Shown here: piece after piece, positions 1 to 64,000 of the stretch
Layout: every line of letters begins with the position of its first letter
Numbering within the stretch: the first letter of the stretch is position 1
NCBI RefSeq assembly: GCF_014840935.1
Contig: NZ_CP062005.1
Location: 1,302,001 to 1,366,000, forward strand
Length of the DNA: 64,000 bases
Direction of reading: 5' to 3'
From: Halomonas sp. YLGW01
GTDB lineage: Bacteria > Pseudomonadota > Gammaproteobacteria > Pseudomonadales > Halomonadaceae
The notes under the pieces: model-generated
The model's database searches: none
What the model saw: the letters and a program-made list of their open reading frames with translations, nothing else
Told to the model about the DNA's origin: nothing
Translations under genes and position numbers: made by a program

Positions 1-360
1 ACCACCGGCGCCCTCGATCAGGGTCAGGTCGCGCTCCGCGGCGAGCGGGGATGCCATGGCTTGAGTCAGGTCGGCCAGGCGCAGGGTATCGCCCACCTGA
101 CGGGCCGCCAGATGAGGCGCGATGGCCGGGGCATAGGCGAAGGGGTTGATGGTCGCGTAGTCGACCTCGGGATGGCTGTGAGCCTTCAGGGCGAGGGCAT
201 CCTCGTTGCGGAGCCCCTCGGGATACCGTTGACACCCCGAGGCCACCGGTTTGAGGCCGAGGGTCGTCAGCCCATGATGTCGCGCCAAGGCCAGCAGGCC
301 TGCGGTGATGAGCGTCTTGCCGGCGTCGGTGTCGGTTCCGGTGATGAAATAGGCAGCCAT
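1..360 (-). CDS. bioD: dethiobiotin synthetase BioD (3' part outside window)
   Basis: ATP-dependent carboxylation of 7,8-diaminopelargonate to dethiobiotin, the penultimate step of biotin synthesis; cytoplasmic. Reading from the ATG at 360 the protein starts MAAYFITGTDTDAGKTLITA, where GTDTDAGKT is the BioD P-loop. About 119 residues are visible and the C-terminal half lies beyond position 1. It begins 25 bp after the bioC stop and is the last gene of the bioB-F-H-C-D run, so it is probably co-transcribed. No internal stop is seen in the visible part. Confidence 0.93.
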   Translation of the reverse strand, partial: MAAYFITGTDTDAGKTLITAGLLALARHHGLTTLGLKPVASGCQRYPEGLRNEDALALKAHSHPEVDYATINPFAYAPAIAPHLAARQVGDTLRLADLTQAMASPLAAERDLTLIEGAGG

Positions 361-385
361 GCTGTATCCGGTAGTGTTCCAGGGG

Positions 386-1210
386 TCAGGTCTTGAGGAG
401 ATCAAGCGTCAGGCGTTGATAGGTGACAGGCAGTCCCTCGCTGTCGCGCAGCTGCTCGTAGCGTTCCCGGGCACCCGCGACATCACGTCGGGTCAGGGTG
501 CTCGCGGGCCGGGAGAGTTGCGCGCCTACGCCCTTGATCGAGGCCATCACGGCCGGGAGGTCCGGGTAATGAAAGCGCTCTCCGACCTGCTCGAGATCCA
601 CGGCATCGAAGCCCGCTTGGTGCGCGGACTGCTCGAGTACCTGGGGAGGAAGGAAAGTGAGCAGGGCACCGGGCCGCGACCAGGCCCAGCCGACCTCCGC
701 GAGGGTGCCGGGCCCGAGGGTGTTGAGCAGCGCCCGGCCGCCGGGCCGCAAAACCCGCTGGAGTTCCTGCAGGACCGCGTCCAGGTCCGGGCACCACTGG
801 ATAGCCAGGTTGGAAAACACCAGATCCAGGCTGGCATCGGCCAGTGGCAGCTGGGCGGCATCGCCACATAGCCAGCCGAGTCGCTGACCATGCTGTTCGC
901 GGGCCTGGGCCAGCATTCCCGGGGCCAGATCGAGCCCGACCACCCGGGTCGAGGCGTCGGTCTTCGAATAGTGGTGGGCGAGGCGTGCCGTCCAGTGGCC
1001 GGGGCCGCAGCCCAGATCAAGCACGCGCGTGGCGTGATCGGGCAGCCGTTGCCAAAGCGCTTCTCCCATGGCCTGTTGCGCGGTGGCCAGTTCGCCATAG
1101 CGGGGCGCGGCACGGCTAAAGGCATGGGCGACACGACGGCGCCAGTCGCTGGAAGCGGCCGCCACCTGCTCCTCTGGGGTCGCGTTCGAGGGGGCCGTCG
1201 CCAGAGTCAT
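386..1210 (-). CDS. bioC: malonyl-ACP O-methyltransferase BioC
   Basis: SAM-dependent methylation of malonyl-ACP, which disguises it so that the fatty-acid synthesis machinery can build pimeloyl-ACP methyl ester. The 274-residue protein has a class I methyltransferase fold with motif I VLDLGCGPG at about residues 63-71 and a second acidic/hydrophobic motif (LVFSNLAIQW) about 80 residues later, typical of BioC. I chose the ATG at 1210 because it overlaps the bioH stop by 4 bp (ATGA); a GTG three codons upstream is possible. Translation is probably coupled to bioH, whose product removes the methyl group again. Confidence 0.93.
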   Translation of the reverse strand: MTLATAPSNATPEEQVAAASSDWRRRVAHAFSRAAPRYGELATAQQAMGEALWQRLPDHATRVLDLGCGPGHWTARLAHHYSKTDASTRVVGLDLAPGMLAQAREQHGQRLGWLCGDAAQLPLADASLDLVFSNLAIQWCPDLDAVLQELQRVLRPGGRALLNTLGPGTLAEVGWAWSRPGALLTFLPPQVLEQSAHQAGFDAVDLEQVGERFHYPDLPAVMASIKGVGAQLSRPASTLTRRDVAGARERYEQLRDSEGLPVTYQRLTLDLLKT

Positions 1211-1968
1211 GCAGGGCACCCGGCGCGCATCAGGGCGGCGTCGTCATGCGCCCTGGCCAGTGCGGCCAGCCGGCCGGCCAGGACTTCAGGCTGGGAGAGC
1301 TGCGGGCAATGGCCGGCCAGGTCGATCGGCCGTGACAGATTCGGCGCCATGTCATCGTGGGCGGTGGGAGTCAGCGGGTCCCGCTCGCCGGTCAGCGTGA
1401 ATATCGAGCAGGGAGGCGCGGTGAAGATATCGCTATTATCGAGCCTTGCCAGCCAGTCGAGGCCAATCGCCAGGCTGGAGAGTGTGGCGGGAGGCGTATC
1501 GCCGATAAGCGCCTGAAGCTGGCGGTGGACGAGGCGCGGCCGGGGCTCACCGCCCAGCTGCCAGCGCAGGAAGTGTCGCCAGGTCGCCAGCGGGTCCTGG
1601 TCGAAGGCATCCTGGAAGGCGGCCAGGGCAGCCGGCGTCACGCCGTCCTGCGCTTCTTGCTGGCTGGTCGTGAAGCGCGCGTGCATGCCCAGGCTCAACA
1701 GCGCCCGGGGGGGCGGCAGGTGCTCCAGTAGTGACGTGGCTAGCAGGCCGCCTAGCGACCAGCCGACCCAGACCGCATCCGGTGGCAGGGCATCGGCCAT
1801 GGCCTCGGCCAGCGTCGCGAGGTCCTCGGGCATTATCTCCTCGCGCCGATCGCCGTAGCCGGGCCAGTCCGGCGTGGTCACGTCGAGATCGGCGGGTAGC
1901 GATGCGATCAGCGGCTGCCAGATACGGGCGTCGATGCCCCAGCCGGAGAGCAGGACGAGCCGGGTCAT
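1207..1968 (-). CDS. bioH: pimeloyl-ACP methyl ester carboxylesterase BioH
   Basis: Alpha/beta hydrolase that cleaves the methyl ester of pimeloyl-ACP, ending the disguised fatty-acid route to pimelate. The 253-residue protein shows the nucleophile elbow GWSLGG at residues 69-74 (Ser71), an acidic residue in the RDPLTP segment and a late His in LAGHCPQ, giving the Ser-Asp-His triad. The start at 1968 overlaps the bioF stop by 4 bp; the reading frame runs 22 codons further upstream inside bioF but that part is not BioH-like. Placement between bioF and bioC supports this over a generic hydrolase. Confidence 0.9.
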   Translation of the reverse strand: MTRLVLLSGWGIDARIWQPLIASLPADLDVTTPDWPGYGDRREEIMPEDLATLAEAMADALPPDAVWVGWSLGGLLATSLLEHLPPPRALLSLGMHARFTTSQQEAQDGVTPAALAAFQDAFDQDPLATWRHFLRWQLGGEPRPRLVHRQLQALIGDTPPATLSSLAIGLDWLARLDNSDIFTAPPCSIFTLTGERDPLTPTAHDDMAPNLSRPIDLAGHCPQLSQPEVLAGRLAALARAHDDAALMRAGCPA

Positions 1969-3155
1969 GACGCCTGGGCCTCCCGGTACCTGAGTTCGGC
2001 CAGCACGTCGAGCAATGCCTGGATGTCCGTCCACTCCTGCTGGGCATTGAGCACGATGCGTAAGCGCGCCATCCCGCGGGGGACGGTCGGGTGGCGAATC
2101 GCGCCGACCATGAAGCCGGCCTCTCGCAGGGCTTGATTCCAGCGCAGGACGCGCTGATTGCTGCCGAGCAGGATCGGCTGGATGGGGGTAATGGAGTCCA
2201 TTAGTGGCAGTCCCAGTGTCTCGGCCACCTGGCGGAATCGCGCGATGTGAGCATGCAGTCGTTCTCGGCGCTCGGGTTCCTGCTCGCTGATGTCCAGGGC
2301 GCGCAGCGTCGCCCGGGCAACGCCGGGGGGTTGGGCGGTGGTGTAGATGTAGGGCCTTGCGAATTGGGTCAGGGCCTCGATCAGCACATCATCGCCGGCC
2401 ACGAAGGCGCCGAAGCTGCCGAGGGCCTTGCCCAGGGTGCCGACCAGTACCGGTACCTGGTGGGTCGAGAAGCGTTGCCCGACCAGGCCGGCACCGTTCT
2501 CGCCCAGCACGCCGACGCCATGGGCATCGTCTATCATCAGCCAGGCACCGTGTCGCTGGCAGGTGGCGGCGAGGCCTTCTACATCGGCCATATCGCCGTC
2601 CATGCTGAAGACACCATCGCTGGCCACCAGCCTGGCCTGGTCCCGGGGTGCCCGGCTCATCAGACGATCAAGATCTGTCATGTCACGGTGATGAAAGCGC
2701 CGCGAGGGAGCGTTGGCCAGGCGTGCGCCGTCGATCAGCGAGGCGTGATTGAGACGGTCCTGGAAGACTCGGGTGTCGCCACTACACAGGGTCTGCAGCA
2801 CGCCGAGGTTGGCCATGTAGCCGGTGGAGAAAAGCAGTGCCCGAGGTCGCCCGGTGAGCTCGGCCAGTCGTTCCTCCAAGGCATGATGGGCCGGCAGATG
2901 ACCGTTGACCAGATGTGAGGCACCCGCCCCGGCCCCCTCCTGACGTGCGCCTTCTGCCTGGGCCTCGGCGACCCGAGGGTCGCGAGCCAGGCCCAGATAG
3001 TCGTTGCTGGCGAAGTCCCGCAGCGGGGCGCGCGGGTTGGGCGACATGATCAGCCGCTCGCGCCACAGGTCGTCTTCCCGCTGCTGCGCCAGTCGTGACT
3101 CGAGGCGTTGCTTGAGCATGTCAGGCGAGGTGGACGGATTCGGCGGTGGCGTCAT
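1965..3155 (-). CDS. bioF: 8-amino-7-oxononanoate synthase BioF
   Basis: PLP enzyme condensing pimeloyl-ACP with L-alanine to 8-amino-7-oxononanoate. 396 residues. Visible family features are [10 protein letters not shown] near the N-terminus, the [11 protein letters not shown] segment with the Asp and His that contact PLP, and the PLP-lysine region [14 protein letters not shown]. The ATG at 3155 is preceded on the minus strand by AGGAG at 7 nt, which is why I chose it although the frame is open to 3305. This places the start 35 bp inside the end of bioB, so the two are translationally linked. Confidence 0.95.
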
Positions 3156-4251
3156 AGAAGAGCTCCTGTGGGGCCTGACGTTCCATGACCTGGCGGCGCA
3201 TCGAAGCATCCAGGGCCGCTTCCTGTTCCCTCTCGTCGTGGCAGGTCCGATTTTCCTCGGGGTGCAGGCCAAGCTTGTCGAACAGGGCTCGGTCACGCAG
3301 CACATCGGGATTCTCGGTGGTCAGTAACTTGTCACCATAGAAAATCGAGTTGGCCCCGGCGAGAAAGGTCAAGGCCTGGGTGGACTCGTCCATCAGCTCG
3401 CGTCCGGCGGACAGCCGTACATGACTCTTCGGCATCATGATGCGTGCCACGGCGATGGCTCGCACGAAATCGATCGGGTCCAGGTCGTCGACATTCTCAA
3501 GCGGGGTGCCCTCGACCTTGACCAACATGTTGATCGGTACCGATTCCGGGTGCGGGGACAGGCTGGCCAGCTGCTGCAGCAGGGCGGCGCGGTCGCTAAG
3601 TGCCTCGCCCATGCCGATGATGCCGCCGGAGCAGATCTTCATGCCGGCCTCGCGAACATTGGACAGCGTATCGAGTCGCTCGTCGTAGCTGCGCGTGGTG
3701 ATGATCTCGCCGTAGTACTCCGGTGAGGTATCCAGGTTGTGGTTGTAGTAGTCGAGGCCGGCGGTGGAGAGCTGCCGGGCCTGATCATCGTCGAGCATGC
3801 CTAGCGTCATGCAGGTCTCGAGGCCCAGCGACTTGACCTGGCGGACCATCTCCAGCACCACGTCCAGGTCCTTCTGGCGCGGGCTGCGCCAGGCCGCGCC
3901 CATGCAGAAGCGGCTGGCGCCGGCCGCCTTGGCATCGCGTGCCTGGGCGACCACCTTCTCGATCTCGAGCAGCTTCTCCTTGCCAAGACCGGTGTTGTAG
4001 TGCCCAGATTGCGGGCAGTACTTGCAGTCCTCGGGGCAGGCGCCGGTCTTGATCGACAGCAGGGTCGAGACCTGAACGGCGTTGGGATCGAAGTGCTGGC
4101 GGTGCACCTGCTGCGCCTGAAACAGCAGGTCATTGAAGGGCAGGGCGAACAGTGCCTCGATCTCGGCGAGACGCCAGTCATGGCGGATGGCGGCAGGGCT
4201 GACTAAGGTCATAGGCAGGAGGCACTCATGGTCGTTGGTTAACTTTTCCAT
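3121..4251 (-). CDS. bioB: biotin synthase BioB
   Basis: Radical-SAM enzyme inserting sulfur into dethiobiotin. 376 residues; the CxxxCxxC triad that binds the 4Fe-4S cluster is Cys72, Cys76 and Cys79 in the segment [10 protein letters not shown]. Later family segments such as [13 protein letters not shown] and [10 protein letters not shown] are present. First gene of the bioBFHCD operon. The start is uncertain between ATG 4251 and ATG 4212 (MTLVSPAA); neither has a clear Shine-Dalgarno sequence. Its promoter region (4237-4321) carries BirA-like inverted repeats, so biotin repression is likely. Confidence 0.96.
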
Positions 4252-4321
4252 CGCTTGGAGTTAACAGAGATGATAGAGGCTCTCGCTCTTCTGTCAACCA
4301 GATACCTCGCAGTGGTTGACC
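4237..4321 (-). promoter_or_regulatory. bioB promoter with BirA-like operator
   Basis: Read on the minus strand there is TTGACA (4297-4292), a 16-nt spacer and TATCAT (4275-4270), a good sigma70 promoter for bioB. A palindrome, GTCAACC (4293-4299), 14-nt spacer, GGTTGAC (4314-4320), covers the -35 box and resembles the BirA operator TTGTAAACC/GGTTTACAA (7 of 9 bases in the left arm). Two further GTTAAC half-site-like words lie at 4238-4243 and 4260-4265. BirA holorepressor binding here would block bioB and could also affect comF, whose start codon overlaps the -10 box. BirA itself is not in the window. Confidence 0.65.
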
Positions 4322-5028
4322 AGTTGGCGCAACGGGCCTTGCCCGGGCATTGCGCCTTCTGTCTGGGCGAGACGCTACCTGAGACGCCATGGTGCCTCGC
4401 CTGCGAAGTGGCGCTGCCCTGGAATGAGCATGCCTGCCCCGGCTGCGCCGAACCGCTGCCCGGCCAGGCCTTGGTCGAGGAGGGGCCGCGGCGCTGTGGT
4501 CGCTGCCTGATTCGGCCACCGGCCTTCGATATGGCGCGGGCGCCGCTGCGCTACGAGGCCGAGGTGGCGCGCCTGGTGCAGGCGTTCAAGTTCTCGGCCT
4601 CGCCCCGTGCCGGCACCCTGCTGCTGACGCTGCTTGAGGCCGGGCACGAGGTGCCGGTCACGAGCGGAGCGGGCAGCTCGCGGCCCGAGGCGCTGATCCC
4701 GGTGCCGTTGCATCCCCGCCGTGCCCGGGAACGGGGTTTCGATCAGGCCGACTGGCTGGGCCGTCGCCTCGCCCGGCGACTGGACCTGCCGTACATGATG
4801 GCGCGGCGGGTGCGCATGACACCGACCCAGCGCGGCCTCGCGCGCCCGTCGCGGCTTGCCAACCTCAAGGATGCGTTTCTTGTCGAGCGGCCGCTGCCGG
4901 CGCATGTCGTGCTGCTCGATGATGTGATGACCACCGGCGCCACCTTCGAAGCCCTGGCTCGGGTCTGCCGGACGGCGGGCGCCAAGTACATCGAGGCCTG
5001 GGCGGTGGCGCGCACGCCCAGGCGTTGA
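4270..5028 (+). CDS. comF: ComF family phosphoribosyltransferase-like protein
   Basis: Member of the ComF/GntX family, linked to DNA uptake and use of external DNA in other bacteria; biochemical role unsettled. 252 residues. The N-terminal part has paired cysteines (CAFC, CLAC, CPGC, CGRC), likely a zinc-binding module. The C-terminal part has the phosphoribosyltransferase PRPP loop VVLLDDVMTTGAT preceded by LIPVPLHPRRARERGFDQA, the ComF signature. I chose ATG 4270 because GGAG lies 9 nt upstream; a TTG at 4255 or a GTG at 4312 are alternatives. Divergent from bioB. Confidence 0.87.
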   Translation: MIEALALLSTRYLAVVDQLAQRALPGHCAFCLGETLPETPWCLACEVALPWNEHACPGCAEPLPGQALVEEGPRRCGRCLIRPPAFDMARAPLRYEAEVARLVQAFKFSASPRAGTLLLTLLEAGHEVPVTSGAGSSRPEALIPVPLHPRRARERGFDQADWLGRRLARRLDLPYMMARRVRMTPTQRGLARPSRLANLKDAFLVERPLPAHVVLLDDVMTTGATFEALARVCRTAGAKYIEAWAVARTPRR

Positions 5029-5079
5029 TCGCTGGAGGAGAGCTGTGCGATCTCGGGTGAGAGGGCGAACTCTGCTAGC

Positions 5080-6099
5080 ATGACCGTCTATTCGCCGATT
5101 CAGGATCACGCCGTGGCCGTTGCCCCCCATCCCTTCGAACAGCTGAGCCCCGCCCGCATCGTCGATGCCGTGGAGTCGCTGGGCTTCTGGTTGCCCGGCG
5201 AGCCCTTCGCGCTTAACAGCTACGAGAATCGGGTCTTCCTGTTTCATGATGACGAACGGCTTCGCTGGGTGGTCAAGTTCTATCGTCCCCACCGCTGGAG
5301 CGATGCCCAGATTCAGGAGGAGCATGACTTCCTGGCCGAGCTTGATGAAGCGGACGTCCCGGTGGCGGCGCCCTGGCGAGATGCGGAGGGGCGCAGCCTG
5401 CACCATTTCGATGACTTTCGCTTTGCGCTCTTTCCCCAGGTCAGCGGACAGGCCCCGGAGCTCGAGAACCCGGTACACCTGTTCGCGTTGGGGGATCTGA
5501 TCGGGCAACTACATGCGGTCGCGCGTCGCCGCACCTTCGTTCATCGGCAGCGGCTGGACGTCACCGGTATGGTGGAAGAAAGCCGCGAGCAGGTGCTGAC
5601 GGCGCCCTGGATGACCCGCCAGCAGCGCCAGGCCTACGAGCGCATCAGCGAGAAGCTGGGCGAGCAGCTCAAGGCCCGGGCCTGGCCGGCCGAGTCACTG
5701 ATCCGCACCCATGGCGACTGCCATCTGGGGAACATCCTGGGGCGGGACGAGCACTTCGCGCTGGTCGACTTCGATGATTGCCTGATGGCGCCGGCGGTTC
5801 AGGATCTGTGGATGATGCTGACTGCCCAGCACGATCAGGAGGCGCAGATGCAGCTTTCCGAGTTGCTCGAGGGCTATGAGCAACACCTGGACTTCCCCCG
5901 CGCCGAACTCGCCTGGATCGAGCCGCTGCGAGGTCTTCGCCTGATGCGCTATGCCGCTTGGCTGGTGACGCGCTGGTCAGATCCGGCGTTCCCCAGGGCC
6001 TTTCCCTGGGTCGCCGACGAGGGCTACTGGGATCAGCACCTGCGAACCCTGGAGCAGCAGCGCCAGTTGCTTGAGGAGTCGCCGCGCTGGTTGACCTGA
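5080..6099 (+). CDS. srkA: stress response serine/threonine kinase SrkA (YihE family)
   Basis: APH/choline-kinase-fold protein kinase of the SrkA/YihE/RdoA family, reported to protect cells against stress-induced death in E. coli. 339 residues. Visible motifs are NSYENRVFLF near the ATP site, the catalytic loop THGDCHLGNIL (Asp and Asn present) and the metal-binding LVDFDD. Upstream spacing to comF is only 51 bp, so shared transcription is possible. ATG 5080 has no strong ribosome-binding site; an internal GTG at codon 13 would fit the family start equally well. Confidence 0.9.
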   Translation: MTVYSPIQDHAVAVAPHPFEQLSPARIVDAVESLGFWLPGEPFALNSYENRVFLFHDDERLRWVVKFYRPHRWSDAQIQEEHDFLAELDEADVPVAAPWRDAEGRSLHHFDDFRFALFPQVSGQAPELENPVHLFALGDLIGQLHAVARRRTFVHRQRLDVTGMVEESREQVLTAPWMTRQQRQAYERISEKLGEQLKARAWPAESLIRTHGDCHLGNILGRDEHFALVDFDDCLMAPAVQDLWMMLTAQHDQEAQMQLSELLEGYEQHLDFPRAELAWIEPLRGLRLMRYAAWLVTRWSDPAFPRAFPWVADEGYWDQHLRTLEQQRQLLEESPRWLT

Positions 6100-6328
6100 G
6101 TCCTGGCGGGCGGGGTGGCAGAGGTGAAGCGGCTTGTAGGAGGAAAGGGCAGACGGGAGGCGTCGGCCACACGATGGCCGACATGAGCTTCATCTTCCGG
6201 CCGAGGTTGGCTGAAGAGCCGGGGCAGGACGGATGCGAAAGCCGAGCGAAGCGGCGCCTGCAGGGGCCGGATAGAGGCGCGTGCAAGCAGGCCGCCTCCC
6301 CGGGAAACCGGCGCTTGCAGGCAACCGG

Positions 6329-6871
6329 TCAATCCGCGTCGGCACCGTTATCCGCCGTAGCGGCCTGGCGCCGCTGCTCGTTGAGGCGCGCCGAGGGGTT
6401 GTCCTGGGCCTCGATCGAAAGCGCTTGGCCCAGTTCCAGCTGGAACGCGTGCGCGGGGCGAAGTTCGGCCCGTTGACAGCCGCGCTCATCGCTTGCGGTG
6501 CAGGTGGCGTTGACGCCGAAGTCGCCGTTGGCATCAAAGGCGGCCGCCGACAGTTCGCCACTGAAGATCTCACGGGTGTCGCCCATGACCTCGATACAGG
6601 TCAGGGTGTTGGCGGAGAGCCGCATGCGATCCTCGACCAGGCGTGCATCGGCGGTGATCAGACAGTGCGCCGGCAGCGGCGGTGGATCATCCTGACGGAC
6701 CACCGGCTTGAGCAGCACATTGGCTCGATCCGGGGAGGTGCGGTCGAGTTCGAGGGTATCGACCACCTGAACGTCGATGCGCGCTTCCGAGGGGAGGCGC
6801 AGGGTGTCGCCCATGGCCAAGTTCGGCAGGATCAGGCCGACCGCCAGCAGGTAAGCGTAGCGTTTCATCAT
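6329..6871 (-). CDS. hypothetical secreted protein
   Basis: About 180 residues, not recognised. It starts MMKRYAYLLAVGLILPNLAMG, a plausible Sec signal peptide with cleavage after the Ala-Met-Gly region, so the product is probably periplasmic. The mature part begins with a strand-rich stretch (DTLRLPSEARIDVQVVDTLEL). It holds four cysteines, which could form two disulfides, and ends in a charged Ala/Asn-rich tail. The ATG at 6883 is an alternative start. It stands alone, convergent with srkA and divergent from folE, with no operon partner to suggest a role. Confidence 0.75.
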   Translation of the reverse strand: MMKRYAYLLAVGLILPNLAMGDTLRLPSEARIDVQVVDTLELDRTSPDRANVLLKPVVRQDDPPPLPAHCLITADARLVEDRMRLSANTLTCIEVMGDTREIFSGELSAAAFDANGDFGVNATCTASDERGCQRAELRPAHAFQLELGQALSIEAQDNPSARLNEQRRQAATADNGADAD

Positions 6872-7033
6872 GGGGCATCTCACTGTCTAACGGCCCCGTC
6901 CGGGGGATGCCAATCACTCTACCATAGGGTATGCGACGGCCCCAGCCAGTGGCCGAGCGTCCTGCGTGGCACAATGTCACGTCGTCTGCCTGTATTCGCG
7001 TGAGACAGCGCTGCAGGGTGGCGCCGGGTAGGC

Positions 7034-7121
7034 TAAAATCGGGGCTTTTACGGCATCTTTTTATTGTACATAAAAAGAAATCTGTATACCTTTTGTATAT
7101 CATTAGCGTAAAGGCCCAATC
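7034..7121 (+). promoter_or_regulatory. AT-rich promoter region of folE
   Basis: An AT-rich island in a GC-rich neighbourhood directly before folE. It holds TAAAAT (7034-7039), TTGTAC (7064-7069), TATACC (7085-7090) and TATATC (7096-7101), plus three TGTA words (TGTACA, TGTATA, TGTATA) spaced 18 and 11 bp apart. I cannot assign a single -35/-10 pair with normal spacing. The repeated TGTA words may be a regulator site but match no operator I recognise. Confidence 0.4.
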
Positions 7122-7679
7122 ATGACCGACCAACTCGCCGACCACTTTCGTCAGATCCTCACTGGCCTGGGCGAAGACCCCGAGCGCGAGGGCCTGCGCG
7201 ATACCCCGAAGCGGGCCGCCAAGGCCATGCAGTTCCTGACCCGCGGCTACGATCAGTCGCTGGAATCGCTGATCAACGGCGCCGTCTTCGAGTCCGAGAC
7301 CGACGAGATGGTGCTGGTCAAGGATATCGAGCTCTATTCGATGTGCGAGCATCACATGCTGCCCTTCATCGGCAAGTGCCATATCGCCTACCTGCCCAGT
7401 GGCAAGGTGCTGGGACTTTCTAAGTTCGCCCGCATCGTCGACATGTATGCCCGTCGGCTGCAGATTCAGGAGAACCTGACTCGCCAGATCGCCGAGGCGG
7501 TCCAGCAGGTCACCGATGCCCGTGGGGTCGCCGTGGTCATCGAGGCCAAGCATCTGTGCATGATGATGCGCGGCGTCGAGAAGCAGAATTCCAGCATGAG
7601 CAGTTCGGTCATGCTGGGCGCCTTCCGCAACAATCAGGCGACTCGCCAGGAGTTCCTGACCCTGGTCAACGGACGCTGA
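7122..7679 (+). CDS. folE: GTP cyclohydrolase I, type IA
   Basis: Converts GTP to 7,8-dihydroneopterin triphosphate, the first step of folate/pterin synthesis. 185 residues, within the usual range. The zinc ligands typical of type IA are all present: Cys75 and His78 in CEHHMLPF and Cys146 in KHLCMMMRG. Family segments TPKRAAKAM and QNSSMSSS are visible. folX follows after 33 bp, making a two-gene pterin unit whose second enzyme acts on the product of the first. Confidence 0.97.
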
Positions 7680-7712
7680 GCCGCTTACCCGCTCACACGA
7701 AGGGAGTTCGTC

Positions 7713-8123
7713 ATGCCGCTGCACGCCTTGAACGACCAGCATCTCGATCATGATCTCGCCACCATTCGCATCAAGAACCTGAGATTGCGGACCTTTATCG
7801 GCATCAAGGAAGAAGAGATCCGTAACCGCCAGGACGTGGTGATCAATGCGGTGATCCGCTATCGGGCGGATCGTGCGGTGCAGTTCAACCACATCGATCA
7901 GGCATTGAACTATCGCACCATTACCAAGCACGTCATCGCCCATGTGGAAGAGAATCGCTTTCTGCTGCTCGAACGCATGACCCGTGAGGTGCTCGATATC
8001 ATCATGTCCTATGAGCAGGTGCTGACCGCCCAGGTCGAGATCGACAAGCCTCATGCCCTGCGCTTCTCGGATTCGGTATCGATTACCCTCTCCGATTCAC
8101 GGGAAGTGGCCTCCGATGCCTGA
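7713..8123 (+). CDS. folX: dihydroneopterin triphosphate 2'-epimerase FolX
   Basis: Epimerises 7,8-dihydroneopterin triphosphate to the monapterin form; fold related to FolB aldolase. 136 residues. The segments [33 protein letters not shown] and [16 protein letters not shown] match FolX rather than FolB, notably the longer N-terminal lead and the ALRF(S/A)DSVS ending. ATG 7713 has GGAG about 7 nt upstream. Sits behind folE; in other gammaproteobacteria monapterin serves as a cofactor for phenylalanine hydroxylase, but no phhA is in the window. Confidence 0.9.
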
Positions 8124-8189
8124 ATGACTTGGTGACGGCGGCCACTTCGGCTTAGCATGGAAGCCAGAGTCGATGGACAGGAGATTCCC

Positions 8190-8681
8190 TTGGACGGCGA
8201 CATTCTCGCCTTCGACGACGATACCCAGCAGGGTGTCGTCGAGGCCCATGACGGTCAGCGCTATACCTTCGAGTTGTCGGACTGGCGCGGCCGGGGCTTG
8301 CCCGCTTCCCAGGTGGCGGTCCGCTTCACCCCGCGGGGAAGCCGGGCCGAACAGCTGATCAATCGACCGGAAGCCCAACGCAAGGCCAGGGCCAGCCGGC
8401 CGCTGCCTCCTCATGATGATGCCGGAGAGGCCCCTGTGCGGCGGTATTCCGGCCTTGCCGTTGCGGCCATCAGTCTGGCCTTTCTGGCCCTGTTCTTCGA
8501 CGGCCAGGCGCCTCTGCTGGGACTCGGCGCCGCCGTGCTCGGCGTGCTCGGGCTGAGACAGATTCGTCAAGCGCCGCGACGCTTCTCGGGACGCTTGTTC
8601 TGCTGGGGGGCGATCGGCCTGGCGCTGCTGGTGGCCGTGCTGTCGGTGTTGGTGGACCCGACGATTCGGCCGCTTCCCTGA
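8190..8681 (+). CDS. small membrane protein with cold-shock-like N-terminus
   Basis: About 163 residues, function unknown. Residues 1-60 (GDILAFDDDTQQGVVEAHDGQRYTFE and following) look like the cold-shock/OB-type module found at the front of some small membrane proteins. The C-terminal half has two or three hydrophobic stretches (AAISLAFLALFF, LLGLGAAVLGVLGL, AIGLALLVAVLSVLV). The TTG at 8190 has AGGAG 6 nt upstream, whereas the in-frame ATG at 8157 has no ribosome-binding site, so I prefer TTG. Starts about 65 bp after folX; possibly co-transcribed. Confidence 0.7.
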   Translation: MDGDILAFDDDTQQGVVEAHDGQRYTFELSDWRGRGLPASQVAVRFTPRGSRAEQLINRPEAQRKARASRPLPPHDDAGEAPVRRYSGLAVAAISLAFLALFFDGQAPLLGLGAAVLGVLGLRQIRQAPRRFSGRLFCWGAIGLALLVAVLSVLVDPTIRPLP

Positions 8682-8741
8682 GTTGGCTACAACGACATGC
8701 GGCCCGGGGTATCCCGCCGCTTCACAGGAAGGAGATATTCC

Positions 8742-10202
8742 ATGGAAGCCCTGCAAGAGAACCCGTTGTTTCGCCCCTTCGCCTATATCGACGGCAGCTG
8801 GGTCGCCGCCGACAGTGGTGAGCAGATCGAGGTGCACAATCCGGCCACCGGCGAGGTGATCGGCAAAGTGCCGCGCCTGGGGCGGGGCGAGACCGAGCGG
8901 GCCATCGCCGCCGCCGAGTCGGCCTTTCCCGCCTGGCGGGCGCTGACGGCGCTCGAGCGCGCCGATATCCTCATGAAGTGGCATGACCTGATGCATGAGC
9001 ATCAGCAGGAACTCGCCCAGATCATGACCCTCGAGCAGGGCAAGCCGCTCAAGGAGGCGGCCGGGGAAATCGCCTATGCGGCGAGCTTCCTGCGCTGGTT
9101 CGCCGAACAGGCCCGGCGAGTCTATGGCGAGACCATCCCGGCAGCCAACGCCAACCAGCGCGTCGTGGTCACCAAGGCGCCTATCGGCGTGGTCGGGGCC
9201 ATCACGCCCTGGAACTTCCCGGCGGCGATGATCACCCGCAAGGCCGGTGCGGCGCTGGCCGCCGGCTGTCCGATCGTGGTCAAACCGGCCAGCCAGACGC
9301 CGTTCTCGGCCACCGCCATGGCGCTGCTGGCCGAGCGTGCCGGTGTGCCCCGCGGCATCTTCAACGTGGTACCGGGCCAGGCCAGCGCCATTGCCTCGGC
9401 ACTGACCGAATCGCCGGTGGTGCGCAAGATCACCTTCACCGGCTCCACCGAGGTCGGTCGCCAGCTGATGGCGCAGGCTGCCCAGAACATCCAGAAGCTG
9501 TCGCTGGAACTCGGGGGCAACGCGCCGTTCATCGTCTTCGAGGGCGCCGACCTGGACGCGGCCGTCGACGGTGCCATGGCCGCCAAGTTCCGCAACGCCG
9601 GCCAGACCTGCGTGTGCACCAACCGCTTCCTGGTGCAGTCCAGCGTGGTCAACGCCTTCTGCGAGAAGCTGGCGGCCGCCATGAATAGCGAGCTGCATGT
9701 CGGCGACGGCACCGAGGAGGGCGTCAACATCGGCCCGCTGATCGACGAGAAGGCCGTGGCCAAGGTCAGCGAGCATGTGCAGGATGCGGTCGACCGTGGT
9801 GCCCATGTGCTGTTGGGTGGTCATCCGCACCCGCTGGGAGGCAGCTTCTTCACCCCGACTCTGGTCAACGGGGTGAGCCCCGATATGCGCGTGGCCAAGG
9901 AGGAGACCTTCGGCCCCCTGGCCGCAGTCTTCTCCTTCGATGATGAGGAGGATGCCGTGCGCATGGCCAATGACACCGAGTTTGGTCTCGCCGCCTATTT
10001 CTACAGCCGTGATCTGGGGCAGGTATGGCGCGTCTCGGAGGCGCTCGAATACGGCATGGTGGGCATCAACACCGGGGCGATCTCCAATGCCGCCACGCCC
10101 TTCGGTGGCGTCAAGGCCTCCGGGCTTGGCCGCGAGGGCGGACATCAGGGCATCGAGGAGTTCCTCGAGACCAAGTACCTGTGCATCGATCTGGGCAATT
10201 AA
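8742..10202 (+). CDS. gabD: NAD(P)-dependent succinate-semialdehyde dehydrogenase
   Basis: Oxidises succinate semialdehyde to succinate in the GABA shunt. 486 residues, the normal GabD length. ALDH features: ITPWNFPAAMITRK, the cofactor-binding FTGSTEVGR, catalytic Glu in LELGGNAPF and catalytic Cys in GQTCVCTNR, where the Cys-x-Cys is typical of bacterial GabD. The C-terminal GLGREGGHQGIEEFLETKY also fits GabD. ATG 8742 has AAGGAGATATT just upstream; the open frame extends 15 codons further. gabT is not adjacent, so the exact substrate is inferred from sequence. Confidence 0.9.
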   Translation: MEALQENPLFRPFAYIDGSWVAADSGEQIEVHNPATGEVIGKVPRLGRGETERAIAAAESAFPAWRALTALERADILMKWHDLMHEHQQELAQIMTLEQGKPLKEAAGEIAYAASFLRWFAEQARRVYGETIPAANANQRVVVTKAPIGVVGAITPWNFPAAMITRKAGAALAAGCPIVVKPASQTPFSATAMALLAERAGVPRGIFNVVPGQASAIASALTESPVVRKITFTGSTEVGRQLMAQAAQNIQKLSLELGGNAPFIVFEGADLDAAVDGAMAAKFRNAGQTCVCTNRFLVQSSVVNAFCEKLAAAMNSELHVGDGTEEGVNIGPLIDEKAVAKVSEHVQDAVDRGAHVLLGGHPHPLGGSFFTPTLVNGVSPDMRVAKEETFGPLAAVFSFDDEEDAVRMANDTEFGLAAYFYSRDLGQVWRVSEALEYGMVGINTGAISNAATPFGGVKASGLGREGGHQGIEEFLETKYLCIDLGN

Positions 10203-10241
10203 GCCGGAAGAGCGCCACGTCTAGCCGGACGCTGAAAGCAG

Positions 10242-10276
10242 AACACCCCGCCGAGCACGCTCGGCGGGGTGTTTTT
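10242..10276 (+). terminator. intrinsic terminator after gabD
   Basis: Inverted repeat AACACCCCGCCGAG / CTCGGCGGGGTGTT around a CACG loop, followed by TTTTT. Ends the gabD transcript 40 bp past its stop. Confidence 0.9.
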
Positions 10277-10339
10277 ATTGGGAAGCTCAAGATAACGGCT
10301 GGACGACGCATGGCCGAGGTCCAGCGTTATTCCGTCTGC

Positions 10340-11926
10340 TTAATGGCGGAAGTGGCGCATGCCGGTGAACACCATGGCGATGCCGGCCTCGTTGGCCGCC
10401 TCGATCACCTCGGCGTCACGCATGGAGCCGCCGGGCTGGATCACGGCGGTGATGCCGGCGGCGGCGGCGGCATCGATGCCGTCGCGGAACGGGAAGAAGG
10501 CGTCGCTCGCCATCACCGAGCCGGGCACCGAGAGACCCTCGTCGGACGCCTTGATGCCGGCGATCTTCGCCGAGTAGACGCGGCTCATCTGGCCGGCGCC
10601 CACGCCGATGGTCTGGCCCTGCTGGGCGTAGACGATGGCGTTCGACTTGACGTATTTGGCGACCTTCCAGGCAAACGCCAGGTCGCGCAGCTCCTGCTCA
10701 CTGGGCGCGCGTTCGGTAACCACCTTGAGCTCATCGCGTCCGACCATGCCGAGATCACGATCCTGCACCAGCAGGCCACCGGTGACGCGCTTGAAATCGT
10801 GAGCCGGGCGGCGCTCGCCGGGCCAGTGGGCGCCCACGTCGAGCAGGCGCACATTCTTCTTCTCGGCGACGATGGCCACGGCCTCGTCGCTGACCCCCGG
10901 GGCGATGATCACTTCGACGAACTGACGATCGATGATGGCGCGGGCAGTCTCGGCGTCCAGCGGCACATTGAAGGCGATGATGCCGCCGAAGGCGCTGGTC
11001 GGGTCGGTGGCGAAGGCCTTCTCGTAGGCCTCGAGCGCTGTCTCGCCGAGGGCCACGCCGCAGGGGTTGGCGTGCTTGACGATCACGCAGGCGGTGTCGG
11101 TGTAGGCCTTGACGCACTCGAAGGCGGCATCGGTGTCGGCGACGTTGTTGAACGACAGCGCCTTGCCCTGCAGCGACGTGGCGGTGGCGACGCTGGCCTC
11201 ACTGGCGTCGTCCTCGACGTAGAAGGCGGCCTGCTGGTGCGGGTTCTCCCCATAGCGCATGTCCTGCTTCTTGACGAACTGGGTGTTGTAGGTGCGCGGC
11301 AGGCCGTCGGTGCCGCCCTCGACCTTGGTGCCCAGGTAGTTGGCGATGGCGCCGTCGTAGCGAGCGGTATGCTCGAAGGCCTTGACCGCCAGGTCGAAGC
11401 GGGTGGCATCGCTCACGGCGCCGTCCTGCTCGGCCATCTCGGCGAGCACCCGCGGATAGTCCCCGGCGTCGACCACGATGCTGGTGTGGGCGTGGTTCTT
11501 GGCGCAGGCACGCACCATGGTCGGGCCGCCGATATCGATGTTCTCGATGGCGTCCTCGAGGGTGCAGTCCGGACGGGCCACGGTCTGGGCGAACGGGTAG
11601 AGGTTGACCACCACCATGTCGATCGGCGCGATCTCGTGTTCGGCCATCACCGCGTCGTCCTGGCCGCGGCGACCGAGGATGCCGCCGTGGATCTTGGGAT
11701 GCAGGGTCTTGACCCGGCCGTCCATGATCTCCGGGAAGCCGGTGTGCTCGGACACCTCGGTGACGGCGACGCCCTGCTCCTTGAGCAGGCGGAAGGTGCC
11801 ACCGGTGGAGAGCAGCTCGACGCCATGGGCGACGAGGCCCTTGGCAAAGTCGACGATGCCGGTCTTGTCGGAGACGCTGATCAGGGCGCGGCGTACCGGC
11901 AGCGAGGAAGAGGCGTGATTGGCCAT
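10340..11926 (-). CDS. purH: bifunctional AICAR transformylase / IMP cyclohydrolase
   Basis: Last two steps of de novo IMP synthesis. 528 residues, the expected full length. The N-terminal cyclohydrolase domain opens [18 protein letters not shown] and has STGGTFRLL. The C-terminal transformylase domain carries [14 protein letters not shown], the catalytic Lys-His of VKHANPCG and a late [12 protein letters not shown]. Transcribed alone from upstream of 11926. purM and purN lie about 34 kb away in the same window, so the pur pathway is scattered. Confidence 0.97.
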
Positions 11927-11960
11927 GGGCGGACTACCATTCGTTGCGTTGGGGGAGGGA

Positions 11961-11992
11961 AAACGGCCAAGGGCGCCGCGAGGGCGCCCTTG
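11961..11992 (-). terminator. intrinsic terminator after fis
   Basis: On the minus strand CAAGGGCGCC, 5-nt loop, GGCGCCCTTG, then GGCCGTTTT. It lies between the fis stop (12001) and purH start, separating the two units. The T tract is short and slightly offset. Confidence 0.65.
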
Positions 11993-12000
11993 AGGGGAAA

Positions 12001-12342
12001 TCAGATCAGTTCATACTGCTTGAGCTTCTTACGCAGGGTGCCCCGGTTGAGGCCGAGCATCTCGGCGGCACGGGTCTGGTTGCCCTTGGCATGCTCCATC
12101 ACCGTCGCGAGCAGGGGCGCCTCGACCTCGGCCATGACCATGGCGTAGAGGTCGGTGACGACGCCACCGTCCAGGTGATCGAAGTAGCGGCGCATGGCGG
12201 CATCGACCGCCTCGCGCAGGGGCTGTTCCTGATGATGGGGGGCGCTAGCCAGGGCGGTACCGCGCTCGATGGCGCTGAGGCTCAAGGCCTCTTGGCCGCT
12301 GGCCATGAGATCGTCGGGCGTTGTCGCTTGCCTACTGGTCAT
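12001..12342 (-). CDS. fis: DNA-binding protein Fis
   Basis: Nucleoid-associated global regulator that bends DNA and activates growth-phase genes. 113 residues, slightly longer than the 98 of E. coli because of an N-terminal extension ([17 protein letters not shown]). The C-terminal helix-turn-helix [19 protein letters not shown] is nearly invariant across gammaproteobacteria. The start at 12342 overlaps the dusB stop by 4 bp, reproducing the classic dusB-fis operon. A longer open frame to 12927 exists but lies antiparallel within dusB coding sequence and is not Fis-like. Confidence 0.96.
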
Positions 12343-13382
12343 GCTGCACTGGTTCCATCTGTCGTCAGGGTCCGTGGCGAGCCTTCGGCGCCGTGACAAA
12401 ACAGTTCGTCCACGAAATGAAGTTGATCCCGGGCGCTCTCCAGGACATTGAAACGGGCCCGGTGGGCCTTGAGTTCGTCGGCCGGGCAGTGCCGGGCCAG
12501 GTACCATCCCAAATGCTTGCGCGCGATGCGCACGCCCATGTGCTCCCCGTAGAAGCCGTGCAGGGCGTCGAGGTGACCGTGCATCACCCGTCGGCGCTCG
12601 TCGCGTGAGGGGGCCGGCAAGGCACGTCCGTGGCGCAGATAATGGTCGATCTCCCGGAAGATCCAGGGGTTGCCCTGGGCACCGCGGCCGATCATCACCG
12701 CATCCGCCCCAGTATAGTCGAGGACGGCAGCCGCCTTGGCCGGGGAATCGATATCGCCGTTGGCGAATACCGGCAGCGAGACGCTGTTCTTGATCGCGGC
12801 GATGGTGTCGTACTCGGCATGGCCGCTGTAGCGCTGCTCGCGGTGGCGGCCGTGCACGGCGAGGGCCTTTATGCCGGCCTCTTCGGCGAGTCTGGCGATG
12901 CGCACGCCGTTGTTGCTGTCGGCGCACCAGCCGGTGCGAATCTTCAGCGTCACCGGGATGTCCACGGCGGCCACCACGGCCTCAAGAATCTCGGCGACCA
13001 GGGCCTCGTCGCGCAAAAGGGCCGAGCCGGCGGCCTTGTTGCAGACCTTCTTGGCCGGACAGCCCATGTTGATATCGATGATCTCGGCGCCCTGGTCGGC
13101 GTTGAGGCGTGCCGCCTCGGCGAGCATCGTTGCATCACCACCGGCGATCTGTACGCTGCGCGGGCCCGGCTCGCCGGCATGATCCAGTCGCAGACGCGAC
13201 TTGCGCGTATGCCACAGGGCCGGGTCGGCGGTAACCATCTCGGACACCACCAGGCCAGCGCCCAGCCGCCGGCAGAGCTGGCGAAAGGGACGGTCGGTGA
13301 CGCCGGCCATGGGGGCCAGGATCACACGATTGGACAGGCGGTGCCGGCCGATGGCGGGCAGGCTAGCGGGCATGGGCGTCAC
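12339..13382 (-). CDS. dusB: tRNA-dihydrouridine synthase DusB
   Basis: Flavin enzyme reducing specific uridines of the tRNA D-loop to dihydrouridine. 347 residues. Family motifs: [15 protein letters not shown] at the N-terminus, [14 protein letters not shown] with the catalytic Cys, [11 protein letters not shown] and the FMN-binding ANGDIDSP and [16 protein letters not shown]. First gene of dusB-fis with a 4-bp overlap, so its transcript also sets Fis levels. Confidence 0.96.
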
Positions 13383-13470
13383 GGGGTTGCTCGATCAGGG
13401 GGGCATATCATACCCATCGGCCGGCGTCGGGTGAAGGCGAAAATGTCCTTTGACCGCGCCGGCCGGGGTG

Positions 13471-14385
13471 TCAGGCGCCGGGGCGGTGGCCTTCCAGCCG
13501 CACCCAGCCCTCGCGTTCCTCGGGCTCGGCCATCTGGAGTCCCTGGGCGAGATAGGCCGTGAGCACCTCGTCGGCCTGGTGGGCGAGGATGCCCGACAGG
13601 GCCAGGCGACCGCCCGGAGCGACGTGCCCGGCGATGGTCGGCGCCAGTTCGATCAGGGGGCCGGCGAGGATGTTGGCCAGCACGATCGGGTAGTGACCCT
13701 CGCTGAGCTGCTCGGGGTAGTGGAGGCTGAGTCGGTCGGCCTCGACGTCGTTGCGCTCGGCGTTGTCGCGGCTGGCGGTCAGCGCTTGGGGGTCGATGTC
13801 ACTGCCGGTGGCGCGGGAGGCGCCGAGCTTCAAGGCGGCGATGGCCAGGATGCCCGAGCCGCAGCCGACGTCGAGCACCTCGCGGTCCTCGAGCTCACCG
13901 GAGACCGCCAGGCCATCGAGCCATTCCAGGCACAGGGCGGTGGTGGGGTGGGTGCCGGTACCGAAGGCCAGGCCCGGGTCGAGGCGCAGATTCACGGCGT
14001 CCTCGTCGGGCGCGTCCTGCCAACTCGGCACGATCCACAGGCGGCTGCCCATCTTCAGCGGCGCGAAGCCGTCCATCCACTCCCGCTCCCAGTCCCGGTC
14101 GGCCAGCAGCTCGTATTCGATCTCCGGGCAGGGCTCGCCGGGCATCTCGGCGGCCCAGGCCGCGCGGACCTGCTCCAGCATAGCCTCGATGCCCTCCAGG
14201 TCGTCGTAGAGCCCGGTGAGGACCGTCTCGTCCCATAGCGGGGTGGTGCCGCGATCGGGCTCGAAGACCGGATCGTCGTGGGCATCCTGCAGGGTGATGG
14301 CGTTGGCGCCCTCGGCGAGCAGCAGCTCCTCGAGCAGCTCGGCCTGGGCCGGGGCGATACGCGCCTTGAGTTGTAGCCAGGGCAT
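13471..14385 (-). CDS. prmA: ribosomal protein L11 methyltransferase
   Basis: SAM-dependent trimethylation of lysines and the N-terminus of ribosomal protein L11. 304 residues. The N-terminal L11-recognition domain is followed by a class I methyltransferase with FGTGTHPTTALCLEWL, motif I VLDVGCGSGILAIAALKLGA and the NILAGPLIEL loop, all typical of PrmA. Lies between accC and dusB on the same strand, 88 bp before dusB, but a strong terminator separates it from accC. Confidence 0.95.
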   Translation of the reverse strand: MPWLQLKARIAPAQAELLEELLLAEGANAITLQDAHDDPVFEPDRGTTPLWDETVLTGLYDDLEGIEAMLEQVRAAWAAEMPGEPCPEIEYELLADRDWEREWMDGFAPLKMGSRLWIVPSWQDAPDEDAVNLRLDPGLAFGTGTHPTTALCLEWLDGLAVSGELEDREVLDVGCGSGILAIAALKLGASRATGSDIDPQALTASRDNAERNDVEADRLSLHYPEQLSEGHYPIVLANILAGPLIELAPTIAGHVAPGGRLALSGILAHQADEVLTAYLAQGLQMAEPEEREGWVRLEGHRPGA

Positions 14386-14410
14386 GACGTGAACCTCTCG
14401 AAAACCGTGG

Positions 14411-14449
14411 TGAAAAACGCCAGCGGGGCGGCCTGGGCCGCCCCGCTGG
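14411..14449 (-). terminator. intrinsic terminator after accC
   Basis: On the minus strand CCAGCGGGGCGGC, 4-nt loop, GCCGCCCCGCTGG, then CGTTTTT. Ends the accB-accC transcript before prmA. Confidence 0.85.
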
Positions 14450-14506
14450 GGGAGAGTCGCTCGATTCCTCGGATGAGGCCTCGGGGCGCAGGACGCCCCT
14501 CTGGGC

Positions 14507-15847
14507 TCAGGCCTCGAGCTTCTTCTCCAGGTAGTGGATGTTGACCCCGCCCTGCTGGAAATAGCCGTCGCGGACCAGATCCTTCTGCAGGTCGATGTTG
14601 GTCTTGATGCCTTCCACCAGCAGTTCGTCGAGCGCGTTGCGCATGCGGGTCAACGCGGTCTCGCGGCTCTTGCCCCAGGTGATCAGCTTGCCGATCAGGG
14701 AGTCATAGTGGGGCGGCACCGAGTAGCCGGTGTAGAGGTGCGAGTCCATGCGCACGCCGAGGCCACCCGGGGCATGATAGAGGGTGATCTTGCCCGGTGA
14801 GGGCACGAAGGTGCGCGCATCCTCGGCGTTGATGCGGCACTCGAAGGCGTGGCCATTGAGGACGACATCCTCCTGACGGATCGACAGCGGCTGGCCGGAG
14901 GCGATGAGCAGCTGCTCCTTGACGATGTCGACCCCGGTGACCATCTCGGTGACCGGATGCTCGACCTGCACGCGGGTATTCATTTCGATGAAGAAGAACT
15001 GACCCTTCTCGTACAGGAATTCGAAGGTGCCGGCGCCCCGATAGCCGATCTCGACGCAGGCATCGGTGCAGGCCTTGAGCACCTGGGCGCGGGCGTCCGG
15101 GTCCAGCTGAGGTGCCGGCGCTTCTTCGAGCACCTTCTGGTGACGGCGCTGCAGCGAGCAGTCCCGGTCATAGAGATGCACCGCATTGCCCTGGCCGTCG
15201 GCCAGCACCTGGACCTCGACGTGACGGGGCTGCTCGAGGAACTTCTCCATGTATACCGTGCCATCGCCGAAGGCCGCATTGGCCTCGTTCTGGGTCACGC
15301 TGATCGAGGAGAGCAGGTGCGCCTCGCTGTGCACCACGCGCATGCCGCGTCCGCCGCCGCCCGCGGCGGCCTTGATGATCACCGGATAGCCGATGCGGCG
15401 CGCCACCGCCATCGCTTCCTCGGGCTCCTCGGGCACCGGGCCATCGGAGCCTGGTACCGTGGGCACGCCGGCCTTCTTCATCGCCTCGATGGCGCTGACC
15501 TTGTCGCCCATCAGGCGAATGGTATCGGCCCTGGGGCCGATGAAGGCGAAGCCGGAACGCTCGACCTGCTCGGCGAAGTTGGCGTTCTCGGAGAGGAAGC
15601 CGTAGCCCGGGTGAATGGCATCCGCATCGGTGACCTCCGCGGCGCTGATCAGCGCCGGGATGTTCAGGTAGGACTTCGCCGAGGGGGCCGGGCCAATGCA
15701 GACCGCTTCATCGGCGAGCCGCACATGCATCAGTTCCCGGTCGGCCTGGGAATGCACCGCCACGGTCTTGATGCCCAGCTCCTTGCAGGCACGCAGGATG
15801 CGCAGGGCGATCTCGCCACGATTGGCGATGAGTACCTTGTCCAACAT
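14507..15847 (-). CDS. accC: acetyl-CoA carboxylase, biotin carboxylase subunit
   Basis: ATP-dependent carboxylation of biotin on AccB, first half-reaction of acetyl-CoA carboxylase in fatty-acid synthesis. 446 residues, standard length. ATP-grasp motifs: [30 protein letters not shown] and the active-site [17 protein letters not shown]. Follows accB after a 46-bp gap. Biotin for its partner comes from the biotin operon 11 kb away. Confidence 0.97.
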
Positions 15848-15893
15848 CTTGTATCCGCCCAGATTGGAATGGAAAGAGGGGGTGAGAGCGGCC

Positions 15894-16337
15894 TTAGCCG
15901 ATGACCAGCATGGGCTGATCGTATTCCACCGGTTCGCCGTCTTCGACCAGGATGGCTTCGATGACGCCGTCCTTGTCCGCTTCGATCTGGTTCATCATCT
16001 TCATGGCCTCGACGATGCAGATCGTCTCCCCCTTCTTGACGCTCTGGCCGACTTCGACGAACGCCTTGGCGCCCGGCGCCGAGGCGCGGTAGAAGGTGCC
16101 GACCATCGGCGAGTTCACGGTATGGCCGGTGGGCGCAGCCGGAGCAGCCGGTTCTGCCGATGCCGCGGGCGCCGCCGGTGCGGCGGCGGGGGCCGGCGCG
16201 GCGGGCGCGGGCTGGTAGGCCACGCCGTTGGGGTGGCGGCTGATGCGAACCGACTCTTCGCCTTCCTGAATCTCGATTTCGCTGATGTTGGATTCTTCCA
16301 GCAGCTCGATCAGCTTCTTGACCTTGCGGATATCCAT
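15894..16337 (-). CDS. accB: acetyl-CoA carboxylase biotin carboxyl carrier protein
   Basis: Carrier subunit of acetyl-CoA carboxylase. 147 residues. The N-terminal segment [16 protein letters not shown] is typical AccB, followed by an Ala/Pro-rich flexible linker and a biotinyl domain with the EAMKMM biotinylation lysine near residue 112. The frame is open upstream to 16415 but the conserved MDIRK start at 16337 is clearly right. Forms the accB-accC operon. The 194 bp upstream to dsbD holds no gene; I see no convincing promoter pair there. Confidence 0.96.
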
Positions 16338-16531
16338 GAGTCTGTCTCGATCGGGTGATTTAGGTGGAACGTACCGGCAGGCTGACGGGGCCGGAGGCGC
16401 TGTCAACCTGCTCAAACTTGGTCTAGATCACGGCATGATGCTGCACGATGCCGCTGATAGGCGCCTCTATGCGGCGTGTCGGCGGAGTGTGCCGAAAAAA
16501 ACAAGGCATGTCCAGTGACGGCCGGTGACCG

Positions 16532-18445
16532 TCAGGCCGAGCGTTCGTCTGCTGTCGGGCGCTCCCCCAACCACTGTAGCAGGGCACTCAGATGCGCGTT
16601 CAGGGGAGCCGCCGTGACTTCGCCCTGGATGCGCGCCTCGCGGATCTCCTCGCCTCCGGCGAAGAACAGCAGGCTCGGGGGCCCGAACAGCTCGAAATGC
16701 TTGAGGAGGGCGCGGCTATCGGCGTTGGTCTCGGTCACGTCGACCCGGATGCGATGAAAGTCGTCGAGGCGCGCCGCCACCTGGGGCGCGGGAAAGACAT
16801 CGCGTTCCATGATCTTGCAGGAGATGCACCAGTCGGCGCTGACATCGACAAAGGCAGGCTGGCCGGCTCGAGCGGCGCGCTCGAGTTCCGCCTTCAGCTG
16901 TGCGAGTCGGGTCACGGTGGTGAACTGCGGGGCCGCCTGCTGGGGCCGGCTGTACGTGGAGGCGGCTCCCGGTGACCCGCTTAGCGGGCGCAGCGGGTCA
17001 TCGCCGCCGCCGGCCGCCCCGATGACGAGCGCGAGACCCCAGGTCAGCAGGAGCAGCCCCGCCGCCTGCCGCAGTTGAGCCTGGCCGCGTGGGTAATCGA
17101 AGCGCAGGGCGCCCAGCGCCAGGGCGCTGCCAACGGCCAGCGCGCCCCACAGCAGCAGCGCGACCGGTCCGGGCAGCAGGCGCTCGATCAGCCAGATCGC
17201 CACCCCCAGCAGCAGCACCCCGAACGCCGACTTGATGCCCTGCATCCAGGCTCCGCCGCGAGGAAGCAACGTGGCGCCGAAGGTGCCCACCAGCAGCAGC
17301 GGCACGCCCATGCCCAGCGCCAGGGCGAGCAGGCCAAGGCCGCCCATCGTGGCATCGCCGGTGGAGGAGATGAACACCAGGGCGCCGGCCAGCGGCGCCG
17401 AGACGCAGGGCGAGACCACCAGCACCGAGAGAGCGCCGGCAAGCGCCAGGCCCAGCGGGCCGCTTCGCTGTGCGCGTGCCTGCCAGGCGTCGAGCCGCTG
17501 GGCGAACCCGCCCGGCAGGCGGAGATGAAAGACGCCGAACATGGCCAGGGCGAATAGCGCGAAGAGGACGGCGAAGGGAATCAGTACCGTCGGGGCCTGC
17601 AGGCGTGCCTGGAGGTTGAGGCCCGCCCCGAACAGTCCCATCAGCACGCCGACGCCGGCATAGGTCAGCGCCATGCCGGTCACGTAACTGCCGGACAGGG
17701 CGAAGGCGCGCAGCCGCGAGGGGCGTTGGCCGACGATGATCGAGGCGAGGATCGGCATCATCGGCAGCACGCAGGGGGTGAAGGTCAGCCCGAGGCCGGC
17801 GAGGAAGAACAAGCCCAGTATCAGCGCGGGCGACGCCTCGCCGAGCAGGTTGCGGAAGTGGCCGTCCTCGCTTGTCAGCGACGATGGGGTGGTGGCGATG
17901 GATGACGGGGACGAGGCGAGGCGGTCGGGTGATCCGACGGTCCCGGCCTGGTCCGTGGGCGATGTCGAGGCGAAGGCGGCCGGCGGGGAGCCTGGCAGGG
18001 CGGTCAGTTCGATCTGTTCGGGGGGGTAGCAGAGGCCGGCCTCGGCACAGCCCTGGTAGTCCAGGGTCAGGGTGATCGCACCGGCATCGCCTGCCCCCTC
18101 GACAGGCGTCGGGAAGACCACGCGGTCATGAAAGACGTAGACCTCGCCGAGAAACTCGTCCTGCTTGAAGGTGCCGGCGGGCAGGGTCGGCTCGCCGAGT
18201 GACACCCCGGGCGTGGCGCTCTCGACGCCCAGGCGGTGACGATAGAGGTAGTACCCGTCGGCGGCCTCGATCCCCACCATGACCCGGTCATCGTCGATCC
18301 AGGCGTGGGGGATGAAGGCCTCTTCTACCGGAAGGAAATCTCCCTGGCCGCCGCCCGAGGAGAACAGCTGCGCCTGCAGGGGCAGAGGGAAGGCCAATAG
18401 CAGGCCGAGAGCCAGAAACATGAGCCGTGACATCAACGAAAACAT
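16532..18445 (-). CDS. dsbD: thiol:disulfide interchange protein DsbD
   Basis: Moves reducing power from cytoplasmic thioredoxin across the inner membrane to periplasmic DsbC/DsbG and cytochrome c maturation. About 637 residues. A signal peptide (LMFLALGLLLAFPLPLQA) precedes the periplasmic alpha domain with the Cys pair in GCAEAGLCYPP. Then come about eight membrane segments with the redox Cys of FTPCVLPMMP and SPCVSAPLAG, and a C-terminal thioredoxin-like gamma domain with WCISCK. All three redox pairs are present. The start could also be the Met at 18433. Confidence 0.94.
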   Translation of the reverse strand: MFSLMSRLMFLALGLLLAFPLPLQAQLFSSGGGQGDFLPVEEAFIPHAWIDDDRVMVGIEAADGYYLYRHRLGVESATPGVSLGEPTLPAGTFKQDEFLGEVYVFHDRVVFPTPVEGAGDAGAITLTLDYQGCAEAGLCYPPEQIELTALPGSPPAAFASTSPTDQAGTVGSPDRLASSPSSIATTPSSLTSEDGHFRNLLGEASPALILGLFFLAGLGLTFTPCVLPMMPILASIIVGQRPSRLRAFALSGSYVTGMALTYAGVGVLMGLFGAGLNLQARLQAPTVLIPFAVLFALFALAMFGVFHLRLPGGFAQRLDAWQARAQRSGPLGLALAGALSVLVVSPCVSAPLAGALVFISSTGDATMGGLGLLALALGMGVPLLLVGTFGATLLPRGGAWMQGIKSAFGVLLLGVAIWLIERLLPGPVALLLWGALAVGSALALGALRFDYPRGQAQLRQAAGLLLLTWGLALVIGAAGGGDDPLRPLSGSPGAASTYSRPQQAAPQFTTVTRLAQLKAELERAARAGQPAFVDVSADWCISCKIMERDVFPAPQVAARLDDFHRIRVDVTETNADSRALLKHFELFGPPSLLFFAGGEEIREARIQGEVTAAPLNAHLSALLQWLGERPTADERSA

Positions 18446-18653
18446 CCTTGCGGGTCTTGAGGGCTTGAGCGCGGGAGAAGGGGCCGGCACTGCTCGGCGC
18501 CTGTCTGCGACCGGGACGCGCGGCGGGAGTTCCGCGGTCGTGGAAACTCCTCATGCATTCATTTGCTAGGATAACTCATGCGACCTGTCGCCTTCATGCT
18601 AGATAGGAGCGACAGGATCGCCGGAATTTTCTCAACCGCCAAGGACGTTGACG

Positions 18654-20297
18654 ATGCCATTGTTTGGATCACGCAGGGCCCGCCCCGCTCGGCCCACCGA
18701 TATTCTCGAGCGCCCGGACTATGGCTGGATATGGAAGCCGCTGCTGGGGTTGTTCGCCCTCTATCTGGTCGTGACCCTGGCCCTGGGGGGCTGGTGGAGC
18801 CTCACCCCCGCGAGCTTCGATGTGCAGCGCGCCAGCGCCGAGCAGCGTGGCCGGCTCTCGTCCGAGCGTCCGGCGAGAAACGGAAATGTCGAGAGCACAG
18901 GCCATGCAGAGAGCGTTGACACTAGCGGCTCGGCCGACGAGGCAGTGGCGAGTGACGAGGCCAGCACCCCGCCGCTGGATACCAGTCCGGCCGGCCGCGG
19001 GGCGGTGATCGCCGCGACCCAGATGACGCTGCTCGATACGCTGCTCGACAAGTCGGGTGGCTACCTCCGCAACGACATGCTGCCGCCGGGACTGTGGCTC
19101 GATAACATGCCCGCCTGGGAGTTGGGGGTGCTCCGTCAGGCCCGAGGCCTGGCGCATGCCCTGGTGGAAAAGGGGGCCGTGGAGGAGGGTGCGCTGATGG
19201 AAGCCCGGGAGCGGCTCGACGGTGATAGCCAGGATTGGCTCTACCCCTCGACGGAGCACCGCTTGGCCAAGGCCCGCGATGCTTATGCGGGGGTGCTCGC
19301 TGGATTCAACGATCAGCGACTGGCGCTGCCCGCCGAAGGCGATGTGCCGGCCTATTGGCTGTCCCGGGTGGCGCGGCGACTGGATGAGCTGACCTATCGC
19401 CTGTCGGCCAGCGTCGCCGACCCCGAGGCCCTGCGCGAGCTTGAGGTGGACGTCGACCAGCTGCCGGGGCGCACCCCTTGGTATCGCGTCGATGACATCT
19501 TCTTCGAGGCCCGTGGTCAGGCGTGGGCCCTTGAGCATCTGCTGGCGGCCATGGTGGCCGACTACGGCGATGTGGTGGCGGCCGCCGATGCCGAAGGGCT
19601 GGTGGAGCGCTTAAGTGCCGAGCTCGAGCAGGCCCAGCGGCGGCTGTGGAGCCCCGTAGTGCTCAATGGCACGGGGTTCGGCGTCTTCGCCAACCACTCG
19701 CTGATGATGGCCGCCTATACCCAGCGCGCCGCGCAGCTGGTTGAAGCGCTCTCGGGTCGCCTGGCTGGGGTCAGTGCGCCGGACGCGCCGTCTGATCCGT
19801 CCGCGCAGCAGCCCACGGCCGCCGAGGCAGCCACCCAGACAGAAACTCAGACAGAAACTCAGACAGAAACTCAGACAGAAACTCAGACAGAAACTCAGAC
19901 AGAAACTCAGACAGAAACTCAGACAGAACCCCGGCCGGAAGCCCGGCCGGAAGCCCAGGCGCCGGCAGCCGGTGAGGCGTCGTCGGATGGGCAGGCCCAG
20001 GTGTCCGTCGAGAACGAGCAGGGCGCCGAGGCCGTCGACGCCACGTCCGATGCGGCTGTGTCCTCGACAGGCGAAAGCACTGATGACAGTGCAGGTGCCG
20101 AGAGCGCCGATCATGAAGCCGGTGCCGGCGAGCAGGCAGGGGCTGATGCTGCTGGGGCCGATGGAGCGACTGAGAGCGCCGGTCAAGTAAGCCCCTCGGC
20201 ATCGGCCGCTTCATCGTCTGGCAGTGCTGAGGCGAGTGGCAGTGAGCCGTCGGCTGAATCGACAGATGACGAGGTGGCGACCCAGGGGGAAGGCTGA
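18654..20297 (+). CDS. DUF2333 family membrane-anchored protein with TQTE repeats
   Basis: 547 residues, function unknown. One membrane span at about residues 28-47 (PLLGLFALYLVVTLALGGWW) follows a short cytoplasmic N-terminus, so most of the protein should be periplasmic. The conserved body (roughly 120-360: IAATQMTLLDTLLDKSGGYLRNDMLPPG, AWELGVLRQARGLAHAL, WYRVDDIFFEARGQAWALEHLL) resembles the DUF2333 family. The last 160 residues are low-complexity: eight tandem TQTE units and then an acidic Ser/Ala/Glu-rich tail. ATG 18654 has AAGGA about 8 nt upstream. Stands alone, divergent from dsbD. Confidence 0.82.
   Translation: MPLFGSRRARPARPTDILERPDYGWIWKPLLGLFALYLVVTLALGGWWSLTPASFDVQRASAEQRGRLSSERPARNGNVESTGHAESVDTSGSADEAVASDEASTPPLDTSPAGRGAVIAATQMTLLDTLLDKSGGYLRNDMLPPGLWLDNMPAWELGVLRQARGLAHALVEKGAVEEGALMEARERLDGDSQDWLYPSTEHRLAKARDAYAGVLAGFNDQRLALPAEGDVPAYWLSRVARRLDELTYRLSASVADPEALRELEVDVDQLPGRTPWYRVDDIFFEARGQAWALEHLLAAMVADYGDVVAAADAEGLVERLSAELEQAQRRLWSPVVLNGTGFGVFANHSLMMAAYTQRAAQLVEALSGRLAGVSAPDAPSDPSAQQPTAAEAATQTETQTETQTETQTETQTETQTETQTETQTEPRPEARPEAQAPAAGEASSDGQAQVSVENEQGAEAVDATSDAAVSSTGESTDDSAGAESADHEAGAGEQAGADAAGADGATESAGQVSPSASAASSSGSAEASGSEPSAESTDDEVATQGEG
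19833..19928 (+). repeat. 12-bp minisatellite encoding (TQTE)8
   Basis: Eight in-frame copies of a 12-bp unit. Copies 2 to 8 are identical (ACTCAGACAGAA) and the first differs by one base. It lies inside the DUF2333 gene and each unit encodes Thr-Gln-Thr-Glu. Such uniform copies suggest recent slippage or unequal exchange; copy changes keep the reading frame. Confidence 0.97.
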
Positions 20298-20326
20298 ACG
20301 TCGTCCAGTCGCGAGGAAGACAGCAC

Positions 20327-20366
20327 GAAGAAGGGGCGCTCAATGAGCGCCCCTTCTTCCTTTTTC
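20327..20366 (+). terminator. intrinsic terminator after the DUF2333 gene
   Basis: GAAGAAGGGGCGC / GCGCCCCTTCTTC with a 7-nt loop, followed by CTTTTT. Placed 30 bp past the stop codon. Confidence 0.9.
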
Positions 20367-20438
20367 TACTCTGTTTCGGGCATCGCGCCTTCAGCCTTGA
20401 CGACTTACCTCGCGATGTCCGCGAAAGGCAAGCTCGGT

Positions 20439-20969
20439 TCAGGCCTTCTCATAGGCGGCGGCGGCCTTCTCGATGGCCTTGCGGGCGGCATCGGCGCCGT
20501 CCCAGGACTCGACCTTGACCCACTTGCCCTTCTCGAGATCCTTGTAGTTCTCGAAGAAGTGGGCGATCTGCTGGCGCAGCAGCTCGGGCAGGTCGGTCAC
20601 TTCCTGGATGTCGTCGTACAGGGCGGTGAGCTTCTGGTGCGGCACGCAGACCAGCTTGGCGTCTTCGCCGGCTTCGTCGGTCATGTTCAGGATGCCGACC
20701 GGACGGGCACGAATCACGCTGCCCGGCTGCACCGGGTAGGGAGTGACCACCAGTGCATCCAGGGCATCGCCGTCGTCGGCCAGGGTGTTCGGGATGTAGC
20801 CGTAGTTGGCCGGATAGAACATCGGCGTGGCCATGAAGCGGTCGACCAGCAGCGCGTCCAGGTCCTTGTCGATCTCGTACTTGATCGGTGCGTGGTTGGC
20901 GGGGATCTCGATGGCGACATAGACGTCGTTGGGGAGATCTTTGCCGGCGGGGATCTTGTCGAAGCTCAT
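20439..20969 (-). CDS. ppa: inorganic pyrophosphatase, family I
   Basis: Hydrolyses pyrophosphate to phosphate, pulling biosynthetic reactions forward. 176 residues, the usual size for the hexameric bacterial enzyme. The signature [20 protein letters not shown] carries the metal-binding aspartates, and the N-terminal [16 protein letters not shown] matches E. coli Ppa. Monocistronic, convergent with the DUF2333 gene. Relevant to the PPi-type phosphofructokinase at 25.6-26.8 kb, which competes for the same substrate. Confidence 0.97.
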
Positions 20970-21148
20970 CGTGGCGTCCTTGGGTGGGCAGTAATCGTTG
21001 CCTGTTTAGTCCGGCGAATTATACGAACTGCGTGGCGTGATTACCAATGCGACCAAGGCCGCCAGCCCCTGAGGCGCCTTCGAGCGTGTATGATAGGCCT
21101 GCCCTTCGTCGGGAGGGCGTGTGGCCGCCGGATCAAGGAGAAAAGCAG

Positions 21149-22861
21149 GTGGATTCCGAGTTAGCGCTGAGCGTGGGGCAAGCCTTCGTGGCCCCCGAAC
21201 GGCGACATCACCGCAGTTCGATGTCGGTGCGCATACCCGAGTCTCGATTGTTGGCGCTGAAGGGCGCCTGCGCACTGATCAGCGACTCGAGCTCCCGCAA
21301 TGCTATTGCCAAGCAGGCCGGCGAACTCAGCGTGCGCGGCTTTCTGGCCGACTATATCTCGACTCCCGAGCACTGGGACATCAAGACCTCGGCCACCCGA
21401 GTGCTGCGGGCGCTCAATGGCTGGTGTCACAGCCAGAGCGGCCATGTCTCCGGGGGCAGCTACGTCTGCTCGCTGTCGGCGATGATCTATCGGGGCCGCG
21501 AGGCGCACCTCTTTCACATGGGCGACACTCTGATCTTTCGCCTGCGTGGCGCCGAGTTCGAACAGCTCTCCCGGGATCATGTCACTGACCTCGGCGGCTA
21601 TCGCTACCCGTCCCGGGCGCTGGGCATGGACGCCAACCTGGACATCGATTATGTCACGCTGCCCCTGAAGCAGGGCGATATCTTCCTGTTCACCACCCAG
21701 GCGGTGCGCGGCACTCTGATGCCCTCCGATTACGTGCAGCTGATTCGAAAGGACGCCAGCGATCTGGATGCCGCCTGCGAGCGACTGGCCGCCACTGCCT
21801 TGGAGCGGGCACAGGAGCGAGGCTACGGGGGGGAGCAGTTCTGTTTCCAGCTGGTGCGCCTCGACCGGCTCCCGGAAGAAGTCGCCGAAGTGCCGGAGCG
21901 GCTCTATGGCGATCTCCCCGTGCCGCCGGAGCTGAGCCCGGGGCAGCGGCTCGATGGCCTGGAGGTTCGGGACGTCCTGTCCCGCACGGCCCAGTCACGG
22001 GTCTATCGAGTGCTCGATCCGCGCAGCGGCCGCGAGATGGTCATGAAGGCGCCGAGTCCCGAGCTTTCCAACCGCAACGCCTACCTGGAGCACTTCCTGC
22101 TGCAGCAGTGGGTCGTCGAGAGGGTCAGGTCGCCCTTCGTGGCTCGAGTCGTGGAGCCCGCGCGCCCGCGCACCCATCTCTACTACCTGATGAACCTGGT
22201 GGAGGGCGAGCGGCTGTCCGACTGGGCCCAGCGTCATCCCCGGGCGACCCTGGCCCAGCGGCTGGATATTGCCCGCCAGCTGGCCAAGGCGGTGCAGGCC
22301 CTGCATCGTCGTGACCTGCTGCATCAGCAGATCCATCCCGACAATATTCTGGTGGATACCCATGGTCAGGTGGTGCTGGCCGACTTCAGTGCCTGCCGGC
22401 TGCGTGAGGGCGACGGGCACAAGCAGTCGCGGGAGCTGGCTCGTCAGCTGGGTCTCACCGAACACAGTGCGCCGGAGTATGCCCTGGACGACGATGTAGG
22501 ACGACGCAGCGATCAGTACGCCCTGGCGTCGACGATCTACTGGTTGCTGACCGGCGGTTTGCCCTACGATGTGCCGCCGCATCAGTTGAGAAGCCATACC
22601 GACCTGGAGCGGCTGAGCTACCGAAGCGCGTCCCTGCAGAACCCGGAGGTGCCTCAGGCACTGGACGAGGCCCTGAGGCGCGCCCTGGACCCGCAGCGGG
22701 CGCTGCGTTTCCGCCGCCTCTCGGAGCTTCTGGTGGCGCTGCGCGAACCGCGCCGTGAGGGGGAGCTCGCCAAGGCATCGACCTCGGCCCCCGGCCGTTT
22801 CTGGCCGGGGGTGGCGGGGCTGCTGCTGGCGCTGCTGGTGGTGTCCTGGCTGCTGCGCTAG
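21149..22861 (+). CDS. PP2C-like / protein-kinase-like fusion, catalytic residues degenerate
   Basis: 570 residues from a GTG start that has AAGGAG 9 nt upstream. Residues about 25-240 follow the PP2C phosphatase fold, 265-540 a Ser/Thr kinase fold, and the last 20 (FWPGVAGLLLALLVVSWLLR) form a membrane anchor. The family is the bifunctional kinase/phosphatase known from Pseudomonas-type genomes. Key positions have changed: TQAV (182-186) where PP2Cs have TDGV, GEQF (228-231) where DN is expected, and HQQIHPDN (392-399) where kinases have an HxD catalytic Asp. Also DFS replaces DFG at 412. Lys300, Asn399, the GD at 125-126 and APE 441-443 remain. It may be a signalling scaffold rather than an enzyme. 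The stop codon lies in the IS target duplication. Confidence 0.85.
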   Translation: MDSELALSVGQAFVAPERRHHRSSMSVRIPESRLLALKGACALISDSSSRNAIAKQAGELSVRGFLADYISTPEHWDIKTSATRVLRALNGWCHSQSGHVSGGSYVCSLSAMIYRGREAHLFHMGDTLIFRLRGAEFEQLSRDHVTDLGGYRYPSRALGMDANLDIDYVTLPLKQGDIFLFTTQAVRGTLMPSDYVQLIRKDASDLDAACERLAATALERAQERGYGGEQFCFQLVRLDRLPEEVAEVPERLYGDLPVPPELSPGQRLDGLEVRDVLSRTAQSRVYRVLDPRSGREMVMKAPSPELSNRNAYLEHFLLQQWVVERVRSPFVARVVEPARPRTHLYYLMNLVEGERLSDWAQRHPRATLAQRLDIARQLAKAVQALHRRDLLHQQIHPDNILVDTHGQVVLADFSACRLREGDGHKQSRELARQLGLTEHSAPEYALDDDVGRRSDQYALASTIYWLLTGGLPYDVPPHQLRSHTDLERLSYRSASLQNPEVPQALDEALRRALDPQRALRFRRLSELLVALREPRREGELAKASTSAPGRFWPGVAGLLLALLVVSWLLR

Positions 22862-22878
22862 ATTTTGTCCGAAAAGTC
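22858..22878. repeat. IS left end: CTAG target duplication plus left inverted repeat
   Basis: CTAG at 22858-22861 followed by ATTTTGTCCGAAAAGTC. The TAG of this CTAG is the stop codon of the PP2C/kinase-like gene, so insertion left that protein intact. Confidence 0.85.
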
Positions 22879-23668
22879 TAATTTGCTAATGCTTTCCATG
22901 CCTCAACTCCATAGGTTACGCATGGCAGGACGCTACGAACTCTCCGACGCAAGCCAAGCTAGCAGGTGTTCTGATACACCGTCTCACCACCTTAGACAAT
23001 GGGTCGCCCGCGCAGGGATGGCCGCCAAATGCTGAACGGGATCTTTTGGATCTTGTGCTCCGGCGCCAAATGGCGTGATCTCCCGGAGAGGTATGGTTCC
23101 TGGAAGACGATGTGTGACCGCTCCCGGCAATGGCGAGACGATGGCACTTTCGAGGCGGTTCTAGATCGGCTCCACCTCAAGCTGTGTGAGGATGGGCTGA
23201 TGGATCCCGGCACGTGGGTGATCGACTCGACATCGATCCGCGCTCCCCGAACAGCCTCTGGAGGCGGCAAAAAGGAGTTAGCAAGACCCCGTAGACCATG
23301 CCTTGGGACGGAGTCGAGGCGGTCTGACGACCAAGATTCACATGGTCTGTGATCGGCAGGGATGGCCGCTGACCTTCACTCTGTCGGCCAGGACAGGACT
23401 CAGAGACATGGCACTTTATTTCCACCATGGAGCGCGTTCAACTGCCTGCCCCCTCCGCCACGATGAAGCGAAAACCGCGTCCTGGTGCTCCGTGGGACTT
23501 CGATAAGCCTCGCTATCGAGAGCGAAACATCATTGAGCGTTGTTTCGGCTGGATCAAGGAACTGTGCCGGGCCTGCACCCGTTACGACAAGTTGGTCAGC
23601 AGTTTCGGGGCAATGATATGCCTTGCTTGCATAGACCGTTGCTTGCGTGCCGACTTTTCAGACAGAAC
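22862..23668 (+). mobile_element. decayed IS5-family (IS427-like) insertion sequence
   Basis: About 807 bp bounded by inverted repeats (22862-22878 and 23652-23668, 14 of 17 bases matching) and by the 4-bp duplication CTAG on each side. The internal transposase is broken in several frames and has an internal deletion, so the copy is dead. The terminal GAAAAGTC core, CTAG target and size fit the IS427 subgroup of IS5; the exact named IS cannot be settled without a database. Confidence 0.88.
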
Positions 23669-23672
23669 CTAG
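22922..23672 (+). pseudogene. IS5-family transposase, frameshifted and deleted
   Basis: Recognisable pieces lie in different frames. MAGRYELSDA starts at 22922; GRPRRDGRQMLNGIFWILCSGAKWRDLPERYGSW with the first catalytic Asp (VIDSTSIRA) starts at 22999. GRSRGGLTTKIHMVCDRQGWPLTFTL starts at about 23303, and ERVQLP joined directly to MKRKPRPG with the catalytic Glu (NIIERCFGW) starts at about 23427. About 40 residues including the second catalytic Asp region (usually ADKGYDS) are missing. The last piece ends at TAG 23670-23672, a stop supplied by the CTAG target duplication. Confidence 0.9.
23652..23672. repeat. IS right end: right inverted repeat plus CTAG target duplication
   Basis: GACTTTTCAGACAGAAC followed by CTAG at 23669-23672. 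It is the inverted counterpart of the left end with three mismatches. Confidence 0.85.
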
Positions 23673-24387
23673 TAGAAATTATGGCATTCGGCAGGTTAGT
23701 CATAAAAAACAGCCCTAAGGTGGTAACTACTGTTTTCTTGAGCAGCTTAGCGATCAACTGGAGATGGTGCTTCGTCGACATCAGTATGCTCAGCCGACTG
23801 AGGCTGGCCGCGCTGTTTAATGCTGCGTACAGCCTAAGCGGGAAGCACATCCAATATTGGCCGCATGCGCGTACCAAGGCGCTGCGTTGTCGCCAAGATT
23901 TTCCTGATCGGCATTCTGGTAGCGCGGAATCTGCATGGGGCTAAATCAACATGAGGAGACGAAGAAACTCATTTATCAGATTTTGATACCAGGCGATAAT
24001 TTATATAGATTAACATATACAAATATAATGTATCAGTAACAGCGACGCCACACGCTAGGTGAAGGCTTGAGACGGGTACGACAGCGGTACTGATGCGAGA
24101 CAGCCACCATAATCTGCAGACGTCGCTGCTCCATTCTTCCTCGGTAGCAGCAATAAAAACATGGTCGACCTATCAGTCTGAACTGTTGCGGCAGCTGTTT
24201 TTCTCGCGGCATCCCCATGCACCTTGGGTCTGCCTGGCCATAGCAGGCATGGATCATGCTGCCGGCGAGGATGCCGCGATGGGGCTCTAAATGGCGCTTA
24301 TCGCTTCTTGATTGGTGCGCTCGGCTCTTGAAACGCACCGAGTCGGCAACACCCTCGCAGGCGGATACGCCTGCCATTCAACACCCA
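23673..24387. other. gene-poor, lower-GC stretch between IS remnant and lipoprotein gene
   Basis: About 715 bp with no recognisable gene. Base composition drops, with a very AT-rich patch at about 23980-24040. Open frames on both strands (for example 23596-23877 minus, 24033-24377 minus, 24093-24290 plus) have no family resemblance, no good ribosome-binding site and unusual residue mixes, so I do not call them. It probably represents foreign or decayed DNA. The lipoprotein promoter should lie near its right end. Confidence 0.6.
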
Positions 24388-24400
24388 AAGGAGAAGAAAT

Positions 24401-25054
24401 TTGAAACGCATCACATTGCTTTCCGTGCTGCTGCTCAGTGGCTGTACCACTGTGAAGTACAACGGCTCACCCCTGTCGGTAGACGAGGTGAACTATCCGC
24501 CCGTCGGGAAGGAAGTGACCGCCTACGTGGGCGATCACATGGTGGACAAAGGCATCCTGATGGAAGAGCAGGTGCTGGTCGTGAAACAGCCGACAGGCGG
24601 CGCGCTCTACGATATTCCCAAGGGGACTTATCCTCAGATCGGCTACGACGAGATGCAGGATTTCTTTTCGCCGGACGGTGTAGCTAGAAACCCCATGATA
24701 GCTGGCCTTCCACTAGCAGTCGTCGTCAAGAAAGGCTCGGACAACGATATATGCGTTAGGAATGGAGGGGCGCAGGATGCCTGCTATCCAGGCGAGTATG
24801 AGCGAACAACCCAAGTGTCCGAGTCGAGCAAGAACTTCCAGCAAACCTTGATCTATAGCGGACGCATTGGTGACAAGATCAACATCGGCTACCGCGAGTT
24901 CAGCAATAACGCCGCGCGCCCCGCATTCAATAACGAAGTTGAGTACGACCTCAGCGAGTCGCGGCGGATTGGCTACAAGGGCGCGGTACTCGAGGTGATC
25001 GATGCGAACAATAGCAGCATCACCTACAGGTTAATCAAGAACTTCCCCGATTAA
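24401..25054 (+). CDS. putative lipoprotein of unknown function
   Basis: 217 residues from a TTG start with AAAGGAG 7 nt upstream. MKRITLLSVLLLSGC is a lipoprotein signal with Cys15 as the lipidation site, followed by TTVKYNG. The rest is soluble and beta-rich in appearance, with a Cys pair (DICVRNGGAQDAC) that could form a disulfide. No family recognised. Codon use and GC are lower than in flanking housekeeping genes and it sits alone in the accessory pocket, which suggests acquisition by transfer. It has its own terminator. Confidence 0.8.
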   Translation: MKRITLLSVLLLSGCTTVKYNGSPLSVDEVNYPPVGKEVTAYVGDHMVDKGILMEEQVLVVKQPTGGALYDIPKGTYPQIGYDEMQDFFSPDGVARNPMIAGLPLAVVVKKGSDNDICVRNGGAQDACYPGEYERTTQVSESSKNFQQTLIYSGRIGDKINIGYREFSNNAARPAFNNEVEYDLSESRRIGYKGAVLEVIDANNSSITYRLIKNFPD

Positions 25055-25083
25055 GTCTCTATGGTCCTTGATAGGTCCCCCCC

Positions 25084-25122
25084 AAAGAAGGCTCGCGCCC
25101 AGTGGCCGAGCCTTCTGCTTTG
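25084..25122 (+). terminator. intrinsic terminator after the lipoprotein gene
   Basis: AGAAGGCTCG, 11-nt loop, CGAGCCTTCT, then GCTTTGCT. The T tract is short. Confidence 0.65.
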
Positions 25123-25553
25123 CTCCTTCAGCCCCTAGATGAAGGCTGAAGGCAAAGTAGCGCATGCCGGTATCGGAGGGTTCCCACTAATCCAGCGTTA
25201 GAGGCGCATCGTCGAGGCCCTCCACTATGTGCTCAACGAGACGAAAGTGGTCGACACCTTGCCCCCTTGCGCGTCTTCCATGCGAGCCTTGAGCGTGCCC
25301 GCGCTTGTCGAAGTCGAGGATAAACGAGGTGTAGATGATCCTCGCCATGCCTTGCTGCACGGCGGTCGTCAGAATTGCGAGGATCAGCTGAGCATCATGC
25401 CTGATGATCATCCCGTAGGTCGGACCATAGCTAGGCTCATCTACTCTCTAGGCACGCACCCCGAACGACGATGCCCCGGGCAAGCCGGGGCCTTGGCGTT
25501 TCAATGCGCTGTGCCACCGCCGGGCAGTCGCCCGGCGACAGCATCGCTGTCGT
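25123..25553. other. intergenic stretch without recognisable gene
   Basis: About 430 bp between two converging genes. Two GC-rich hairpins lie on the pfp side: 25518-25537 (CGCCGGGC / GCCCGGCG) and 25473-25491 (GCCCCGG / CCGGGGC). They may end or stabilise the pfp transcript although no T run follows. Short frames (25187-25411 minus, 25229-25564 plus) look random or like remnants; neither has a start signal. Confidence 0.5.
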
Positions 25554-26813
25554 TCAGAGAGTAAAGGTCGGCAGCTTGCGCTCGACGCGGGCCAGCTTCA
25601 AGTGCGCCACCCGGGGCAGGCCGTTGTCGAAGGGCGGGAAATCTTCGCCTTGGATCAGCGGCGACAGATAGCGGCGGCAGGCCTCGGTGATGCCGAAACC
25701 GTCCTCGCGGATGAAGTCCTTGGGCATGAACTTCTCCTGGTTGGCGATCTCGCTCAGGGGTGCGGCCCCGATCTCCCAGGCATAGGGCGACTCGCTGACG
25801 CGGTCGATGGTTGGCATCATGGCGTTCTCGCCGGCCACCGCCAGCTCCACCGCCTTCTCGCCGACGGCATAGGCCTGGTCGACGTCGGTCTTGGAGGCCA
25901 GGTGGCGGGCGGCGCGCTGCAGGTAGTCGGCGACCGCCCAGTGGTACTTGTAGCCCAGGTCCTGCTTGACCATGCCGGCCAGTGTCGGCGCCACGCCGCC
26001 CAGCTGGCGGTGACCGAAGGCGTCGGTGTTGCCGGAGTCGGCCAGGAATGTGCCGTCCTCGTAGCGGGCGCCCTCGGACACCACGATCACGCAGTAGCCA
26101 TAGTTCTTGACCGCCTCGTCGACCCGGGCCATCACCGCCTTTCGATCGAAGGCGACCTCGGGGAAGATCACCAGATGCGGCGGCTGGCCCTCGCCTTCGC
26201 CAGCCAGGGCGCCGGCCGCGGCGATCCAGCCGGCATGGCGGCCCATCACCTCGAGCACGAAGACCTTGGTCGAGGTGGCACACATGGAAGCGATGTCCAG
26301 CGAGGCCTCAAGGGTCGAGGTGGCAATGTACTTGGCCACGCTGCCGAAGCCCGGGGAGTTGTCGGTGATCGGCAGGTCGTTGTCGACGGTCTTGGGCACG
26401 TGAATGGCGGTCAGCGGGTAGCCCATCTTCTCGGACAGCTGGGAGACCTTGAGGCAGGTGTCGGCGCTGTCGCCGCCGCCGTTATAGAAGAAGTAACGGA
26501 TGTCGTGCGCCTTGAAGACCTCGATCAAGCGTTCGTACTGGGCGCGATGGGTCTCGATGTCCTTGAGCTTGTAGCGGCAGGAGCCGAAGGCGCCGCCTGG
26601 GGTGTGGCGCAGCGCCGCGATGGTCTCGTCGGACTCCTGGGAGACGTCGATCAGATCCTCGGTCAGGGCGCCGATGATGCCGTTGTGGCCGGCGTAGACC
26701 TTGCCGATCTTGTCGTCGTGGCGACGGCACGCTTCGATCACGCCGCAGGCGCTGGCATTGATGACGGCGGTGACGCCACCGGACTGGGCATAGAAGGCGT
26801 TGTGCTGGGCCAT
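25554..26813 (-). CDS. pfp: pyrophosphate-dependent 6-phosphofructokinase
   Basis: Phosphorylates fructose 6-phosphate, probably with PPi, and is reversible. 419 residues, longer than the 320 of E. coli PfkA. The PKTVDNDL segment (140-147) has the Lys-Thr pair of PPi enzymes where ATP enzymes have a Gly-Thr pair. The phosphoryl-donor loop reads NGGGDSADT (111-119): its Asp directly before Ser is the PPi-type residue, but the preceding Asp of the usual GGDDS is Gly here. EVMGRHAGWIAAA is the sugar-phosphate-binding segment. Monocistronic. Donor specificity is inferred from residues only. Confidence 0.88.
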   Translation of the reverse strand: MAQHNAFYAQSGGVTAVINASACGVIEACRRHDDKIGKVYAGHNGIIGALTEDLIDVSQESDETIAALRHTPGGAFGSCRYKLKDIETHRAQYERLIEVFKAHDIRYFFYNGGGDSADTCLKVSQLSEKMGYPLTAIHVPKTVDNDLPITDNSPGFGSVAKYIATSTLEASLDIASMCATSTKVFVLEVMGRHAGWIAAAGALAGEGEGQPPHLVIFPEVAFDRKAVMARVDEAVKNYGYCVIVVSEGARYEDGTFLADSGNTDAFGHRQLGGVAPTLAGMVKQDLGYKYHWAVADYLQRAARHLASKTDVDQAYAVGEKAVELAVAGENAMMPTIDRVSESPYAWEIGAAPLSEIANQEKFMPKDFIREDGFGITEACRRYLSPLIQGEDFPPFDNGLPRVAHLKLARVERKLPTFTL

Positions 26814-26982
26814 GGGGCGGCTGAGCTCCTGGTAAGCGGGTCATCGAAAAGGGCGAAAAATCAGGGGCCATGTTAGCCCAAAGCGCGTCGACCTGCACCC
26901 GCCGACGATGCCGGTCGGCACCAGGATGGAGGCCGCGGGGGCGCCATGCTAGTCTGCCTGCCATCTCGGCAGGAGGCACTCG

Positions 26983-28359
26983 ATGCACGTACATATTCTT
27001 GGAATCTGCGGCACCTTCATGGGCAGCCTGGCGCTGCTGGCTCGCGAGCTGGGCCATCGGGTCAGCGGGTCGGATGCCAATGTCTATCCGCCGATGAGCA
27101 CCCAGCTCGAGGCCGCGGGGATCACCCTGCAGGACGGCTACGAGGGAGGCAATCTCGCGCCGCGCCCGGATCTGGTGATCATCGGCAACGCCCTGTCCCG
27201 GGGTAACCCGGAGGTCGAGGAAGTGCTCAAGGCACGCCTGCCCTATGTATCCGGTCCCCAGTGGCTCGCCGAGCATGTGTTGCCCGGGCGACGGGTGATC
27301 GCCGTGGCCGGCACTCACGGCAAGACCACCACGGCGAGCCTCACCGCCTGGCTGCTCGAGGCTGCGGGCCTCGCGCCCGGCTTCCTGATCGGCGGGGTGC
27401 CGCGCAACTTCGGCGTCTCGGCGCGCTTGGGGGCGCCTGATGCGCCCTTCGTGGTCGAGGCCGACGAGTACGACACCGCCTTCTTCGACAAGCGTTCCAA
27501 GTTCGTGCACTACCGTCCCGAGATCGCGGTGCTCAACAATCTCGAGTTCGACCACGCCGATATCTTCCCCGACCTCGCCGCCATCGAGCGTCAGTTCCAC
27601 CACCTGGTGCGCACCGTGCCGGGCGACGGCGCGCTGCTGGTAGCCGACGGTGAGCCGGCCCTCGAGCGCGTGCTGGAGCAGGGAGCCTGGACGCCGATCA
27701 GTCGTTTCGGTGCCGCCGATGACAGCGACTGGCGACTCATCCTCGAGGCCCCCGATGCCAGCCGTTTCAGGGTGCAGCATGTCGATGAGAGGGGCGGCGA
27801 GGAAGCGACCGTGCACTGGGCGCTGAGCGGCGAGTACAACGCCCGCAACGCACTGGCCGCGCTGGCGGCCGCCCATGCTCTCGGCGTCGGTCTCGAGACG
27901 GGCGCGGCGGCGCTGTCGCGCTTCGAGAGCCCGAGGCGGCGCCAGGAGCTGCGCGGCGAGGTCGCCGGCATTCGAGTCATCGACGACTTCGCCCATCACC
28001 CCACCGCCATCTCAGCGACGCTTGACGGCCTGAAGGCTGGCGGCGACGGACGCCTGCTGGCGGTGATCGAACCGCGCTCCAACACCATGCGGCTGGGCAC
28101 CCTGCGCGCGCGGCTGGCCGAGAGCGTGGCCGCGGCCGATGCGGTCTGGTGGTATCAGCCCGCGGGGCTCGACTGGTCGCTGGATGAGGTGGTCGCGACG
28201 AGTGCCTCACCGTCGCAGGTGATTGACGATATCGATGCGCTGGTGGCCGCGGTGGTCGCCGAGGCTTGCCCCGGCGATCGCATCGTGGCGATGTCCAATG
28301 GCGGCTTCGGCGGCATCCACGAGCGGCTGCTTGCCGCCCTGGAGGTGGCCCATGGCTGA
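26983..28359 (+). CDS. mpl: UDP-N-acetylmuramate:L-Ala-gamma-D-Glu-meso-DAP ligase
   Basis: Peptidoglycan recycling enzyme that joins recovered murein tripeptide to UDP-MurNAc. 458 residues. Mur-ligase features: N-terminal nucleotide fold [22 protein letters not shown], the P-loop [45 protein letters not shown] and the C-terminal [19 protein letters not shown] and [11 protein letters not shown] mark Mpl rather than MurC. ATG 26983 has AGGAGG about 7 nt upstream. ubiX overlaps its end. Confidence 0.95.
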
Positions 28360-29017
28360 GCCGCAGATGACAAAGACTGACGACTTCGCCTTCCCGGTCA
28401 CGGTAGCGCTGACCGGTGCCTCCGGAGCCCAGTACGGCCTGCGCCTGATCGAGGCCCTGGTGGCGGCCAATCATGAAGTCTGGGTGATGATCTCCAAGGC
28501 CGCGCACCTGGTGATCGCCACCGAGACCGACATCAAGCTTCCGGCCCAGCCCGAACGCCTGGCCGAGGCGCTGGTTGCGCGCAGCGGGGCGGCGGCGGGG
28601 CAGATACGCTGCTTCGCCCGGGAAGACTGGATGGCGCCGGTGGCCTCGGGCTCCGGGGCGCCCAGCGCAATGGTGGTCTGTCCGTGCTCCACCGGCTCGC
28701 TGTCGGCGATCGCCTGTGGTGCCAGCAACAACTTGATCGAGCGGGCCGCGGACGTGGCCCTCAAGGAACGTCGCACCCTGGTGCTGGTGCCCAGGGAAAC
28801 GCCGTTCTCGGCGATCCATCTCGAGCACATGCTGAGCCTGACCAGGATGGGGGCGGTGATTCTGCCGGCGGCGCCGGGCTTCTATCATCAGCCCGGTAGC
28901 ATCGATGATCTGATCGACTTCATCGTCGCAAGGATTCTCAATCAGCTGGGCATCGAGCACCGGCTGATGCCCCGCTGGGGCGAGCCGACGGGACGCGACG
29001 ACGGGGAGGCGCCATGA
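28352..29017 (+). CDS. ubiX: flavin prenyltransferase UbiX
   Basis: Makes prenylated FMN, the cofactor of the UbiD decarboxylase of ubiquinone synthesis. 221 residues. N-terminal flavodoxin-like [45 protein letters not shown] and the [24 protein letters not shown] segment are all typical UbiX. ATG 28352 overlaps the mpl stop by 8 bp and has GGAGG 6 nt upstream; an open frame reaching back to 28223 lies inside mpl. ubiD is not in the window. Confidence 0.94.
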
Positions 29018-29637
29018 TCATGCCGGTGGCGCTGTCGGTCTTCGTGCCGACCTTCTTCCTGGTCTCGCTGACGCCGGGCATGTGCATGACCCTGGCGATG
29101 GTGCTGGGCATGACACAGGGGGTGCGGCGAGCGCTGTGGATGATGGTCGGTGAGCTCACCGGTGTGGCCCTGGTGGCGGTGGCCGCCGGGGCCGGGGTGG
29201 CGACCCTGATGCTGGCTCAACCCGCGCTGTTCACCGCCTTCAAGTGGCTCGGCGGTGCCTATCTGGCGTATCTCGGCGTGATGATGTGGCGCGAGCGAGG
29301 ACGCATGGCGATCCCCGAGCTCACAGGCGAGCAGGCAACCGTCGGGCGTCGGGCGCTGATGGTTCAGGGCTTCGTGACTGCAGTCGCCAATCCCAAGGGC
29401 TGGGCCTTCTTCGTGGCGCTGTTGCCGCCGTTTCTCGATGCCAGCCGGCCCTTGGTCGCGCAACTGGCGGTGCTGGTAGCGATGATCCTGGCCATCGAGT
29501 TCGTCTGCCTGCTGCTGTATGCCGCGGGTGGGCGCGGCGCCGGGCGCCTGCTCGGCAGTGCCGGCCGCGTGCGGTTGCTCAATCGTCTCGCCGGAACCCT
29601 GATGATGGGCGTCGGTGCCTGGCTGGCGCTGGGGTAG
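29014..29637 (+). CDS. LysE/RhtB family amino-acid exporter
   Basis: Inner-membrane efflux protein of the LysE/RhtB superfamily; substrate unknown, typically amino acids such as threonine, homoserine or leucine. 207 residues with about six hydrophobic segments. The N-terminal [24 protein letters not shown] matches the family's conserved PGP/PGM loop, and [24 protein letters not shown] is the second signature. Overlaps ubiX by 4 bp (ATGA), forming an mpl-ubiX-lysE unit. The partner genes give no hint of the substrate. Confidence 0.88.
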
Positions 29638-29831
29638 GAGGCCTCTGAGACATGCCTGCACTCTACCGGGTCGCCTTCTCCATCCGCTTGTGGCGAGCCC
29701 GGTCAACCTGCGCATTCTCCCTGCGTGAATACCGCCTCTCCTCGGCTTGCTGTCTTGACGGATCTTCGCTCACCGATGTTTTTGATCGCCCCTGATTGTG
29801 CCGAGTAGGGGACGTGGTCTCCGGGCGTCGC

Positions 29832-31235
29832 CTAGAGCGGAGGCAGCCACAGGAGCCTGAGCGCCAGCAACGCCAATGATGCCAGGGCCAGGCGTCGCCA
29901 GGGGGCCTCGTTCAGGGAGCGGTGAGGGAAGCGGTGGTAGCTGATATTGATCAGCGCGCAGCCGGTCAGCCCCAGCAGTACTCCGCCGACAAGGTCACTG
30001 GCCCAGTGCACATCCAGCACCAGGCGCGATAGCGCCATCGGCAGACAGGCCAGGATCGCCAGCCAGTAGGTCAGGTGGCGCCGATGCGAGGAGACCTCCA
30101 GGGAGAAGAAGGCGGCCGCGAGGCCGAACAGCAGCACCGTCGTCGAGGTATGGGCGCTGGGGTAGGCCGCGGAGTCGACCAGATAGGCCGGCGCCTCGGG
30201 ACGCACCCGACCGATCAGATGCTTGAGTAGGGTATTGGCCATGGCCATGCCGCCGAGACCGACGGCGAGGTGCAGGAAGGTCGCCGTGTGGTGTCTTGCC
30301 AGCAGCCAGGCTCCCCAGGGCAGGCAGAGCGCCAGGAGGCCGGCGGCATCGCCGACCTCGGCCAGGCCCGCGGCCAATCGGGTCAGAATGGGGTGCTGGA
30401 GGGCATGGGCCAGGGCGCGCACCTGCTCGTCCATGATCAGCGGCCCGTCTTTCTCCAGCACGGCCAGGGTCCACAGGCAGAAGGCGGTAGAGGCCAGCAC
30501 CAGCAGGCTCAGCGAGGCCAGGGGAATCTCGCCGTGGGAGGTGGAGCGCAGCCGGTGCCAGAGACGTCGCCGCCATGGTCGTGCTCGTGCCAGTACCGCC
30601 AGACGACGATACAGCCAGCTTTCCCGGGCGAGCTGGTGGCGCAGCCAGGAGAAGGCCAGGGCCAGCACGATGATGGCGACCGCGAGCAGGATCAGCCATT
30701 TATCACTGCCCGCGGGCAGGGTCAGCAGCTGTTTCCAGGTGCGGCCCAGCAGGTAGCCGGGCAGCACATAGGCGGGCGCCCAGACCAGCGCCGAGCCGAT
30801 GTTGGCCCAGGCGAAGGTGAAGGGGCGCATGTGCAGCATGCCGGCGATCAGGGGCACGATCGGCCGTACCGGGCCGGCGAAGCGGCCGAACACCACCGAT
30901 AGGGTGCCATGGCGGCGGAAGAAGCGTGCTCCGTGGGCGAGCCACTCCGGGTGGCGCGAGAAGGGCCAGAGCCCGGGGACGCGGGCGCGCTGGGTGTAGC
31001 CCAGCGCGAAGCTCAGGGTGTCTCCTGCCACGGCACCCAGGAAGGCCGCCATCAGCACCAGAGGGATCGCCAGCTGCTGATGGCCTGCGAGCGACGCCGC
31101 CGCCGTGATCAGCACCACGCCGGGCACGATCAGCCCAATGACGGCCAGGCTCTCCACGAGCGAGATGGCGGCAATGATCAGCAGCAGTAACGTCGGTGAG
31201 GGCGTGAGCTGGTAGAGCCAATCGACTAGAGTCAT
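29832..31235 (-). CDS. DedA - PAP2 phosphatase fusion membrane protein
   Basis: 467 residues, two membrane domains in one chain. Residues 1-190 are DedA/SNARE-associated type (LTPSPTLLLLIIAAISLVESLAVIGLIVPG, the FGRFAGPVRPIVPLIAGM signature and WA.AYVLPGYLLG). Residues about 240-430 are a PAP2-type acid phosphatase with KHLIGRVRP, YPSAHT and SRLVLDVHWASD, so all three catalytic motifs are present (Ala replaces Gly in PSGH). DedA proteins flip phospholipid or undecaprenyl phosphate and PAP2 enzymes remove lipid phosphates. A joint role in recycling a lipid carrier at the inner membrane is plausible but inferred. Its start overlaps the next upstream gene by 4 bp. Confidence 0.9.
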   Translation of the reverse strand: MTLVDWLYQLTPSPTLLLLIIAAISLVESLAVIGLIVPGVVLITAAASLAGHQQLAIPLVLMAAFLGAVAGDTLSFALGYTQRARVPGLWPFSRHPEWLAHGARFFRRHGTLSVVFGRFAGPVRPIVPLIAGMLHMRPFTFAWANIGSALVWAPAYVLPGYLLGRTWKQLLTLPAGSDKWLILLAVAIIVLALAFSWLRHQLARESWLYRRLAVLARARPWRRRLWHRLRSTSHGEIPLASLSLLVLASTAFCLWTLAVLEKDGPLIMDEQVRALAHALQHPILTRLAAGLAEVGDAAGLLALCLPWGAWLLARHHTATFLHLAVGLGGMAMANTLLKHLIGRVRPEAPAYLVDSAAYPSAHTSTTVLLFGLAAAFFSLEVSSHRRHLTYWLAILACLPMALSRLVLDVHWASDLVGGVLLGLTGCALINISYHRFPHRSLNEAPWRRLALASLALLALRLLWLPPL

Positions 31236-32176
31236 GGGGTGCTATCCATCAGTGCCTGTTCCTTGATCCGCATGCGCTGCCGGAAGGCGGCCAGGCTTTC
31301 CCCGTGATGCAGGGTGCAGGCGATCACCTGGGCGCTCAGGTGTCCCGTCTCGTCGACCGAGGTGCCATCCAGGTAGGTCAGCAGGCGATTGCGGGTCATC
31401 AGGGCATCATGTTCGTTGGTACCAGGCAGCAGCATCCACAGCAGGGAATCTCCGGCACGGCCCAGGGTGTCGTCCAGTCGGCAGCAGTGGCGCGCCGCCT
31501 GGCAGAAGCGCTGCAGGAGTTCCCGCCTGAGTCCGGCACCGAACTGCTCGTTCGCCATCTCGAGCTGAGGCAGGTGAATCACCAGCACGCTGAGCCGGCG
31601 ATCCAGCAGATGGGCGCGCTGATATTCCTGATGCAGACATTCGGCGATGGTGTCGCGGGACAGGGCGTCGCATTCAGGGTCATGAGGGGACGTGAGTCGG
31701 TCCAGCGTCAGCTGACGGGCGATCTCCCAGCGCGCCAAGGCGCCGGTCAGGGTGATCGCCAGGTAGGCGAGGACGGGCCCCAGCGGCGGCCAGCCGCCCT
31801 TGAGCAGCCACAGCCAGGCCGGCGCCAGCGCCAGGTTGAGCACCAGGGCGCGGCCCGGGGGCAGCAGCAGTGTCGACAGTACCGGGGGCGCGCCCAGCCA
31901 CAGCAGGGCATGTCGGTCACTGTGGAGCAGTATGTCGGCGATCAGCAGGTAGCTTGCGAGCAGGGTGATGAGGGCGGCGGCCCGCCATGAGGCATAGGGC
32001 GCCAGGCTCATCAGGGTGGCGACCAGCAGCGCCACCCCCAGTGCGGCCGGCAGGAGAATACGGTCGAACGCCCCCATCTGGTAGTGCCAGAGAGCCGTGC
32101 CGACGGCCAGCAGGGTGATCCAGGCGTAAAAGAGCGTGTAGAGGCCCGTCTGAGGCAGGCGGTCGTGTTCGTCCAT
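31232..32176 (-). CDS. membrane protein with degenerate GGDEF domain
   Basis: About 314 residues. Five or six hydrophobic segments fill residues 10-150, then a cytoplasmic domain of GGDEF size follows. The expected GG(D/E)EF loop reads GRAGDSLLWMLLPG, so the glutamate and phenylalanine are lost and diguanylate cyclase activity is unlikely. LSVLVIHLPQLEMANEQFGAG matches the usual strand-helix before the loop. ATG 32176 has GAGG 9 nt upstream; an earlier ATG at 32191 lies inside the neighbour. It overlaps the DedA-PAP2 gene by 4 bp and follows the next gene after 4 bp, so all three are one operon. Confidence 0.75.
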   Translation of the reverse strand: MDEHDRLPQTGLYTLFYAWITLLAVGTALWHYQMGAFDRILLPAALGVALLVATLMSLAPYASWRAAALITLLASYLLIADILLHSDRHALLWLGAPPVLSTLLLPPGRALVLNLALAPAWLWLLKGGWPPLGPVLAYLAITLTGALARWEIARQLTLDRLTSPHDPECDALSRDTIAECLHQEYQRAHLLDRRLSVLVIHLPQLEMANEQFGAGLRRELLQRFCQAARHCCRLDDTLGRAGDSLLWMLLPGTNEHDALMTRNRLLTYLDGTSVDETGHLSAQVIACTLHHGESLAAFRQRMRIKEQALMDSTP

Positions 32177-32180
32177 GCGT

Positions 32181-33041
32181 CTAGGCCTCATCGATGATGA
32201 CCAGGGATTGGCGCTGGTCCCGCAGGGCCTGGTATTCGCTGGCCAGGGTCAAGGGTCGCGCCAGGGTGACGATGCGTCCACGCAGGGGGGTAGGCAGCCC
32301 CTCGAGCAGGGTCTGACGCCGCTGGCGTGCCTGCTCGAGATCGCGGCTGATCATCAGGGTGGCCAGGGTATGCGTGTCGAGCCTGTAGCAGGCCTCGAAG
32401 TCGTTCAGGTGCTGGCCGAGAGGGTGCATCAAAGACCAGAAATGCCGTCGTGGGGTGCGCAGGAGGACCAGCTCGGCATGAGAGCCCTCGCGTCCGCTGC
32501 GCAGGACCTCACGAGGCAGGTCTTCTCCCAGCTGGTGGGCGGACCAGAGGCGAGCGCCGGGCACCAGCCGTCTGCGATGCCCGATTCTCTGCCTGGCGGC
32601 CTTCACTCCCCGCGCCTGGGCGATACCCAGGGCCATCAGGCCAAGCAGCAGCAGGCCCGACATCAGGATCTGTCCCGGGGCGAGGTCGGGGTGCATCAGC
32701 CACAGGCTCACGGCGGCCAGCAGCCCATGCAGGGGCACCAACCAGCGCGGCTGAGGCAGCATCATCAGCAAGGCGAAGGACCAGAGCCAGGCGGACTGGT
32801 GCCCGGCATCGGTGGCGATCAGGCCGAACAGCAGAAGGCTGGGCAGCAGCTGCCAGGGGATGCCGGTTGGCCAGCGCACGCTGCGTGCCAGGGTCAGTGC
32901 CGAGCCCGCCAGCCACAGAGCGGCCAGCCCGAAGAGCAGCCCACCCGATATCCCGGGGGCCGACAGGGCGAGTGAAGCGAACAGCAGTGCGCCTCCCAGC
33001 ATCGCCACTTGCAGTGAGCCGACTTTGTACTTGCTTTCCAT
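32181..33041 (-). CDS. membrane protein with GGDEF-like tail, function unknown
   Basis: 286 residues. Several membrane segments occupy about residues 10-145 ([61 protein letters not shown]), followed by a cytoplasmic domain of about 140 residues. That domain loosely tracks a GGDEF fold ([28 protein letters not shown] at the place of the signature) but has no active-site residues. First gene of the three-gene operon that ends with the DedA-PAP2 fusion, divergent from proA. The domain call is weak. Confidence 0.65.
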
Positions 33042-33121
33042 GGGCCTTATATTGTTTCCCCTGCGCAATCCCGCATGATGATACCGGCCCTAGAGCCGCC
33101 TATGAGGAGTCCTTGTACCGC

Positions 33122-34432
33122 ATGTCACGACACCACTCAGAGGCCGGCGCCGACGACAGCCACATGGCGCCGATCGTCGATGTCGACGCCTATATGACAC
33201 AGCTGGGCCAGCAGGCCCATGACGCTGCCGCCATGATGCGGCGTTGCACCACGGCCCGCAAGAATGCAGCGCTGCTGGCGATGGCCCGGCACCTGGACGA
33301 GGCGCGTGACGAGGTGCTCACGGCCAATCGCCAGGACCTGGCTCGCGGTCGGGACGCGGGCCTGGATGATGCCCTGCTGGATCGCCTGGCCCTGGACGAT
33401 GCCCGCGTCGACGCCATGATCAGCGGGCTTGAGCAGGTCGCCGGCCTGCCCGACCCGGTCGGCGAGATCGATGGGCTGCGCTCGCGCCCCAGCGGCATCC
33501 AGGTCGGTCAGATGCGCGTGCCATTGGGCGTCATCGGCATCATCTACGAGTCGCGCCCCAACGTCACCCTGGAGGCCGCCAGCCTGTGCCTCAAGTCCGG
33601 CAATGCCTGCATCCTGCGGGGCGGCTCCGAGGCCCGTGACAGCAACGCGGCCCTGGCGCGCTGCATCGCCGCGGGCCTCGCCGACGCCGAGCTGCCGGCG
33701 GCGGCCGTGCAGGTGGTGGCGACCACCGATCGTGCCGCGGTGGGGCGACTGATCGCCATGCCCGATTACGTCGACGTGATCATTCCCCGCGGTGGCAAGT
33801 CGCTGATCGAGCGCATCACTCGGGAGGCGCGGGTACCCGTCATCAAGCATCTGGACGGTATCTGTCATGTCTACGTCGACGCCACCGCCGACCTGGACAA
33901 GGCGCTGGCCATCGCGGTCAATGCCAAGACCCAGCGCTATGGTACCTGCAACACCATGGAAACCCTGCTGCTGGATGCGCCGATCGCCGAGGCGCTGCTG
34001 CCAAGGCTCGCTGCCGCCTATGCCGAGCACGGCGTCGAGCTGCGCGGCTGTCCGCGCACCCAGGCCCTGTTGCCGGGCGTGGTGCCGGCCGAGGAGGCCG
34101 ATTGGCATGCCGAGTACCTGGCGCCGGTCCTGGCCATTCGGGTGGTCGACGGCATCGAGGCGGCGATGGAGCACATCGACCGCTTCGGCTCACACCATAC
34201 CGACGCCATCGTCACCGAGCATTACGGGCTGGCGCGCCGTTTCCTGGCCGAGGTCGATTCCAGCTCTGTGATCGTCAATGCGTCGACCCGCTTCGCGGAT
34301 GGCGTCGAGTATGGCCTGGGCGCCGAGATCGGCATCTCCACCGACAAGCTGCATGCGCGCGGCCCGGTCGGCCTCGAGGGGCTGACGACGCGCAAGTACG
34401 TGGTGATGGGCGATGGCCATGTGCGTGGTTGA
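33122..34432 (+). CDS. proA: gamma-glutamyl phosphate reductase
   Basis: NADPH-dependent reduction of gamma-glutamyl phosphate to the semialdehyde in proline synthesis, important for osmotolerant bacteria. 436 residues, slightly longer than usual because of an N-terminal lead ([15 protein letters not shown]). Family motifs: [37 protein letters not shown] (here cited in part), the catalytic Cys in [11 protein letters not shown], and [25 protein letters not shown] at the C-terminus. The frame is open far upstream (to 32450) but that part is antisense to the membrane protein gene. Overlaps nadD by 20 bp. Confidence 0.96.
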
Positions 34433-35108
34433 ACACGCGGACCCGGCGGTCGGGGCGACGCGTCGGCCCCGGGTGGCGATGCTTGGTGGCACCTTCGACC
34501 CGGTCCATCTGGGGCACCTGCGCAGCGCCGTCGAGCTGCGCATGGTGCTTGGGCTGGATCGCGTGCATATGATACCCGCCCATGTGCCGCCGCACCGGGC
34601 GGCACCCGGGGTCTCCAGCGCCGAGCGGCTGGCGATGCTGCGTGCCGGCATCGGCGACACCCCGGGGCTCCATGCCGACGATCGCGAACTCCGTCGTGAG
34701 GGGCCCTCCTATTCCGCCGACACCCTTAAAAGTCTGCGTGAGGAGTATGGCGCCGAGGCGCGGCTGGTGATGGTGGTGGGGCATGATGCCTTCCTGAAGC
34801 TCGCCGACTGGCATGCCCCCGAGGCGCTCTTCGATCACGCCCATGTGGTGGTGATCGCGAGGCCCGATCATGCGGCCCCCTTGCCGCCCGCGCTCGAGGA
34901 GCTGATCGCCGGACGCGAGGTCTCGACCCCCGAGGCACTGTTCGAAACCCCGAGAGGGCGTCTGCTGCAGCTGGCGCTGCCCAGCCGATTGGCGGTATCG
35001 GCCACCGCCATTCGCCGCTGGCTTCAGCAGGGGGAGTCCGTGCGCTACCTGCTGCCCGAGGCGGTGTTGTCCCACATCGTTCGCGGCGAGCTGTACCGGA
35101 GTGGATGA
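34413..35108 (+). CDS. nadD: nicotinate-nucleotide adenylyltransferase
   Basis: Forms nicotinate adenine dinucleotide from NaMN and ATP in NAD synthesis. 231 residues. The nucleotidyltransferase motif [13 protein letters not shown] at about residue 25 and the C-terminal [23 protein letters not shown] (ISxTxIR type) are both present, as is the [14 protein letters not shown] segment. Starts inside the last codons of proA, in the widespread proA-nadD-rsfS-rlmH-mrdA-rodA order. Confidence 0.96.
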
Positions 35109-35175
35109 AGCGATGTCGCCTGGGGCGCAAACGGGTAGAATAGGCGTTGAACCATGCATTCATGAATGAGGCGAT

Positions 35176-35541
35176 ATGCACATCGACGTTTTGAAACCCC
35201 TGGTCATCGATGCCCTGGAGTCACTCAAGGGCCAGGACATCACCATCCTCGACGTATCCGAACTGACCGACGTGACCGATCAGATGGTGATCGTCAGCGG
35301 TACCTCCAGCCGTCATGTGGCGGCCTTGGCCAATACGGTGGTCGAGACCGCCAAGGAGCAAGGTGTGATGCCGCTGGGCGTCGAGGGACACAGCGGCGCT
35401 GATTGGGTACTGGTCGACCTAGGGGACCTGGTGGTGCATGTGATGCTGCCCGAAGCCCGTGAGCTCTATGATCTCGAGCGGCTGTGGACCGAACTGCCCC
35501 GCGATGGTGCCGTCGAGCGCCAAGGCGGAGGCCTGGCGTGA
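35176..35541 (+). CDS. rsfS: ribosome silencing factor RsfS
   Basis: Binds L14 of the large ribosomal subunit and blocks subunit joining when nutrients are scarce. 121 residues. Recognisable segments are [32 protein letters not shown] and the conserved [28 protein letters not shown]. Overlaps rlmH by 4 bp. Confidence 0.96.
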
Positions 35542-36005
35542 AGCTGCGCGTGCTGGCGGTCGGCACGCGCATGCCGGACTGGGTAGAGAAGGGCGTCGAG
35601 GAGTATCGCAAGCGCCTGCCCCGGGACTTCGCCCTGGAGATTCACGAGATCGCTCCCGGGGCTCGGGGCAAGAACGCCGACACCGCACGCGCCATCGCCT
35701 TGGAGGGCGAGCGCATGCGCGACAAGCTACGGGGCGGCGAACACCTCGTGGCCCTCGAGGTGGGCGGCAAGCCCTGGAGCACCGAGCAGCTGGCGCGCGA
35801 GGCCGACCATTGGCGCCTGGAGGGGCGTGACGTGGCGCTGCTGATCGGTGGCCCCGAGGGGCTCGAGCCGCGTCTGTCGGCGAGTGCCCACCAGCGCTGG
35901 TCCCTGTCCCCGCTGACCTTGCCGCATCCGCTGGTGCGCATCCTGCTGGCCGAGCAGCTGTACCGCGCCTGGACGCTGCTGGTCGGCCATCCTTATCACC
36001 GTTGA
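35538..36005 (+). CDS. rlmH: 23S rRNA pseudouridine-1915 N3-methyltransferase
   Basis: SPOUT methyltransferase acting on pseudouridine 1915 in helix 69 of 23S rRNA. 155 residues, the standard size. The GTG at 35538 overlaps the rsfS stop (GTGA) and has GGAGG 7 nt upstream; the frame is open back to 35484. Family motifs: [18 protein letters not shown], the SAM-binding knot [11 protein letters not shown] and the C-terminal [20 protein letters not shown] with final YHR. Confidence 0.96.
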
Positions 36006-36082
36006 GTCGTCGAAGGCCAAGAGCCTGTCGCTCCCGTCGAGAGTGGGCGTTGTGATGTTGCCGGAATCCGCGAGTGCCTCCC

Positions 36083-37969
36083 ATGCGTAAGCATCGCCAG
36101 GCGCTGAAGAATGCGCGTCAGGAAATGCATACCTTCCGCGTCCGCTCGCTGGTCGCGGTCTGCCTGGTGATCCTGCTCACCGGTGCCCTGATGGCGCGCC
36201 TCGTCTATCTGCAGGTGGTGCAGCACGAGGTCTATATCACGCGCTCGGAAAACAACCGGGTCCGCGTCGAGCCGCTGCCCCCCACCCGCGGGCTGATCTT
36301 CGATCGTAACGGCGAGCTCCTGGCCGAGAACCGACCGACCTACAATCTGACCCTGGTGCGGGAGCGGGTCGAGGACATCGACGCCACCCTGACGCTTTTG
36401 ATCGACCTGCTCGATCTGCCCGAGGCCGAGATCGAGGCCTTTCGCGAACGCTCCCGCCAGCGCCAGCGGCCCTACCAGCCGGCACTGCTGATGAGCGATC
36501 TCAGTGAGGAGCAGATCGCCAGGCTTGCCATCAACCGCTATCGGCTGCCAGGCGTCGAGGTCGAGGCTCAGCTTCTGCGTTATTACCCGGATGCCGAGAT
36601 CATGTCCCATGCGCTGGGGTTCGTCGGCCGCATCAATGCCGAGGAACTCAAGGAGCTGGATTCGGGCAACTACGCGGGCACCCACTTCATCGGCAAGACC
36701 GGCATCGAGCGGTACTACGAGAAGGAGCTTCACGGCCAGGCGGGGCTGCGCAAGGTCGAGACCAATGCCCGTGGGCGGGTGCTTCGGGAGCTGGGGCGCA
36801 CCGACCCGGTGCCCGGGCAGAACCTCACCCTGACCCTCGACAAGGACCTGCAGTCACTGGCGGTGGATCTGATGGACGGGCGACGCGGCTCGATCGTGGC
36901 CATCGCCCCCCAGACCGGCGAGATCCTCGCCATGGTCTCGACGCCCGGCTTTAACAGCAACCAGTTCGTGACCGGGATCGACGTGGCGTCCTATAGGGCG
37001 CTGCAGAACAATATCGACCTGCCGCTCTTCAATCGGGCCACCCGGGGCCACTATCCGGCGGGGTCCACGGTCAAACCCTTCATGGCGCTGTCCGGGCTGA
37101 TCGAAGGGGAAATCACGCCTTCCGAGACCATCTATGACCCGGGGTACTTCCAGCTGCCTAACGACTCGCGTCGTTATCGCAACTGGCTGCGCTGGGGACA
37201 TGGCAAGGTCGACATGGAGCGTGCGATCACGGTATCCAACAACACCTATTTCTATAGCCTGGCCCATGAGCTCGGCATCGATGCCATCAACGAGCACATG
37301 CATCAGTTCGGCTTCGGCGAGCGCGTCACCCAGGATGTCTACGGCGAGAGTACCGGGCTGATGCCGTCTCGGGAATGGAAACGGGCCCGTTTCAATCAGC
37401 CCTGGTATCCCGGCGAGACCCTGTCGGTGGGGATCGGTCAGGGCTATCTGCAGGTCACGCCGCTGCAGCTGGCGACCGCCACCGCGGTACTGGCCAATCG
37501 CGGCCACTGGGTGAAGCCGCGGCTCGCCAAGCGGATCGGCGACGCGCCGGTGCCGGTGAACCTTCCTGGCACCAAGGACGATATCACCATCGAAAAGCCC
37601 CAGTGGTGGCAGGACATCTATGCGGGCATGGAGAACGTGCTCTCGGGTCGCGAAGGCACGGCGCGCCGCGCCGGCCAGGGGCTCGAATACCGCATGGGAG
37701 GCAAGTCCGGTACCGCCCAGGTCTTCTCGCTGGGCCAGGACGAGAAATACAACGCCGAGGAGCTCGCCGAGCGGTTGCGGGATCACGCCCTGTTCGTGGC
37801 CTTCGCCCCGGTCGACGATCCGCAGATCGCCATCTCGGTAGTGGTCGAGAATGCCGGCGGCGGCAGTAGCCACGCCTCCTACCTGGCCCGGGACATGGCC
37901 GATGCCTGGCTGCTCGGCGATGAAGGGGACGAGCCGGCTAGCGACGAGAGCCAGGGAGGGGACGCCTGA
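36083..37969 (+). CDS. mrdA: penicillin-binding protein 2 (elongasome transpeptidase)
   Basis: Peptidoglycan transpeptidase partnering RodA in rod-shape elongation. About 628 residues. An N-terminal membrane anchor (LVAVCLVILLTGALMARLVYL) precedes the dimerisation domain and the transpeptidase domain with Ser328-x-x-Lys331 (STVK), Ser385-Asn-Asn and Lys541-Ser-Gly. All catalytic motifs are intact. An in-frame GTG at 36074 is an alternative start. Its stop overlaps the rodA start by one base. Confidence 0.96.
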   Translation: MRKHRQALKNARQEMHTFRVRSLVAVCLVILLTGALMARLVYLQVVQHEVYITRSENNRVRVEPLPPTRGLIFDRNGELLAENRPTYNLTLVRERVEDIDATLTLLIDLLDLPEAEIEAFRERSRQRQRPYQPALLMSDLSEEQIARLAINRYRLPGVEVEAQLLRYYPDAEIMSHALGFVGRINAEELKELDSGNYAGTHFIGKTGIERYYEKELHGQAGLRKVETNARGRVLRELGRTDPVPGQNLTLTLDKDLQSLAVDLMDGRRGSIVAIAPQTGEILAMVSTPGFNSNQFVTGIDVASYRALQNNIDLPLFNRATRGHYPAGSTVKPFMALSGLIEGEITPSETIYDPGYFQLPNDSRRYRNWLRWGHGKVDMERAITVSNNTYFYSLAHELGIDAINEHMHQFGFGERVTQDVYGESTGLMPSREWKRARFNQPWYPGETLSVGIGQGYLQVTPLQLATATAVLANRGHWVKPRLAKRIGDAPVPVNLPGTKDDITIEKPQWWQDIYAGMENVLSGREGTARRAGQGLEYRMGGKSGTAQVFSLGQDEKYNAEELAERLRDHALFVAFAPVDDPQIAISVVVENAGGGSSHASYLARDMADAWLLGDEGDEPASDESQGGDA

Positions 37970-39129
37970 TGGCGCTGAATGATCTGACCTACTCGCTGCG
38001 CGGCCGGCCCGTGCGGCCGCCCGAGAGCGGCATGTCGCGCCGCAAGAGCCTGTGGGCACGGATTCACCTGGATCCCTGGCTGCTGCTGTTGCTGCTGGTG
38101 CTGATGGGGGCGGGGCTTCTGGTGCTCTACAGTGCCAGTGGCCAGAACATGGCCGTGGTGCAGGCGCAGGCCACCCGGCTGGGCGTGGCCCTGGTGGGGA
38201 TGCTGATCCTGGCCCAGTTCTCGCCCGCCACCTTGATGCGCTGGACGCCGCTGGCCTATGGCGGCACCCTGCTGATGCTGATCGCGGTGGAGGTCATGGG
38301 TGACGTGGGCATGGGGGCCCAGCGCTGGCTGGTGATCCCCGGTGTGATGCGTTTCCAGCCCTCGGAACTGATGAAGCTGGCCATGCCGATGATGGTGGCG
38401 GCCTACCTGGGGCGCCGCCAGCTGCCGCCGCGGCTGCCTGATTTGATGGTCTGCGGGGTGATCCTCGCCGTGCCGGTTGGCCTGATCGCCCGCCAGCCCG
38501 ATCTCGGCACCTCGCTGCTGGTGGCCTCGGCGGCGGTGTTCGTGGTGCTGCTGGCCGGGCTGTCCTGGCGTTTCATCGTCTTCTTCGCGGCGCTGATCGC
38601 CTCGGCTCTGCCCCTGCTATGGATGAACATGCACGCCTATCAGCGACAGCGGGTGCTGACCTTCCTGAACCCGGAGAGCGATCCGCTGGGCGCGGGCTGG
38701 AACATCATCCAGTCGACCACCGCTATCGGCAGCGGCGGGGTGTTCGGCAAGGGCTGGCTGGAGGGCACGCAATCTCAGCTCGAGTTCCTACCCGAGCGTC
38801 ACACCGACTTTATCGTCGCCGTGCTCGGCGAGGAGTTCGGCCTGGTGGGCATGCTGCTGGTGCTCTGCCTGTACCTGCTGATCGTCGGGCGTGGCCTGTG
38901 GCTCGCCAATGGCGCCCAGGACAGTTTCGGCCGCCTGCTGGCAGGCAGTATCATCCTGACCTTCTTCATCTATGTCTTCGTCAACGTGGGCATGGTCAGC
39001 GGCATCCTGCCGGTGGTGGGAGTGCCGCTGCCGCTGGTCAGTTACGGCGGGACCTCCAGCGTGACCTTGATGGCCGGTTTCGGTATTCTCATGGCCATCC
39101 ATTCCCATCGGCGGCTGCTGCCCCGTTAG
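37969..39129 (+). CDS. rodA: rod shape-determining peptidoglycan polymerase RodA
   Basis: SEDS-family glycosyltransferase that polymerises lipid II with PBP2. 386 residues with about ten membrane spans. SEDS features include LLVLYSASGQNMAVV, GAQRWLVIPGVMRFQPSELMKLAMP, RQPDLGTSLL with the essential Asp region, QSQLEFLPERHTDFI and the C-terminal GVPLPLVSYGGTSSV. ATG 37969 overlaps the mrdA stop; an internal Met at codon 22 is possible but less well placed. Confidence 0.96.
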   Translation: MALNDLTYSLRGRPVRPPESGMSRRKSLWARIHLDPWLLLLLLVLMGAGLLVLYSASGQNMAVVQAQATRLGVALVGMLILAQFSPATLMRWTPLAYGGTLLMLIAVEVMGDVGMGAQRWLVIPGVMRFQPSELMKLAMPMMVAAYLGRRQLPPRLPDLMVCGVILAVPVGLIARQPDLGTSLLVASAAVFVVLLAGLSWRFIVFFAALIASALPLLWMNMHAYQRQRVLTFLNPESDPLGAGWNIIQSTTAIGSGGVFGKGWLEGTQSQLEFLPERHTDFIVAVLGEEFGLVGMLLVLCLYLLIVGRGLWLANGAQDSFGRLLAGSIILTFFIYVFVNVGMVSGILPVVGVPLPLVSYGGTSSVTLMAGFGILMAIHSHRRLLPR

Positions 39130-39158
39130 GGCCCATTGACATCGGAGAGCCCTGATCG

Positions 39159-40190
39159 ATGATCGCAGGACGAATGACAAGGACGCTGTTGCCTCTCATC
39201 GCCGGGCTGGGCTTGGGCGTGTGTGCCCAGGCCAGTGCCGCCGAGCCGTTGACCGGCAAGACCTTTGACCCTGACACCCATTCCGAGGCCGCTGCCCTGG
39301 TCGAGGAACTGGTCGGCGAAGGCCTCGAGCGGGCCTGGCTTTTGGAGGCGCTGCGCGACGCCCATTACCGCCAGGGCGTGCTGGACGCCATGGCCGGTGC
39401 CGCCGAGCGGCATCTGCGCTGGGATCAGTACCGCGCCATCTTTTTGAAGCCCGCACGCATTCGGCGCGGCGCGGCCTTCATTGCCGAGCATCGCGAGGCC
39501 TTCGCCCGGGCCGAGGCAACGTATGGCGTGCCGCCTGAGGTGATCGCCGCCATCATCGGCGTCGAGACCGACTATGGGCGCGTGACCGGCAGTCACCGGG
39601 TGCTGGATTCGCTGGCCACGCTGGCGTTTCATCATCCCCGCCGCGGCGACTTCTTCCGCGGCGAGCTTGAGGCCTTCCTGGAGATCACCCATCAGGCCGG
39701 CGTGGCGCCGGGCAGCCTCGAGGGCTCCTATGCCGGGGCCATGGGCTATCCCCAGTTCATTCCCACCAGCTATCGTGCCTATGCTGTCGATTTCGATGGA
39801 GATGGCGTGCGCGACCTGTGGCACAACCCGGTCGATGCCATCGGCAGCGTCGCCAACTATTTCGCCGAACATGGCTGGCGCCCCGGGGGCGATCTCTATG
39901 TCGAGGCCGAGGGTCCCGCGACGCCGCCGGCCGCTATCGAGTTCAACCAGACCCGGCCTCCCTATGTCGGCCTCGCCACCCTGGCAGAAGCGGGCGTGAT
40001 CGCCGATGATGACGGCCTGGCGACCGACGGCGAGGTGATTCCCCTGGCGCTGGATCTCGCCGGCGGCGCCTATCGTTACCGCCTTGGCTTGCATAACTTC
40101 TACGTCATCACCCGCTACAACCATAGTCACCTGTACGCCATGGCCGTGACCGAGCTGGCCGAGGCGATCGCGCGCGAGGAGTCGGCATGA
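39159..40190 (+). CDS. mltB: lytic murein transglycosylase B
   Basis: Cleaves the glycan strand to 1,6-anhydromuropeptides, making room for wall growth. 343 residues. A signal peptide (LLPLIAGLGLGVCAQASAA) without a lipobox suggests a soluble periplasmic form. The catalytic Glu lies in AAIIGVETDYGRVTGSHRV, followed by FFRGELEAFL, GSYAGAMGYPQFIPTSYR and DLWHNPVDAIGSVANYF, all MltB signatures. Part of the mrdA-rodA-mltB-rlpA-dacA wall cluster; overlaps rlpA by 4 bp. Confidence 0.95.
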   Translation: MIAGRMTRTLLPLIAGLGLGVCAQASAAEPLTGKTFDPDTHSEAAALVEELVGEGLERAWLLEALRDAHYRQGVLDAMAGAAERHLRWDQYRAIFLKPARIRRGAAFIAEHREAFARAEATYGVPPEVIAAIIGVETDYGRVTGSHRVLDSLATLAFHHPRRGDFFRGELEAFLEITHQAGVAPGSLEGSYAGAMGYPQFIPTSYRAYAVDFDGDGVRDLWHNPVDAIGSVANYFAEHGWRPGGDLYVEAEGPATPPAAIEFNQTRPPYVGLATLAEAGVIADDDGLATDGEVIPLALDLAGGAYRYRLGLHNFYVITRYNHSHLYAMAVTELAEAIAREESA

Positions 40191-41110
40191 AGCGTTGGAT
40201 GCTGTTGGCCGCCGTGTCGCTGCTGGCGGGCTGCGCCGCCGGTGGGGGCGGGCAGACCGAGCAAAGGACCCCGCCGGCGCCTGCCACCGCCGATGGCCGC
40301 TATGCCATGTCGAGCGATGCCTACCCCGAGACGCCGCCGAACGTGGCCGAGGTGCCCGATGCGGTGCCGCGCCCCGAGCCGCGGGCTCGCGGGGGCAATC
40401 GCTCGACCTATGAGGTATGGGGCAAGACCTACCACGTGCTCGATGACCCGCGGGGCTATCGCCAGGAGGGCATCGCCTCCTGGTACGGCGAGAAATTCCA
40501 CGGCTATGCCACAGCCAGCGGCGACATCTACGACATGTACGAGATGTCGGCGGCGCATCGTTCCCTGCCGCTGCCGAGCTATGTGCGGGTGACCAATCTG
40601 GATAACGGTCGTCGGGTGATCGTGCGGGTCAACGATCGCGGCCCCTTCCATGAGAATCGCGAGATCGATCTGTCCTATGCGGCGGCGGCCCGGCTCGATA
40701 TCCTCGGCCAAGGGACCGGCCAGGTCAGGGTCGAGGTGATCGATCCGGTGGCCTGGCAGGCGCGTCATGGCGATGGCGCTACCGCGTCTGCCGGTGACGT
40801 GTCGGCGACGGCCCGCGACGCGGCCGTCAGCCCCGCTGCGCCAACGCGCCCGGCGACGTCGGGTCGCGCCGCCGCCGCCAGCGGTGCCGTCTTTCTCCAG
40901 GTCGCGGCCCTGGGGTCACGGGGTAGCGCCCATGCGCTCGAGGCTCGGCTCGAGGACGAACTCGGCCAACCGGTTCGTGTGGAAAGCGATGCTCGCCTGC
41001 ACCGGGTGCAGGTCGGCCCGTTGGCCGCGGGCGGCGACCTGGACGCCGTTCGCGAGGCCCTGCGACGTGCAGGCTTCGACCAGGCCCTGACGATTCGTGA
41101 TGGCACCTGA
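40187..41110 (+). CDS. rlpA: septal ring lytic transglycosylase RlpA
   Basis: Outer-membrane lipoprotein that cleaves denuded glycan strands at the septum in related bacteria. 307 residues. MKRWMLLAAVSLLAGC gives lipidated Cys16. The double-psi barrel domain follows (EGIASWYGEKFHGYATASGDIYDMYEMSAAH, cited in part, and VRVNDRGPFHENREIDLSYAAA with the catalytic Asp region). After an Ala/Pro/Thr-rich linker comes a C-terminal SPOR domain (VFLQVAALGSRGSAHALEARL), which targets denuded peptidoglycan. Confidence 0.94.
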   Translation: MKRWMLLAAVSLLAGCAAGGGGQTEQRTPPAPATADGRYAMSSDAYPETPPNVAEVPDAVPRPEPRARGGNRSTYEVWGKTYHVLDDPRGYRQEGIASWYGEKFHGYATASGDIYDMYEMSAAHRSLPLPSYVRVTNLDNGRRVIVRVNDRGPFHENREIDLSYAAAARLDILGQGTGQVRVEVIDPVAWQARHGDGATASAGDVSATARDAAVSPAAPTRPATSGRAAAASGAVFLQVAALGSRGSAHALEARLEDELGQPVRVESDARLHRVQVGPLAAGGDLDAVREALRRAGFDQALTIRDGT

Positions 41111-41168
41111 GACGCGTGCCCGCTGTCCCATTAACTTCCCTTCGCTCAACGCCACGAGAAATGTTGTC

Positions 41169-42371
41169 ATGAGAGTCTCACTGTTCCGCGCCGGCCTCGG
41201 CCAACGCCTGATGTCCGCACTCCTGCTATGCCTGATGTGTCTTGCCCTGCCGCTCCAGGCGCAGGAGGTCGACAGTCCCCGGCCACAAACCATGATTCCG
41301 TCGCCGCCGAGCCTCGCGGCGTCCTCCTGGCTTTTGATGGATGCCGATACCGGCGAGGTGCTGGTCAGTCATAACGCCGACGAGCGTCTGCCGCCGGCCA
41401 GCCTGACCAAGCTGATGACGGCCTACCTGGTCGAGCACGAGCTGGATCGCGGGGGTATCGATCGGGAGGATCAGGTGCTGGTCAGCGAGAAGGCCTGGCG
41501 CACCGGGGGCTCGCGGATGTTCATCCAGGAGGGGTCCCAGGTCAGTGTCGAGCAGTTGCTCAAGGGCGTCATCATCCAGTCCGGCAACGATGCCAGCGTG
41601 GCGCTGGCCGAGCATATCGCCGGCGGCGAATCGGCCTTCGCCGACCTGATGAATCAGCAGGCGGATCGCATGGGCATGGTCAATACCCATTTCGCCAATG
41701 CCACCGGCCTCCCGGATGACAGTCATTATTCCTCGGCCCATGATCTGGGGCTGCTGGCGCGGCACATCATCAATGACTACCCCGAGCAGTACAAGCTCTA
41801 TGCCGAGAAGGAGTACACCTACAACGGCATTCGTCAGCCCAACCGCAACCGCCTGCTGTGGCGCGATTCCAGCGTCGATGGCCTGAAGACCGGCCACACC
41901 GAGGCGGCGGGTTACTGCCTGGTGGCCTCGGCCAAGCGCGACGACATGCGCCTGATCTCGGTGGTGATGGGCACCGACTCTGACGAGGCGCGCGCCCAAG
42001 AGTCCCAGAAGCTGTTGAGCTACGGCTTCCGCTTCTTCGAGACCATGGAGCTCTACCCGCAGGGTGCCGTGCTGTCCACGCCGCGCATCTGGGGGGGAGA
42101 GAAGAATGACCTGCGCCTGGGCGTCGATCGCGAGGTTCGCATGACGGTGCCCCGTGGTCGTGGTGAGGAGCTGACCGCACGCCTGAACCTGCCGGCGTCC
42201 ATCGATGCCCCGGTCGCGGCCGGGGAGCGCCTGGGCACCCTGGAAATCAAGCTCGGTGACGAGGTGATCGGCGAACGCCCACTGGTGGCGCTGGAAAGCG
42301 TCGAGCAGGGCGGAATCTTCAAGCGCCTGCTGGACACCGTGAGGCGCTTCATCAGCGGCCTGTTCGCCTGA
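41169..42371 (+). CDS. dacA: D-alanyl-D-alanine carboxypeptidase (PBP5/6 type)
   Basis: Trims the terminal D-Ala from peptidoglycan pentapeptides. 400 residues. A signal peptide (LMSALLLCLMCLALPLQAQ) is followed by the serine-peptidase motifs Ser78-Leu-Thr-Lys81, SGN in IIQSGNDASVALAEHI and KTG in VDGLKTGHTEAAGYCLV. A C-terminal beta domain ends in an amphipathic tail (GGIFKRLLDTVRRFISGLFA), the usual membrane anchor. The open frame extends to 41097 inside the rlpA end; ATG 41169 gives the normal signal peptide. Confidence 0.95.
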   Translation: MRVSLFRAGLGQRLMSALLLCLMCLALPLQAQEVDSPRPQTMIPSPPSLAASSWLLMDADTGEVLVSHNADERLPPASLTKLMTAYLVEHELDRGGIDREDQVLVSEKAWRTGGSRMFIQEGSQVSVEQLLKGVIIQSGNDASVALAEHIAGGESAFADLMNQQADRMGMVNTHFANATGLPDDSHYSSAHDLGLLARHIINDYPEQYKLYAEKEYTYNGIRQPNRNRLLWRDSSVDGLKTGHTEAAGYCLVASAKRDDMRLISVVMGTDSDEARAQESQKLLSYGFRFFETMELYPQGAVLSTPRIWGGEKNDLRLGVDREVRMTVPRGRGEELTARLNLPASIDAPVAAGERLGTLEIKLGDEVIGERPLVALESVEQGGIFKRLLDTVRRFISGLFA

Positions 42372-42394
42372 GCCTTTGGCCCCTGATCGAACTG

Positions 42395-42419
42395 GCGGGC
42401 GGCCCGGCGGGCCGCCCGC
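42395..42419 (+). other. GC-rich hairpin after dacA
   Basis: GCGGGCGGCCC, 3-nt loop, GGGCCGCCCGC in the dacA-ybeD gap. No T run follows, so it may be a weak terminator or a stabilising hairpin. Confidence 0.4.
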
Positions 42420-42480
42420 TCTTGGTTGAGGCAACGAGGTTGAGTAGAATACTGGGACATATCATCCGTCGAGTACGCAC

Positions 42481-42792
42481 ATGACCGACAAGTCCCTGCG
42501 GGACATGCGCCTGGCCGGCGCTCCCGCGTCAGCTCATGCCACCGAGCTGGAATACCCCTGCGACTACTCCCTGAAGATCGTCGGCGACGCCGTCGAAGGG
42601 TTTCGCGAGCTGGTGATCGAGATCGTCGAACGGCACGATGGCGTCTTCGATCGCGAGACCGTACGCCTGGTGGACAGCCGGAATGGCAAGTTCCAGTCGG
42701 TGCGCTTGACCATCACCGCCACTGGCCCCGAGCAGATTGCCGCCTTGCATGCCGATCTCAAGGCCTCCGGCCGCGTGCACATGGTGATCTGA
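42481..42792 (+). CDS. ybeD: YbeD/DUF493 family protein
   Basis: Small cytoplasmic protein of the YbeD family with an ACT-like fold; function uncertain, commonly next to lipB. 103 residues: [31 protein letters not shown] and the C-terminal [15 protein letters not shown] match the family. Its stop overlaps the lipB start by one base, so lipB translation is probably coupled. The conserved dacA-ybeD-lipB-lipA order supports the identity. Confidence 0.93.
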
Positions 42793-43469
42793 TGGCCGAG
42801 CTCGAGGTCTACCGGCTCGGTCGGCAGCCCTATCTGCCGGTCTGGCAGGCCATGCGGGATCTGACCGATCACCGCCAGGCCGATCAGCCCGACCAGCTGT
42901 GGCTGGTCCAGCACGACCCGGTCTTCACCCAGGGGCAGGCGGGGCGGCCCGAACACCTGCTGATGCCCGGCGACATCCCGGTGGTCGATACCGATCGAGG
43001 CGGTCAGGTGACCTATCATGGTCCCGGCCAGCTGGTGATCTATCCGCTGCTCGACGTCAAGCGTGCCAAGCTGGGCGTGCGTACCCTGGTCACCGCCCTG
43101 GAAGAGGCCGTGATCGATGCCCTGGCCGAGCACGGTATCGACGCCCGGGCTCGGCCGGATGCACCGGGAGTCTACGTGGGTGATGCCAAGATCGCCTCGC
43201 TTGGGCTGCGCATCCGCCGCGGCTGCAGCTTCCACGGCATCGCCGTGAACCTGGCCATGGATCTGTCGCCGTTCGGGCGCATCAATCCCTGCGGCTATGC
43301 CGGCATGGCGATGACCCAGCTGGCTGAGCTGATCGATACCGTTCCCGACCTCGAGACCGAAACCCATCGCCTGGTCCGTTGCCTGGCCGCTCGGCTCGGC
43401 AACATGCAACTCACCGACAAGCCCGGCATGCCGCCTTCTCTGGTCCTTGACCAGAGCGCGAGTGCCTAA
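42792..43469 (+). CDS. lipB: octanoyl-ACP:protein N-octanoyltransferase
   Basis: Transfers octanoate from ACP to lipoyl domains of 2-oxoacid dehydrogenases and GcvH. 225 residues. Family motifs: [41 protein letters not shown], the conserved Lys in [16 protein letters not shown] and the active-site Cys in [14 protein letters not shown]. Followed after 27 bp by lipA, which inserts the sulfur atoms. Confidence 0.96.
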
Positions 43470-43496
43470 CGTTTACGAGCGCAGGATACCCTGATC

Positions 43497-44507
43497 ATGA
43501 CCGAGAGCACCGCTACCCCCGTGACCCCGCCCAATGCCGCTGCGGCCGCCGCCAAGAAGAAGGCCCGGGCCGAGCGCGGCGTCAAGCTGCGCGGCGCCGA
43601 GAAGGTCGCCCGCATCCCGGTCAAGGTGATTCCCACCGAGACCGTGCCGCGCAAGCCCGACTGGCTGAAGGTACGCATGCCGATCTCCCAGGAGGTCACG
43701 CGCATCAAGCAGACCCTGCGCAAGCATGGGCTGCATACCGTCTGTGAAGAGGCCTCCTGCCCCAACCTGGGCGAGTGCTTCAACGGCGGCACCGCGACCT
43801 TCATGATCCTCGGCGACATCTGTACCCGCCGCTGCCCGTTCTGCGACGTGGCTCACGGCCGCCCCAACGCGGTCAACGAGAAGGAGCCGCGGGAGCTCGC
43901 CGAGGCGATCGCCGAGATGCGCCTGAACTACGTGGTGGTGACCTCGGTGGACCGCGACGACCTGCGCGACGGCGGCTCGCAGCACTTCGCCGACTGCATC
44001 CGCGAGATCCGCAACGACAGCCCGGAGATCGAGATCGAGGTGCTGGTGCCGGACTTCCGTGGCCGCATGGAAGTGGCGCTGGATATCCTCGAGCAGACTC
44101 CGCCGGATGTCTTCAACCATAACCTGGAGACCGTGCCGTCGCTGTACCGCAAGGTACGCCCGGGGGCCGACTATCAGTGGTCGCTGGACCTGCTCAAGGG
44201 CTACAAGGCGCGTCGGCCGGACGTGATGACCAAGTCCGGGCTGATGCTCGGCGTCGGCGAGACCGACGAGCAGGTCATCGAGGTGATGCGCGATCTGCGT
44301 GCCCATGGTGTCGACATGCTGACGCTTGGCCAGTACATGCAGCCGTCCAAGAACCACCTGCCGATCGATCGCTGGGTGCACCCGGAGACCTTCGACTGGT
44401 TCGCCGAGCAGGGCAAGGCGATGGGGTTCAAGCACGTCGCTTCCGGCCCGCTGGTGCGCTCCTCCTACCATGCCGATCAACAGGCTCACGGCATCGAGGT
44501 CAAGTAA
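43497..44507 (+). CDS. lipA: lipoyl synthase
   Basis: Radical-SAM enzyme that inserts two sulfurs into protein-bound octanoate. 336 residues. The auxiliary cluster motif [12 protein letters not shown] and the radical-SAM CTRRCPFC are both complete. The C-terminal [13 protein letters not shown] holds the serine ligand region. An Ala/Lys-rich N-terminal extension of about 30 residues precedes the conserved core. Last gene of the long plus-strand run, closed by a strong terminator. Confidence 0.97.
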
Positions 44508-44570
44508 GCGACCCTGAGTCTCGCCTGGCGGCGACCCGCCCGGCCTCGAAGCTAAGCGAGACGCTCAGAT

Positions 44571-44608
44571 ACAAGAAGGCCGCGCCCCGAGGGGCGCGGC
44601 CTTCTTGT
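44571..44608. terminator. strong intrinsic hairpin between lipA and purN
   Basis: A perfect 18-bp inverted repeat (ACAAGAAGGCCGCGCCCC and its complement) around a 2-nt centre. The run of A/T pairs at its base gives weak T-rich tails on both strands. It lies between converging lipA and purN and probably serves both. Confidence 0.75.
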
Positions 44609-44622
44609 GTGCTGACTGCCTG

Positions 44623-44655
44623 ACGCCGGTCGGCGATATCGAAGCCGACCGGCGT
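44623..44655 (-). other. hairpin just past the purN stop
   Basis: ACGCCGGTCGGC / GCCGACCGGCGT with a 9-nt loop, 6 bp beyond the purN stop. No T run follows on the minus strand. It may protect the transcript 3' end together with the larger hairpin next to it. Confidence 0.5.
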
Positions 44656-44661
44656 TGAGCG

Positions 44662-45426
44662 TCAGGCGTTACGGTCGTCGTGCCCGTCTTCGGCTTCTTC
44701 GGCGAGGTCCTCGTCGAGCTCCTCGGCGGCATCGGCATGGGACAGACGCAGGCCCTGGGGCGGCAGCGGGGTGCCGTCCAGGGTCGGGCCCTTGGCGCTC
44801 AGGCTGAGTCGGCCTTCGAGGAACCAGCGCACCGCGATCGGGTAGATCAGGTGCTCACGGCTCTGGACCTTGTCCTTGAGGCTGTCCTCGGTGTCCTCGG
44901 CGGTGACATCGACCGCCGCCTGAACCACCACCGGGCCACCGTCCAGCTCTTCGCTGACGAAATGCACGCTGACACCATGCTCGGCGACGCCGTCGGCTAG
45001 TGCTCGGGCGTGGGTGTGCAGGCCCTGATAGGCGGGCAGCAGCGAGGGATGGATGTTGAGCATCCGGCCGTAGAAGCGCTGCACGAACCGCGGTGTGAGG
45101 ATGCGCATGAAGCCTGCCAGTACCACCAGGTCCGGCTCATGACGCTCGATCACCTTGATCAGGGCGCCATCGAAGGCCTCGCGGCTGTCGTACTCGCGAT
45201 GGGGCAGGGCGACCGCCTCGATGCCGGCATCCCGGGCGCGCTTGAGGCCATAGGCATCGGCCTTGTTGGAGATCACGGCGACGATTTCGCCACCCAGCTC
45301 GTCATAGGACTGAGCGTCGATCAGCGCCTGAAGGTTGCTGCCACTGCCGGAGATCAGCACCACCACCCGGGGCGTGCTGGCCTGCTCGGCCTCGAAGCCA
45401 TTGAGGGTGTCGGTTGCCTCGCTCAT
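44662..45426 (-). CDS. purN: phosphoribosylglycinamide formyltransferase PurN
   Basis: Formyl-THF-dependent formylation of GAR in purine synthesis. 254 residues, longer than the 212 of E. coli owing to an N-terminal lead of about 18 residues and an acidic C-terminal tail ([17 protein letters not shown]). Core motifs: [17 protein letters not shown], the catalytic [17 protein letters not shown] (Asn, His) and [13 protein letters not shown] with the Asp. Overlaps purM by 4 bp, the classical purMN pair. Confidence 0.95.
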
Positions 45427-46514
45427 GCCTTGAGGTTCTCCAGAATGACCTGTTCTTCTTCGCCTTCGCGAGCGACGATCTCACCGAGGCGGTAAACGGT
45501 CTCGCCCTGGGTTTCCAGGTGAGCCTTTGCCTGCTCGGCGTCGGCGGCGGAGACGGCGATGACCATGCCGACGCCACAGTTCAGCACGCGGTGCATCTCG
45601 TGCTCATCGACGTTGCCCTGGGTCTGGAGCCAGTCGAAGACCGCCGGGCGCGTCCAGGCATTGACGTCGATGCGTGCACTGAGCGACTCGGGCAGCACCC
45701 GCGGGATGTTCTCGGACAGGCCGCCACCGGTGATGTGCGACAGCGCATGCACCGATACACCGCTGTCCTTGATCAGGGACAGCAGCGACTTGACGTAGAT
45801 GCGGGTCGGGGCGATCAGCGCCTCGCGCAGCGGCACGCCGTCGATGTCGGTATCGAGATCCGCGCCGCTGACCTCGAGGATCTTGCGGATCAGCGAATAG
45901 CCGTTGGAATGGGGGCCGGAGGAGGCCAGGCCGAGCAGCACGTCGCCTTCAGCGACCTGGCTGCCATCGAGGATCTCGTCCTTCTCGACCACACCGACGC
46001 AGAAGCCGGCCAGGTCGTAGTCGCTGCCTTCGTACATGCCGGGCATCTCGGCGGTCTCGCCCCCCACCAGGGCACAGCCGGACTGGGCACAGCCCTCGCC
46101 GATGCCGGTCACCACGTCGGCGGCGATGTCCACGTCGAGCTTGCCCGTGGCATAGTAGTCGAGGAAGAACAGCGGCTCAGCGCCGGCGACCACCAGATCA
46201 TTGACGCACATGGCGACCAGGTCGATGCCGATGGTGTCGTGCTTGCCAAGATCCATGGCGAGGCGCAGCTTGGTGCCGACGCCGTCGGTGCCGGAGACCA
46301 GCACCGGCTGCCGGTAGCCGGCGGGCAGCTCGCAGAGCGCGCCGAAACCGCCAAGGCCACCCATCACCTCGGGGCGAGTGGTACGCTTGGCGACGCCCTT
46401 GATGCGATCGACCAGGGCGTTACCGGCGTCGATGTCCACGCCGGCGTCCTTGTAGCTCAGCGAGGCGGAATCGGCGGAAGAAGGGGAAGAGGAGTCCGAC
46501 GGGCTGCGGGTCAT
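45423..46514 (-). CDS. purM: phosphoribosylformylglycinamidine cyclo-ligase PurM
   Basis: ATP-dependent ring closure to AIR in purine synthesis. 363 residues. After a Ser-rich lead ([20 protein letters not shown]) the family core begins [19 protein letters not shown], with [37 protein letters not shown] and [24 protein letters not shown] 46514 has AGGAA 7 nt upstream; the open frame to 46604 has no family match. Divergent from the perM-hda unit. Confidence 0.96.
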
Positions 46515-46625
46515 GGGTTTTCCTGTCGCAATACGATCATCAAGTGGGGCAAAAGTGGAGTCGAATTGTAGCATCGTGAAGGCCGCGCCGCACCGTGGAG
46601 ACACACGCGAACAGGGAGAGAGGCA

Positions 46626-47702
46626 ATGCGCAGACAGTGGTGGCTAGTGCTTGGCCTGGCGGGATTGGTATGGCTGTTCATCAGCCTGCAGCCGATCTTG
46701 ACGCCATTTTTCGTCAGCATGATCCTCGCGTACCTGGGAGATCCGCTGGCCGACCGCCTGGAAGCCCGTGGACTATCCAGGCGGCTATCGGTGTCGCTGG
46801 TCTTCCTGCTGCTCAGCGTGCTCCTGCTCCTGGCCTTGCTGTTGCTGGTGCCGGGGCTCGGTCGCCAGCTTGGCCAGTTGGTCGAATCCGTGCCCGCCGT
46901 GCTCAACTGGCTGCAGGCCACCCTGGTGCCCTGGATCCAGTCGCTGACCGGTCAGGATCTGTCCACGGATATCGATGCCCTGCGTCAGGCGCTGATGGCC
47001 AACTGGAAGGAGACCGGCACCTTCGCCGCCACCCTGTTGGCGCAGGTCTCTCGCTCGGGGCTGGCGCTGGCCGGCTGGGCCGGCAATCTGGCGCTGATTC
47101 CGGTGGTGACCTTTTATCTGCTGCTCGACTGGGATCGCCTTACCGCCAAGCTGCATGGCTCGCTGCCGCGCCAGTGGGAGCCGGCGGCGGTGCGTCTGGC
47201 GCGGGAATGCGACGAGGTGCTGTCGGCCTTCCTGCGCGGCCAGCTGATCGTGATGCTGTGCCTGGGCATCATCTATGCGTTGGGCTTGACCCTGCTGGGC
47301 CTGCGATTTGGGCTACTGATCGGTCTTGTGTCTGGACTGGTCAGCATCGTGCCGTATCTCGGCGTCATCGTGGGCATCTCGGTGGCCGGCGTGGTGGCCA
47401 TCTTCCAGTTCGATAGCTGGCTGCCGCTGCTCGGGGTAGCGGCGGTGTTCGCCACCGGCCAGCTGGTCGAGAGCCTGGTGCTGCAGCCCAAGCTCCTGGG
47501 CGACAAGATCGGCCTGCACCCGGTGGCGGTGATCTTCGCCGTGCTGGCCGGAGGACAGCTATTTGGCTTTACCGGCGTGCTGTTGGCACTGCCGGTGGCG
47601 GCGGTGATCATGGTATTGTTGCGCTATCTCCATGAACACTATAAAAACAGTACCTTATATGATGCTCATGGCATCAAGGGCCAGGACGAGGAGGCTTCAT
47701 GA
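46626..47702 (+). CDS. perM: AI-2E family transporter PerM
   Basis: Polytopic inner-membrane protein of the PerM/AI-2E transporter family; true substrate uncertain. 358 residues with about eight hydrophobic segments. The family C-terminal region with [30 protein letters not shown] is typical. ATG 46626 has GGGAGAGAGG directly upstream. Overlaps hda by 4 bp (ATGA) in the conserved purM / perM-hda arrangement. Confidence 0.92.
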
Positions 47703-48400
47703 AGCCCGGTGCAGCGCAGCTCCCGCTCAGTGTGGGCATGCGCGACGATGCGACCTTTGCCAACTTTCAGCCTAGCGGCAACGAGACGCTGGTCGGCACC
47801 CTGCGTGCCCAGCTCGATGCCTCGGGCGAGCCCTTCCTGTTCCTGTGGGGCGGGGAGGGGGTCGGCTGCAGTCATCTATTGCAGGCGGCCTGTCACGAGG
47901 CCAGCGATCGCGACAAGCGTGCGCTCTATCTGCCTCTGGACGAGCTTGGCCACTTTCCGCCGCATATGCTCGAGGACAGCGAGCGTCTCGATCTGGTCGC
48001 CATCGACGATCTTCACCGGGTGCTGGGGCGCAAGCGCTGGGAAGAAGCGCTGTTCCACTGCTTCAATCGTCTGCGTGATGCGGGCAAGCGGCTGGTGATT
48101 GCAGCTCCTGCGGCGCCTCGCCAGCTCGACATCGAGTTGCCGGATCTGGCCTCGCGGCTGACCTGGGGCATGACCTTCCACGTCAAGCCGCTGGATGACG
48201 CTGGTCGCTTCGAGGCTCTCAAGCTTCGCGCGCGGGTGCGTGGCATGCAGCTGCCGGATGAAGTCGCTCGCTACATCCTTCATCGGGGGCCGCGGCGTCT
48301 GGGAGATCTCTTTGGGTCTCTGGAGACGCTCGATCAGGCGTCACTGTCCGCCCAGCGCAAGTTGACCATTCCCTTCGTCAAGCAGGCGCTGGACTGGTAA
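47699..48400 (+). CDS. hda: DnaA regulatory inactivator Hda
   Basis: DnaA-like AAA+ protein that works with the DNA clamp to convert DnaA-ATP to DnaA-ADP after initiation. 233 residues. QLPLSVGMRDDATFANF at the N-terminus contains the clamp-binding QLPL-type motif. The P-loop reads WGGEGVGCSHLL, lacking the usual Lys as in other Hda proteins. Sensor and lid segments DLVAIDDLHRVLG and FVKQALDW are present. Lacks DnaA's DNA-binding domain. Confidence 0.94.
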   Translation: MKPGAAQLPLSVGMRDDATFANFQPSGNETLVGTLRAQLDASGEPFLFLWGGEGVGCSHLLQAACHEASDRDKRALYLPLDELGHFPPHMLEDSERLDLVAIDDLHRVLGRKRWEEALFHCFNRLRDAGKRLVIAAPAAPRQLDIELPDLASRLTWGMTFHVKPLDDAGRFEALKLRARVRGMQLPDEVARYILHRGPRRLGDLFGSLETLDQASLSAQRKLTIPFVKQALDW

Positions 48401-48468
48401 GCCAGCGCGGCGCCCGCTCGCTGGCCTATCGCCAGTTTCATCCTCCCGAAGACGAGCCATTCAGTCCC

Positions 48469-48978
48469 ATGAGCACCACCTCAACGTCCGCGATGCCCGA
48501 CCCCTCCATGGCCCTTTCGACTACGGCGGTGTGCCCCTGTGGCAGTGGAGAAACCTACGGCGAATGTTGCGCTCCGCTGCATCAGGGAGTGGCCGCCGAG
48601 ACCGTCGTGTCGCTGATGCGCTCACGCTACAGCGCCTTCGTGCTGCGCCTTGAAGGCTATTTGCGCAAGAGCTGGCATCCTGACACCTGTCCCGCCGAGA
48701 TGGGGCTCTCGGGCGCGACGCACTGGAAGCGCCTCGAGGTGCTGGAGCATGACCAGCAGGATGGAGAGCAGGAGCAGCGAGGCTGGGTGCACTTTCGTGC
48801 GACGTTTCAGGAGCATGGCCGCTGGCAGCAGCTGGAGGAGGCCTCCCGCTTCATTCGTCTGGACGGCAGGTGGGTGTATGTGGACGGCGATGCGCGGGTG
48901 ACGGCGTTGAAACCCGGCCGCAACGATCCCTGTCCCTGCGACAGCGGACGCAAGCTCAAGAAATGCTGCGCCGTCTGA
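48469..48978 (+). CDS. ychJ: YchJ family protein with two SEC-C motifs
   Basis: 169 residues, function unknown. An N-terminal SEC-C zinc motif (CPCGSGETYGECC) and a C-terminal one (CPCDSGRKLKKCC) flank a central NTF2-like YchJ domain (SLMRSRYSAFVLRLEGYLRKSWHPDTCP, cited in part; RGWVHFRATFQEHGRW). Both metal motifs are intact. Follows hda after 68 bp, possibly in the same transcript. Confidence 0.9.
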   Translation: MSTTSTSAMPDPSMALSTTAVCPCGSGETYGECCAPLHQGVAAETVVSLMRSRYSAFVLRLEGYLRKSWHPDTCPAEMGLSGATHWKRLEVLEHDQQDGEQEQRGWVHFRATFQEHGRWQQLEEASRFIRLDGRWVYVDGDARVTALKPGRNDPCPCDSGRKLKKCCAV

Positions 48979-49003
48979 GGGGCTACCGCTCAAGGATCAG
49001 GGA

Positions 49004-49037
49004 CAAAAAAAGGCCGCCGATCAGTGATCGGCGGCCT
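49004..49037 (-). terminator. intrinsic terminator after the phasin gene
   Basis: On the minus strand AAGGCCGCCGATCA / TGATCGGCGGCCTT followed by TTTTTT. It terminates the phasin transcript; on the plus strand it could also stop ychJ, though without a T run. Confidence 0.88.
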
Positions 49038-49087
49038 TCTCTTGAGGCGTTGGGGTGGCGGTCAGTGAACCGGCGCCCCTTGCCCTC

Positions 49088-49456
49088 TTACTTGGCGGCT
49101 TGAGAAGCGGTCTTGACGCTGCTCTCGACCAGCTGCTGGCTCTGCTGGGCGAAGTCCTGGTTCAGGGCCACGACCTTCTCGGCGTCGCCCTTGACGCGCT
49201 CGCCCAGATCTTTGGCGATCTTCTGCTGATCTTCGATGTAGCTGCGCAGGCCCTCGGCATCCTTGATGTCCATGGCGGCACGCGCCTGGCTCAGGCTGGT
49301 GTCGCTGTAGGCCTTGATGGCGTCGAACTGGGCGCTGACCAGCTTCTCGCTGTAGTCCAGGGTCAGTGCCGCATAGGCACGTGCCGGACCGAAGAAGAGG
49401 CTCTCGAGCTGCTCGGTGGTCTTGCCAAAGTTAATGCTGTTCATGAAGTCGTTCAT
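49088..49456 (-). CDS. phaP: phasin family protein
   Basis: Small amphipathic protein coating polyhydroxyalkanoate granules, implying PHA storage in this organism. 122 residues: NSINFGKTTEQLESLFFGPARAYAALTLDYSEKLV, cited in part, and the helical AQQSQQLVESSVKTASQAAK tail match the phasin family. It is almost entirely alpha-helical and Ala/Gln-rich. ATG 49456 has a near-perfect GGAGGTG 4 nt upstream, predicting strong translation; the frame open to 49609 is not phasin-like. Candidate repressor sites lie 47-86 bp upstream. No PHA synthase is in the window. Confidence 0.9.
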   Translation of the reverse strand: MNDFMNSINFGKTTEQLESLFFGPARAYAALTLDYSEKLVSAQFDAIKAYSDTSLSQARAAMDIKDAEGLRSYIEDQQKIAKDLGERVKGDAEKVVALNQDFAQQSQQLVESSVKTASQAAK

Positions 49457-49502
49457 TGCACACCTCCGTAGGATATCTGGATACGAAGGGTTTCGGCCTT
49501 CG

Positions 49503-49542
49503 TTGCAGTGCACAATAGCAGGCGTGTTGTTGCAGTGCAACA
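49503..49542. promoter_or_regulatory. paired TTGCAGTGCA palindromes upstream of the phasin gene
   Basis: TTGCAGTGCA at 49503-49512 and a perfect 15-bp palindrome TGTTGCAGTGCAACA at 49528-49542, centres 27 bp apart, just before the phasin gene. PhaR-type repressors bind TGC/GCA-rich dyads before phasin genes, so this is a candidate operator. The regulator gene is not in the window. Confidence 0.55.
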
Positions 49543-49614
49543 TGAATCGCAACGACGGCGCATTGGCCACCGGCATGATCGGGTCGCTATCCCCCGGCGA
49601 GCTTGGCATGATGA

Positions 49615-49908
49615 GGACAGGAATGGTCCGGGGCCGGCGACGAGTTCGGTCTCTTCCTGCCCCATACCGACGAGAAGGGTGCGATGAAGATGCTCGAGCG
49701 GCTGCTCGAACGTGCGGAGATCGAGTTACCCCGCATCAGCGTGGGTGTGGCCTCGTACCCTCAGCATGGTGAGGTGCTTGAGACGCTGATGGAGCACGCC
49801 GATCAGGCCATGTACAGGAGCAAGGCGGCCGGGGGCACCGTGTCTCCCTGCCTGACGCATCGCCCGGCGAGCCTCCCCTGGCGAGACACTGATTTTCCCT
49901 TTGCATAA
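49615..49908 (+). pseudogene. C-terminal remnant of a GGDEF (diguanylate cyclase) gene
   Basis: In one frame from a stop at 49612 the sequence reads GAGDEFGLFLP, then a spacer, then ISVGVASYPQHGEVLETLMEHADQAMYRSKAAGG, the second half of a GGDEF domain from the signature onward. The first half of the domain and any sensor are gone and no start codon precedes the signature; the first ATG is at 49684. The active loop has GAGDEF rather than GGDEF. Probably left by an old deletion between phaP and fumC. Confidence 0.8.
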
Positions 49909-49918
49909 GGACAGCCCG

Positions 49919-51301
49919 ATGAACGATACCCGCATTGAGCGCGACAGCATGGGCGAGCTCGAGGTGCCCGCCGATGCCCTCTACGGGGCCCAGACTCAGC
50001 GTGCCGTCAATAACTTCCCGGTCAGCGGCCAGCCCATGCCGACGGCCTTCATTCGTGCCATCGCGCGGATCAAGGGCGCGGCGGCCAAGGTCAACGCCGA
50101 GCTGGAGCTAATGGATGTGCCCCGCGCCGAGGCGATCCAGCGGGCGGCGGAGGCGATTATCGCGGGCGATCACGATGATCAGTTCCCCGTCGATGTCTAT
50201 CAGACGGGCTCGGGTACCTCGAGCAACATGAACGTCAATGAGGTGATCGCGCACCTGGCCTCCCGGGAAGATCTCCCGGTCGGGCCCAATGATCACGTCA
50301 ACATGGGGCAGTCGAGCAACGACGTGATTCCCACGGCGATTCACGTCTCGGCAGCCCTGGCGGTCAAGGATTCGCTGCTGCCGGCGCTTGCGCACCTGCA
50401 GGCGGCCATCGATGCCAAGGCCGATGAGCTCGACGGCGTGGTCAAGACGGGGCGCACCCACCTGATGGATGCCATGCCGGTGCGCATGAGTCAGGAGCTG
50501 GGGGGCTGGTCGAGCCAGATCTCTCAGGCCATCGAGCGCTTCGAGGACGGTCAGGCTCGGCTGGGGCGTCTGGCGCAGGGAGGGACGGCGGTCGGCACCG
50601 GCGTCAACGCCCATCCCGAGTTTGCCGAGCGCATGGCCACGGCCCTGAGCGACCAGACCGGCCTTGCGCTGATGCCCAACGACAGCGCCTTCGCCAGCCT
50701 CGCTGGGCAGGATGCCGCGGTCGAGCTATCGGGACACCTCAAGACCTATGCCTGTGCGGTGATGAAGATCGCCAACGACCTGCGCTGGATGAACTCCGGG
50801 CCGCTGGCCGGGCTCGGCGAGATCGAGCTGGAGGCCCTGCAGCCCGGTAGCTCGATCATGCCGGGCAAGGTCAACCCGGTGATTCCCGAATCGGCGGCCC
50901 AGGCGGCGGCCCAGGTAATCGGGCTGGACGCGGCGGTGACGGTGGCCGGGCAGAGCGGCAACTTCCAGCTCAACGTGATGCTGCCCCTGATCGCCCACAA
51001 TCTGCACACCGCCATTACCCTGATGACCAATGTCAGCCGTCTGCTCGCCGATCGCGCCATTGCGACCTTCAGCGTGCGCGAGGACAACATCCGGGCTCCG
51101 CTGTCGCGCAATCCGATTCTGGTCACTGCCCTCAACTCGGTGATCGGCTACGATGCCGCGGCGGCCATCGCCAAGAAGGCCTACCAGGCCGGGCGGCCGA
51201 TCCTCGAGGTGGCCGAAGAAGACACGGACCTGGGGCGCGATGAGCTGGAAAGGCTGCTGGATCCCGCGGCGCTGACTCGCGGCGGAATTCCCGGCAATTA
51301 A
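49919..51301 (+). CDS. fumC: class II fumarate hydratase
   Basis: Iron-independent TCA-cycle fumarase. 460 residues, normal length. Signature GSSIMPGKVNPVIPE lies at about residue 310, with QTGSGTSSNMNVNEVIA, GQSSNDVIPTA and TGRTHLMDAMPV forming the active site. ATG 49919 has AAGGA 8 nt upstream; a frame open to 49901 adds six codons. GxSSxMPxKxN is fully conserved. Monocistronic with its own terminator. Confidence 0.95.
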   Translation: MNDTRIERDSMGELEVPADALYGAQTQRAVNNFPVSGQPMPTAFIRAIARIKGAAAKVNAELELMDVPRAEAIQRAAEAIIAGDHDDQFPVDVYQTGSGTSSNMNVNEVIAHLASREDLPVGPNDHVNMGQSSNDVIPTAIHVSAALAVKDSLLPALAHLQAAIDAKADELDGVVKTGRTHLMDAMPVRMSQELGGWSSQISQAIERFEDGQARLGRLAQGGTAVGTGVNAHPEFAERMATALSDQTGLALMPNDSAFASLAGQDAAVELSGHLKTYACAVMKIANDLRWMNSGPLAGLGEIELEALQPGSSIMPGKVNPVIPESAAQAAAQVIGLDAAVTVAGQSGNFQLNVMLPLIAHNLHTAITLMTNVSRLLADRAIATFSVREDNIRAPLSRNPILVTALNSVIGYDAAAAIAKKAYQAGRPILEVAEEDTDLGRDELERLLDPAALTRGGIPGN

Positions 51302-51362
51302 GCCAAAGCCCATCTCGAAAAGGCGAAGCCTCGGCCTGTCATGGCCAAGGGCACGTCGGCAG

Positions 51363-51399
51363 CAAAAACGCCGCGCTCAAGAGAGCGCGGCGTTTCTTG
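51363..51399. terminator. bidirectional intrinsic terminator between fumC and glpD
   Basis: AACGCCGCGCTC / GAGCGCGGCGTT around AAGA, preceded by AAAA and followed by TTTCTTG. It can serve both converging genes. Confidence 0.88.
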
Positions 51400-51464
51400 T
51401 CAGGGCCTGCGGTTGACGGCATCTATCGGTGGGAGAGGGCGCAGGGTGTGAACTGACCGGTCGG

Positions 51465-52970
51465 TCAGGCCGCCCTGGGTTCCCTGCGGGCATCGATATA
51501 GTGAGTCAGCTTTTTTACCTCATCCACCGAGAGACGCAGCCCCAGCTTGCTGCGCCGCCAGAGAATGTCCTCGGCGTCATGGGCCCATTCGCGCTCCAGC
51601 AGGTAGTCGACCTCGGCGGCCGTGAGCCCAGCGCCGAATGCCTCGCCAAGATCCTCCTCGCGTCGGGCTTGACCCAGGAAGTCCAGGCACAGGCTGCCAT
51701 AGCTCGAGGCCAGGCGGCGGGCGCGGGATTCGCCCAGGAAGGGATAGTCACGCACCAGGCGCGCCATGAAGGCTTCCTGGCTGTCGATATCGCCCCCCGG
51801 TAGCGGTCGGTCGGCCGTCCAGCTTGGCCCCATACTCGGCAGCAGCGGCGCCAGCTTGTCCATGGCGGCCTCGGCCAGCCGGCGATAGGTGGTGATCTTG
51901 CCGCCGAAAATCGACAGCAGCGGCGCGCCCGCGTCATCCAGGTCCAGGGTGTAGTCGCGAGTCATGGCGGACGGGTCGGCGGACTCGTCGTCGCACAGGG
52001 GGCGAACGCCGGAGAAGGTGGTGACGATATCGTCCCGCGTGAGGGTGCGACGGAAATGGGCGTTGACCACCTCGAGGATGTAGTCAGTCTCTTCAATGCT
52101 GGCATTGACCTTGGCCGGGTCGCCCTCGAAGCGCCGGTCGGTGGTGCCGATCAGGCTGAAGTCCTGCTGATAGGGCAGCACGAAGACGATGCGGCCATCG
52201 TGGTTCTGCAGGATATAGGCGCGCTCATCGTTGTTGAGGCGAGGCACCACCAGGTGGCTGCCCTGGATCATGCGGATGCCATAGCGCGACCGGCGCGTCG
52301 TCTTGCCGCTGATGAAGGATTCCACCCAGGGGCCGGCGGCATTGACCAGCGCCTTGGCGCGACGGGTGATCTGCCGCCCTGAGTCACGCTCCTCGAGGGT
52401 GATGCGCCACTCACCGTCTTCCTCGCGGGCCTCGATACAGCGGGTGCGGGTCAGGATCTCGGCCCCCTGTTCCTGTGCCTGAAGGGCGTTGAGTACCACC
52501 AGGCGCGCGTCATCTACCCAGCAGTCGGAATACTCGAAGCCGCGGGTAATGGCGGGTTTCAGGGGGCTTTCGGCATCGAAGCGCAGGCCCTTGGAGCCGG
52601 GCAGGCTGGCGCGTTGACTCAGGTGATCGTAGAGGAAGAGGCCGGCACGGATCATCCAGGCCGGGCGCAGGTGTGGCTGGTGGGGCAGGATGAAGCGCAG
52701 CGGCCAGACGATATGCGGTGCCTTTCTGAGCAGTACCTCGCGCTCGTTAAGGGCCTCGCGCACCAGGCGAAACTCCCGGTGTTCCAAGTAGCGCAGCCCG
52801 CCATGAATCAGCTTGCTGCTGGCTGAGGACGTGGCGTTGGCCAGGTCTGCCTGTTCGCAGAGCCCGACCCTGAGGCCCCGACCCGCGGCGTCATTGGCGA
52901 TACCTACGCCGTTGATGCCACCGCCGACGACGAAGAGGTCGAGAAGCTCCTGTTGCTCGGGTTCACGCAT
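51465..52970 (-). CDS. glpD: aerobic glycerol-3-phosphate dehydrogenase
   Basis: FAD-linked membrane-associated oxidation of glycerol 3-phosphate to DHAP, feeding electrons to quinone. 501 residues. N-terminal dinucleotide fold DLFVVGGGINGVGIANDAAGRGL, then SSKLIHGGLRYLEHREFRLV, IGTTDRRFEGDP, FSGVRPLCDDE and FGGKITTYRRLAE are typical of GlpD. Upstream GlpR-like sites and the neighbouring glpR gene indicate glycerol-3-phosphate induction. Confidence 0.95.
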   Translation of the reverse strand: MREPEQQELLDLFVVGGGINGVGIANDAAGRGLRVGLCEQADLANATSSASSKLIHGGLRYLEHREFRLVREALNEREVLLRKAPHIVWPLRFILPHQPHLRPAWMIRAGLFLYDHLSQRASLPGSKGLRFDAESPLKPAITRGFEYSDCWVDDARLVVLNALQAQEQGAEILTRTRCIEAREEDGEWRITLEERDSGRQITRRAKALVNAAGPWVESFISGKTTRRSRYGIRMIQGSHLVVPRLNNDERAYILQNHDGRIVFVLPYQQDFSLIGTTDRRFEGDPAKVNASIEETDYILEVVNAHFRRTLTRDDIVTTFSGVRPLCDDESADPSAMTRDYTLDLDDAGAPLLSIFGGKITTYRRLAEAAMDKLAPLLPSMGPSWTADRPLPGGDIDSQEAFMARLVRDYPFLGESRARRLASSYGSLCLDFLGQARREEDLGEAFGAGLTAAEVDYLLEREWAHDAEDILWRRSKLGLRLSVDEVKKLTHYIDARREPRAA

Positions 52971-53021
52971 GACTCGCTCCGCGAAAGGGGGTCTCAGCGA
53001 GAGGCGCTGTGGGACCCATGA

Positions 53022-53062
53022 TGTGTTCGATACAGAAAATAGAGTATAGGAAATCGAACATC
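53022..53062 (-). promoter_or_regulatory. candidate GlpR operator upstream of glpD
   Basis: TGTTCGAT (53024-53031) and ATCGAACA (53053-53060) form an inverted repeat in an AT-rich patch 54-90 bp before the glpD start. ATCGAACAT fits the E. coli GlpR half-site (WATKYTCGWW and complement). The 200 bp between this and the glpR stop holds no gene. Confidence 0.6.
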
Positions 53063-53276
53063 AAGGCCGCAAACCGAAAACGTCGACAGTGTTGCTCGAC
53101 GTATCGGCGAATGGGGCGGGCCTAGGGAGCGGGGAGAGTCGGATCACCTGGGAGTGCAAGCGGGCACGGCACGTCGACACGCCGGGTCGGACGTGCCTGA
53201 TGCCCGGACTTCGAGGCCGGGATGGGAGAAATGGGGAGGCCGGGAGAGGAGGGCGGTTGCGAACGTGCCCGGAGGC

Positions 53277-54053
53277 TCAGGCCTCGGGTGCCATGGGGGC
53301 GATATGCAAGGCCACGTCGTGGCTATCCAGCAGGCGCCGGATCGCCTCGGGGGGCTCGCGATCCGTGAACAGGGCGTCGATCTGGGTGATGCGGCCCTGA
53401 CGCACGACCGCATTGCGGTGAAACTTCGAGTGATCGGCGATCAGGAAGACCTGGCGGGAGTTCTGGATGATGGCCTGAGCGACCCGCACTTCCTGATAGT
53501 CGAACTCGAGCAGCGAGCCGTCCTCGTCGATGCCGCTGATGCCGATGATACCGACGTCGACCTTGAACTGGTTGATGAAGTCGATGGTGGCTTCGCCGAT
53601 GATGCCGCCGTCGCGGGAGCGGACCTGGCCGCCGGCGACGATGACATTGAAGTCGTCCTTGTGCTGAAGGGTCGCCGCCACATTGAGGTTGTTGGTGATG
53701 ACCTCCAGGCCGGCATGTTGCTGCAGGGCCTCGGCGACCAGCTCGTTGCTGGTGCCGATGTTGATGAACAGGGAAGCATGGTTGGGAATCTGCGCGGCCA
53801 GGTGCTCGGCGATGCGCCGCTTGGCCTCGACGTTCAGGGTCTTGCGGGTGTGGTAGGCGGTGTTGACGGTGCTCGATTCAAGGCCCGCGCCGCCATGCAC
53901 GCGACGAATCAGCCCCTCGCCGGCCAGGGCGTTGAGATCGCGACGGATGGTCTGCGGGGTGACCCCGAAATCGCGAGTCAGTTGCTCGATGGAGGCGTAC
54001 CCCTGGTGCTTGACCAGGGCGATGATGGCATCGTGGCGTTGCTGCTGAGTCAT
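53277..54053 (-). CDS. glpR: DeoR-family glycerol-3-phosphate regulon repressor
   Basis: Transcriptional repressor released by glycerol 3-phosphate. 258 residues. The N-terminal helix-turn-helix (VKHQGYASIEQLTRDFGVTPQTIRRDLNAL, cited in part) is typical of DeoR, followed by RVHGGAGLESSTVNTAYHTRK. The C-terminal sugar-phosphate sensor domain has FINIGTSNELVAEAL and ISGIDEDGSLLEFDYQEV. Placement 300 bp upstream of glpD on the same strand supports GlpR over other DeoR members. Confidence 0.93.
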   Translation of the reverse strand: MTQQQRHDAIIALVKHQGYASIEQLTRDFGVTPQTIRRDLNALAGEGLIRRVHGGAGLESSTVNTAYHTRKTLNVEAKRRIAEHLAAQIPNHASLFINIGTSNELVAEALQQHAGLEVITNNLNVAATLQHKDDFNVIVAGGQVRSRDGGIIGEATIDFINQFKVDVGIIGISGIDEDGSLLEFDYQEVRVAQAIIQNSRQVFLIADHSKFHRNAVVRQGRITQIDALFTDREPPEAIRRLLDSHDVALHIAPMAPEA

Positions 54054-54533
54054 GGCGGGCCCGACCTGGCTTAGGATAATCGGATGAATTGGCTGGTCGC
54101 AATGCGTCTCATCTTAGCAAGAAACCCCGTCAGCTTGGGTGTTTCAGCACGACCTGGGTGTTAGTCCCGAAGACGTGTCGGGTGAGGGTCGGGGCGTACC
54201 GACCGGCCGGGTGGCGATGATGAAACGAAAACTACTTTACCCCTTTCTGATTCGAAAGCGAAAGCCGTGAGTATCCTGGCCCGGCTATTCCGTCCCGGGC
54301 GTCCGGACGAGCATGAGGCAGGCCGCTTCGTGTTCGCCGCTTTTCCGCTCAAGCCGCTGTCGAGCGTTCACCAAGGGCAGGCCCGCTCCGCGAGAGCAGC
54401 GCTGCCAGGGCCGACACGAGGCGGTGCGCCGGGTGAAGAGCGACATCCAGGCAGGCGACGACCGGGTGGTCGTGCCCTGAACACCGCTTACGCCAAGCGG
54501 TTGAGTTGCCGTCAGTTTTTTTTGGAAAGGGAC
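54054..54533. other. gene-poor region between glpR and the tRNA promoter
   Basis: About 480 bp. The left part should hold the glpR promoter. From 54267 a GTG-started frame reads SILARLFRPGRPDEHEAGRF, while a different frame ends RRVKSDIQAGDDRVVVP at a stop near 54480; both halves look protein-like, so a frameshifted small gene is possible. No ribosome-binding site and no family seen. An oligo-T run lies at about 54515-54523. Confidence 0.4.
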
Positions 54534-54561
54534 TTGCATTCTGCGGGCCAATGCGTAGAAT
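54534..54561 (+). promoter_or_regulatory. promoter of the tRNA-Val pair
   Basis: TTGCAT (54534-54539), a 16-nt spacer and TAGAAT (54556-54561), about 50 bp before the first tRNA. An AT-rich tract lies just upstream, as in strong stable-RNA promoters. Confidence 0.75.
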
Positions 54562-54610
54562 ACGTCTCCGTTGCCAAGGCAAGCACAGCTCGCCACACAG
54601 CAAGTGATGC

Positions 54611-54687
54611 AGGACCGTAGCTCAGTTGGTTAGAGCGCCACGTTGACATCGTGGAGGTCAGCGGTTCAAATCCGCTCGGTCCTACCA
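54611..54687 (+). tRNA. tRNA-Val(GAC), copy 1
   Basis: 77-nt cloverleaf: acceptor AGGACCG/CGGTCCT, D-arm GCTC..GAGC, anticodon stem CCACG/CGTGG with loop TTGACAT (anticodon GAC), T-arm AGCGG-TTCAAAT-CCGCT and encoded CCA. Confidence 0.96.
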
Positions 54688-54711
54688 AGCACCCTTGCCA
54701 CGGCCAACAGC

Positions 54712-54788
54712 AGGACCGTAGCTCAGTTGGTTAGAGCGCCACGTTGACATCGTGGAGGTCAGCGGTTCAAATCCGCTCGGTCCTACCA
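54712..54788 (+). tRNA. tRNA-Val(GAC), copy 2
   Basis: Identical to copy 1 over all 77 nt, including the encoded CCA, after a 24-nt spacer. Both are probably cut from one transcript ended by the hairpin that follows. Confidence 0.96.
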
Positions 54789-54796
54789 GATTCCGA

Positions 54797-54828
54797 AAAC
54801 CCCACAGCCCCAGGCTGCGGGGTTTTTT
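54797..54828 (+). terminator. intrinsic terminator after the tRNA pair
   Basis: AACCCCACAGCC / GGCTGCGGGGTT with a short loop and one mismatch, followed by seven T. Confidence 0.88.
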
Positions 54829-55037
54829 TGTTCTGGCGGTAACGCGCCAGGCGCGCTGCCTGAAGAAAGCCTCCCTCGCAGCAGTCTCCCGCTCTGCTTG
54901 CCCTTTCTTGCATGGTCCTTGCCGGGCTCTCTCTACCTCTCCACGGCGCGGCGCTTGTCGCTGGTGTTCTCAGGGAGGCATTCTCGGGCGGCATGCCCTC
55001 ACGGCTCGAGCGAGGGGCCGAGCCGTGAGGGTCGGTC

Positions 55038-55526
55038 TCAGAGCGTCGAAAGATCGGTGTGCGCGGCGAAGATCGCCATCAGCGCCTCGATACCGGCCTG
55101 ATCCTGGTCGTCGAAACGCCCGGGCAGGGGGCTGTCAAGATCCAGCACGCCCCACAGGCGATCACCGCTGAGGATGGGGATGACCAGTTCCGAGCGGGAA
55201 TCCGCATCGCAGGCAATATGATCGGCGACGGCATGCACGTCGGCGACCCGCTGGGTCTCCCGGCTGCGGGCGGCGGCGCCACACACGCCCTTGCTGAAGG
55301 GGATGGGGTTGCAGGCGGGCTTGCCCTGGAAGGGGCCAAGCACCAGCGTTTCGGGCTGGCGGTGCAGGTAGAAGCCGGCCCAGTTGAGGCCGGGCACGCT
55401 CTGCATGATGAAGGCGCAGGTCTGGGCGCTGTTGGTCAGGGCGTCCGGCGTGTCGAGCAGGGCCTCGAGCTGGCGGGCCAGCAGGTCATAATCGGTAGTC
55501 GGCAGCTCGTTGCGGGCGTCGGTCAT
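55038..55526 (-). CDS. msrC: GAF-domain free methionine-(R)-sulfoxide reductase
   Basis: Reduces free Met-(R)-sulfoxide; GAF fold of the fRMsr/YebR family. 162 residues. NWAGFYLHR, LVLGPFQGKPACNPIPFSKGVCG and VADHIACDADSRSELVIPI contain the three cysteines used for catalysis and disulfide exchange. C-terminal GVLDLDSPLPGRFDDQDQAG is the usual ending. ATG 55526 has AAGGA about 6 nt upstream; the frame is open to 55568. Sits 100 bp after metQ on the same strand, consistent with a methionine theme. Confidence 0.9.
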   Translation of the reverse strand: MTDARNELPTTDYDLLARQLEALLDTPDALTNSAQTCAFIMQSVPGLNWAGFYLHRQPETLVLGPFQGKPACNPIPFSKGVCGAAARSRETQRVADVHAVADHIACDADSRSELVIPILSGDRLWGVLDLDSPLPGRFDDQDQAGIEALMAIFAAHTDLSTL

Positions 55527-55625
55527 GAGCGGTCCTTGAGTCATGGAGAGGTGGTGTGCCGATGGCAAAACGCCAGCGCACGAGGCGCTGGCGTTTGCGG
55601 GTAGCGTAAGGGTGCGGCGTGGTGG

Positions 55626-56447
55626 TTACTTCCAGCCGGGAACGGCCGCGCCCTTGAACAGCTCCTCGGCCTTGGCGGCCACGGCGTCGCTCTGATAGGC
55701 CTTGACCAGCTGCTGGATCGCTTCGCGGTCCTCGTCACCCCCGCGCACCACGATCAGGTTGACGTAGGGAGACTCGGGGCCTTCCTTGATCAGGGCGTCG
55801 TCCAGGCTCAGGCCGGCCGGCTGGGCGAAGGTGTTGTTGATGAAGGCCAGGTCGACGTCCGGCAGCACGCGCGGCAGCTGCGCGGCCTCGATCTCGCGGA
55901 AGTCGAAGTCGTTCGGGTTATCGATGATGTCGATCGGCGTGGCTTCCAGGTCCTGCGGGTCCTCGAGCTCGATCAGGCCCTGGTTGTGCATCAGGATCAG
56001 CGAACGGCCTTCGTTGGACGGATCGTTGGGCAGGGCGATCACGGCCCCTTCCGGCAGGTCGTCGATGCTCGTGTGCTGCTCGGAGTAAGCGCCGATCGGG
56101 TAGACGAAGGTGCGGCCGGCGATGGCGAAGTCGTAGCCGCGGTCCTTGACCATGCTCTGCATGTACGGCTCGTGCTGGTAGGCGTTGGCATCCAGGCTGC
56201 CATCGGCCAGGGCGGCGTTGGGCGAGACGTAGTCGGTGAACTCGACGATCTCGGCGTCCAGGCCGTACTCGTCCTGGGCAATGCCCAGCGCTACCTGCAT
56301 GACCTCGGTCTCGGGGCCGGCGACGGTACCGATCTTGAGGGTCTGGTCGTCGTCACTGCCGCAGCCGGCCAGCAGGCCAGCGCCGACGAGGGTGGCGGCC
56401 CCGAGCAGACGGGTGGGGCGAAGCAGGGTTGCCAGGGTGTTGGTCAT
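55626..56447 (-). CDS. metQ: methionine ABC transporter substrate-binding lipoprotein
   Basis: Captures D/L-methionine for the MetNI transporter. 273 residues. Signal sequence VGAGLLAGC with the lipidated Cys at about residue 29, then LKIGTVAGPETEVMQVA and EFTDYVSPNAALADGSLDANAYQHEPYM, typical of the NlpA/MetQ family. AFINNTFAQPAGL matches the ligand-binding region. A 105-bp gap with a stable hairpin separates it from metI, probably allowing higher MetQ levels from the shared transcript. Confidence 0.95.
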   Translation of the reverse strand: MTNTLATLLRPTRLLGAATLVGAGLLAGCGSDDDQTLKIGTVAGPETEVMQVALGIAQDEYGLDAEIVEFTDYVSPNAALADGSLDANAYQHEPYMQSMVKDRGYDFAIAGRTFVYPIGAYSEQHTSIDDLPEGAVIALPNDPSNEGRSLILMHNQGLIELEDPQDLEATPIDIIDNPNDFDFREIEAAQLPRVLPDVDLAFINNTFAQPAGLSLDDALIKEGPESPYVNLIVVRGGDEDREAIQQLVKAYQSDAVAAKAEELFKGAAVPGWK

Positions 56448-56525
56448 CGTGATGCTCTCCCTTTTGGGCTGATACAGCCGCGGATGATGTCTCGCCGGTG
56501 GGCGAGGAATAGAAGTCTCGAGCCG

Positions 56526-56548
56526 GGGCCTGCCGTCTCGGCAGGCCC
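56526..56548 (-). other. hairpin in the metI-metQ gap
   Basis: GGGCCTGCCG / CGGCAGGCCC around a 3-nt loop, without a T run, between metI and metQ. Likely a processing or stabilising element that sets MetQ output relative to MetNI. Confidence 0.5.
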
Positions 56549-56552
56549 TGGC

Positions 56553-57186
56553 TTACTTGTGGTCGGCCTTGCGGACCAGGTGATCGCCGAGGCTCTGGAA
56601 GCCCTGGACCATGATCACCAGGATGGCCACGGTGATCAGCATGACCACCGGGTCGAAACGGTTGTAGCCGTAGCGGATGCCCAGGTCGCCGAGCCCGCCA
56701 CCGCCCACGGCGCCGGCCATGGCCGAGTAACTGACCAGGGTCACCACGGTGATGGTCATGCCGTTGATGATGCCGCCCCTGGCCTCGGGCAGCAGCACCT
56801 TGGTGATGATCTGGTAGGGGGTGGCGCCCATCGACTGGGCGGCCTCGATCAGTCCCGGCGGCACCTCGTTGAGGGCGCCTTCCACCAGGCGGGCGACGAA
56901 GGGAATGGCGGCGATGGTCAGCGGCACGATGGCGGCATTGGTGCCGATCGAACTGCCGGCGATCAGTCGCGTGAAAGGGATGATGGCCACCATCAGGATG
57001 ATGAAGGGAATCGAGCGCCCCACGTTGGTGATCACGGCCAGCACCTTCTGGGTCAGCGGGTGGGCCAGAATCTGCCCTGGCCGGGTGACGTAGAGCATCA
57101 CACCCAGCGGAATGCCCGCCGCGGCCGAGATCAGACCGGCCACGCCGACCATATAGAGGGTGTCGAGGGTCGCCTCGAGAATCAGT

Positions 57187-57206
<20 letters not shown>
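56553..57206 (-). CDS. metI: methionine ABC transporter permease
   Basis: Inner-membrane channel of the MetNIQ importer. 217 residues with about five spans. The ABC-permease coupling motif EAAQSMGATPYQIITKVLLPEA and the family's NVGRSIPFIILMVAIIPFTR and GAVGGGGLGDLGIRYGY are present. Starts inside the last 20 bp of metN, so translation is coupled. Confidence 0.95.
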
Positions 57207-58230
<1,024 letters not shown>

Positions 58231-58300
58231 GGGTCCGTCGAGTCGCTGGCCGATCTGGGGGCGGCGGAGCCTCGCGGCAGGGAAGGGCAGTTCAGAGGGC

Positions 58301-58328
58301 AAAAAAAAGGCCACCCTGACGGGTGGCC
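58301..58328 (-). terminator. attenuator terminator in the metN leader
   Basis: On the minus strand GGCCACCC, GTCA loop, GGGTGGCC, then eight T, all between the metN promoter and its start codon 71 bp further on. A full intrinsic terminator inside a leader implies conditional read-through. Its 5' arm CACCC (58325-58321) can pair with GGGTG (58347-58343) at the 3' end of the upstream aptamer. Confidence 0.92.
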
Positions 58329-58343
58329 ATCAACGCTGGACAC

Positions 58344-58427
58344 ACCCTTTTAGCTGCACTTCCCGCCAGGCTCGACGCATCGAGCCGGACGAGGGCGCCC
58401 GCAAGCCGGGTACAAATCGGCGCCTGA
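58344..58427 (-). promoter_or_regulatory. SAM-II-type (SAM-alpha) riboswitch in the metN leader
   Basis: On the minus strand, P1 arms GGCGCC (58424-58419 and 58399-58394) enclose GATTTG, TACCC and GGCTTGC, the conserved SAM-II loop. The 3' part has AGCTAAAAGGGT (58355-58344). ACCC (58411-58408) can pair with GGGT (58347-58344), and TTGC (58404-58401) with GCAG (58357-58354), forming the H-type pseudoknot of this class. The long loop between carries an extra hairpin, GGCTCGA/TCGAGCC with a TGCG loop. SAM binding would tie up GGGT and let the downstream terminator form, switching metNIQ off. The class assignment rests on recognised motifs, not a covariance search. Confidence 0.82.
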
Positions 58428-58441
58428 AAAAAGTGGGGTGA

Positions 58442-58470
58442 ATCTTAGGGCGCCGGCCGGGGGGTGTCAA
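58442..58470 (-). promoter_or_regulatory. metNIQ promoter
   Basis: On the minus strand TTGACA (58470-58465), 17-nt spacer, TAAGAT (58447-58442): near-consensus sigma70. Transcription would start about 58435, just before the aptamer. Confidence 0.88.
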
Positions 58471-58500
58471 CGATACCGGTACAAGTTTCGGCGTATGGCG

Positions 58501-58527
58501 TCGATAGCCAGTGGTTATCGCTATCGA
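58501..58527. repeat. inverted repeat between metN and ribE promoters
   Basis: TCGATAGC (58501-58508) and GCTATCGA (58520-58527) with an 11-bp spacer. It could be an operator for ribE or for the divergent metN promoter; no known site is matched. Confidence 0.4.
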
Positions 58528-58664
58528 GGGCATCATCCGGCGTAGGATGAAAGGCCATCGAGGGCGCCTGGCCAAGAGCCTGCGACGCGGAGGCCAGGGC
58601 TGGTAGACTTGAGCGCCTGGCGGGCGCCGTGTCGCCCGGATGATGTCGCACGCAGAGGATTGCC

Positions 58665-59291
58665 ATGTTTACCGGTATTGTACAAGGCACCGCCATCCTG
58701 GTGTCGGTGGTCGACAAAGAGGGGTTTCGCACCTTCGAGATGGCCCTACCGCCCGAGCTTTGCGAGGGGCTCGCGACCGGGGCCTCGGTCTCGCACAACG
58801 GGGTCTGTCTGACGGTGACGGCCATCGAGGGCAGTCACATCTGGGTGGACCTGATGCGCGAGACGCTGCGCCTGACCAATCTTGGGGCAGTCGAGGTCGG
58901 AGAGCGCATCAACATCGAGCGGGCGGCGCGTTTCGGCGACGAGATCGGCGGTCATGCCATGTCGGGCCACGTGGTGTGCATGGCCGAGCTGGTCGAGATG
59001 GAAGAGGCGCCCAACAATCGCCGGCTGTGGTTCCGGGTGCCGGCCGACCAGGGGCGCTTCCTGTTCGACAAGGGCTATATCGGTGTCGACGGCATCAGCC
59101 TGACCATCGGTGAGGTGCGTCCGGCCGACACGGCCGGCGCGCCGCGCTTCTGCGTGAACCTGATTCCCGAGACCCTGGCGCGCACCACCCTTGGCGATCG
59201 TAGCCCTGGCGATCACGTCAACATCGAGATCGACCCGCAGACCCAGGCGATTGTCGAGACCGTCGAGCGGGTGATGGCCAGTCGCGGCTGA
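58665..59291 (+). CDS. ribE: riboflavin synthase alpha subunit
   Basis: Dismutation of two 6,7-dimethyl-8-ribityllumazines to riboflavin. 208 residues in two homologous barrels, the first beginning MFTGIVQGTA and the second near the VDGISLTIGEV segment. SHNGVCLTV, GDEIGGHAMSGHV and NLIPETLARTTLG are standard. Stands alone here, with no other rib gene nearby and no FMN riboswitch seen upstream. Confidence 0.95.
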   Translation: MFTGIVQGTAILVSVVDKEGFRTFEMALPPELCEGLATGASVSHNGVCLTVTAIEGSHIWVDLMRETLRLTNLGAVEVGERINIERAARFGDEIGGHAMSGHVVCMAELVEMEEAPNNRRLWFRVPADQGRFLFDKGYIGVDGISLTIGEVRPADTAGAPRFCVNLIPETLARTTLGDRSPGDHVNIEIDPQTQAIVETVERVMASRG

Positions 59292-59604
59292 TGTCACACG
59301 CGATACGTGTGTGACATCCGGCTGAGTTGACCATTCCGTCAAGTTTTCGTTGGTGGTCCGGCATGACGCTGGCCCGGCACTTGCTTATATATAGAGGGCG
59401 TCATCACGGGGCATGACCCATGTGATGAGGCAGGTAATGACGCCTGTGATGATGAACAGCAGCGGCCGGTGAGCCCAGGGGCGCTTGCCGGCCGCCGCGT
59501 ATCCGGATGCCGCCTTATGTATCGCATCGGCCTTGGCCGATGGGGTAAGATGTGCGGCTTTTCTCGCACCCGGACCGTCAGGGTCCACGCGCCAGGGTAG
59601 GGTA
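59292..59604. other. intergenic region between ribE and the purine permease gene
   Basis: About 310 bp with no called gene. Early on TGTGTGACA-like inverted words (ACACGCGATACGTGTGT, 59295-59311) might form a small hairpin after ribE. A minus-strand frame ending at 59385 encodes a hydrophobic run but lacks any start codon outside azgA. The azgA promoter is presumably near 59540-59600. Confidence 0.45.
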
Positions 59605-60915
59605 ATGCCGATGTTGAAACGACTGCTCGACAACCACTTCAAGCTCAGCGAACACGGGACCAGTGTTCGTACCGAGGTCATCGCCGGGATCACGACCTTC
59701 CTGACCATGGCCTACATCATCTTCGTCAACCCGAGCATCCTGTCGGAGGCCGGGGTCGACTACGGAGCGGTGTTCGTGGCCACCTGCCTGGCCGCCGCCA
59801 TCGGCTGTCTGGTCATGGGGTTGTGGGCCAATTACCCGATCGCCCTGGCCCCGGGTATGGGCCTCAATGCCTTCTTCACCTATGGCGTGGTGCTGGGCAT
59901 GGGCTACTCCTGGGAGACCGCCCTGGGTGCCGTCTTCCTGTCCGGCGTGAGCTTCTTCCTGCTCAGCATCTTCCGCATCCGCGAATGGATCATCAATTCG
60001 ATCCCGATGGCCCTGCGGCTCGGCATCGCGGCGGGCATCGGGCTCTTCCTGGCCATGATCGCGCTGAAGAATGCCGGCATCGTGGTCGACAACCCGGCCA
60101 CCCTGGTCTCGCTGGGTGACCTGAGCCAGCCCTCTGCGCTCTATGCCCTCGGCGGCTTCTTTGCCATCACCGCGCTCTCGCACCTGCGGGTCACCGGCGC
60201 GGTGATGATCGGCATCCTCGGCGTCACCGTGCTGGCGATTCTGCTCGGCCACAACGAGTATGGCGGCCTGATGTCCATGCCGCCTTCGGTCGCCCCGACC
60301 TTCATGGCCATGGATGTCGCCGGCGCCTTCGACGTGGCGATGTTCAGCGTGATCTTCGCCTTCCTGTTCGTCGATCTGTTCGATACCTCCGGCACCCTGG
60401 TCGGCGTCGCCCATCGCGGCGGCCTGCTCGACAAGGACGGCAAGCTGCCGCGCCTGGGACGCGCCATGATGGCCGACTCCACCGCCTCGATGGCGGGCGC
60501 GGCGCTGGGTACCTCCACCACCACCAGCTACATCGAGAGCGCCTCCGGCATCGCCGCGGGCGGCCGCACCGGTCTGACCGCCGTCGTCGTGGCCGCGCTG
60601 TTCCTGATCAGCCTGTTCTTCGCGCCGCTGGCAGGCTCGATTCCCGCCTACGCGACCGCCGGTGCGCTGCTCTATGTGGCCTCGCTGATGGCCGGCAGCC
60701 TGGCGCACGCCAACTGGGACGACGCCACCGAGGCCGCCCCGGTGCTGATCGCGGCGCTGGCCATGCCGCTGACCTTCTCGATCGCCGAGGGCATCGCGCT
60801 GGGCTTCATCAGCTACGCTGCGATCAAGGCGCTGTCGGGCCGCTTTAGCGACCTGAATCCCGCGGTGATCGTGCTGGCGATCGTCTTCGCCCTCAAATTC
60901 CTCTTCCTCGACTGA
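59605..60915 (+). CDS. AzgA-type NCS2 purine permease
   Basis: Proton-coupled importer for hypoxanthine, guanine or adenine of the AzgA/GhxP branch. 436 residues with about 12-14 spans. [36 protein letters not shown] and [17 protein letters not shown] are family signatures, and [23 protein letters not shown] (cited in part) is the conserved substrate region. ATG 59605 begins [14 protein letters not shown], the usual AzgA start; the frame is open to 59485. apt follows after 19 bp and gpt after that, so uptake and salvage are probably one operon. Confidence 0.93.
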
Positions 60916-60934
60916 CCACTGGAATCGACCATCG

Positions 60935-61480
60935 ATGAGCATCTACGGCGACTACATCAAATCCGTGATCCGCACCGTCCCCGACTGGCCACAGCCGGGG
61001 GTCAACTTCCGTGACATCACGCCGCTGCTGCAGAACAGCGCCGCCTTTCGCAAGCTGATCGACAGCTTCGTGCACCGCTATCAGGAGATGGAGCTGGATG
61101 CGGTGGCGGCCATCGACGCCCGCGGCTTCATCATCGGCGCACCGCTGGCCTACGAGCTCGGCTGCAGCTTCGTGCCGGTCCGCAAGAAGGGCAAGCTGCC
61201 GTTCCGCACCATCAGCGAGACCTACACCCTCGAGTACGGTCAGTCCGAGGTCGAGCTGCACGCCGATGCCTTCAAGCACGGGGATCGGATCCTGATCGTC
61301 GACGACCTGATCGCCACCGGCGGCACCATGTGCGCCGCGGCCAAGCTGATCACCCGTTCCGGCGGTCATGTGGTCGAGACCGCGACCATCATCGACCTGC
61401 CGGAGCTGGGCGGTTCCGACAAGATCCGCGAGGCCGGGTTCAATGTCTTCGCCGTCTGCTCCTTCACCGAGGACGAGTGA
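60935..61480 (+). CDS. apt: adenine phosphoribosyltransferase
   Basis: Converts adenine and PRPP to AMP. 181 residues. [29 protein letters not shown] and the PRPP loop [13 protein letters not shown] are all typical Apt. Lies between the purine permease and gpt, linking uptake with salvage. Confidence 0.96.
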
Positions 61481-61516
61481 TTCTCGTCCCCCCGTTCCGT
61501 CTTTGGTAATGCATCC

Positions 61517-62020
61517 ATGAGCGCCAACCGTTATCAGCAACACTTCATCGTTTCCTGGGACCAGCTGCATCGCGATGTGCGCGAGCTCTGCCATCAGCTG
61601 GTCGAGCGCGACTTCCAGGGCATCATCGCCATCACCCGTGGCGGCCTGATCCCGGCAGCCCTGATCGCCCGCGAGCTCAACCTGCGGCTGATCGATACCG
61701 TGTGCATCAAGAGCTACGACCACATGGAGCAGGGCGGCCTGGATGTCATGAAGGGCGTCGATCACGACGGCGACGGCTGGCTCCTGGTGGATGACCTGGT
61801 GGATACCGGCAAGACGGCCCGCAAGGTGCGCGAGATGCTGCCCAAGGCGCACTTCGCCACCGTCTACGCCAAGCCGGAAGGGCGTCCGCTGGTCGATCAG
61901 TTCCTCACCGAGGTCGGCCAGGACTGCTGGATCCAGTTCCCCTGGGACATGGGCGTGGCCTACGTGGAACCTCTGGCGGATCGGGTGCGCGGCGCCGCCT
62001 CCGGCCAGGGCGAGGGCTGA
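61517..62020 (+). CDS. gpt: xanthine-guanine phosphoribosyltransferase
   Basis: Salvages xanthine/guanine to their nucleotides. 167 residues. [16 protein letters not shown] at the N-terminal half, the PRPP loop [22 protein letters not shown] and the C-terminal [13 protein letters not shown] match Gpt of the xanthine-type family. Starts 37 bp after apt. Confidence 0.93.
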
Positions 62021-62105
62021 GCCGGCGATGCCGGACAGCCGCCCGAAGGAAGGCGTTGCGATGGAGGTCGTCGAGATGAAGGGTGTCGAGGAGGAGGAGT
62101 GCGCG

Positions 62106-62789
62106 ATGGACAGCCCCCTGCCGGATAGTTGGGCGCAGCATCTGGGCGCCGAGTTCTCGGCCCCCTACATGCAGACGCTGCGTGACGCCCTGGCCAAGGA
62201 CAAGGAAGAGCGGCGCATCATCTATCCGCACTCCGCGGACTGGTTTCGCGCCTTCCAGCTGACGCCGCTTGATCGCGTCAAGGTGGTGATCCTCGGCCAG
62301 GACCCCTACCACGGGCCGGGCCAGGCGCACGGGTTGTGCTTTTCCGTGCAGCCCGGCGTCAAGCTGCCGCCCTCGCTGCGCAACATCTACAAGGATCTGG
62401 CCACCGACGTGGGCTTCACGCCGGTCGAGCACGGCAACCTCGAGCACTGGGCGCGCCAGGGCGTGTTGCTGCTCAATGCGGTGCTGACCGTGGAGGCGGG
62501 GCAGGCGGCCTCGCACCGCGGCCGTGGTTGGGAAACCTTTACCGACAAGGCGATCACCACCGTCAGTGCCCACTGCCCGCCGACCGTCTTCCTGCTGTGG
62601 GGCAGCCATGCCCGTCAGAAGAAGTCGCTGATCGATACCCGGCGCCACCTGGTACTGGAGTCGCCGCATCCGTCGCCGCTCTCGGCGCACCGGGGGTTCT
62701 TCGGCAACCACCATTTCTCGCGCGCCAATGCCTTCCTCAGCGAGCACGGGCGCGACGCCATCGACTGGCAGCTGCCTCACCAGCCTTAA
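62106..62789 (+). CDS. ung: uracil-DNA glycosylase
   Basis: Removes uracil from DNA at the start of base-excision repair. 227 residues. The catalytic Asp66 is in [20 protein letters not shown], and [13 protein letters not shown] holds the catalytic His loop. The ATG at 62106 has GAGGAGGAGGAG 6 nt upstream, an unusually strong site, so I prefer it over in-frame ATGs at 62028 and 62061. Follows gpt after 85 bp. Confidence 0.95.
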
Positions 62790-62891
62790 CCTCGCCGAGC
62801 GATACGGGTAGAATGGCGCGCAATTTGCGCATGGTCTCCATGCGCAAAGTCGTCAATCGTCCCATCCCTGCGCCCGAAGAGGTCCGCCGCC

Positions 62892-63521
62892 ATGAGCGTT
62901 CACGCCATCAATCATCCCCTGGTCAAGCACAAGCTCGGCCTGATGCGCGCCAATGACATCAGCACCAAGAGTTTTCGTGAATTGGCCGGGGAAGTGGCCA
63001 AGCTGCTGACCTACGAAGCCACCCAGGACCTGGAGCTCGAGTCCACCACCATCGAAGGCTGGAGCGACGAACCGATCCAGATCGAGCAGATCAAGGGCAA
63101 GAAGGTCACCATCGTGCCGATCCTGCGGGCGGGCCTCGGCATGCTCGACGGTGTCACCGACCTGATCCCCAGCGCCCGTATCAGCGTGGTGGGCCTTTAC
63201 CGCGACGAGGAGACTCTCGAGGCGGTGCCCTATTTCGCCAAGTTCGCCAACGACCTGGAAGAGCGCCAGGCGATCGTCATCGACCCGATGCTGGCCACCG
63301 GCGGCACCATGGTCGCGACCCTGGACATGCTGCGCGAGCGGGGCTGTCAGCAGGTGAAGGTCATCGTGCTGGTCGCGGCCCCTGAGGGCATCAAGCGGGT
63401 CCAGGAATCCTACCCGGATATCGAGATCTATACCGCGGCGGTGGACGAGCGTCTCGACGAGAATGGCTACATCGTCCCCGGCCTCGGTGATGCCGGCGAC
63501 AAGATCTTCGGGACTCGCTGA
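62892..63521 (+). CDS. upp: uracil phosphoribosyltransferase
   Basis: Converts uracil and PRPP to UMP. 209 residues. [17 protein letters not shown], the PRPP loop [19 protein letters not shown] and the uracil-binding [18 protein letters not shown] end are complete. Followed by a terminator and then uraA, the usual uracil uptake/salvage pair. Confidence 0.97.
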
Positions 63522-63542
63522 GTCCTGAGCTGATTGGCCTCG

Positions 63543-63575
63543 ACGCCCCTGACGTGATCACGCAGGGGCGTTTTA
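63543..63575 (+). terminator. intrinsic terminator between upp and uraA
   Basis: ACGCCCCTG / CAGGGGCGT, 11-nt loop that can fold further, followed by TTTTA. Some read-through into uraA is possible. Confidence 0.75.
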
Positions 63576-63611
63576 CTGTCATTCCCTTCCTTTCACTGCG
63601 GAGATCCTGAC

Positions 63612-64000
63612 ATGACCGATACGGTGGCCGGCGCCCAGCCGACACAATCCCTGCCCCGCACCCTGCTGACCGGGGTGCAGATGCTGTTCGTGGCCTTCGG
63701 CGCCCTGGTGCTGGTGCCGCTGCTGACCGGGCTCGACCCGAACGTGGCGTTGTTTACCGCCGGGGTGGGCACCCTGGTCTTTCACGGCGTCACCCGCCAG
63801 AGCGTGCCGGTGTTCCTGGCCTCGTCCTTTGCCTTCATCGCGCCCATCCAGGGCTCGATCCAGAGTTTCGGGATTCCCGCGACCATGGGTGGCCTCATGG
63901 CGGCCGGCCTGGTCTATGTGGTGATCTCCCAGATCGTGCGGCTCAAGGGCACCGCCTGGCTGCACCGCCTGCTGCCCGCCGTGGTGGTCGGGCCGGTGAT
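63612..64000 (+). CDS. uraA: uracil permease, NCS2 family (3' part outside window)
   Basis: Uracil:proton symporter. About 129 residues are visible: MTDTVAGAQPTQSLPRTLLT, then membrane segments with VQMLFVAFGALVLVPLLTGLDP and SVPVFLASSFAFIAPIQ, the N-terminal signatures of UraA/PyrP. ATG 63612 has GGAGA about 7 nt upstream. It runs off the window end. Next to upp, which processes the imported uracil. Confidence 0.92.
   Translation, partial: MTDTVAGAQPTQSLPRTLLTGVQMLFVAFGALVLVPLLTGLDPNVALFTAGVGTLVFHGVTRQSVPVFLASSFAFIAPIQGSIQSFGIPATMGGLMAAGLVYVVISQIVRLKGTAWLHRLLPAVVVGPV

Follow-up and report, generated by a model that had tools for sequence, protein, structure and literature searches.

A PP2C/Hanks-kinase fusion of Halomonadaceae as a predicted double pseudoenzyme and possible membrane-tethered binding protein

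Why would a bacterium keep a fused phosphatase and kinase when catalytic residues appear to be missing from both? The question is raised by a gene at 21149..22861 (+) of the window, i.e. the whole stretch of 64,000 nucleotides from Halomonas sp. YLGW01 that was analyzed. Its reading frame is open throughout from a GTG start with the Shine-Dalgarno sequence AAGGAG (21135..21140, +) just 5' of it and encodes 570 amino acids, confirming the intact frame described in an earlier note on this DNA. A -10-like TATGAT lies at 21089..21094 (+), and the consensus of 80 intergenic loci retains both AGGAG and a -10-like GTGTAT.AT on the pseudoenzyme side of the spacer that separates the gene from ppa. The protein is composed of a PP2C-like half (residues 1-240; 21149..21868, +), a Hanks-kinase-like half (residues 271-535; 21959..22753, +), and a C-terminal hydrophobic helix (residues 551-569; 22799..22855, +). 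Specifically, the Pfam Pkinase profile matched at 81.8 bits (cut-off 31.7; E 7e-23) and the top Foldseek match was PknB (TMt 0.84), identifying a Hanks-type Ser/Thr kinase fold; because kinases dominate among the 50 matches listed, this top match concerns the kinase half. The PP2C half scored 19.3 bits with PP2C_2 (E 9e-4), under the cut-off of 24 bits for this curated profile, compared to 55.8 and 56.7 bits for two canonical relatives, and gave only weak matches to PDB sequences (best E 0.023). The AlphaFold2 model (mean pLDDT 86.3, pTM 0.55; for one canonical relative, 84.8 and 0.66) contains a helix at 551-569, which is likely transmembrane, as expected if the membrane anchor is kept.

As a reference we used canonical fusions, i.e. 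proteins with the same architecture and length and 32-39% identity to the pseudo form, which NCBI usually names bifunctional protein-serine/threonine kinase/phosphatase. The 90 canonical proteins comprise 67 from the order (a fetched subset of the order-level and family matches, picked by score and family), nine of them paralogues within Halomonadaceae, and 23 from a phylum-wide sample, in which three of 26 loci were dropped as duplicates or short. They were compared with 113 distinct pseudo-type proteins, all from Halomonadaceae (20 coded genera and named records); a PP2C-only paralogue of 250 amino acids (L142) and a sequence with ambiguous residues (L210) were left out, and one included protein (L123, from genome G037) is frameshifted after approximately residue 424 and contributes odd letters past that point. 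The window protein aligned end to end with a canonical relative at 37% identity, so that a shift of the alignment near TDG or HRD is ruled out. In another canonical relative, ADG, TDG, and DN of the PP2C half are in register with solved PP2C phosphatases, and the ATP Lys, alphaC Glu, HRD, and DFG of the kinase half with a solved Ser/Thr kinase.

The acids of the PP2C motifs NED, ADG, TDG, and DN have active-site roles. Where a canonical relative has NEDS, IADG, STDG, and DN, the window protein has HRSS, ISDS, TTQA, and EQ. In the first motif, R22-S23 stands in place of a canonical [E/Q/D]-D, and both residues are invariant in the pseudo-type proteins (113/113 each) whereas D23 is found in all 90 canonical proteins; we take the D of N[E/Q]D at position 23 to be a PP2C active-site residue, the PDB alignment stopping short of the NED stretch. 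In the second motif, S47 replaces the Gly of ADG. In the third, Q184 replaces the TDG aspartate, which is present in 90/90 canonical proteins, and the pseudo-type proteins have Q (99), R (9), or P (5). Because proteins were sorted into the two groups by residue 184, the count at this position is circular; this does not apply to the trees or to the counts at residues 23, 319, and 394, and residues 184 and 394 did not conflict in a single protein. Based on TQAV and GEQF, the earlier note had proposed that two metal-binding acids are gone; both stretches read as described (TTQAV and GYGGEQF), and the loss at residue 184 holds, while the second does not. E229 aligns on the D of DN, and an acid is kept at this position in 105 of 113 relatives (D 72, E 33, other 8), making E229 a conservative change rather than a clean loss. 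Instead, the loss of the NED aspartate had been overlooked. D46 of ADG and D126 are kept in 113/113, and an additional pseudo-type protein read later (L273) lacks D46 as well. Thus, the PP2C half has S23 and Q184 in place of two aspartates expected of a catalytic PP2C/PPM phosphatase, though D46 and the acid at 229 remain.

In the kinase half, VMK, LQQW, HQQIHPDN, and DFSAC of the window protein correspond to VMK, LESW, HQDIKPDN, and DFGSC of a canonical relative. The HQQ in place of HxD and DFS in place of DFG that had been reported are both borne out (HQQIHPDN and ADFSA), and two further losses are evident, i.e. the alphaC Glu (Q319) and the catalytic-loop Lys/Arg (H396). All four features expected of a catalytic Hanks kinase are accordingly replaced in the window protein (Q394 for the HRD Asp, Q319, S414 for the DFG Gly, and H396). 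Position 319 is Q in 113/113 pseudo-type proteins and the alphaC Glu in 90/90 canonical proteins. Similarly, D394 is present in 90/90 canonical proteins, while the pseudo-type proteins have Q (61), R (36), G (4), A (4), L (2), N (2), H (2), K (1), or S (1). Q or R accounts for 97/113, and position 394 ranks with the most variable columns (entropy rank 91%). DFG is retained in 8/113 and in two of five extra pseudo-type proteins (10/118); on this pattern, the loss of DFG is a later event than the other losses or one that occurred more than once. By contrast to the losses, the nucleotide-side residues, i.e. ATP Lys, catalytic-loop Asn, and DFG Asp, are still in place in the window protein as K300, N399, and D412, and are kept in 111, 110, and 113 of the 113 pseudo-type proteins, respectively, with E443 kept in 112; Lys300, Asn399, and the APE motif (SAPEY) are therefore retained as claimed.

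Is this an accident of one genome? A match at E <= 1e-20 was present in 272 of 275 Halomonadaceae genomes and in 24/24 genera, including all 254 genomes that are >=90% complete and <=5% contaminated. The three genomes without a match, even at a looser cut-off, are 88, 86, and 71% complete. In Onishia, six of seven genomes have the fusion and the seventh has a weak kinase match only. These matches were scored by search, and residues were read in 118 proteins rather than in most matches: the 113 described above and five further ones that cover the remaining four genera and bring the total to 24. D23, D184, E319, and D394 are absent from 118/118, excluding chance as the source of the losses. The earlier note had recommended alignment with active bifunctional homologues and an estimate of dN/dS; the former shows that the acids are present in 90/90 canonical proteins and absent throughout the pseudo clade, and the latter is low. 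In Onishia (six sequences; dS was usable in 12 of the 15 pairs), Nei-Gojobori dN/dS is 0.064 for the whole fusion, 0.019 for the PP2C half, 0.047 for the kinase half, and 0.55 for the C-terminal 35 residues, compared to 0.014 for ppa, 0.042 for pfp, and 0.134 for dsbD. For the pseudo clade as a whole, 839 pairs gave a median of 0.183 at dS values close to saturation; canonical values (nine pairs) were saturated and discarded. The gene is thus under purifying selection, and the losses shared across the clade, the low dN/dS, and the presence in nearly every genome support the claim of a double pseudoenzyme under constraint.

The genes around the fusions point to where the pseudo form may have come from. 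A NarK-type or FNT transporter gene lies directly upstream in 51 of the 67 canonical loci (27 MFS, 24 FNT), four of the 16 others having less than 600 bases of upstream sequence, and within 2.6 kb upstream in 22 of the 23 canonical fusions from the phylum-wide sample. One MFS partner passes the NCBI NarK model and its divergent neighbour the NirB model. The pseudo form shares the fused PP2C, kinase, and C-terminal hydrophobic helix with these transporter-linked fusions, as well as length and end-to-end alignment, but it differs in having lost D23, D184, E319, and D394 and in that no NarK/FNT transporter gene was found upstream of any of the 113 pseudo loci (0.65 to 2.6 kb searched). In the window, the fusion is followed by pfp, encoding a PPi-dependent phosphofructokinase (25554..26813, -; NF010675, E 1e-195), mpl, encoding murein peptide ligase (26983..28359, +; TIGR01081, 617 bits, cut-off 388.7), and a frame holding ubiX (28223..29017, +; TIGR00421 above cut-off at residues 60-252, so that the true start is probably further in), and is preceded by the divergent ppa, encoding inorganic pyrophosphatase (20439..20969, -; NF002317). 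The mpl and ubiX flank is common to the pseudo locus and NarK-type fusion loci. Within approximately 13.8 kb per locus, ppa or mpl is nearby in seven of ten NarK-type loci (ppa in four) but in none of the 11 that represent the other canonical type. The order in a NarK-type locus (L172) is ubiX, mpl, X, fusion, narK, and then divergent nirB, nirD, and ppa; in a Halomonadaceae locus (L183) it is ubiX, mpl, pfp, X, pseudo fusion, and then divergent ppa. In most Halomonadaceae loci seen, narK-nirBD is absent and ppa abuts the fusion. We infer that loss of narK, nirB, and nirD from between ppa and the fusion is the simplest account.

In a tree of 98 proteins (31 pseudo, 67 canonical), the pseudo-type proteins formed one clade with SH-aLRT support of 100, and they did so again with 100/100 in a second tree of 69 proteins (19 pseudo, 27 canonical, 23 phylum-wide), for which we picked the pseudo and canonical proteins and omitted the long-branched canonical ones of the first tree. 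In the second tree, a clade of 35 proteins (100/99) excludes the pseudo clade and is mainly FNT-linked, also holding two MFS-linked proteins and two without a detected transporter; the remaining, mostly NarK-linked proteins adjoin the pseudo clade. Three more MFS-linked proteins lie on the FNT side of the first tree. Because the trees are unrooted and the pseudo branch is long, the place of the pseudo clade beside the NarK group is suggestive only, and synteny and trees together are suggestive of an origin on the NarK side.

If both catalytic centers were given up, did both halves then change in the same way? After reducing redundancy to 31 pseudo and 41 canonical proteins, with thresholds and motif windows of our choice, columns newly fixed in the pseudo clade made up 39/235 of the PP2C half versus 17/265 of the kinase half (Fisher p 3e-4), and within the PP2C half they made up 14/49 in the old catalytic motifs versus 25/186 elsewhere (p 0.017); the p values are rough because columns are not independent, and clustering was judged by sequence position alone. 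With 12 pseudo-type proteins, the counts were 36/235 versus 8/265 for the halves and 13/49 versus 23/186 for motifs and elsewhere. Because new fixation is concentrated in the PP2C half while the HRD-Asp position drifts, it looks as if the dead phosphatase site was rebuilt and frozen and the kinase base was released, with the nucleotide-binding residues staying.

Our working hypothesis, to which we assign a probability of roughly 0.55, is that an orphaned regulator of a nitrate locus became a Halomonadaceae-wide double pseudoenzyme that serves as a membrane-tethered binding or sensor protein. In this scheme, narK-nirB-nirD would have disappeared from the stretch separating ppa and the fusion in the ancestor of Halomonadaceae, so that the regulator was left without its operon, and both catalytic centers would have been lost before Halomonadaceae radiated. 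The former PP2C pocket (R22, S23, S47, R50, N51, and Q184) would have been rebuilt and frozen as a site for a ligand or partner, while the kinase half would probably still bind nucleotide-Mg via K300, N399, and D412 and not transfer phosphate. Held in the inner membrane by its C-terminal tail and exposed to the cytoplasm, the protein could bind another protein in a conformation-dependent manner as a sensor or scaffold. Inactivity of both halves throughout the family is deduced from sequence; on that footing, binding and not catalysis is probably how the protein signals, and a role as a membrane-bound sensor or scaffold is plausible and the reading that we prefer. More tentatively, the PP2C metal center may have become a fixed binding pocket for a ligand or a phosphoprotein that is read through the nucleotide-binding pseudokinase, giving a near-universal non-catalytic membrane sensor.

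We also considered that the fusion still binds and regulates, without catalysis, a nitrate/nitrite transporter encoded elsewhere. The transporter linkage of most canonical fusions favors this idea, as do two genes found elsewhere in the window genome, one for an FNT protein and one for a distant NarK-like MFS protein (matched in two pieces, 35 and 38%); the genome also has three NIR_SIR matches, which fall at two places. However, the linkage is missing from all 113 pseudo loci over the 0.65 to 2.6 kb searched, and sigma54 and NtrC consensus sites occur in none of 81 intergenic regions, a relaxed NtrC pattern matching in one, so that nitrogen control by sigma54/NtrC was rejected and the transporter idea is unlikely. 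Alternatively, the kinase half could bind ATP-Mg and carry out another reaction or act as a weak kinase. There is precedent in SelO, which catalyzes nucleotidyl transfer, and because D46, D126, K300, N399, and D412 are retained and position 229 is mostly acidic, metal or nucleotide binding and residual or altered chemistry are possible. Nevertheless, the alphaC Glu is gone in every pseudo-type protein, the HRD-Asp site drifts among nine residues unlike a re-used catalytic residue, and the new fixed columns are concentrated in the other half; we regard repurposed chemistry as quite unlikely.

The neighbors Ppa and PPi-dependent phosphofructokinase raise the further idea that the fusion regulates pyrophosphate metabolism. 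In 81 near-relative loci (the best 80 of 172 confirmed loci plus the window), ppa is adjoining and divergent in all (gap 174-478) and pfp is convergent in 79. Yet, when Halomonadaceae were sampled more widely (11 loci), ppa adjoined the fusion in nine, was approximately 5 kb away in one (L185), and was not seen in one (L184), and pfp was seen in only six; moreover, because ppa is already near four of the ten NarK-type fusions, loss of the intervening genes can account for its position next to the pseudo form. The proximity of ppa and pfp may be incidental, and this idea is very unlikely. Finally, a decaying relic without function is scarcely credible: catalytic residues are gone, a frame change splits the gene in G037 (99% complete), and the copies in G102, G199, G222, and G266 (76, 89, 86, and 74% complete) are split or broken, with sequencing error as a likely cause in these four. 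Near-universal presence, low dN/dS, and the conserved -10-like element and Shine-Dalgarno sequence nevertheless contradict a relic, and conservation and dN/dS rule out recent decay.

Pseudoenzymes have been studied mostly in eukaryotes, and Halomonadaceae are mostly environmental halophiles. The PPM pseudophosphatases PHLPP2 and TAB1 are not known to be fused to a kinase. They share the PP2C fold and lost metal acids with the window protein but are not bacterial; according to PMC12002173, PHLPP2 lost its acids long ago, has been retained since with a proposed scaffold role, and was reported to bind one zinc ion. Among bacterial pseudokinases, the GLW family, as described in PMC12599244, likewise has a degraded HRD, but with GLW in its place where the window protein has HQQ and the pseudo clade HQ-X; the window protein is not a GLW pseudokinase. 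"PP2C" does not occur in the main text of this bacterial pseudokinase review, nor do "fused", "fusion", "nitrate", or "nitrite" occur in a review that covers the Hanks kinases and phosphatases of bacteria (PMC6213207). The open-access literature searched, a scope beyond which most subscription papers lie, yielded no description of this protein. What would set this protein apart is that catalytic residues are gone from two opposed enzyme domains of one bacterial protein at once. With canonical relatives as controls, a traceable origin in an apparent transporter-operon loss, and newly fixed residues to mutate, the role of a dead kinase/phosphatase becomes a directly testable question, and the name kinase/phosphatase given by homology would mislead.

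Two other assignments were discarded. Neither a second full-length fusion nor another PP2C_2 match occurs in the window genome (SpoIIE-type phosphatases being outside the search), and therefore the protein is not the inactive partner of a local canonical paralogue of this type. A defence-system kinase was rejected because the PADLOC and MADS6 matches cover the generic kinase fold (MADS6 113 versus a cut-off of 460); a canonical relative matches the same models. The one other Pkinase (PF00069) match in the genome is a protein of 607 amino acids with HGDIKPSN and DWG motifs (L002 1372-3195); immediately upstream of it lies a gene whose product, on visual inspection, resembles a lipoyl-domain acyltransferase. 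Elsewhere, a lone PP2C-half paralogue with 31% identity lies approximately 2 kb upstream of a canonical fusion (L192; G167:C1 413484-414209 and 416119-417807). Within the window, the ppa side of the intergenic region (20970-21148) contains conserved GAATTATACGA and GATTACCAAT blocks, perhaps the ppa promoter. The spacing between the pseudoenzyme gene and pfp is approximately 2.7 kb versus a median of 133 bases (79 loci), suggesting that approximately 2.6 kb were inserted; at 22999-23352 lies a fragment of an IS5-family transposase (117 amino acids; NF033580, 89.7 bits, under the cut-off of 110). Beyond ppa, at 18648-20297, lies a gene for a DUF2333 protein whose C-terminal half carries a run of TETQ repeats; 41 of the 81 loci have a homologue.
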